A stretch of DNA of 28,669 nt from a virus. Under the pieces are notes generated by a model. The model ran no database searches. It was not told where the DNA came from and worked only from the letters and a program-made list of their open reading frames with translations. Both the position numbers and the translations under genes were made by a program. The stretch covers positions 1 through 28,669 of the IMG/VR virus record IMGVR_UViG_3300017708_000331, one strand, 5' to 3'. Shown in pieces: positions 1-28,669 of the stretch (position 1 is the first letter of the stretch; every line of letters starts with the position of its first letter).

Positions 1-301
1 GTAGACCACCGAAGCGATGCTTCATCAACTTCTCAATACGAGCATCCTCAGCAATATTGATGTAGATGCCTGGAACCTCAGCAATCTCATTCCAGTCATC
101 AGCAGGAGTGAAGAGGGCGTGCCCGACCTCGTGGGCGATCAACAAATCAAAAACCTCGCTGGTTGCTTTCTCCCAGCGAGGTAGTGTCAGCACACGACGG
201 TCAACATCAAAAGATGCAGTAGAGACATTACGGTGCTCAATAATAAGATCCTCAGTAGCGAGGAGTTTTGCGAGAGTGCCTTTGACTTCGAGATTAACCA
301 T
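1..301 (-). CDS. HEXXH metallopeptidase, partial (C-terminus beyond left edge)
   Basis: Only the first 100 residues are in the window; the frame is open to base 1. The start is ATG at 301-299. The protein shows a zinc-metallopeptidase motif HEVGH at residues 57-61, followed by LFTP. A second acidic stretch, NIAEDARIEK at 82-91, could supply the third metal ligand, as in HEXXH...E peptidases. This layout matches the large predicted peptidases found in many T4-like cyanophages, often annotated as phage peptidases or VWA-associated proteins; that family link is from memory. The substrate is unknown. A sigma70-type promoter (325-354) lies directly upstream, so the gene probably has its own early transcript apart from the oxygenase gene before it. 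The peptidase fold is well supported; the function is inferred. Confidence 0.8.
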   Translation of the reverse strand, partial: MVNLEVKGTLAKLLATEDLIIEHRNVSTASFDVDRRVLTLPRWEKATSEVFDLLIAHEVGHALFTPADDWNEIAEVPGIYINIAEDARIEKLMKHRFGGL

Positions 302-324
302 AACGCTGTGCTGTGTATGTGACT

Positions 325-354
325 ATTATACACGGGCAGAGGTAACCATTTCAA
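325..354 (-). promoter_or_regulatory. sigma70-type promoter for the metallopeptidase gene
   Basis: Read on the minus strand, TTGAAA (354-349) is followed by an 18-bp spacer and TATAAT (330-325). This is 5/6 and 6/6 of the host consensus. The start codon at 301 lies about 24 nt downstream of the -10 box. It fits host-polymerase early transcription. Confidence 0.7.
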
Positions 355-369
355 TCGAGTGGACAGTTA

Positions 370-1137
370 TTAAAGTGGACGATTCGTCATTGCACCATTA
401 CTACCCCGTCTGAAAATCATATTATCTTCACCATAATCAGATCTAAATCCTTCTGATCTGGCATAAGAACCAGATGCTCTTCGCCTATTAGCATTGAATA
501 TCCATCCAGTAACTAGATATTTCTCACCAGACACTACAGGTTCTCCTCTGTGTGTATAAAGAGTATTGGCAGGGAACCAAAGTCCTTTACCTTTCTCTGG
601 AGTCACACTATGGATTTCACCATTAAAGTAGAACTGAGTTCTACCACCCTCAAAATCACCGGATAGGTAGTATATAAAGGTATAGAGTCTTTCCTCAGTT
701 CCTACATCTGGCCATGCATTATTAAGGCAAGGAGTATCAAGTGATGGGATAGTATCTAGAACTGGAGAGACATCAAAATCATTATGCCACCTATAGAAAC
801 CATCCTTCACGGTCTTCTGAATCTGGTAACCAGTATCTGACATCATACAATTGATTACCAAATGCTCCAGATCCTCAGGATATAGTGCTTTTGCGATCTT
901 CTTTACATATTCATCATTATCTTTAGTGACAACTTGATAGAGTCTTTCATCTAACTCAGGGCAAACCTCAGAATTCATCCTAAGGTCCACAGAGTCTTTG
1001 ATATGTTTATTGACTCCGCCAGCAGTTACACCTTCATATTGAAGATCAATTTCTTCCTCAAAGAAGTTTACTAAGTCATCACATAAAGTATCGGGAACTG
1101 CGTTTGGCAATTCCCAAATCAAATCAGTAAATTTCAT
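370..1137 (-). CDS. 2OG-Fe(II) oxygenase (prolyl-4-hydroxylase-like)
   Basis: The 255-aa protein has the double-stranded beta-helix signature of 2-oxoglutarate/Fe(II) dioxygenases. H118 and D120 (YRWHNDFD) form HxD, H196 (YTHRGEP) is the distal iron ligand, and K206 (GEKYLVTGW) is in the position that binds 2-oxoglutarate. The core segment 152-172 (YTFIYYLSGDFEGGRTQFYF) is typical of P4H-like phage oxygenases. T4-like cyanophages commonly carry several such enzymes; their substrates, protein or nucleic acid, are mostly unknown. The C-terminus has a basic patch, NRRR, around 217-220. It sits 2 nt after the 44-aa micropeptide gene, so the two are probably co-transcribed. The catalytic residues support an active enzyme; the target is not predictable from sequence. 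Confidence 0.85.
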   Translation of the reverse strand: MKFTDLIWELPNAVPDTLCDDLVNFFEEEIDLQYEGVTAGGVNKHIKDSVDLRMNSEVCPELDERLYQVVTKDNDEYVKKIAKALYPEDLEHLVINCMMSDTGYQIQKTVKDGFYRWHNDFDVSPVLDTIPSLDTPCLNNAWPDVGTEERLYTFIYYLSGDFEGGRTQFYFNGEIHSVTPEKGKGLWFPANTLYTHRGEPVVSGEKYLVTGWIFNANRRRASGSYARSEGFRSDYGEDNMIFRRGSNGAMTNRPL

Positions 1138-1139
1138 AA

Positions 1140-1274
1140 TCAGTGACTGTGGATCACTCCGTTTTCGTGTACGTGTGGGACTAAACCATTATAAAGATGG
1201 AATTGTCCGTGCTGTAGTCCTGCTCCTGCGAAGACAATGATGCCTAGAATTCCCAATACGTTAATGAGTTTCAT
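1140..1274 (-). CDS. small membrane-anchored or secreted His-rich protein (44 aa)
   Basis: The ORF starts at ATG 1274 and stops with TGA at 1140-1142, 2 nt before the oxygenase start. Residues 1-20 (MKLINVLGILGIIVFAGAGL) form a hydrophobic helix that could be a signal anchor or an uncleaved signal. The last 24 residues hold six histidines (QHGQFH, PHVHENGVIHSH), which suggests metal binding outside the cytoplasm. I do not recognise the family. Tight packing between gene 46 and the oxygenase and a sensible signal-plus-polar layout support coding. The ribosome site is weak. A TCTAAATA motif overlaps the gene 46 stop upstream. Existence is likely; the metal-binding role is inference. Confidence 0.6.
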   Translation of the reverse strand: MKLINVLGILGIIVFAGAGLQHGQFHLYNGLVPHVHENGVIHSH

Positions 1275-1294
1275 AATTATTCATCGGTACATTT

Positions 1295-3010
1295 TTATTT
1301 AGATGTAAGTTTGGAGAAACCTTTCTCCTTTTCAAATCTCAACACAGAGTCAAACCTCTCGTGTAACTCCTGCTTGTGACTGATGATAAAGATATTAGCA
1401 TCTTTCACCACATAACGGATGATCTTGAGGAACTCTTCTGTGCCAAAACCATCGAGAGATGAGTCAAACACCTCGTCCATAATCAGGAGGTTGGTGTTGA
1501 CTGAGTTACGGACACGGGCAACCTCACGCCAGGTGAATAGTAGTGCAAGGTCAATACGCATCTTCTCACCCTCAGAGAACGAGGAGTAAGAGAACCTCTC
1601 GTGGATTGGTGATACTACAGTCTCATTGAACTCCTCATCAAGATTGAAGTTGATGTAGAACTCCATCATCTGTAGATACTTGTTTACATTCTTATTGATG
1701 AGAGGGATGTACTTACGGATGATATTGGACTTGACTCCACCATCCTTCAGTAGATCATACACAAACTGGTGCTTAGAGATCTCTAGGTTGCCATCAGAGA
1801 TCTTTGTTGTTACAGCAGCAAGGTTGTCTACGAAGTTTGATAGTTTCTCTGACTCTTCAGACTGGTTCTCAATCTGGTCACGAATCTCATTGACCTCTGC
1901 TTCTAATCTGTCTACCTGCTTTCTCAGACTACTGATCTGAACATTGGTAGTAGAGACGAACTTGTTAGACTCCATTAGAGTCCTTGAGATAGTAGTAAAC
2001 TGCTGCTCCCTCTCTTCTTCTAGTTTGATTGCTTTCTCTAGGTCATCGAAACCTTCTTTCAGTTTCTTTGCCTCAGCACCCAACTCAGTTAGTTTCTCAC
2101 CCTTCAGGTCTTCACTGATCTCTTGAGTACAGGTAGGACATACAGCATTATCACTGAAGAACTTATGATTCTTAGTGAGTGTAGAAATCTTCTGCTGAAT
2201 CTTACCACGGAGACCACCGAGTTTCTTGAGTTTCTCAGCAGCAGACTGGTATGCTTCCAGTTGCTTCTGTAACTCCTCAATACTATTCAACTCAATAATA
2301 ACCTTCTGCTCTAGACCACACTGCTCGAAGAGCATCTTCTTTGACTCTTCTTGCTTCTCAGAGATCTTACTCTCACCACGCTTAGTAATCTCATCGATGA
2401 AGTTCTGCTGCATCGAGACCTTGTCTTTGAGAGAGGACTTCTTCAACTCAAGAATCTTCAGGTCTTCTCTAATCGCACGCATCTTATCCCTGATGACTCC
2501 ATTCATCGTACTGAAGACACGAATGTCTAGTAGATCCTCAATAACCTCACGGCGATGAGCAGCAGGTAGTTGCATGAAAGGAACAAATGTACTACTACCG
2601 AGAATAACGATTTGCGTGAAAGACTTATAGTTGACCTTCAGGATGCTCTCCTCCAGAGTTGCCTGATTGTCTCTATCATCTCCACGCTTATCCAGCAACT
2701 TACCATCCACCTCAATAACAAAAACATCTAGTTTGATGCCACGACGAACTAGATACTGGCGATTGTTGATACTGAATTCAATCTCAACTAGACAGTGCTT
2801 CTCTGTAATCGTATTCACCAACTGAGGTTTGTTGATCTTACGAAACGGTTTATTGAATAGCACAAAAGTCAACGCATCTAGGATGGTTGACTTGCCAGCA
2901 CCATTTGTGCCGATGATTAGATTTGTATTATTCAGTAGGAAGTTGATCTCTGTGAAAGTATCTCCAGAAGAAAGAAAGTTCTTATAGCGGAGTTTCTCAA
3001 AAATAATCAT
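1295..3010 (-). CDS. 46: gp46 recombination endonuclease subunit (Rad50/SbcC-like)
   Basis: This is the ATPase half of the phage Mre11-Rad50 complex. With gp47 it resects double-strand ends to give the 3' tails that start recombination-dependent replication. Walker A is at 34-42 (GTNGAGKST). Coiled-coil arms flank a zinc-hook CPTC at 291-294. The ABC signature is at 475-490 (YSSFSEGEKMRIDLAL), Walker B at 507-516 (NLLIMDEVFD), the D-loop at 517-520 (SSLD) and the H-loop His at 545. The length of 571 aa is close to T4 gp46 (560). The start overlaps the stop of the preceding 96-aa gene by ATGA, so the two are translationally coupled. All motifs are intact. Confidence 0.97.
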   Translation of the reverse strand: MIIFEKLRYKNFLSSGDTFTEINFLLNNTNLIIGTNGAGKSTILDALTFVLFNKPFRKINKPQLVNTITEKHCLVEIEFSINNRQYLVRRGIKLDVFVIEVDGKLLDKRGDDRDNQATLEESILKVNYKSFTQIVILGSSTFVPFMQLPAAHRREVIEDLLDIRVFSTMNGVIRDKMRAIREDLKILELKKSSLKDKVSMQQNFIDEITKRGESKISEKQEESKKMLFEQCGLEQKVIIELNSIEELQKQLEAYQSAAEKLKKLGGLRGKIQQKISTLTKNHKFFSDNAVCPTCTQEISEDLKGEKLTELGAEAKKLKEGFDDLEKAIKLEEEREQQFTTISRTLMESNKFVSTTNVQISSLRKQVDRLEAEVNEIRDQIENQSEESEKLSNFVDNLAAVTTKISDGNLEISKHQFVYDLLKDGGVKSNIIRKYIPLINKNVNKYLQMMEFYINFNLDEEFNETVVSPIHERFSYSSFSEGEKMRIDLALLFTWREVARVRNSVNTNLLIMDEVFDSSLDGFGTEEFLKIIRYVVKDANIFIISHKQELHERFDSVLRFEKEKGFSKLTSK

Positions 3011-3297
3011 TGTGTAGGTGGAGGAACAAAGAGGTCATCGGATTTGGCAAGAATATAGGTGTCACCTTTAGCATTGAATACTTCCAGTGCTGCTTCGAGA
3101 GGGACTTCGGTTATCTCTAACTCGACACGCTCTCCTACCTTATACTCTTCATCTTCTTCAAGCATTATAACATATCTTTGGGCGTCTTCAATGTTTTGAA
3201 AGACAAGAATAGACTTTACTCCACTGTCATCAATGGAGTAAACAAACATACTATCCTCTGTATCTGTAGTGAGGATATAACAAGGATCACTGCTCAC
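3007..3297 (-). CDS. conserved small protein between genes 47 and 46
   Basis: This 96-aa acidic protein has a GTG start overlapping the gene 47 stop by 4 nt (GTGA), and its end overlaps gene 46 by ATGA. It is therefore locked into a coupled 55-47-ORF-46 operon. The sequence suggests a small beta-rich fold (for example YILTTDTEDSMFVYSIDD, then EYKVGERVELEITEVPLEAALEV). I recognise no catalytic motif. T4 also has small ORFs between 47 and 46, so the position is conserved even if the sequence may not be. A role with the Mre11-Rad50 nuclease is suggested only by context. Confidence 0.75.
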   Translation of the reverse strand: MSSDPCYILTTDTEDSMFVYSIDDSGVKSILVFQNIEDAQRYVIMLEEDEEYKVGERVELEITEVPLEAALEVFNAKGDTYILAKSDDLFVPPPTQ

Positions 3298-4343
3298 ACT
3301 TCACACGCCTCCTGATAAACTTCTGAAATGAGTTTCTTGAGTGCCTCCTTCTCCAGTGGGGTGTCATCGAATTCTGCTTCATCAACATAACGATTAAGGA
3401 TTGAAAGGGTATTCTCCTCAGCGTCATCGACCACGAAGTCATCAGACTCCTGGACATTGAAGTTTTCAACAACCTTGACATCCAGAGTGTCGGCAGTCAG
3501 TAGTTTCTCTACAAATTTATCAAACTTCTTCTGGTCTGTTTTCTTACGGACCACAACCTTGACAATCTTACCAGCGTATTGCTTTGCTTTGAGCATAGCA
3601 GCACTCTGGTCTTCGTAGTAGATTACATCGAAGAGATGGTATGGATTGTTAATGTATTCAATCTCTAGGGTCTCAGTATCCAACAGGATGAAACCACGAT
3701 TATCGTTTACATCATTCCAGAACATCTGGTATGGATTACCAATGTAGTGGATACGACCATCATCTGAACGAGTGTGGAAGTGTCCTGAGAGGACCTTATC
3801 AAACTTGTCGAAGATCTGATTGTCGAGTTTACCATCCTTATATTCCATACCTTTATAGGCATAGAAACCCGTGAGTTCTAGGTGACCCATAGCGATACGA
3901 GCATCAGTCTCACGAATCATCTTGAGAGATTGTGCCTCATTCTCTGGTGAGATCCAAGGCAGCATCAGGATGTCTAGACCGTGGACATTGATTTGTGTCG
4001 GGTCTGTATAGGTGTTGATGTTGTCGTAGTGCTGTAGGAGAAGACTAGGAGAGTTAGTATCGTTAGTATTCTTGTAATAGCAGTCGTGGTTGCCCACAAT
4101 CATATGGACATCATACCCCTTCATAGGGTCAAACATCACTCTACGCGCCCAATTAAGGGAGTTGTATTCAATTGTCTTCCGACTATCGAAAGCATCACCA
4201 AGATGGAGAATAGTTTCTACACCACGCTCTTTGATAGTGGGGAAGAAAACATTCTTGTAGAAGTTCTCAAAGTGGTCCTGTAGATACTTTACGCCTTTGC
4301 GGGCACCAATGTGTGTATCGGTGAGGATGGCGACAAGACTCAT
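3294..4343 (-). CDS. 47: gp47 recombination endonuclease subunit (Mre11/SbcD-like)
   Basis: This is the calcineurin-like phosphoesterase partner of gp46. Metal-binding motifs run in the family order: DTH at 9-11, GD at 49-50, GNHD at 84-87, GHLE at 153-156 and GHFH at 187-190. At 349 aa it matches T4 gp47 (339). The C-terminal third (about 250-349) is acidic and would cap or contact gp46. The ATG overlaps the gene 55 stop (ATGA) and the stop overlaps the next GTG start. The nuclease and its late sigma factor are thus made from one polycistronic message. All catalytic residues are present. Confidence 0.96.
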   Translation of the reverse strand: MSLVAILTDTHIGARKGVKYLQDHFENFYKNVFFPTIKERGVETILHLGDAFDSRKTIEYNSLNWARRVMFDPMKGYDVHMIVGNHDCYYKNTNDTNSPSLLLQHYDNINTYTDPTQINVHGLDILMLPWISPENEAQSLKMIRETDARIAMGHLELTGFYAYKGMEYKDGKLDNQIFDKFDKVLSGHFHTRSDDGRIHYIGNPYQMFWNDVNDNRGFILLDTETLEIEYINNPYHLFDVIYYEDQSAAMLKAKQYAGKIVKVVVRKKTDQKKFDKFVEKLLTADTLDVKVVENFNVQESDDFVVDDAEENTLSILNRYVDEAEFDDTPLEKEALKKLISEVYQEACEV

Positions 4344-4816
4344 TGGTTTAGTTTTGTAATAATGTTTTCTCGAATGGCATTATAGTCATTGCGATACTCT
4401 GATGTCAAGTTGCTGTCAGCAGTCATCAGAGACTCGAATCCAGTTCGTTCTACAATCTTGTTCTTAATATCGAGTTGACGCTTCTCTCGCTGGATTCTAC
4501 GAAGGAAAGCGTAATGAATAATCTGGGTGAAATAAGCAAATGGGTTCTTAGACTTGTCTGGATTGAAGTTATGAATATACTGAATACAATTCTCAATGCC
4601 GTCAGAGATCATGTCCTCACGGAACATATAGTTGACGAAGTTTGGTTTGTAACTCAGGTGTGTAGCAATCTTCAGGAAGCAAGAACCAAGATAGTTACTA
4701 ATACGGGGTTTCGGAAGATCATTCTGTTTAGCGTGCTCTACTTCTTCTCTATAGACAAGCAGGGCCTCTAGCAACTCTTTGTTGTTTACATAATGTTCGG
4801 ATTTTCTTCTAGCCAT
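4340..4816 (-). CDS. 55: gp55 late-transcription sigma factor
   Basis: This 158-aa protein is a divergent sigma70-family factor that lets host RNA polymerase recognise the TATAAATA-type late promoters, helped in T4 by the clamp gp45 and coactivator gp33. The central segment NPFAYFTQIIHYAFLRRIQREKRQ (about 91-114) is a region 2-like helix for core binding and -10 recognition. The charged N-terminus (MARRKSEHYV) and the size are close to T4 gp55 (185 aa). It is first in the 55-47-ORF-46 operon. An extended -10 promoter (4838-4846) precedes it, and late-type motifs elsewhere in the window are its expected targets. Confidence 0.93.
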   Translation of the reverse strand: MARRKSEHYVNNKELLEALLVYREEVEHAKQNDLPKPRISNYLGSCFLKIATHLSYKPNFVNYMFREDMISDGIENCIQYIHNFNPDKSKNPFAYFTQIIHYAFLRRIQREKRQLDIKNKIVERTGFESLMTADSNLTSEYRNDYNAIRENIITKLNQ

Positions 4817-4837
4817 ATTGTTATTTTGGTTATACCT

Positions 4838-4846
4838 ATTATAGCA
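4838..4846 (-). promoter_or_regulatory. extended -10 promoter upstream of gene 55
   Basis: The minus strand reads TGCTATAAT, a perfect -10 with an extended TGn element. No good -35 is seen at 16-18 bp. It lies 22-30 nt before the gene 55 start and probably starts the 55-47-ORF-46 message. It is back to back with the plus-strand promoter at 4861-4889. Confidence 0.6.
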
Positions 4847-4860
4847 TAATCTGATAGGAC

Positions 4861-4889
4861 TTGACAGGTGTCTCTAATCTAAGTATAAT
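4861..4889 (+). promoter_or_regulatory. perfect consensus sigma70 promoter on the plus strand
   Basis: TTGACA (4861-4866), a 17-bp spacer and TATAAT (4884-4889) match the consensus exactly. It points right, against every gene in the window. The predicted transcript would start near 4896 and run antisense into the 141-aa gene (4923-5348) and perhaps uvsW. No plus-strand ORF of convincing quality and no clear terminator follow closely. A 7-bp inverted repeat (TGTCTCT 4869-4875, AGAGACA 4908-4914) brackets the -10 and start site. An antisense or non-coding RNA is the simplest reading. Confidence 0.6.
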
Positions 4890-4922
4890 CGACCTTGTGG
4901 AGGTTAAAGAGACAGGGCTATA

Positions 4923-5348
4923 TTAATCATTAGGTTTATAATCTAACTTATAGAGATCTTCGAGTTTCTTTTGGAAAGACTTTACAGATCCCAAGTATCC
5001 AATAGAAGAGTTAGAGTCTCCTAGTGCTAGTGGACCATCGGTTCCTCCGCTCATCTTGCGAAAGTAACGAGTATAGTTCTGCATTACCTCCTCGTTCTCA
5101 ATCCGAGTAATAGCAATAATATTAGACAGGTCAATATCAAATTCCCTTTCATCAGTGGTTAGAAACCAGGGAACAAATCTTACTTTGAACTCACCATTCT
5201 TTCTTCTAATGTCCATAGACTCCACTTTGAGTGGGTCTTTAATACAGACATTATATCCTTCATCATCATTACTTTCGACTTTCATAATCATACAGACAAT
5301 CTCCTCACCAGTGCTGAGTTTGAGTGCCGCTACTTTACCTTCATCCAT
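4923..5348 (-). CDS. conserved hypothetical protein with possible Sm/SH3-like N-terminal barrel
   Basis: The protein is 141 aa. The start is well supported: GAGGT lies about 6 nt before the ATG, inside the last codons of uvsW, whose stop is only 3 nt upstream. The N-terminus (VAALKLSTGEEIVCMIMKVE...YNVCIKDPL, about residues 5-40) looks like the strand-turn-strand opening of an Sm or SH3-like barrel. That is a pattern impression, not a family match. A predicted polar, partly helical tail follows. Similar proteins are common next to uvsW in T4-like cyanophages as I recall, with no known role. It is coupled to uvsW, so it may act with nucleic acid. The plus-strand promoter at 4861-4889 would make RNA antisense to it. 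Confidence 0.75.
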   Translation of the reverse strand: MDEGKVAALKLSTGEEIVCMIMKVESNDDEGYNVCIKDPLKVESMDIRRKNGEFKVRFVPWFLTTDEREFDIDLSNIIAITRIENEEVMQNYTRYFRKMSGGTDGPLALGDSNSSIGYLGSVKSFQKKLEDLYKLDYKPND

Positions 5349-5351
5349 AAG

Positions 5352-6812
5352 TTACCTCAGGTTGATATTGATAATATCATAGTTAAACTTTTCACCGTTA
5401 TAGGTTTTGATTCTTTCTATTAGGTGATTCAATGTATAGTTTCGTTTGGACCCCTTAGTGGTGTCGTCAGCAATGTCATAAAGAATTGCCTTAGTTTTGT
5501 TTGCTCCTTTTCTCAGCACACGACCGATACTCTGGAGGTTTCTAATTCTTGACTTGGAGGGAGAAGCAAAGATTACGTTGTGGAGATTTTTGATGTTGAT
5601 ACCGGTACTGAATACTCCATAAGAAGCAATGATGACCGCGTTGTTCTCTCGCTCAGTAATTTCTCTGACTTGTTCCCTTTCTTCGACGTTGACTCCGCCA
5701 TGAACGAAGAAGACCTTTCGCCCCTCCTCTGCTTTACTATTTATTAGATCGTAGAGCAACTTGCCATGATTCTCCACACGAGTAAAAAGCACTAGAGTAT
5801 TACCTTTCAGGTCTACCGCTAGGTTGGATATGAAGTTGTTTCGTTTCTCGTGACCAATGAGATACTGAATCTCATCCTCATACCTCGGGAAGACTTGCTC
5901 ATCGTGCTTCAGAAGCAATACTTTGATGTCTAGTTTTGCTACGTGCCCTGCTTCCATCAGTTCTTTCGTTCTGATGGTATTGTATGAGGGACCAAACAGA
6001 CCCTCTAAGACCCACTTATGCGTCTGTGTGCCGTCCAGAGTGCCCGTAAAACCAAATCTATACTTCGCATCACAAAGTTTGCTCATGATGCTCACAAGCG
6101 ATTTTGACTTGAAGTTATGTGCTTCATCACCGATGACTACCTGATACCTGGAGAAATACTTCTTATCCAGTTTATAGACCGACTGCCAGGTAGTAATCAC
6201 GATGCCTTTTTCTGTAGTCAACTCCTTGCCACCATATATCTTATGGCAGTTCGTTGATACATCGAATCCGTAATCCTCAAAGTCCTTATACATCTGCTCC
6301 ACAAGAGATGTGGTTGGGACTACGAGTAAAATATTTAAGTTTCTCTCGCTGTAATATCTAACGAGAGAGTATATCATCAGGGACTTTCCTGATGCTGTTG
6401 GACTGACGATGAGTTTTCTATTACTGCGTAGGGCAGTGTAGATACCATGTAATTGATAGTCACGAGGCTTGTAAGAAGTAATAGAACCGATCCAATCTGT
6501 AATACCCTCGGGGGAGATATTGTCATTCTCCTCATACGGTAATCCATAAAATTTGTTGTCTTGGAATTGGTAAGAATACCCATACTGCTCACAGAAAGCA
6601 ACAACACGGTCCAAAAGACCCACATAGATCTGTTTGGTCTGTAGGTTGAATAGAGCAATGTTTCCGTCCCACCATTTCTTTTTGTAGGAAGGATGAAACT
6701 TTGCCCCCGGAACCTCGAAAGTAAAATTGTCTTTTAGTTCGTATTGTATATGAGGGTCACAGTCAATCTGTAAAAACACCTCATTTTTCTTGCTGATTGT
6801 CAAATCGGCCAT
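5352..6812 (-). CDS. uvsW: UvsW RNA-DNA and DNA branch helicase
   Basis: This superfamily 2 helicase unwinds R-loops and branched DNA, helping the switch from origin-dependent to recombination-dependent replication. Motif I (SPTASGKS) is at 137-144, the DEAH box at 229-232, motif III (FTGT) at 255-258, and motif VI (QSIGRVLRKG) at 427-436 with arginine fingers. The N-terminal domain (1-110) contains PSYKKKWWDGNIALFN, typical of UvsW substrate-binding regions. The length of 486 aa is close to T4 UvsW (503 aa). A GCTAAATA motif at 6836-6843 lies 24-31 nt before the start. All helicase motifs are present. Confidence 0.96.
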   Translation of the reverse strand: MADLTISKKNEVFLQIDCDPHIQYELKDNFTFEVPGAKFHPSYKKKWWDGNIALFNLQTKQIYVGLLDRVVAFCEQYGYSYQFQDNKFYGLPYEENDNISPEGITDWIGSITSYKPRDYQLHGIYTALRSNRKLIVSPTASGKSLMIYSLVRYYSERNLNILLVVPTTSLVEQMYKDFEDYGFDVSTNCHKIYGGKELTTEKGIVITTWQSVYKLDKKYFSRYQVVIGDEAHNFKSKSLVSIMSKLCDAKYRFGFTGTLDGTQTHKWVLEGLFGPSYNTIRTKELMEAGHVAKLDIKVLLLKHDEQVFPRYEDEIQYLIGHEKRNNFISNLAVDLKGNTLVLFTRVENHGKLLYDLINSKAEEGRKVFFVHGGVNVEEREQVREITERENNAVIIASYGVFSTGINIKNLHNVIFASPSKSRIRNLQSIGRVLRKGANKTKAILYDIADDTTKGSKRNYTLNHLIERIKTYNGEKFNYDIININLR

Positions 6813-6835
6813 AATGTAAAGGTATCAGCTAAAAT

Positions 6836-6843
6836 TATTTAGC
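6836..6843 (-). promoter_or_regulatory. GCTAAATA motif (late-promoter variant) before uvsW
   Basis: The minus strand reads GCTAAATA. The same octamer recurs before three other genes (8107, 13089, 14857). It shares TAAATA with the late consensus TATAAATA. Promoter activity here is uncertain, because uvsW is not a structural gene. Confidence 0.3.
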
Positions 6844-6857
6844 GATCCCTCACAAAC

Positions 6858-7055
6858 CTACATATCGGTATATTTGTGCTCTAGTACACACTTATATAAC
6901 TCATCCCTGAGCCACCACAGGTGTTCCTGCTCAAATGGATGCCTCTGAGGCGATCCCTCCCAGGTCTGAATGCGTCTGCAAACGCAATCATATAGTAAAT
7001 AGATATCTTCGATACCTAAGTCAAACTGAAATTTGTCGTCCTCTGCTGGTTGCAT
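6858..7055 (-). CDS. small protein between uvsY and uvsW
   Basis: The protein is 65 aa. Its ATG shares a base with the uvsY stop (TAATG), so it is coupled to uvsY. It is rich in acidic and aromatic residues (EDIYLLYDCVCRRIQTWEG, HPFEQEHLWWLRDELYKCVL) and looks mainly helical. It has no recognisable motif. T4 also has a small ORF beside uvsY, so it may be a recombination accessory protein. Coding is supported by coupling and composition; the function is unknown. Confidence 0.7.
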   Translation of the reverse strand: MQPAEDDKFQFDLGIEDIYLLYDCVCRRIQTWEGSPQRHPFEQEHLWWLRDELYKCVLEHKYTDM

Positions 7056-7486
7056 TAGTTGTATCCTGCGGTGAATTTGGACCAGTCAATTGAATTTTTG
7101 ATTTGATAACCACGATTATGAATCATCTTTAGAATATCAGTCAGGAAATCAAGCATTACCTGATAGTATTCAACCTTCATCTTTGCTGTCGATAGTTTAT
7201 CATCTGCATTGAGATGCAGAGTCATTGACTCTTTGTCCCTCACCTTGTATGGGAATGGTTCTTCGACATATGCCTCAGCAGGTGCCTTCCCACTATAGAA
7301 GTTATATCTTTCTAGTCGGACCTTCCTCTCCGTGTCCTGTGCCTTCGTCTGGAGCAGTTTGAGCGTGGTATATAGCGTGTAATACTTCTGGTGCAGTTGG
7401 GGCGTCTTTACAGACTCATCATGTAGGTTGTCCATATCTATCTTGGAGTCTCTCTCCCACATAGATTGGATTTCATCTAAATTCAT
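7055..7486 (-). CDS. uvsY: UvsY recombination mediator
   Basis: UvsY displaces single-strand binding protein gp32 and loads the UvsX recombinase on ssDNA. The 143-aa length matches T4 UvsY (137). The N-terminus (LDEIQSMWERDSKID) and the central basic helix (QTKAQDTERKVRLERYNFYSG) are as expected for the family. The C-terminal helix (YYQVMLDFLTDILKMIHNRGYQIKNSIDW) corresponds to the oligomerisation region. It overlaps the preceding structural gene by ATGA, an odd coupling of a virion gene with a recombination gene. Confidence 0.93.
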   Translation of the reverse strand: MNLDEIQSMWERDSKIDMDNLHDESVKTPQLHQKYYTLYTTLKLLQTKAQDTERKVRLERYNFYSGKAPAEAYVEEPFPYKVRDKESMTLHLNADDKLSTAKMKVEYYQVMLDFLTDILKMIHNRGYQIKNSIDWSKFTAGYN

Positions 7487-8082
7487 CGTTGCAGTGATTG
7501 GTTAACATATTCAGGAGTTAGAGGTTTACCTTCTTTATCTAGAATCTGATAGTATAGGTAATTAAAGGTCACATTAGCAACCAAGTAATTAATATCAGTA
7601 TCAGTAGCGGTAAACTCCAAGGTGGATAGTGAGGTTGGAAACAAGTCCCAGAACTTCACATTCGCAATAGTATTATAGTTGCTATTGAGTATACCCAGTG
7701 TAGCATCACTATACTGCAATTTAAAGTCCCTTGTGTTGTTATCACTAGTCGTCACATCTTTAAATTGCTGTGGCGTCTCAGGGAATCCTAGACCGGTCAT
7801 CCAGTTATGGATGAGCGTATAGTTTTCCATGTCTTCATCGACAAGAAACTCGATAGTAAAATCACCATACTCAAGTCGGTCACCAGGATGCATAATATCC
7901 TTCAGATAGTTAGACTGACCAGCAGTACCAAGGGTGATTGATGGCAGTGCTGCTTTGTTACTGAAGAAGGATACCTTCGGAAATCTCGCTAGACTAAACG
8001 TGAATCCAATAGGACTCATGTAGTTTCTATTGTCTAACTGCTTGTAGTAGATGTTTCTTCCACTACCGAAATCGTCCGCCAT
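7483..8082 (-). CDS. tail-tube-fold virion structural protein (gp19-related)
   Basis: This 199-aa protein shares features with gene 19 in the same window. It has a leading strand, a KAALPS motif (NKAALPSITLG; compare KAAALPASN in gp19), then DFTIEFLVDEDMENYTLIHNWMTGLG (compare FDTWTITVLNDTDFAIRSAFEKWMNTM). A second tail-tube-like protein is common in cyanophages and is usually annotated simply as a virion structural protein. It could form a tube end or baseplate initiator similar in role to T4 gp54 or gp48; that assignment is inference. GCTAAATA lies 25-32 nt upstream, after the terminator at 8118-8150. Its end is coupled to uvsY. Confidence 0.7.
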   Translation of the reverse strand: MADDFGSGRNIYYKQLDNRNYMSPIGFTFSLARFPKVSFFSNKAALPSITLGTAGQSNYLKDIMHPGDRLEYGDFTIEFLVDEDMENYTLIHNWMTGLGFPETPQQFKDVTTSDNNTRDFKLQYSDATLGILNSNYNTIANVKFWDLFPTSLSTLEFTATDTDINYLVANVTFNYLYYQILDKEGKPLTPEYVNQSLQR

Positions 8083-8106
8083 TACTAAGAATACTATAGT
8101 AATTAT

Positions 8107-8114
8107 TATTTAGC
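8107..8114 (-). promoter_or_regulatory. GCTAAATA late-promoter variant before the tube-like gene
   Basis: The minus strand reads GCTAAATA. It lies just downstream of a terminator, so a new promoter is needed here for the tube-like gene and uvsY. It is the best candidate in the 35-nt leader. Confidence 0.4.
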
Positions 8115-8117
8115 ATT

Positions 8118-8150
8118 AAAAAAGCACCTCCCCGACCAAAAGGAGGTGCT
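8118..8150 (-). terminator. rho-independent terminator after the beta-barrel gene
   Basis: A perfect 9-bp stem (AGCACCTCC / GGAGGTGCT, 8142-8150 and 8123-8131) with a 10-nt loop is followed on the minus strand by six T (8123-8118). It ends the beta-barrel transcript and any RNA from the promoter at 8229-8257. A partial T run on the other side allows weak two-way action. Confidence 0.9.
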
Positions 8151-8222
8151 CTTTTATTAGGTATATTTCATTTACTTTTTACACACAACACCTAACCAAC
8201 AGGAGTAGTCTTGCTTGACTAC
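8118..8222 (-). ncRNA. possible small RNA of about 105 nt
   Basis: A strong sigma70 promoter (8229-8257) and a strong terminator (8118-8150) enclose about 105 nt. The predicted 5' end can fold into GTAGTC-AAGCAA-GACTAC (8203-8220), a short hairpin. An 18-codon ORF (8172-8228, MGVVKQDYSCWLGVVCKK) begins upstream of the predicted RNA start. It could be translated only from read-through of the beta-barrel message, where AGG lies 7 nt before its ATG. A small RNA, a micropeptide, or simply the beta-barrel 3' untranslated region are all possible. Confidence 0.35.
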
Positions 8223-8228
8223 CCCCAT

Positions 8229-8257
8229 ATTATAACCTATCAGAAGGAATAGGTCAA
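8229..8257 (-). promoter_or_regulatory. sigma70 promoter at the 3' end of the beta-barrel gene
   Basis: The minus strand has TTGACC (8257-8252), a 17-bp spacer and TATAAT (8234-8229). The -35 lies inside the last codons of the beta-barrel gene. Only a terminator-bounded 105-nt stretch follows before the next gene. Confidence 0.55.
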
Positions 8258-8650
8258 GCCTGCCTTGGTTCCAACGTCTAGATCTTCGCCTAGATCAGAT
8301 CCACCATTGGTGAATAACTCAACTTCAGCATAAGCAGTTAGGTTTTCAGTCACTGCTACTTCGGCACCAACCTCAAGACCGAGTTCGGTGGTTAGGTCTT
8401 CACCATCGGGGTTGATGAAGGAAGGACCTACTTCGATGTAAGCGCCTACGGTCTCAGAGAGATCACCCTCATAACCTACGCGAGCAGTAGTGGAGGTGCC
8501 TTCATACTCACCTAGTGCCCAATCAGACTCAACTTCAGTGTAAACATAGAAGTTACCAGCGGCGTCTGCTTCAGCAGGTCCGATGATTTCAGCAGAGGCG
8601 GGAGCGCCTAGGGATAGTGCAGCAATGGCACCAGCAATAATTAGTTTCAT
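8240..8650 (-). CDS. small outer-membrane beta-barrel-like protein with signal peptide
   Basis: The 136-aa protein has a classic signal peptide at 1-20 (MKLIIAGAIAALSLGAPASA) with an ASA|E signal peptidase I site. The mature part alternates polar and hydrophobic residues in about six to eight strands (FYVYTEV, TTARVGYEG, VGAYIEVGP, TELGLEVGAEVAV, LTAYAEVELF, TKAGLTYSF). It ends in Phe, the usual signal for BAM-assisted insertion of Gram-negative outer-membrane proteins. The barrel is acidic and too small for a typical porin. It has its own late promoter and terminator, so it is expressed late. Roles could be superinfection exclusion, envelope change or lysis; none is shown by the sequence. 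Confidence 0.75.
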   Translation of the reverse strand: MKLIIAGAIAALSLGAPASAEIIGPAEADAAGNFYVYTEVESDWALGEYEGTSTTARVGYEGDLSETVGAYIEVGPSFINPDGEDLTTELGLEVGAEVAVTENLTAYAEVELFTNGGSDLGEDLDVGTKAGLTYSF

Positions 8651-8675
8651 AAATCTTCTCCATTAGGAAATAACA

Positions 8676-8695
8676 ATGTGTATTATACTACACAT
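8676..8695 (-). promoter_or_regulatory. inverted repeat containing a TATAAT box before the beta-barrel gene
   Basis: A perfect 7-bp inverted repeat (ATGTGTA and TACACAT, 6-bp spacer) contains TATAAT on the minus strand (8687-8682). No -35 consensus lies at 17 bp. It could be a second, operator-controlled start or an mRNA 5' hairpin of the late transcript. Confidence 0.35.
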
Positions 8696-8702
8696 ACTCG
8701 GT

Positions 8703-8710
8703 TATTTATA
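8703..8710 (-). promoter_or_regulatory. T4-type late promoter before the beta-barrel gene
   Basis: An exact TATAAATA is present on the minus strand, 53-60 nt before the start codon at 8650. This is the gp55-dependent late consensus. Confidence 0.7.
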
Positions 8711-8732
8711 TAAAGTTTTATTACGGATATTA

Positions 8733-9200
8733 CTACACACGCTCCCATCTATGGTTAGGATTTCTAATTGATCTGCTAATACTACTCACAGGAGATCCTG
8801 TCTCCGCTTCTGCTGCCTTCATAGAAGGATATTCGAGTCCAGTCTCTTTATCTCTTACCGCCACTATACGAGACTTTCTAGTCGCCTCTTTGACGTGCTC
8901 AGGACACGGGACACCTAATCTACCACCATCTCCACCAAGAGTAGCATTATATTCTGGTTTCTCTTTAGCAATCCAATATATCTCTCTATCCGCAACCTCT
9001 TCTTTGAGACACTCTTCTACCATCTCCCACTCAAAAGCACTTCTACCATACTTTCTTAGTGCGTTTGGAAAGGGGGCATTGGCATTTTTGTTTGTAGCAT
9101 ACCACCAGTGCTTGTATTCTCGTATCTTAATAGCACCAACACACCGACCGATATAGGTCTTTCCGTTGACTTTATTGGTTGCTTTATAGATGTAGTACAT
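8733..9200 (-). CDS. GIY-YIG homing endonuclease
   Basis: The N-terminal GIY-YIG nuclease domain starts MYYIYKATN...KTYIG. It has a downstream Arg (IGR), a catalytic-type Glu in ADREIYWI, and YNATLGGDGG at the end of the domain. The C-terminal region (VAVRDKETGLEYPSMKAAEAETGSPVSSISRSIRN) looks like a NUMOD-type helix-turn-helix DNA-binding repeat. I chose ATG 9200 because the domain begins there. An earlier in-frame ATG at 9230 abuts the T run of the gene 23 terminator and adds 10 residues with no ribosome site. It is a free-standing selfish element beside gene 23 and may cut phages lacking it. The 156-aa length is normal for phage seg-like enzymes. Confidence 0.88.
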   Translation of the reverse strand: MYYIYKATNKVNGKTYIGRCVGAIKIREYKHWWYATNKNANAPFPNALRKYGRSAFEWEMVEECLKEEVADREIYWIAKEKPEYNATLGGDGGRLGVPCPEHVKEATRKSRIVAVRDKETGLEYPSMKAAEAETGSPVSSISRSIRNPNHRWERV

Positions 9201-9230
9201 ATCACGAAGCATATTAACATATCTAGGCAT

Positions 9231-9257
9231 AAAAAAAGACCCCCCTTTCGGGAGGTC
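9231..9257 (-). terminator. terminator of the major capsid gene
   Basis: On the minus strand the stem GACCTCCC / GGGGGGTC (one G-T pair) with a GAAA tetraloop occupies 9257-9238 and is followed by seven T. A further 6-bp hairpin (AAACTC-CGAC-GAGTTT, 9271-9286) precedes it. Strong termination fits the most heavily expressed phage gene. Confidence 0.92.
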
Positions 9258-9291
9258 TCGTGTGTAAAATAAACTCGTCGGAGTTTTGGAT

Positions 9292-10695
9292 TTACATAAG
9301 GTTCTTGACCTGAACGCGTCTGTAGTAGACGTTGGTGTTGGTCATGATGCGACCATAACCTGCGTCGGAACCTTCCGCGAAGGGGTTGGCGATTAGACCG
9401 TAGCGGGTCTTGAAGCCAATACGTGGTTGGAAGGTGTCCTGTCCAACTGCACGAACCATCTGGAGTGGAACGTAGGGGCAGTAGAATAGACCAGCGTCAT
9501 AAGGTGAGGAACCTTTGTAACCAGCGACATAGTACTGCTGGTTGGAGACGTTTGCAGCATAAGGATCGATGTAGACCTTATACTTGCCTTGTAGCACACC
9601 TGCGAAGGTGTTGCCGGTGTCGTCAACGTTGAGGTTGGCGTTTAGAGCAGGGGTGTAATCGAGCACACCAGCCATGGTTAGAGCAGAAGCAACATCAGCG
9701 GAACACATGATGAAGTTGCCCTTCCCGCGACGAGTGGTCTGCGCGATGGCGTTTGCATCTCTTTCGATCTGGAAGATAAGTCCTTTGAACTTCTCAACAG
9801 ACCAACGACCATTGGAGTCAACGTCTAGGTCGAATACGCCAGGGGTTGCAACGTTGTTCTGAGCGCCAGGAACAGCGGTCTTGTATACGGTGCGGACAAC
9901 CTCGCGGTTGATCTCAGATAGAATCTCGCTGGATAGGATGTTAGCGAGTTCTGCTTCAGCATTTAGACCGTGGATCGCCTTGAGGTCCTGGGCGAGTTCC
10001 ATGGAGTAATGTGCCTTGAGGGCGCGTGACTTGGCGGTCACGGTGACCTTCTCGATGGAGAAGCCCATTTCGTTGAACTCGGTTCCGGTCTCGCCTAGAG
10101 CCTCGGAGTCCTGGGTCTTCATGCCCTGTCCTACATTGTAACCAACTTGGTCACCGGGTAGGGGGTTGAGGATTGCGGGGTTGTTGCCACGCTGAGCGGT
10201 GGTGCCTAGACCAACGGTGTTGCCTGCGCCAACCTGACCAGAGTAGTTGCCCTGGGTAGCGGTGCCCTGCTTGTTCTGTGCAGAGAAGGCGGTATTGACT
10301 TCGTCGTAGAAGGTCTCGTCGCCGGTCTGTGAGTCATAACGGGAGCGCATCGCGAAGATGAGTCCAGTAGGACCGTTCATTGGTTGAACGCCACAGATGT
10401 CATATGCCACTAGGTTGGGCATAGAACGACGGATGAGGCTGATTAGAACGGGGTCAAAACCAGCAACTGACTGGTCACCACTGCCGGAGAAACCGGGATT
10501 GCCGGTGGCGTTGGGGTCAGTATTGATCGTGGGGGTCTCGGAAAGGAAAGCACGCTCCTCAGATAGGGCGGTTTCTTGGTTCTCTAGGAGTTGTGCGGTT
10601 ACGGCACGCTTATGAGCATCCTGGATACCACCTTCGTGGTCTAGAATAGGTGCCCACTTCTCCTGAAGTTGTTGGGAATCAGCGGAATTGTACAT
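9292..10695 (-). CDS. 23: gp23 major capsid protein precursor
   Basis: The 467-aa T4-type major capsid protein forms the hexamers of the head. Typical blocks are VAGFDPVLISLIRRSMPNLVAYDICGVQPM, GPTGLIFAMRSRY and the C-terminal GRIMTNTNVYYRRVQVKNLM. The N-terminal propeptide should be removed by gp21; candidate [L/I]xE sites are LSE at 51-53, LSE at 44-46 and LLE at 36-38. Cyanophage gp23 is shorter than T4's (521 aa), and this length fits. An AATAAATA motif at 10717-10724 and an AAGGA ribosome site 11 nt before the ATG support late, strong expression. A strong terminator follows. Confidence 0.98.
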   Translation of the reverse strand: MYNSADSQQLQEKWAPILDHEGGIQDAHKRAVTAQLLENQETALSEERAFLSETPTINTDPNATGNPGFSGSGDQSVAGFDPVLISLIRRSMPNLVAYDICGVQPMNGPTGLIFAMRSRYDSQTGDETFYDEVNTAFSAQNKQGTATQGNYSGQVGAGNTVGLGTTAQRGNNPAILNPLPGDQVGYNVGQGMKTQDSEALGETGTEFNEMGFSIEKVTVTAKSRALKAHYSMELAQDLKAIHGLNAEAELANILSSEILSEINREVVRTVYKTAVPGAQNNVATPGVFDLDVDSNGRWSVEKFKGLIFQIERDANAIAQTTRRGKGNFIMCSADVASALTMAGVLDYTPALNANLNVDDTGNTFAGVLQGKYKVYIDPYAANVSNQQYYVAGYKGSSPYDAGLFYCPYVPLQMVRAVGQDTFQPRIGFKTRYGLIANPFAEGSDAGYGRIMTNTNVYYRRVQVKNLM

Positions 10696-10716
10696 TTTTT
10701 TAATAATCCTTGTGAG

Positions 10717-10724
10717 TATTTATT
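10717..10724 (-). promoter_or_regulatory. late promoter variant AATAAATA before gene 23
   Basis: The minus strand reads AATAAATA in the 53-nt gap between genes 22 and 23, 22-29 nt before the gene 23 start. It fits the NATAAATA form of the late consensus. Confidence 0.5.
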
Positions 10725-10748
10725 AGGTTTGATTTAATAATCAAAAAT

Positions 10749-11903
10749 TCACTTTCTAGAAACTCTGTCGAGCGTCTGTAGATATGACATCATTGAATCA
10801 GATACATCGACAGGTTGTGTGCCGGTGTTAACTTCTTCAGTAAGGTCCTCGACACTGTTTCTTGTCGAGACGGAAGCGGAGCGACCAGCGGGGAAATAGG
10901 ATTCCTTGAGGTCCTCTAGCTTTTCTCTGTAACTTACTTCACCATCAAACTCAACATTCTCAGCAAGGGCAGCAAGTTTGTCTTTCTGAGTCTCAGCGAG
11001 ACCTTCAGCAACTTGGGTGAAGATTGATTCACCAACTGCACTACCTAGACGAGCGTTTAGAGCAACGTTGCGCTCAATTTGCTCATTGAGTTTTCCTTCC
11101 ATTTCATCAAGTTTCTCAACCATAGACTCAACTACATCATACTTCTCCTCAGGGATAGAGACATAGTGGTTATCGAATAGAGACTTCATACCAGCAATAA
11201 AGCTTTCTGACATCTCGGTTCTGAGTCCATGCTCGACGGCGATGGCGTTTTCTGCCATCCACTCATCGGCGACATACTCCAAATAAGCGTCTACACGCTC
11301 AGTTAGGGACTCACGCACTAGAGCAAGCTCTTCGCTGAGTTTTCCCTCGTATTGGGATTGGAGTTCTTCTTTGACGATAGCAACTTTGTTGCGGATTGCT
11401 GCTTCAAAGATGGTGCGAGCTTTGCTCTGGAACTCTTCAGAGAGTTCCTCACCACTTAGAAGAGCGGTAACGTCTTCTTCAATATCGATCTCAGAGATGG
11501 AGATTTCTTCAACCTCTTCCTCTGCGACGACTTCTCCTTCAACCTCTACTTCTTCCTTCTTGGTCTTTTTCTGACCAGGAACAACAGAGGATGGAACTGA
11601 TTCGGCCTTTGAAGCAGCAGATCTTGCATCAGTGGTGCCGCCGCTGTTAGAAGCGGGGACTACTTTAGCATCTGCCATTTTCTCCATACCGTCTGCAGAA
11701 CCTGCTCCCTTATTCACTACATCCTTTACAGGAGATAGTGGGGCAGCAGCATCCTTAAGTTTAGCAGGACCTTCTGGCTCGTTTGTATAGTTCTCGGGAG
11801 TAGGACCGCCGAGATCGTTAATTGATTGCCCTGGCACTACGCTGGGTGAAACCTTATCCATAGGTTCAGCAGCCTTAGCACCTTTCGTTACTACGTTTTC
11901 CAT
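10749..11903 (-). CDS. 22: gp22 prohead core scaffolding protein
   Basis: This 384-aa acidic protein builds the inner scaffold and is later degraded by gp21. Residues 1-115 are low complexity with imperfect repeats (VVTKGAKAAEPMDK / VVNKGAGSADGMEKM and two SSVVPGQ or SPSVVPGQ copies). A highly acidic stretch (EEVEVEGEVVAEEEVEE) and long helices (about 145-330) follow, as expected for a core protein. T4 gp22 is 269 aa; the extra length lies mainly in the N-terminal repeat region, as is usual in cyanophages. An exact late promoter (11957-11964) precedes it, and a second one lies inside gene 21. Confidence 0.92.
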   Translation of the reverse strand: MENVVTKGAKAAEPMDKVSPSVVPGQSINDLGGPTPENYTNEPEGPAKLKDAAAPLSPVKDVVNKGAGSADGMEKMADAKVVPASNSGGTTDARSAASKAESVPSSVVPGQKKTKKEEVEVEGEVVAEEEVEEISISEIDIEEDVTALLSGEELSEEFQSKARTIFEAAIRNKVAIVKEELQSQYEGKLSEELALVRESLTERVDAYLEYVADEWMAENAIAVEHGLRTEMSESFIAGMKSLFDNHYVSIPEEKYDVVESMVEKLDEMEGKLNEQIERNVALNARLGSAVGESIFTQVAEGLAETQKDKLAALAENVEFDGEVSYREKLEDLKESYFPAGRSASVSTRNSVEDLTEEVNTGTQPVDVSDSMMSYLQTLDRVSRK

Positions 11904-11956
11904 GTCTTGTAATTAGTTGCTACCGACGAGTGTTGATTTTAGTTAAAATCTATATT

Positions 11957-11964
11957 TATTTATA
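11957..11964 (-). promoter_or_regulatory. T4-type late promoter before gene 22
   Basis: An exact TATAAATA is present on the minus strand in the 65-nt gap between genes 21 and 22, 54-61 nt before the gene 22 start. Confidence 0.75.
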
Positions 11965-11968
11965 GATT

Positions 11969-12619
11969 TCAAAGGTTTGAGAGAAAGTTTTGGAAAAGTT
12001 CAATTTTCTTTTCTTCCAACTGTCTACTCGCTACTAGGTTATTTATAGTAGATACTGTGTCTTTCATTTGTTGCTCCCTTAGGATGCCATCGACCATTAC
12101 CCACTCTTTTCCTTCCATAATACCTTGTACAAAGGCATCAGGCGCACTAGGATCTGCCACAATATCAGCAGCAGTGGCGAGCATAAAGTCCTCACCAACT
12201 AGTTTATATCCCTCACGGGTTTCCTTTAGAGACCCAATACCACGAGAAGAAACGCCAAGTTTGACACCTTCATCTAATAGGTTTTTAGCAATTTTTCCCA
12301 TTGGAGTTTCCAATAGTTTTGCCTTGCCAATGAAGTTGTTTCCTTCCTGACGGAGAGAAACAATCTTATGGGATACTCTGTCTAGGTTTACAGTAGGTCC
12401 ATCGGGGTGACCTAGTTCTCCTAGGGCACGACCACTATCAACATACTGCTCATTGTAACGACCAACTTCTCTCGCTAGGGTCTCAGTTCTGTAAACACGA
12501 CCGTTGCGATTCTTTTGGTTGCCTTGTAGGAAAATACCTTCGATGAACAAGGACTTCTTGCCCTCATTCTCTTCGACGATAAATTCTACCTTGTTAATTT
12601 CTTCTGTGATTAGTTTCAT
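11969..12619 (-). CDS. 21: gp21 prohead maturation protease
   Basis: This herpesvirus-type serine protease cleaves the core and capsid proteins at [L/I]xE sites. The 216-aa length matches T4 gp21 (212). Motifs include NRNGRVYRTETLAREV (37-52) and ALGELGHPDG (65-74), with H71 as the likely catalytic His. GVSSRGIGS (122-130) carries the catalytic Ser, S124 or S125. It starts 1 nt after the stop of the upstream 85-aa gene. Its 3' part contains an internal late promoter motif (12040-12047). Confidence 0.95.
   Translation of the reverse strand: MKLITEEINKVEFIVEENEGKKSLFIEGIFLQGNQKNRNGRVYRTETLAREVGRYNEQYVDSGRALGELGHPDGPTVNLDRVSHKIVSLRQEGNNFIGKAKLLETPMGKIAKNLLDEGVKLGVSSRGIGSLKETREGYKLVGEDFMLATAADIVADPSAPDAFVQGIMEGKEWVMVDGILREQQMKDTVSTINNLVASRQLEEKKIELFQNFLSNL
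12040..12047 (-). promoter_or_regulatory. second TATAAATA late promoter, inside the 3' end of gene 21
   Basis: An exact TATAAATA on the minus strand lies within the last codons of gene 21, 83 bp upstream of the intergenic copy. It could give a second start for gene 22 messages. Confidence 0.45.
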
Positions 12620-12620
12620 T

Positions 12621-12878
12621 TTAGTAAATGCTTACTCCAGAGATACGAACTTTTTCTGACGAAGTCCAGACCAATGTCTTCAGCGTCTTTTTGAGAATTA
12701 AACTCTCTAATGGGACGAGAGTGATGGTCTTATCTACGCCGGTTTCATCCAGTAAATGCAGAATAGCACTACTTTTAGATGAAGTATTGACGGCTCTTAC
12801 ACCAGTAGAATGTTCAAGATCGATCGCTTCATCACAAGAGGACGGACAGTCCACTTCGGAAAAAACGATTTTGATCAT
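12621..12878 (-). CDS. small protein in the gene 68 position (possible prohead core protein)
   Basis: The 85-aa protein starts with ATGA overlap on the gene 67 stop and ends 1 nt before gene 21, the place of gene 68 in T4 (20-67-68-21). T4 gp68 is larger (141 aa), and I see no clear sequence match, so only position supports the name. The sequence looks like a small alpha/beta protein (MIKIVFSEVDCPSSCDEAID, then SAILHLLDETGVDKTITLVPL). It includes a CPSSC pair. Being locked between 67 and 21 points to prohead assembly. Confidence 0.7.
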   Translation of the reverse strand: MIKIVFSEVDCPSSCDEAIDLEHSTGVRAVNTSSKSSAILHLLDETGVDKTITLVPLESLILKKTLKTLVWTSSEKVRISGVSIY

Positions 12879-13066
12879 TCTTCTTCACCTGCTTCAACTT
12901 CCTCTTCACCAGTCTCTACTTCCTGACCACCAAAAAGTCGGTCAGAAACTACATTTCGATAGGTGTCGATTCTTTCGCTTGCTTTGCTGTATAGTGCATC
13001 TTTGATCTCCTGACTGATGTCAGCAGGACCAGCACCCACAGCAATAGCGTCTACTACGTTGTCCAT
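12875..13066 (-). CDS. 67: gp67-like prohead core protein
   Basis: The protein is 63 aa with a helical N-terminal half (ISQEIKDALYSKASERIDTYRNVVSDRLFG) and a very acidic C-terminus (ETGEEEVEAGEEE). This is the pattern of T4 gp67 (80 aa), an internal core protein processed by gp21. Its place directly after gene 20 is as in T4. GCTAAATA at 13089-13096 lies in the 34-nt leader. Composition and synteny support the name more than sequence identity. Confidence 0.8.
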   Translation of the reverse strand: MDNVVDAIAVGAGPADISQEIKDALYSKASERIDTYRNVVSDRLFGGQEVETGEEEVEAGEEE

Positions 13067-13088
13067 AATAAAAACTATAATATAAATT

Positions 13089-13096
13089 TATTTAGC
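13089..13096 (-). promoter_or_regulatory. GCTAAATA late-promoter variant before gene 67
   Basis: The minus strand reads GCTAAATA, 23-30 nt before the gene 67 start and just after the gene 20 stop. It is the same octamer as at 6836, 8107 and 14857. Confidence 0.4.
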
Positions 13097-13100
13097 AAGT

Positions 13101-14825
13101 CTATAGTTTGCCTTCGCTACTACCAGGAAGTGGAGTATTCAAACTAGCAGCGGCACTTGCAGCATCGGCGGCAGCAGCACCAGCATCGACAGTCTGGTCA
13201 TTGACGAATGGATCCTGCTGAATCGGTTCGCCAGTGATTGGATCAATCGTGCTGGGATCTGGGATTACGCCGTCATCAATCTCCTTCTTGATCTTCTCAT
13301 CTTGCTCTTCCATTTCACCATCAGTCTGACGGAGAATCTTGGTGCGGATATACTCTTGAGAGTAATACTTACCAATGTAAGGTTCTGCCTGAGCAAGTAG
13401 ATTGAGACGCTCTTGTAGGAGTTCAGTCTCTTTCAACTCAGCAAAGTGGTTGTCATATAGGAAGTCATACTGGATATTATCCTTGATTGCTTCCCAGTCA
13501 TCAGGAGTGATGACATTCTTGAGGATGAGTTGAGTCTTGAGTAGGTCGCTGAATAGAGCAGCGAACCTCTTACGGAGACGGGCAACGAACTTGGAGAACT
13601 TAACTTCGTCTCTTAGAATCTCAGAAGAACGACCCATATTAAATCCTTCGTTGCCACCAGGGGCACGGGATGATGGGACGTTGAGAGAAGCATATAACTT
13701 GTTTCTGAAATACTCAAGATCGCTGATCTCGCCTAGGTTTTGACCACCTGGGAGAGTAGAGATTTCGGTGCCACGACCACCTTCACGGCGAGGCAACCAG
13801 AAGTCCTCTAGCATTGACATGACTTTCTTGTCATTCTTCATCTCACCAGTTGCAGAGTTGTAGGTGAGTTTGTTTCTATAACGCTGCATTACCTGATGTA
13901 GGTATTGCTCTGCCTTTACTTTAGGTAGATTGCCAACGTCAATGTAGAAGATTCTACGCTCTGGTGCTCTTGATAGACGGTAAATAACAATCGCATCCTC
14001 AATCATCTTGAGTTGATTGATTGGTTTGATTGCTTTGTGTAGGTAGGATAGAACCGTCTGATTGTTTCTATCTACTAGTCCCGAATTGCAATAGGCAATG
14101 GAATCCTTTGCAATTTTGATTCCTGACGTTGCGTTTGTTCCTCCATTGTATACACCAGGAGAATTGACATACCCGCTACTAGAAGCGCCAGGATTGTAAA
14201 CATAATACTCATCAATAAGAGGACTAAACTGATCGTTGCGAGCGTTTGGAATTTGATTACCGGTATTATTAACGGTAAGAACACGCTGTGCATTTGGGAA
14301 TTTATTGGATTTCTGATTGATCTTGCGGACAAACTTCATCTTCATTGGATCGATATATCTCAGATCCATAATGCCATCTTGGGGTTTCTCGAAGTCGATA
14401 ACCTTTAGATAGTGAAGACGACCATCCACATACCAGTTGCGGAAGATCTCGTGCGCACGCTTATCAAAGTCAAGTAGTTCTTTGATATATTGAAACTCGT
14501 TTCTAATAATCTTTTTTACTTTGTCACTAGCATTTACATTGCTTAGTTCCACCTGGACCGGTGATTCATATGTATCACTCACAATTGCTTCGTTGACTAC
14601 ATCTTCAATCGCACTATCCACTTCTGGGATGAGTGCCATCTCTCTGTATCTACGAATGAGTTCGTATTCAGTTCTGAATACTCCTTCGATATCAATGAAT
14701 TGTCTTCCAAATCCACCAGACGCATAATATTCTACCCCGTCCGAGTTATTCTCGGGTACGGGACTAATAGAACCTGGGCGCTCTGGCGGTCCATCAGTAA
14801 TTTGGAAACCAAAAAGTCTCGCCAT
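13101..14825 (-). CDS. 20: gp20 portal vertex protein
   Basis: This 574-aa protein forms the dodecameric portal that starts head assembly and passes DNA during packaging. Family blocks are clear: EYELIRRYREMALIPEVDSAIEDVVNEAIV near the N-terminus, the central PERRIFYIDVGNLPKVKAEQYLHQVMQRYRNK, and the wing/crown region with EDFWLPRREGGRGTEISTLPGGQNLGEI. Length is similar to T4 gp20 (524), with a C-terminal Ala-rich tail (AGAAAADAASAAASLN). This is the gene used as the cyanomyovirus diversity marker. GCTAAATA at 14857-14864 is the likely late promoter. Confidence 0.98.
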   Translation of the reverse strand: MARLFGFQITDGPPERPGSISPVPENNSDGVEYYASGGFGRQFIDIEGVFRTEYELIRRYREMALIPEVDSAIEDVVNEAIVSDTYESPVQVELSNVNASDKVKKIIRNEFQYIKELLDFDKRAHEIFRNWYVDGRLHYLKVIDFEKPQDGIMDLRYIDPMKMKFVRKINQKSNKFPNAQRVLTVNNTGNQIPNARNDQFSPLIDEYYVYNPGASSSGYVNSPGVYNGGTNATSGIKIAKDSIAYCNSGLVDRNNQTVLSYLHKAIKPINQLKMIEDAIVIYRLSRAPERRIFYIDVGNLPKVKAEQYLHQVMQRYRNKLTYNSATGEMKNDKKVMSMLEDFWLPRREGGRGTEISTLPGGQNLGEISDLEYFRNKLYASLNVPSSRAPGGNEGFNMGRSSEILRDEVKFSKFVARLRKRFAALFSDLLKTQLILKNVITPDDWEAIKDNIQYDFLYDNHFAELKETELLQERLNLLAQAEPYIGKYYSQEYIRTKILRQTDGEMEEQDEKIKKEIDDGVIPDPSTIDPITGEPIQQDPFVNDQTVDAGAAAADAASAAASLNTPLPGSSEGKL

Positions 14826-14856
14826 AATTAAGAGGTGTGATAATAACCTGTCTTAG

Positions 14857-14864
14857 TATTTAGC
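14857..14864 (-). promoter_or_regulatory. GCTAAATA late-promoter variant before gene 20
   Basis: The minus strand reads GCTAAATA, 32-39 nt before the gene 20 start and downstream of a terminator (14869-14894), so transcription must restart here. Confidence 0.45.
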
Positions 14865-15000
14865 AGACAAAAAAAGAGTCCCCATTTAGGAGACGCTTCT
14901 TGAGTGCTTGACGGCGTGCTCGTGCCTGGCGTAGTGCTTGAGGCTTGAGTTTCCGCTTTTGTTCCTTCTTAGAGTGGTGTTGCCAGTTTGGTTTTTGCAT
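14860..15000 (-). CDS. small basic protein between genes 19 and 20 (46 aa)
   Basis: The ORF starts at ATG 15000 and ends at TAA 14860-14862. The product is very basic (KKEQKRKLKPQALRQARARR, then QALKKRLLNG) and likely a helical nucleic-acid-binding or core protein. It lies between two terminators and has its own extended -10 promoter, so it would be a monocistronic unit. Its last codons (GDSFFVC) pass through a terminator hairpin and T run (14869-14894), and the stop comes after the T run. RNAs ended at that terminator would lack a stop codon. The ribosome site is weak. A 145-nt non-coding RNA is the alternative; the biased basic composition favours a peptide. Confidence 0.5.
   Translation of the reverse strand: MQKPNWQHHSKKEQKRKLKPQALRQARARRQALKKRLLNGDSFFVC
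14869..14894 (-). terminator. terminator overlapping the end of the 46-aa ORF
   Basis: On the minus strand the stem GTCTCC / GGGGAC (one G-T pair) with loop TAAAT is followed by TCTTTTTTT. The stem is short, so it is probably a modest terminator that allows read-through into gene 20. Confidence 0.65.
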
Positions 15001-15021
15001 TGGTCTTTGTCTGATAGAAAA

Positions 15022-15030
15022 AGTATAGCA
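15022..15030 (-). promoter_or_regulatory. extended -10 promoter after the gene 19 terminator
   Basis: The minus strand reads TGCTATACT directly after the T run of the gene 19 terminator. It resembles the TGCTATAAT before gene 55. No -35 match is seen at 17 bp. It would transcribe the 46-aa ORF unit. Confidence 0.4.
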
Positions 15031-15031
15031 T

Positions 15032-15056
15032 AAAAAAAGGGGTCCTGATGGACCCC
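15032..15056 (-). terminator. terminator of the tail tube gene
   Basis: On the minus strand a perfect 7-bp stem GGGGTCC / GGACCCC with loop ATCA is followed by seven T. It lies 24 nt after the gene 19 stop. Confidence 0.92.
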
Positions 15057-15079
15057 CTTGTGACAGATGTATTTTTGGT

Positions 15080-15676
15080 TTAGAAGATATCTTCGCCACC
15101 GGCATTGCTGCCGCTGCCTTTGATTGCTTCCCACCACTGGACCTGCATCTCTACAGTGAACTCCTGAATAGTATCAGTTGTTTCGTAGTTGAGATCGATT
15201 GCCTGGATGTTAGTTGGGAATACATCGTGGAAACGATAGGTACGGAGGGTAGAACCGTCGCGGTCTAGTTGATAGACATAAGCGTCAGACTGATAGTCTG
15301 CGGGATCCTGCGTGCCGGTCGCATCTTCCATCTTGTTCATCGTGTTCATCCACTTCTCGAATGCGGAGCGGATTGCGAAGTCGGTGTCGTTTAGGACGGT
15401 GATGGTCCAAGTATCGAAGGTTCTATCGCCTGCGATTTTTAGAACACGACCACGGAAGGGAACTTCGATGGGGGTGATGTTTGAAGCGGGAAGTGCTGCT
15501 GCCTTTACAAGGAAGCGTGACTTCTGAAGTGTATCTGTATCGGTAGGTGCCGAGAGAGGGAACTGAAGAACGACTTCAAACAGATTGGGGCGTGCGCCGC
15601 CACCAGTCAGTTTTGCTTTGAAGTCACTAATCGTCCTCAATACGGGAGATTCTACCTGTTTTCTGGTACTTGCCAT
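15080..15676 (-). CDS. 19: gp19 tail tube protein
   Basis: This 198-aa protein stacks as hexamers to form the inner tail tube. Conserved blocks are ARPNLFEVVLQFP near residue 28, RFLVKAAALPASN, VPFRGRVLKIAGDRTFDTWTITVLND and the C-terminal EFTVEMQVQWWEA. The T4 protein is 163 aa; cyanophage versions are longer, as here. It follows gene 18 by 37 nt and ends at a strong terminator, fitting a shared 18-19 late message. The 199-aa gene at 7483-8082 appears to be a relative. Confidence 0.96.
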   Translation of the reverse strand: MASTRKQVESPVLRTISDFKAKLTGGGARPNLFEVVLQFPLSAPTDTDTLQKSRFLVKAAALPASNITPIEVPFRGRVLKIAGDRTFDTWTITVLNDTDFAIRSAFEKWMNTMNKMEDATGTQDPADYQSDAYVYQLDRDGSTLRTYRFHDVFPTNIQAIDLNYETTDTIQEFTVEMQVQWWEAIKGSGSNAGGEDIF

Positions 15677-15713
15677 TGGATTTAAAACTCCGGTTTATAA
15701 GGTAGAGAAGTGA

Positions 15714-17900
15714 TTATACAGTGCCCACAATCTCTTCAAAGGAGACGCCGCTACGAGTAGCAACGAAGGTTAGACCGATGAAGTTGATGGAGCGCGTTGG
15801 CTTGAGGAAGATGTCAGCAACGAATTCATTCCTGTCTACGACGGCAGGAGTGTTGTTTGTTTCGTCACAAACAACGATGAAGTCGGTGATGCCTCTCTTG
15901 GACTGCACATCGCGGAGGAAAGGTTCTACGATGTTCACGAAGTTGGTACGGGTGACCTCATCGTTGAACTCGAAGAGTTGATCCTTAGCAGCGGCAGAAA
16001 TCGCTTCTTCAACATAGATGAATAGGCGACGGACGTTGATTCTGTCGAAAGCGGAAGCAGCGGATAGACCGGTCTTATCGCCATATAGAATCATTCCACC
16101 GATATCACCAGCAAAGATTACTGGGTTGATACGAGCACTGTAGAGGCGGTCTCTCTGTGCTTGGGTGGGGTTGTATGCTAGACGGGATCCATTGAGGATA
16201 GCGCCTCTTGTAGTGCCCGCTGGTGAGAACCAGGGGAATGCAACCTGATCGGTACGGCAGCAGCAACCTGCGATGTCACCGTTGAGGGGGACATAGCGGA
16301 ACTTATCAGCGAAACGGTCATACATGTACTTGTATCCCGTATCGAAGATCGCGTAGGAGGAAGATGCTACGGTTGAGTAGTAGTTGATGATGTTGTCGGT
16401 GACTAGATTAGAAGAAATAGTTACCTGAGCACCAGCACCACTATCAGTGATCTGTGATCCTCTATAAGGTGAGATGAATGCTAGAGCATCCTTTCTCAAC
16501 TCAGCAATAGCAATGAGTTTGTTTGCTAGTGACTGTGTCTCTGCTTCGCCATAAGCGGCAGATCCCATTAGTAGGAAGTCTACGTTTGTATCGTCGTTAG
16601 ATTCAAAGTTATCGTATCCTGCAGCGATATCTCCTACATCTACTCTGAGTGCTCCGTCTGCCTCAATGTCCTTAAGACCATCGTAGTTGGTGCCTTCTTC
16701 CATTACTAGTTGAAGGTTTCCACAGGAGTAGAAGTTGACGTTGCGGGTCTGTTGATCCCACTCACCACCAGTCTCTGGGGTATATCCATTACCACCTTCC
16801 TCGAAGGAAGTAGTAACAACACCTACGGGTTGTGAACCACCGAAAGCATAACTGGAGGTATTAGCAAGATGCTTTCTCCAGTAGGAGGGAGTACCTACAG
16901 AGAACTCAGCATCGCGTGCTTTTGAAATACCAAGATTCTTCTCAAGAATAGTACCAGCGTTGCCGGTTACATCACCAGTGTCATCAAAGACAACAATGTG
17001 GAATTCGTCGAAACGGGAGTTACGACTACGAGCATACTCAGTGGTTGTTGGACGGTTTGCTAGGGAGTTCCAGTTAACTGTAACGCGTCCACCTTGTAGA
17101 TCGATGGTCTGACTATCAAACCAGTCAGTTGGATTTAGCGTGGTTAGTGGTGCGGTAGTCACTAGACCAACAGCGGTCCAGAGTGAGAAGTCACCAGCAA
17201 CGAATGACCAAGTGCCACCCTGCTGATAATCTACATTCTGCTCAATACCGTTGGTTGGAGTGAAGGATAGAACCTTAACTTCAACTTGGTCAGTTAGAGT
17301 ATTGATACCAGTTACGATACCTTTTAGGTCACCCTCAACTAGGGCGGTTACACCAGCGCCAGCAGCAACTTTGCTGATGTTTTGGATAACACCTTGACCC
17401 AACTCAAAGGATGGTGTGGTGCTGAGTCCGATGCCAACTCCAGATAGGATTTGGTCTGCTTTGCCGTCTAGGAATGCTACCTTAATACCGTTTGCCCAAG
17501 AACCGCAGTTTCTTGCCGCAACAGTAACGCCAGGGATAATATTCTCATCATATCCGAGGTTGTTGTAGTCCTCTAAACTTTTAATTTTAATGGTCGATGC
17601 TGTCCCCACAAACGCATTTCGCAAGTTATCGTTGTCGGAACGGACAACCTGCATAATACCACCATAAGCAAGGTATGATGCGATGGAGAGCCATCCTTCA
17701 TACTGCCTGTCAGTGGAACTTGGTTGACCGAACACCTCTAAGAGTTCGTTCTCACTTGCGATTAGTGTGGGCTCATCAACGGGGCCTCTTGCGAAAGAGG
17801 CGACAATTGCACCGGTTTTGTCGGAAGAGGTTTGGACTTGACCTAGGGTCAAATCAACTTCTCTTACGAGTACTCCGGGCGATGCTAAATTTACAGGCAT
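15714..17900 (-). CDS. 18: gp18 contractile tail sheath protein
   Basis: This is the 728-aa sheath monomer. The N-terminus PVNLASPGVLVREVDLTLGQVQTSSDKTGAIVASFARGPVDEPTLI is typical of T4-like sheath proteins. The C-terminal part (RRLFIYVEEAISAAAKDQLFEFNDEVTRTNFVNIVEPFLRDVQSKRGI) is the conserved sheath core that forms the contractile mesh. T4 gp18 is 659 aa; extra length in the variable outer domain (about 150-400) is normal. An exact late promoter TATAAATA lies 41-48 nt upstream. Confidence 0.98.
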   Translation of the reverse strand: MPVNLASPGVLVREVDLTLGQVQTSSDKTGAIVASFARGPVDEPTLIASENELLEVFGQPSSTDRQYEGWLSIASYLAYGGIMQVVRSDNDNLRNAFVGTASTIKIKSLEDYNNLGYDENIIPGVTVAARNCGSWANGIKVAFLDGKADQILSGVGIGLSTTPSFELGQGVIQNISKVAAGAGVTALVEGDLKGIVTGINTLTDQVEVKVLSFTPTNGIEQNVDYQQGGTWSFVAGDFSLWTAVGLVTTAPLTTLNPTDWFDSQTIDLQGGRVTVNWNSLANRPTTTEYARSRNSRFDEFHIVVFDDTGDVTGNAGTILEKNLGISKARDAEFSVGTPSYWRKHLANTSSYAFGGSQPVGVVTTSFEEGGNGYTPETGGEWDQQTRNVNFYSCGNLQLVMEEGTNYDGLKDIEADGALRVDVGDIAAGYDNFESNDDTNVDFLLMGSAAYGEAETQSLANKLIAIAELRKDALAFISPYRGSQITDSGAGAQVTISSNLVTDNIINYYSTVASSSYAIFDTGYKYMYDRFADKFRYVPLNGDIAGCCCRTDQVAFPWFSPAGTTRGAILNGSRLAYNPTQAQRDRLYSARINPVIFAGDIGGMILYGDKTGLSAASAFDRINVRRLFIYVEEAISAAAKDQLFEFNDEVTRTNFVNIVEPFLRDVQSKRGITDFIVVCDETNNTPAVVDRNEFVADIFLKPTRSINFIGLTFVATRSGVSFEEIVGTV

Positions 17901-17940
17901 CTTTGAGTCTCCCTTTTGAAAGTCCGAAATAATCTAAAAA

Positions 17941-17948
17941 TATTTATA
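17941..17948 (-). promoter_or_regulatory. T4-type late promoter before gene 18
   Basis: An exact TATAAATA is present on the minus strand, 41-48 nt before the gene 18 start and in the gap after gene 17. Confidence 0.75.
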
Positions 17949-17971
17949 GAAATTTACTTTTCAGAAGCACC

Positions 17972-19624
17972 TTACATATATTCCCACATATGACTATTAT
18001 CGCCATACTCATCTGTATACCAGCGATCTCCGGTATTGTCTACAAAAGACTCGTTATCAGTTCCGTCGCTAATGAAACCAAAAGGTGCCATATCCTGTTC
18101 GATCTGATTTTCCTTCTCGTTATAGATCTCTTTTCTTACATCATTATCAGTCATCTCTCGGAAGTAATCCTGAGCAACTACCCAAGCAAAGATGACGAGA
18201 CACATCGCTAGGTCATCATTACAACCATCTTCAGCGGCAAATGTGTTGTTCCTGGAGATAAAGGTCGTCAACTCCTGGACAATATCGTAGTCGGTGAAGG
18301 TGAGTTTCTTCTCCTCGACCAATGCCTTGAGGTTAGAGCAACCGAGTTTCTTGGTCGCTGTACTCATCTTGACGCCCAACTGAGTCTTGGTTCCAGAGAA
18401 ACCTGAACCTAGTTGCTGCCCTGCACGCCCCCTCATAGCGCACATCAGGACATTGGGATACTCTAGATCATAGTTAAGGATAGAGGCAACCTGATCGCCA
18501 ATATCGTTGACTTCGATCAGAGTCCACGCCCTGTTATACATCTTACATACTCTTTGGATTATACTTGGGAATACAATCGGTTTGATTTCATTGTCTCTAT
18601 ACTTCGCTACTACAGTATAAGGAAACTTAGTAACGTCAAAAACGACAAAAGCAGAATAGTCTTTCCCAACGCCCCTAGCAACGTCCACAGTAATAACATA
18701 GTTGTGGTCCTCTTTAGGTTCTACAAAAATATCTAGGTGGTCATTTGACTTAATAGGACGGTCATAGTCCATCGCCCTCAGAGCAGAGGGGGAGATCAGT
18801 GTATCAACCGAACCGATGAACTCACACTCAAACTCAACCTTGAACTGGTCGTAGGAGGTGTTAGCAATCGTCTGTGCCTTCCAGGCAGCGTCTCTGCCCG
18901 GCACCTGGGACCAGTGGACCTCGATGGGGTTATACTCGTTCTTACTCCTCTCAGCGTCGTGCCACATGCGGTAGAAGTGGTTCATACCATGTGGCGTGGA
19001 TACGATAATAACTTTGGTAGATTTACCAGAAGAGATCGTAGGATATACCGAAGCGAAGAACTGGTCGGCAATATTGTTTTGAACGAACGCAAATTCGTCC
19101 AAGAAAATGATGTTGAACGACATACCTCGAACAGCAGATGCTGAGGTAGACGCTGCTAGAATCTTAGAACCATTCTCCAGTTCAACAGAACCTTTGTTCC
19201 AAGAGATGATGCCGTGCTGCATCCAAGACGGCAAGTTCTCATAAGCAATCTGTAGACGACCGAGAATCTCCCTAGCAGTTGCTGCCTTGTTTGCTAGAAT
19301 ACCGATATTGACATTATCATTAAAGATAAGGTAGTGGAGTAGGAATGCCACACAGGTGGTAGACTTACCTGTCTGACGAGGCATCTTACAGATAGTAAAT
19401 CTCTTCTCGTGGAAACTTCTGACGAGGTCTTCCTGGAAGTCATACATTGTAAAAGGCACAAGACCCTTATCCAGAGACACAATCTTGATGTGTGCTCTGG
19501 CAAAGTAGATTGGGTCTTCCTTACACTTAATATATTCCTTGACTTGGTCTAGAGTAAAATTAACTGGGACGTTTGCCTTCTTAAGGTTGGGGTTACCCAG
19601 ATATTTGGTATCAATTTGTGGCAT
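17972..19624 (-). CDS. 17: gp17 terminase large subunit
   Basis: This is the packaging motor ATPase and headful nuclease. The Walker A-type motif PRQTGKST is at 82-89, Walker B IIFLDEFAF at 172-180 (D176, E177), and the coupling motif IIVSTPHGMNHF at 206-217. The RNase H-like nuclease domain has D314 (ITVDVARG), E371 (LIEVNDIG) and D470/D471 (CNDDLAM). At 550 aa it is slightly shorter than T4 gp17 (610). It follows the 404-aa protein by 19 nt rather than gene 16, which is 3.3 kb away. All catalytic residues are intact. Confidence 0.98.
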   Translation of the reverse strand: MPQIDTKYLGNPNLKKANVPVNFTLDQVKEYIKCKEDPIYFARAHIKIVSLDKGLVPFTMYDFQEDLVRSFHEKRFTICKMPRQTGKSTTCVAFLLHYLIFNDNVNIGILANKAATAREILGRLQIAYENLPSWMQHGIISWNKGSVELENGSKILAASTSASAVRGMSFNIIFLDEFAFVQNNIADQFFASVYPTISSGKSTKVIIVSTPHGMNHFYRMWHDAERSKNEYNPIEVHWSQVPGRDAAWKAQTIANTSYDQFKVEFECEFIGSVDTLISPSALRAMDYDRPIKSNDHLDIFVEPKEDHNYVITVDVARGVGKDYSAFVVFDVTKFPYTVVAKYRDNEIKPIVFPSIIQRVCKMYNRAWTLIEVNDIGDQVASILNYDLEYPNVLMCAMRGRAGQQLGSGFSGTKTQLGVKMSTATKKLGCSNLKALVEEKKLTFTDYDIVQELTTFISRNNTFAAEDGCNDDLAMCLVIFAWVVAQDYFREMTDNDVRKEIYNEKENQIEQDMAPFGFISDGTDNESFVDNTGDRWYTDEYGDNSHMWEYM

Positions 19625-19643
19625 AATAAAGTTAGAGTATTGA

Positions 19644-20858
19644 TTAAGATGTTACGCTAACATCCTGAGGAATAGTAGAACTACTACTAAACATATTTCC
19701 TAGGGCGTCAAAGATTTCAGTTCTTCCTCTAATATCATAACCGATGTCAGAAGTCCTAATAATATACTGAAGACCATCTGGAGCACCGAACTCGAAGAAT
19801 CCTGACTCACCAGTCACTCTTCTGACCCATTCATATCTATAAGTGAATGGGGGAACACCACCACTGAATACTGCTGGAGTTTGTGTCAGGATTGTGCCTG
19901 ACTGACCAACTCCATCGAGAGTTCCCTTTGATACCAATGCTAGTGGTTGTGATGTAATGGCGATGAAGCTAGTTGTTGTATTGACTCTTGGATATCCATA
20001 AGAGTCTACAAACCTAGTTGTGCCTTGAATGTCGTATCCAAGGTCATCCAGTACAACCTCATATTCATAACCCATAACAGGTTTTCCATTTCTGACAATC
20101 TTTTTGAAGTTATCGCCAGACCCAGTAAGACGCCTTCTCCACTCAAGGAATATTTCATATGGGGGTATACCACCAACAATAGTACCTTCAGTCTTAGTTA
20201 GAATCTCTCCAACAGAACCAATTCCCGATAAAATGCCTCTAACACCCGGTGACATTTTTGATGTAACAGCAGCACTCACATTACTATTTGCTGTGAGGTA
20301 ACCCGGTGCTATTACAGCATCTTGTACTCTAGTTGAGATACGGAGTCTAGATCCCACCAAACTAGCATCAATCTCTCTAGTGGCGGTATCAACTGCTTGC
20401 CAACCACTAACACCTACCCAAGCACCACCTGGAGTTGCCTGTGATTGTAACTGACCTTCAACAGTAATAGGTGGAGTGCCACCCTCATAACCGGCAACTT
20501 GACCAGCACCAAATCTCTCTTCAACAAAACCTTCAGGCGCTGTTATATTGCCGATACCGATAAGAGCGAGGGCAGGCAAACTACCACCACCATATGGCAC
20601 ATTATTCTCATCATGCCTAACATATGGTTCGGCAACAATAATGTTATTATCTACATCTCTTTTGACATACTGCTCAGTATCGATGGGATCATTATCCACA
20701 TCGTGCTTCACATAATCCCCATCAAAATCTTTGTAGGTGAAATTAGTCCACCCAATAGCGTCCATACTTTCACTTCTGAAAGCGGGTTGAGGTGAGGCAA
20801 CTACGTTATCATCATCGTGTCTAACGTAGTTATTATTTGTATGAGTTAGTATCGACAT
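19644..20858 (-). CDS. repeat-rich protein with N-terminal YVRHD repeats and tandem Ig-like domains
   Basis: The 404-aa protein is unrecognised but highly structured. Residues 11-88 hold four copies of YV(R/K)(H/R)D.(D/N)N at 11, 49, 64 and 79, the last three exactly 15 residues apart. From about 93 there are three related modules. The clearest two have GIGSVGEILTKTEGTIVGGIPPYE (212-235) and GVGQSGTILTQTPAVFSGGVPPFT (316-339), each followed by EWRRRLTG or EWVRRVTG and later by GYDI(Q/R)G. A weaker copy has GIGNI...GGTPPI (101-131). This suggests tandem Ig-like beta domains of a surface, fibre or adhesin-type virion protein. GATAAATA lies 25-32 nt upstream, fitting late expression. No transmembrane segment or signal is seen. 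Confidence 0.7.
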   Translation of the reverse strand: MSILTHTNNNYVRHDDDNVVASPQPAFRSESMDAIGWTNFTYKDFDGDYVKHDVDNDPIDTEQYVKRDVDNNIIVAEPYVRHDENNVPYGGGSLPALALIGIGNITAPEGFVEERFGAGQVAGYEGGTPPITVEGQLQSQATPGGAWVGVSGWQAVDTATREIDASLVGSRLRISTRVQDAVIAPGYLTANSNVSAAVTSKMSPGVRGILSGIGSVGEILTKTEGTIVGGIPPYEIFLEWRRRLTGSGDNFKKIVRNGKPVMGYEYEVVLDDLGYDIQGTTRFVDSYGYPRVNTTTSFIAITSQPLALVSKGTLDGVGQSGTILTQTPAVFSGGVPPFTYRYEWVRRVTGESGFFEFGAPDGLQYIIRTSDIGYDIRGRTEIFDALGNMFSSSSTIPQDVSVTS

Positions 20859-20882
20859 TTAACTAGGATCTGCCGTCAATAC

Positions 20883-20890
20883 TATTTATC
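20883..20890 (-). promoter_or_regulatory. late promoter variant GATAAATA before the 404-aa gene
   Basis: The minus strand reads GATAAATA, 25-32 nt before the start at 20858. The same octamer occurs at 22921 and 27340, also before genes. Confidence 0.45.
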
Positions 20891-20972
20891 TCTCGTCAAT
20901 AAAACCTATCTTTAGGATATTAACAACAACAGCGGTTACAATAAAGACTTCAAAAATACCAGGGACTGACAT
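20886..20972 (-). CDS. possible 28-aa membrane micropeptide
   Basis: The ORF starts at ATG 20972 and stops with TAA at 20886-20888. The product, beginning MSVPGIFEVFIVTAVVVNIL and ending KIGFIDER, would be one transmembrane helix with a charged tail. The upstream sequence lacks a good ribosome site (CTGGACC only). It follows the 37-aa micropeptide gene by 48 nt. It is not a photosystem or cytochrome b6f small subunit that I recognise. Coding is uncertain. Confidence 0.3.
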   Translation of the reverse strand: MSVPGIFEVFIVTAVVVNILKIGFIDER

Positions 20973-21020
20973 TGGTCCAGTGCAAATATATACATCTATT
21001 TACACATCTTAATATTTCCT

Positions 21021-21134
21021 TTATTTTTTAGGTGTGTGAATAATCATAATTCCAATGACAGGGACTACTATGAGTAGATAACATAGTAGTCCCAGAAACC
21101 ATTGGTGGGAAAGTGCAGTGCTTAGCAGTTCCAT
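21021..21134 (-). CDS. small membrane protein (37 aa) coupled to the mosaic-protein gene
   Basis: The ORF starts at ATG 21134, inside the last codons of the 247-aa gene (13-nt overlap), and stops at TAA 21021-21023. The product begins MELLSTALSHQWFLGLLCYL, continues LIVVPVIGIMIIHTPKK and would be one transmembrane helix with a basic end, positive side probably inside. The overlap implies translational coupling. A perfect 12-bp inverted repeat (21061-21072 and 21082-21093) lies inside the coding region. Length and shape resemble small photosystem subunits such as PsbM, but residue order does not match, so I do not name it. Confidence 0.5.
   Translation of the reverse strand: MELLSTALSHQWFLGLLCYLLIVVPVIGIMIIHTPKK
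21061..21093. repeat. perfect 12-bp inverted repeat
   Basis: GGGACTACTATG and CATAGTAGTCCC are separated by 9 nt. The RNA would form a stable hairpin on either strand. No T run follows, so it is not a standard terminator. It lies within the 37-aa ORF. Confidence 0.85.
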
Positions 21135-21865
21135 TTGCGAAGTGATAGTGCTTTACGAGTTGGTTTGCCTTTATCGTCCTTCATAGGACCAGGCATCCCA
21201 CCCATTCTAGCGCAAAATGACTTGCGGCGCTTGGCTGACTTGGAATCAGGATCTAGTTTTGAAGGTTCCTTGGTTACAGGTGCCTTCAAATCAGAGCCGG
21301 GGTTCTCTCGTTCATAGGACTTGCGTCCCTTCTCGTTAAGACCCCCGGCTTTATTCTTTCCCTCTTTACGCTGCCATGCGGACTCACAGAACTGGGAGAA
21401 GGTCTTTTTGCCTTCTTTGACGCAGTTGGGGACTTCTTTGCCGCCCTTCTTCTTAGTGCCCTTTGCTTTGTAACCATCCCAGCACTTATCAGCACCGACA
21501 TTATCACGGGCAGTTTTCATACCTTCACCAATATCAAGGGTCTCAGGATAGTCCTTGTCACCTTTCTTGGCAGGTTTCTCACCGCGCTTACGCTTGGCGT
21601 GGATGTTATCCCACAAACCTTTTTTCTTACCTTCGCCGAGGTTGGATTGTTCGTCCATTTTTTTACCTTCCTTTTTTGCTTTTCGTTTAGCTAGAAGTTG
21701 TTTAACATACTCTTTGCGGTCTGGTCCCTTGTAGACACCAGATGCTTTCCAGTCTGAATGTGCCTCACCAATTTCTTCTGGTTGAATGAGGTCAATGACC
21801 TCTGCAAATGTATTTCCATCAGCATCCTCGATGGATACTGATTTCTTTTTAGGATTGTGTTCCAT
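21122..21865 (-). CDS. lysine-rich mosaic protein with three recurring marine-phage modules
   Basis: The 247-aa protein is very rich in Lys and Gly and lacks a hydrophobic core. Three motifs that I recall in many marine phage proteins occur in order: KKGLWDNIHAKRKRGEKPAK (81-100), KCWDGYKAKGTKKKGGKEVPNCVKE (127-151) and AGGLNEKGRKSYERENPGSD (173-192). The last continues to SFCARMGGMPGP and the C-terminal KWNC; this part resembles a domain known as DUF6321. The name is from memory. Cys at 128, 148, 160, 218 and 247 could bind zinc. It may be a DNA-associated head or packaging accessory protein. The start is 8 nt after the 208-aa gene. Confidence 0.75.
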   Translation of the reverse strand: MEHNPKKKSVSIEDADGNTFAEVIDLIQPEEIGEAHSDWKASGVYKGPDRKEYVKQLLAKRKAKKEGKKMDEQSNLGEGKKKGLWDNIHAKRKRGEKPAKKGDKDYPETLDIGEGMKTARDNVGADKCWDGYKAKGTKKKGGKEVPNCVKEGKKTFSQFCESAWQRKEGKNKAGGLNEKGRKSYERENPGSDLKAPVTKEPSKLDPDSKSAKRRKSFCARMGGMPGPMKDDKGKPTRKALSLRKWNC

Positions 21866-21873
21866 AATTTTCT

Positions 21874-22500
21874 TCAGTAAGAACAGGCCTCAGCACATTT
21901 AATGCTGTCATCAACTAGGAATCCAGCAGTTGCCAACTCGACAACAATGATTCCAATCTCAGCAGCACCATCAGTGGCGACAGCAGCCATAATAGTACCG
22001 AGTGCAGTTGCTCCGTAGAGAACTGCTTGATACCACTCTAGCGTACCTAGGAAGGCACCGATGACGGCACCCAGACATCCCGCACTATAGATTGTGGAGA
22101 TGACGCCAAATACAGCAGAAGCAATATCCATTTTTGAGGATTCTGCTGCTGATATCGTCTTAATATATTTAGAAATTTGATTAATTGCAGGTTCTGCTGC
22201 CTCAGACATTTGTGCTGCTGCTTTAGCAGTGACAGAAGATCTTAGGGCAATAGCACCTAAGAATAGGCATACACAATCAAATACAACATAACCAATTCCC
22301 AATGCACAGGGGGAGATGTCCTTTAGAATCGCTGGTTCAGTATGATTATCATCCATCCCCTCGTAGTTGATTGATCCCCAACTAACAGTGCCTTGACCAG
22401 TCTGCTGATAAAGTTCCTCAAGAGTTAGTGCTTGGAGTTTTTTATCATTGGGATACAATGCTTTGTATGCCTGGAATGATGCCGGTGAAATAGTTCTCAT
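21874..22500 (-). CDS. hydrophobic multi-helix protein, possible pore or membrane-active protein
   Basis: The 208-aa protein is unrecognised. Residues 1-62 are soluble (MRTISPASFQAYKALYPNDK...). Then come hydrophobic segments at about 64-86 (PCALGIGYVVFDCVCLFLGA...), 126-151 (IASAVFGVISTIYSAGCLGA...), 155-177 and 180-196. A polar helix (ITAKAAAQMSE-like region, 90-123) separates the first from the rest. The C-terminus carries Cys (KCAEACSY), and six Cys occur in all. The Ala/Gly-rich helices are milder than true transmembrane spans and recall membrane-inserting toxins or holin-like proteins, but no family is recognised. It lies in the block between terminase genes and starts 6 nt after the 130-aa gene. 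Confidence 0.65.
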   Translation of the reverse strand: MRTISPASFQAYKALYPNDKKLQALTLEELYQQTGQGTVSWGSINYEGMDDNHTEPAILKDISPCALGIGYVVFDCVCLFLGAIALRSSVTAKAAAQMSEAAEPAINQISKYIKTISAAESSKMDIASAVFGVISTIYSAGCLGAVIGAFLGTLEWYQAVLYGATALGTIMAAVATDGAAEIGIIVVELATAGFLVDDSIKCAEACSY

Positions 22501-22506
22501 AATAAA

Positions 22507-22899
22507 TTAGTCGTAGTTTTTCTTGCCGCCTTTAATGTAACCAGATCCTTTGGCGTCATAGAATCTGATACCTTTGGTTTTGCGTTCTTTGTAGAGACTG
22601 TGCTTCTTCTCTGCGTCTTTTTCTCGTGCTTTTGCTTCATCTGCTTGTGCTTTGAAGGCATCGAGTTTTTTCTTTCTCTTTTCAGGACTAATCCCATCTA
22701 AGTTGGGAGCCTTTAATGATTCGTCCATACCACCCATTTGTGAATTAGTTTGATCACTTTCGTCGTCATCATTCCCAAGTCGGTCGCTTAGACCATAGGA
22801 ACCTTTGGCATACTTTTTATACTTGCAGTTGCAATCTTTTTCATGCTCACCGCAGTTGTCGCACACCTTCCTTTCCTTTTTCTTTTCTTCTTTAGCCAT
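22507..22899 (-). CDS. charged protein with N-terminal Cys cluster (zinc-ribbon-like)
   Basis: The 130-aa protein begins with a Lys-rich stretch, then CDNCGEHEKDCNC (13-25) giving Cys 13, 16, 23 and 25, a plausible single zinc site. The middle is acidic and Asn-rich (LGNDDDESDQTNSQ). Residues 70-118 form a charged predicted helix (PEKRKKKLDAFKAQADEAKA...). The C-terminus is basic and Gly-rich (GSGYIKGGKKNYD). It starts 4 nt after the gene 16 stop, so it is co-transcribed with it, and GATAAATA (22921-22928) lies upstream. A DNA-binding packaging accessory role is possible but only from context. Confidence 0.7.
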   Translation of the reverse strand: MAKEEKKKERKVCDNCGEHEKDCNCKYKKYAKGSYGLSDRLGNDDDESDQTNSQMGGMDESLKAPNLDGISPEKRKKKLDAFKAQADEAKAREKDAEKKHSLYKERKTKGIRFYDAKGSGYIKGGKKNYD

Positions 22900-22903
22900 T
22901 GTG

Positions 22904-23341
22904 CTACTTGTCCGATAGGTTATTTATCATTCCTTCTTTGAGCATCTTCTGCAAATCAGTAGTTGATCCTACAAAGACGGAATTATTGGTGACATTGGTC
23001 TGATTGTTTGTGATTTTTACTTGCTCCAAGTCCTTTGCTTTCTTTTGCAAGTCTAGCAGCTTATCGGTCACATCGGCAATGTTTTTAATCAATGCTCCAG
23101 CAACTTCATATGATCTAGCACTATCACCTTCCTGAGCAAGTTCTAGGGCACCATTTACGGCTTCCTGTCCTTTCTCAATCAAACTGTATAAGTTTGCTCG
23201 GGTGTAATCATAATCTTTCTTGGCATCTTGTGGGTCGATTTCAGCAGGTGGATTGTCTTTTTTGACAACCGGTGCTTTCTCGGGTTTCACAATACTGGAT
23301 TCGCAATCCAGTGCCTCGTCAATAGAATCGAAGTTACTCAT
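22904..23341 (-). CDS. 16: gp16 terminase small subunit
   Basis: The 145-aa protein (T4 gp16, 164 aa) forms a ring that recognises viral DNA and stimulates gp17. The central helices (YDYTRANLYSLIEKGQEAVNGALELAQEGDSARSYEVAGALIKNIADVTDKLLDLQKKAKDLE, about 44-105) are the oligomerisation coiled-coil pair. The following VKITNNQTNVTNNSVFVGSTTDLQKMLKEG is the conserved cyanophage-type end. It starts 2 nt after the gene 15 stop, as in T4 synteny 13-14-15-16. Gene 17 does not follow directly; a 3.3-kb block intervenes. Confidence 0.9.
   Translation of the reverse strand: MSNFDSIDEALDCESSIVKPEKAPVVKKDNPPAEIDPQDAKKDYDYTRANLYSLIEKGQEAVNGALELAQEGDSARSYEVAGALIKNIADVTDKLLDLQKKAKDLEQVKITNNQTNVTNNSVFVGSTTDLQKMLKEGMINNLSDK
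22921..22928 (-). promoter_or_regulatory. late promoter variant GATAAATA at the end of gene 16
   Basis: The minus strand reads GATAAATA, 22-29 nt before the 130-aa gene. It would start transcription of the accessory block independently of gene 16. Confidence 0.4.
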
Positions 23342-23343
23342 AA

Positions 23344-24144
23344 TCAGGGATTGTAGTCAGCATCTTGAGTTGGACTATACTGCTTAGAGTCGAAGAAGAG
23401 AACAGTCTCTTCATTGAATCCAAAGTCGTCTTCAGGTTCAGCATCAACTGGGTCGGGAGTAACAGTGTATCTCACTTCCCTTGGTGCTGTACGCTTAGTG
23501 TCGGTGTGATAGTCAACCTGGACCTTACGGATGAGACCATCTCCAGTATCGCTGATAGGACCAAATAGATAGGTCTTAGCAGTGAAACTCAGCGTGTAGA
23601 TCATAGTTCTGCGTGCTGAGAAGTCGCCTTCATAGTCATCAGTAAACTGAATACCATCTAAGACGATTGGGATGTCTCTCTTTTCACCAATAGAATCCAC
23701 CAAATCAACAGTGATGTTGAATGATGGTTGGAAATACGGTAGAATCTGCTCTACAATTTGTAGGGCATCTTCATTGAGTTTCGTCATCACATTCAACTCA
23801 AAACCTAGATTATATGGGACGGGTAGATAAACTCTTTTGAGTTTGGTGCCGTCTTCTAGAGTCTTGAATGTCTGTGTTGGTTGTGTCTTTCTAGTACCAT
23901 CATAGGCAATAGAATTCATCTCAAACGACATCCTAGGCAGAGTCATTGCAACCGGTTGGTTCAACTCACTCTGTTGTTGAATCCTAGCAAGAAACTTCTG
24001 GGTAGGACCATATGCAAGAGGGACTTTCATGTCATTGATGACATTGTCCTTCTTATCAACTTTCTGTAGGTGGATGTTATTAAACAGGTTGCCAAAACCG
24101 ACAACTGTTCGTTTGATTATTTCATGATAGAAATATTCAACCAC
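23344..24144 (-). CDS. 15: gp15 tail sheath stabiliser and completion protein
   Basis: The 266-aa protein (T4 gp15, 272 aa) caps the finished tail as a hexamer and joins it to the neck. The N-terminus (MVEYFYHEIIKRTVVGFGNLFNNIHL) and the blocks VPLAYGPTQKFLARI and YNLGFELNVMTKLNEDALQIVEQILPYFQPSFNITVDL are family hallmarks. The C-terminal FGFNEETVLFFDS is also typical. It follows gene 14 by 28 nt. ACTAAATA (24170-24177) overlaps the gene 14 stop and may be a weak late promoter. Confidence 0.95.
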   Translation of the reverse strand: MVEYFYHEIIKRTVVGFGNLFNNIHLQKVDKKDNVINDMKVPLAYGPTQKFLARIQQQSELNQPVAMTLPRMSFEMNSIAYDGTRKTQPTQTFKTLEDGTKLKRVYLPVPYNLGFELNVMTKLNEDALQIVEQILPYFQPSFNITVDLVDSIGEKRDIPIVLDGIQFTDDYEGDFSARRTMIYTLSFTAKTYLFGPISDTGDGLIRKVQVDYHTDTKRTAPREVRYTVTPDPVDAEPEDDFGFNEETVLFFDSKQYSPTQDADYNP

Positions 24145-24172
24145 AATTTCATACCGTAATATACTATTTTAT

Positions 24173-25648
24173 TTAGTCGCCAAAAGGATTACTGGAATCA
24201 AAGTTGTTGGAATAGTCGTTAAAACTGCCGAATTGGTTGAACTCAGTCTCGTCAACAATCTCGTTTGCTTCCTCTTGAATCTCATCAGAACCAGAGTATT
24301 TGTCCTTAGGAGTCTTAGTATCCCATCTCTTGAGAGAATAGCGTGCTCTACTGGTCTTACCTACGATTACTTCCTCAGGTGAGAAGTCAACAGTATCTTT
24401 CTCTGGGTCAAGATTAGTAATTTGTAGAACCTTATTGACTCCATCCCAACCACGAACTCGTGCCTGAGTACCAGATGTCTTGCCTTCTACAAGTTCATTA
24501 TAGATGAAGTCACCATCACCAGCATCAGGTGGGGCGTCAACGATCGCTGTAGCACCCTCAAAGAGGTCTTTGCCTGGATTAGTTACAACTGCTTTGACGA
24601 TCCTTGTTCCGTTTGTGAGAGCGATACCTTCGGCAATCACATTATTGTCATTATCATAGACAGTGATCATAGCATCCTCAGCATATCCGGTGCCGGGTTC
24701 CTCAACATCAAACTCGATAATACCTTTGGATATTGGATCTGTATTGATGCCTGCTCTGACTACAGCACCACTTCCCTGCCTGTCTGCTGGAACAACATTG
24801 ACTTCTGGTGCCTCTGTATATCCACTTCCACTACGGAATACCACCAAGTCCTTGACGGATGATGTGCTGTTATTGACTGTCGCCTGATTCATAATCGCCA
24901 CAACTTGTGGGTCAGTACCAATCTCGGGTGGTTCGATGACAATATCAGGGGCACCATTATACCCCTTACCTTCATTGAGGATGAGGATTTTATCAATATA
25001 TCCGGTACCGAGTTTATAAGATACTTCTGCTCTGTTACTGAGAGCAATCAATTCTAGAGATGTAATATATCCCTTATCCTGTAGGGTGGAATCAATCTCA
25101 TCGATAGAGGTGTTGAATACTTCGTCTTCATATTCAAACAACTCACACTCTAGATCATAAGTATAACCTTTACCAAGTTGGTAGAATGGTTTCTCGTGTT
25201 CTACAAACTTGATCTCAAAAAGTCTTCTGCCGAGTGGGAAGTAAATTAGGTCTCCCTCTTTCGGTCTATGAATGCAAGGCAATTCATTATCATTTGTATT
25301 TGAACTCATCAAATACAGCATTCTAGAATTCAAGAATGGTGCAATATAACTCTCATACCTCTCCCTGGAGATAGTAAGAGTCACATCATCCTTGACCTGG
25401 ATGCCAAACTTGGACATAATATCACCCTGCCCACCATAACCGTCAAAGTTATTGAGGTATGCTTCGATGATAAAATATGACCTAAACTGAGAGGATGTAA
25501 CCTCTCTCATAATAGTTGCATCCCTTACAAACTCTCTGGGAATATAAAACACATCAATACCATACATTCGCAGTTGCTCGTTAACGAGATCCTGCATCAG
25601 GTTTTGTTCTTGTGTCGAACCGTGGAGAAAGAAGGGATTTACAACCAT
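24173..25648 (-). CDS. 14: gp14 neck protein with C-terminal beta-repeat extension
   Basis: Residues 1-205 are a standard gp14 neck core (VNPFFLHGSTQEQNLMQDLVNEQLRMYGIDVFYIPREFV..., then PKEGDLIYFPLGRRLFEIKFVEHEKPFYQLGKGYTYDLECELFEY). T4 gp14 has 256 aa, but this protein has 491. The added part carries G.GY...P repeats at 227-241 (GKGYNGAPDIVIEPP), 274-287 and 319-332, and a degenerate copy at 359-373. A segment GTQARVRGWDGVNKVLQITNL (393-413) follows, of a type seen in phage fibre and head-surface proteins. The core joins head and tail; the repeats probably stick out as a beta-rich collar decoration, which is inference. Gene 13 ends 6 nt upstream. Confidence 0.92.
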   Translation of the reverse strand: MVVNPFFLHGSTQEQNLMQDLVNEQLRMYGIDVFYIPREFVRDATIMREVTSSQFRSYFIIEAYLNNFDGYGGQGDIMSKFGIQVKDDVTLTISRERYESYIAPFLNSRMLYLMSSNTNDNELPCIHRPKEGDLIYFPLGRRLFEIKFVEHEKPFYQLGKGYTYDLECELFEYEDEVFNTSIDEIDSTLQDKGYITSLELIALSNRAEVSYKLGTGYIDKILILNEGKGYNGAPDIVIEPPEIGTDPQVVAIMNQATVNNSTSSVKDLVVFRSGSGYTEAPEVNVVPADRQGSGAVVRAGINTDPISKGIIEFDVEEPGTGYAEDAMITVYDNDNNVIAEGIALTNGTRIVKAVVTNPGKDLFEGATAIVDAPPDAGDGDFIYNELVEGKTSGTQARVRGWDGVNKVLQITNLDPEKDTVDFSPEEVIVGKTSRARYSLKRWDTKTPKDKYSGSDEIQEEANEIVDETEFNQFGSFNDYSNNFDSSNPFGD

Positions 25649-25653
25649 TGTTT

Positions 25654-26526
25654 TTAACCAATCAAGTCGAGTGGTGGTAGTTCATAGGTGCTGGACATAT
25701 CCTGTTTGATGATATCCAATTCTTTTACACCTTCGTCGTAGATTTCTCTACCATTCATCTCAATGCCGCCAGGGAGTTTAGTCCCACGGAATTTGATGAG
25801 ATTCTGTCCCCATTGCTTCTTGAGAGCAGCAACTAGGTACTTCTTGACCCAACTATCATTGTAGATCTTAATAAAGTCATTGGGATCAAGTGCTCTGTAG
25901 CAGTCGATGACGATAACCTCACCACCACCGAGAGCACTCCAGTTAATGTCAAGATACAATCTATCCATTCTCTGGTTGAAACGAATCATCGTCTCTGGGT
26001 TGAATAACCAGTCATAGGTCTCATACCAGTGCTTTGCTAGGTAGTAGTCAAGCATACCACCACCATAGAAACCACCCATACCACCAATCATACTGGTATA
26101 TGGTGAAACACCAGGACCTAGAATACCTAGACCTGGGAAAGCACCACCTCCACCACCTGTTGCTGATCTAGGTGACATCACTCTCTCAACACCAATAACC
26201 CAGTCAGGGACTGGGATGTAGTTGGAGTTTTCTACGAATGTAGCAGTCGTAGGAGCACTGTCTCCTGGATAGGTTAGAGATGCTGTTGAAACACCGGCAT
26301 TGACAAATGGATTATATTCAGAACCACGGGCAATGTCGTGCTCAGTAATCTCATACTTAAGGTATGTACGGATTACGCCGTTATAATGTCTCTCTTGGAA
26401 ATGCTGGATAGTATCATCCAATACATCATCAATCTGCTCATCAGCGATATTGATTTCCAATACCGGAGCACCAAGTTGACGCAAGGCGTAATTAACTAAT
26501 TCTTGTCTACTACTAGGTTTTGACAT
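25654..26526 (-). CDS. 13: gp13 neck protein
   Basis: The 290-aa protein (T4 gp13, 309 aa) closes the portal after packaging, together with gp14. The start MSKPSSRQELVNYALRQLGAPVLEINIADEQIDDVLDDTIQHFQERHYNG is the conserved N-terminus. The middle has WVIGVERVMSP, a Gly-rich loop (GGGGGAFPGLGILGPG, GGMGGFYGGGM), and then the conserved FNPETMIRFNQRMDRLYLDINW and AALKKQWGQNLIKFRG. The start shares a base with the upstream stop (TAATG). Confidence 0.95.
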   Translation of the reverse strand: MSKPSSRQELVNYALRQLGAPVLEINIADEQIDDVLDDTIQHFQERHYNGVIRTYLKYEITEHDIARGSEYNPFVNAGVSTASLTYPGDSAPTTATFVENSNYIPVPDWVIGVERVMSPRSATGGGGGAFPGLGILGPGVSPYTSMIGGMGGFYGGGMLDYYLAKHWYETYDWLFNPETMIRFNQRMDRLYLDINWSALGGGEVIVIDCYRALDPNDFIKIYNDSWVKKYLVAALKKQWGQNLIKFRGTKLPGGIEMNGREIYDEGVKELDIIKQDMSSTYELPPLDLIG

Positions 26527-26783
26527 TAGAAGAATCCCGCATCGATTGTATCAGTCCAAGCAGTTCTGCTTGTATCTGGATTTACCGTAAGGACAATAGT
26601 GGACTTACTGATCTGAGCACCCTCAACGATGGGGGTGAACTGGTCTCCGTTCCAGATAGGAACTTCACCAGTGCCAATGCCGATATTATCCACATCATTC
26701 AAGTTACCGAATGATGCTGGTAGTCCGTTGGAAATAACTCGGACTACATTGCGTTGTCCGATTTGGTCGAGTAGATTTGCCAT
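26526..26783 (-). CDS. small fibre- or neck-associated structural protein
   Basis: The 85-aa protein is joined at both ends by overlapping stop/start codons (TGATG and TAATG) to the 176-aa gene and gene 13. The sequence (NVVRVISNGLPASFGNLNDVDN, IWNGDQFTPIVEG, then TIVLTVNPDTSRTAWTDTIDAGFF) is beta-rich and resembles short cyanophage fibre-type or whisker-associated proteins. I do not recognise it with certainty. Coupling makes a virion role likely. Confidence 0.7.
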   Translation of the reverse strand: MANLLDQIGQRNVVRVISNGLPASFGNLNDVDNIGIGTGEVPIWNGDQFTPIVEGAQISKSTIVLTVNPDTSRTAWTDTIDAGFF

Positions 26784-27313
26784 CAGGACCTCTCCGTATC
26801 TTGACTAGTTGGTGTTGCCTGGACCCACTGGGAACTATCTTGGTCGGTGTAGAAAATATACATACGACCATCAGAAGAATTCCACCAGAGATCGCCGGGG
26901 ACGGCATCGCCAGGTGGTTTTGGACCAATCGATACAGGTGGTTGACTTGGTTTGATTACACCAGATTGCATGTTTGTTACTCCTGGATTTACTAGTGCCA
27001 TTCCTTCAACGACACGATACACTTTATTATCTTGCGTGCTGATTAGAATCACATCATAAACATATCTACCCTCTTTGAGAGCAGATGTTTGTTCTGAGTT
27101 TAGACTAATAGTAATTTCACCACTTGTAGGTTTGAGTACTTTGACATCAAACTCCACACCAAAAGGGGCACCAGGATGTTTCCTAAGTTGCCCTACACCA
27201 CGAAACTGGGTAAGGTTAATAGGAACACTGGTGCCCGCATCATCCAACTTGAAATTGGCGGAAAAATCAGCACCCTGATCAATAGTAATATTAGAGACGT
27301 AGGCACTTGCCAT
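26783..27313 (-). CDS. virion structural protein with Ig-like domain and fibre-type C-terminal motif
   Basis: The protein is 176 aa. Residues 1-110 look like a phage Ig-like or adaptor domain (ITIDQGADFSANFKLDDAG, then YVYDVILIS and KVYRVVEGMALVNPGVT). This pattern is common in baseplate and fibre adaptors. After a Pro-rich linker (KPSQPPVSIGPKPPGD), residues 140-168 contain PGDLWWNSSDGRMYIFYTD and SSQWVQATP, a motif I recall from many cyanophage tail-fibre and structural proteins. It is probably a short fibre or collar component near gp13/gp14. GATAAATA (27340-27347) lies 27-34 nt upstream. Confidence 0.72.
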   Translation of the reverse strand: MASAYVSNITIDQGADFSANFKLDDAGTSVPINLTQFRGVGQLRKHPGAPFGVEFDVKVLKPTSGEITISLNSEQTSALKEGRYVYDVILISTQDNKVYRVVEGMALVNPGVTNMQSGVIKPSQPPVSIGPKPPGDAVPGDLWWNSSDGRMYIFYTDQDSSQWVQATPTSQDTERS

Positions 27314-27334
27314 ATCACAAGTTATAGGATACTA

Positions 27335-27559
27335 CTATCTATTTATCATCTGATTGATCAGGTGTTTCAGTTCTTCAATTTGTTTCTTTGATTCGTCGAG
27401 TTGATCCTTCAACGTATCTATCTCTTTTCTAGAGACTCTCTCCTTCAACTGCTTCTTTTTGTAGTTGCGATATCCTTGGTGATCCATATTGACTATGGCA
27501 CCTGTTTTTTTGTCACGGTAGAGGTGCGGATGCCCCTCTACCTTTGCGTATCCTTCCAT
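27335..27559 (-). CDS. small coiled-coil protein
   Basis: The protein is 74 aa. The N-terminus (MEGYAKVEGHPHLYRDKKTGAIVNMDHQGYRNYKKKQ) has a predicted short beta hairpin. Residues 38-73 form a heptad coiled coil (KERVSRKEIDTLKDQLDESK, then KQIEELKHLINQMIN). Similar short proteins beside gene 13 are common in T4-like cyanophages as I recall, with no known role. Its start shares a base with the stop of the large structural gene (TAATG), so it is coupled. An oligomeric virion or assembly factor is likely. Confidence 0.75.
   Translation of the reverse strand: MEGYAKVEGHPHLYRDKKTGAIVNMDHQGYRNYKKKQLKERVSRKEIDTLKDQLDESKKQIEELKHLINQMINR
27340..27347 (-). promoter_or_regulatory. late promoter variant GATAAATA before the 176-aa gene
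   Basis: The minus strand reads GATAAATA, overlapping the last codons of the 74-aa gene. It could restart transcription for the 13-14-15-16 cluster. Confidence 0.45.
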
Positions 27560-28669
27560 TATGCTAGTGCGATTGCTCTTACATCTCTAAAGAATGGTGC
27601 CCGTGCCTCGTTAGTACCTGCCATAACAATCTTAAGTTGGAATGCCTGGAACTCAGGTAGGTCTTGCTGCTCATACTCATACTCAAGGAATTCGTTGACA
27701 GCACTTGGTCTTACCTCTGCATTTGGCAAACCATTGTTTTTAGAGAGATCGATTACGGTATCACCGAATCCATCACCATCGTTATCCAACATATTGGTAT
27801 AACCAGGGAAGAGTTCCCAAGATGGGTCTGTGCTACCTTGACTTGAAGAACCGAACAAGCGATACAAGACACGGAAGTCACAAGATACATCTCTGTATGC
27901 CGTGATGAATACCTTCAGTGAAGTAGAAGGATTCTTGAGGTCAATACGAGTAGAGATGTAGATAGATGCGTGTGGGTCACCAATCACTCTATTTACTCTC
28001 GCATCATCGGCGAAGTTCTTGACTGGTCTGTTGATTGCGTTTCTTACGAAAATCATATTCGTTTGAGACACATCAAGTACAGGACTGAGGTTGGGGTCAG
28101 TTGACTTCATAGCGGCGGCATAAGTAACTGATGCTGCTGCTGGAATATCACCTAGATATTCGATTTCGTTGAGGCGGTTAGCAATGAGTCTTGGAGTATC
28201 AAATCTGGTGTAGTTGTCGATGGTTGCTGGGACATATCCTGTATCAATAAAGGATGCCTCATTGCCATCACAACTGGTACCAGTAATCGTTCTGATAGTT
28301 CCAGTGACGCTAGTAGTCTCACCTGGGGTGAATAGACCCATTGATGGCAAGATACGGTTGAACTGGAAGTTCTGAGCGAACGACATATTAGGACCACCAA
28401 TCTCAGACTGTGAGGTGAAGCAGAGCATATCTGGTCCACTATTTCTACCAGACCTATCGATCTTGAGTGGTAGAGTGCTGTATTGGCGAGTCTCACCCAA
28501 GGTTGAATCAACAGGCACCTTATGGGCAGTATTGACTCTACGGAGAGAAACACCAGATGCCTCATACTTATAGACTCTTGTTCCTTGATCGTGGATTAGA
28601 ACGGCAGTACCGTCAACACCACGGGAACTAATACCAAGTTGTCCATTTCCTAGGTTGCTGTACTCAATA
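27559..28669 (-). CDS. large virion structural protein, partial (N-terminus beyond right edge)
   Basis: The frame is open from the right edge to the stop at 27559, giving about 369 residues. A GTG at 28518 is internal, because the frame continues upstream without a stop and the upstream translation (SNLGNGQLGISSRGVDGTAV, then LIHDQGTRVYKYEASGVSLRRVNTAH) looks coding and fibre-like. The visible part is beta-rich, with long loops and blocks such as ASIYISTRIDLKNPSTSLKVFITAYRDVSCDFRVLYRLFG and a C-terminal FLEYEYEQQDLPEFQAFQLKIVMAGTNEARAPFFRDVRAIALA. Very large structural proteins with this ending are, as I recall, common next to gene 13 in cyanophages, probably baseplate or fibre parts. The exact role is unknown. 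Confidence 0.8.
   Translation of the reverse strand, partial: IEYSNLGNGQLGISSRGVDGTAVLIHDQGTRVYKYEASGVSLRRVNTAHKVPVDSTLGETRQYSTLPLKIDRSGRNSGPDMLCFTSQSEIGGPNMSFAQNFQFNRILPSMGLFTPGETTSVTGTIRTITGTSCDGNEASFIDTGYVPATIDNYTRFDTPRLIANRLNEIEYLGDIPAAASVTYAAAMKSTDPNLSPVLDVSQTNMIFVRNAINRPVKNFADDARVNRVIGDPHASIYISTRIDLKNPSTSLKVFITAYRDVSCDFRVLYRLFGSSSQGSTDPSWELFPGYTNMLDNDGDGFGDTVIDLSKNNGLPNAEVRPSAVNEFLEYEYEQQDLPEFQAFQLKIVMAGTNEARAPFFRDVRAIALA

Follow-up and report, generated by a model that had tools for sequence, protein, structure and literature searches.

The window, by which we mean the whole stretch of DNA analyzed, is a 28,669-base virus contig from a T4-like cyanophage whose nearest isolates, judged by gp55, are ACG-2014f and S-CAM7. 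As an earlier annotation of this DNA (the original prediction) had claimed, all of its confident genes lie on the minus strand. These include gp55, encoding the late sigma factor (4340-4816, minus strand; PHROG 234, E 1e-67; 84.7% identity to ACG-2014f gp55), a gene for a 141-amino acid protein, separated from gp55 by a 106-bp gap (4923-5348, minus strand), and the helicase gene uvsW (5352-6812, minus strand; PHROG 16 DNA helicase, E 7e-120), which carries the UvsW annotation in relatives. In a family alignment, 19 of 20 members of the 141-amino acid protein family matched the Pfam model PF16243 (Sm_like); the match of the window's own protein is weak (E 0.0015, below the curated cut-off), and the family profile found PDB 3BY7 with an E value of 4e-9. 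By these profile matches the family is Sm-like, and the "methylamine utilization" annotation given to the gene in relatives looks like a misnomer. In the cyanophage isolates that were fetched, the Sm-like gene is gp55's immediate upstream neighbor; a search of viral contigs with the 141-amino acid protein found no close relatives.

The gap contains the exact sigma70 match on the plus strand that had been predicted, TTGACA-N17-TATAAT at 4861-4889, for which dinucleotide-preserving shuffles of the window give a chance expectation of 0.01 per window. Its -35 box, TTGACA, occupies 4861-4866 and its -10 box, TATAAT, 4884-4889, with a 17-nt spacer between them; transcription would start at a TGT 7-8 nt past the -10 box (4896-4898, plus strand), most likely at 4896 or 4897. 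The coordinates bear out the claim that this promoter points at the Sm-like gene and uvsW and stands back to back with that of gp55. The latter comprises a -35 box, CTGTCA (4862-4867, minus strand), which overlaps the antisense -35 box by 5 bp, and an extended -10 element, TGC-TATAAT (4838-4846, minus strand), whose TATAAT (4843-4838) follows after an 18-nt spacer. The predicted transcript diverges from the gp55 mRNA and within 9-49 nt enters the upstream gene antisense, at its 3' end, crossing the Sm-like gene first and, if it continues, uvsW. Because of this divergence, gp55 mRNA started at the gp55 promoter itself could not pair with the antisense RNA, whose only partners would be upstream-operon or read-through RNA.

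Other signals in the window lie on the coding strand. A second perfect sigma70 match, TTGACA-N18-TATAAT, is found inside the 3' part of gp55 (4379-4408, minus strand) and faces a gp47-like gene. Two strong hairpins with T runs that look like intrinsic terminators (9236-9259 and 15036-15059, minus strand) are likely operon ends.

Conservation of the probable antisense promoter

We compared the regions upstream of gp55 in the window and in 79 viral contigs, 80 in all. On the strand opposite gp55, TTGACA is present in 79 of them, the sole exception being a contig with a partial gp55 match (L045), and the spacer is 17 nt long in 76 of the 80. The -10 box occurs as TACAAT, TAGAAT, TAGACT, TATAAT or TAAAAT. 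Eleven or 12 of the 12 box positions are matched in 58 of the 80 regions, a level (11 of 12) that shuffles reach in 1.3%. A separate set from a second cyanophage clade, fetched with the S-RIM8 gp55 and not used in finding the pattern, has a few contigs in common with the first; here, the element was found in 68 of 69 distinct contigs. It also lies at the gp55 junction in 17 of 18 cyanophage genomes scanned; isolates that carry it are P-SSM2, P-HM2, S-CAM7, S-SRM01, S-RSM4, S-CAM1/3/9, S-SSM4/7, Syn9, P-RSM1, S-RIM2/8, ACG-2014a/d and SynMITS9220M01, and ACG-2014f has TTGCCA in place of TTGACA. The predicted minus-strand 5' end falls near 123698 in Syn9 (NC_008296.2), 124805 in P-SSM2 (AY939844.2) and 120709 in P-HM2 (NC_015284.1). 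Conservation of both boxes in relatives, which the original prediction had proposed as its check, is thus strong in all three samples and bears out its view of the element as promoter-like and antisense.

Similar arrangements occur beyond the cyanophages. In Sinorhizobium phage phiM7 the boxes read TTGACA-N16-TATAAT, with CAGGAATGTCCTG after them, and relatives among methylotroph phages (Melnitz-like) mostly have TTGACT or TTGACA, a 17-nt spacer and TATATT or similar, then TGC or TGT and GGGTTTGAG; 32 members of this set were unmatched by the pattern used. In some methylotroph-phage relatives (L141, L150, L154, L155, L158 and L165) TTGACA is doubled on the antisense strand upstream of gp55, 11 bp apart (TTGACA-N5-TTGACA), accompanied in L141 by CTCTTGACAAGAG; the arrangement resembles a direct-repeat regulator site. 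The MC09-like cyanophages (L100, L213-L252) mostly lack the antisense element, with a match in 7 of 31 distinct contigs, and offer a natural contrast for its function.

Across the 18 cyanophage isolate genomes, TTGACA-N17-TANANT occurs 159 times on the coding strand and 25 times on the non-coding strand, and 17 of the 25 exact non-coding-strand matches are the gp55-junction site. Because a control with the pattern reversed gives 26 matches in these genomes, both strands summed, the other eight are at or below chance. For P-SSM2, P-HM2, S-SSM4, Syn9 and most others, the junction site is the genome's single exact non-coding-strand match. The element therefore shares boxes and spacing with the host-like sigma70 promoters of cyanomyoviruses that appear as coding-strand matches, but differs in orientation, being the one non-coding-strand site above chance. 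Phage promoters on the non-coding strand can thus be under strong selection and yet escape gene-centered annotation. Host-like promoters were reportedly assigned to middle genes in the Syn9 transcriptome of Doron et al. 2016; that study was outside the literature we searched, in which no published mapping of an antisense start at the gp55 junction was found.

To describe the constraint, we calculated the information content per column for 72 representatives less than 75% alike. The -35 box is nearly invariant (1.9-2.0 bits per column). The -10 box reads TAnAnT, with T1, A2, A4 and T6 invariant and positions 3 and 5 the least conserved, a variation pattern that is sigma70-like. The spacer is mostly near zero bits, except for an A-rich patch and a G ahead of the -10 box. 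The element has these sequence features of a sigma70 promoter: TTGACA/TATAAT-like boxes 16-18 nt apart, a free spacer and strong constraint on T1, A2 and T6. We consider it very probably a functional promoter of the host-sigma70 type.

The gp55 promoter has TGn ahead of its -10 box in 67 of the 72 representatives, and its -35 box (TTGTCA) overlaps the antisense -35 box with a one-base offset in 48. That box lies 7-69 bp from the antisense -35 box in 21 lineages, so promoter competition would not be universal, and 10 bp to the other side, giving another overlap, in the remaining three. Where the one-base-offset overlap is missing (24 of 72), 23 lineages still have the antisense TTGACA and one has TTGCCA. 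Since the antisense box persists where the gp55 -35 box lies elsewhere, the alignments indicate that the antisense boxes are under selection in their own right.

The start-site block and the predicted transcript

Constraint extends past the core promoter. All 72 representatives have TGT (rarely TGC) at the expected +1, which opens a conserved, initially transcribed block, TGTGGAGGTTAAAGA in the window (4896-4910, plus strand; consensus TGTnnGGGTTnAAGgg). Information is high to about +14 and at background beyond; these roughly 14 conserved bases from the start, TGTnnGGGTTnAAG, usually lie within a dyad. The dyad (4892-4904) is centered near +1, with the arms ACCT (4892-4895) and AGGT (4901-4904) in the window, and in most lineages TGT is flanked by the pairs AACCT/AGGTT, AACTC/GGGTT or ACCCT/AGGGT. 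The arms form 276 Watson-Crick pairs, compared to 244 (sd 4) with arms reshuffled, a statistic that ignores kinship; in the TAGACT class they pair poorly. A core promoter requires neither an invariant TGT nor the GGTTnAAG block, and control of read-through alone does not explain them.

An operator is the best reading of the start block, because the left arm is untranscribed and the sequence drifts while the symmetry persists. From these patterns we tentatively regard the dyad over the start as a candidate operator, a role that it could well have; our search found no regulator acting there. Use of TGTnnnGGTTnAAG as a genome-wide operator was rejected, since its scattered matches are near the control frequency and the genomes show no recurrence of the block beyond this site. 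Among the imperfect pairs of the dyad that could be wobbles, 34 are G-T on the antisense strand and 0 are A-C, which speaks for an RNA hairpin; a 5' hairpin formed by the conserved dyad is nevertheless disfavored because the left arm, at about -6 to -2, is upstream of the expected start. The original prediction had assigned an operator or hairpin role to a different inverted repeat, TGTCTCT (4869-4875) and AGAGACA (4908-4914). That repeat exists, but the role is not upheld: an equivalent 7-bp repeat occurs in 3 of the 72 divergent representatives, the window included, and on this comparison the repeat is incidental.

Downstream of the block, little distinguishes the antisense strand from shuffled sequence. 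It contains no conserved ORF, and its longest ORFs are shorter than in shuffles, on which ground a conserved small ORF or leaderless peptide was rejected. The RNA foreseen in the original prediction would therefore be non-coding. In the cyanophage isolates, too, the genes lie on the opposite strand, so that the arrangement is that of a cis-antisense RNA, opposite annotated genes and with no ORF of its own. Intrinsic terminators are not above chance (10 terminator-like sites in 70 loci, compared to 7.4 in shuffles), and the 3' end may be made by another route. Folding of the transcript from +1 gave no excess stability over shuffles (mean z ca. -0.35), and no Rfam model matched it.

Possible modes of action

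We favor, as a reasonably likely reading of these sequence data, a host-sigma70 antisense promoter that is kept by selection, diverges from the gp55 promoter and acts in cis, affecting the uvsW/Sm-like operon and transcription that reads through from it into gp55. Host RNA polymerase would start near 4896-4897, antisense to this operon, and the polymerases would collide with those of the upstream operon or lay antisense RNA on it. Read-through into gp55 would then be limited, making late-sigma synthesis depend on the gp55 promoter itself. In the two thirds of lineages with overlapping -35 boxes, both promoters would also compete for one polymerase. A putative dimeric regulator at the start-site dyad could turn the antisense promoter off. 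Action in cis, rather than by a trans-acting RNA, is probable: it is favored by an RNA body that is free to vary, and it fits conservation that ends near +14 without an ORF, terminator or fold above shuffles. A more specific proposal is that the element is a dedicated antisense switch, conserved in marine T4-like phages that infect cyanobacteria and methylotrophs, perhaps also in those of rhizobia, in which a putative phage regulator at the start-site dyad silences antisense transcription and sets the timing of gp55; we regard this as unlikely.

Conservation of the first ca. 14 transcribed bases and not of the remainder is also what might be expected of a trans-acting small RNA whose 5' end, GUnnGGGUUnAAGgg, would pair as a seed with other messages of the phage or host; the adjacent Sm-like protein, whose family is encoded at this position in the cyanophage isolates fetched, might be its chaperone. 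This is unlikely, because the RNA has no conserved terminator, structure or body, and because conservation includes -6 to -2, positions ahead of the start that a seed could do without. A different view, that TTGACA/TANANT is a regulator's binding site for the gp55 promoter and that antisense transcription is absent or irrelevant, would account for the conserved dyad in the start region, for the near-palindromic CTTGACAAG and for methylotroph-type phages in which a further TTGACA stands 11 bp after TTGACA or TTGACT. It is improbable given that the spacing is fixed at 16-18 nt while the spacer sequence is free, that variation falls exactly at the weakest -10 positions, and that the coding strand shows strong enrichment of this motif. 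Antisense transcription might instead serve mainly to underwind the DNA and so activate the back-to-back gp55 promoter; the divergent geometry, which is kept even when the promoters are separated, and the unconserved RNA body agree with such coupling, but it leaves the start-site block unexplained and seems very improbable. That the antisense boxes arise as a side effect of gp55's -35 box (the near-palindromic TTGTCAAG) and chance is hardly credible and was rejected, despite the frequent one-base-offset overlap, since TTGACA is kept in 23 of the 24 lineages without it and the -10 box and start block are conserved as well.

Cyanomyoviruses lack T4's MotA and AsiA (motA, asiA; PMC2984593). The one antisense promoter predicted at their late-sigma gene, with its deep conservation, is a candidate for part of late-transcription timing in these phages; the original prediction had suggested that an RNA made from it might tune the switch from early recombination genes to late transcription. 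Antisense transcription in Kyanoviridae has been mentioned (PMC10976474). Cyanophage S-PM2 expresses CfrI (Millard et al. 2010, as described in PMC2984593 and PMC5931967), an antisense RNA of ca. 225 nt located at a homing endonuclease gene and psbA; according to a review, it was the first such RNA to be reported from T4-like phages (PMC2984593). CfrI resembles the RNA predicted here in being a cis-antisense RNA of a T4-like cyanophage that links neighboring sense genes; in contrast, the gp55-junction element lies at uvsW/Sm-like/gp55, is conserved group-wide at the promoter level and is a prediction from sequence. Antisense transcription over a T4-type phage gene has reportedly been found for T4 gene 32 (Belin et al. 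1987, cited in PMC2988021), a different gene. Plasmid pLS20 offers a parallel for the promoter layout: overlapping divergent promoters of different strength form a switch at a developmental decision, one of them making the regulator Rco (PMC4207663). Here, overlap of the core elements varies: it is seen in the window and in 48 of the 72 lineages, takes another form in three and is absent from 21. Whereas one pLS20 promoter makes Rco, the antisense product here has no ORF and would be non-coding.
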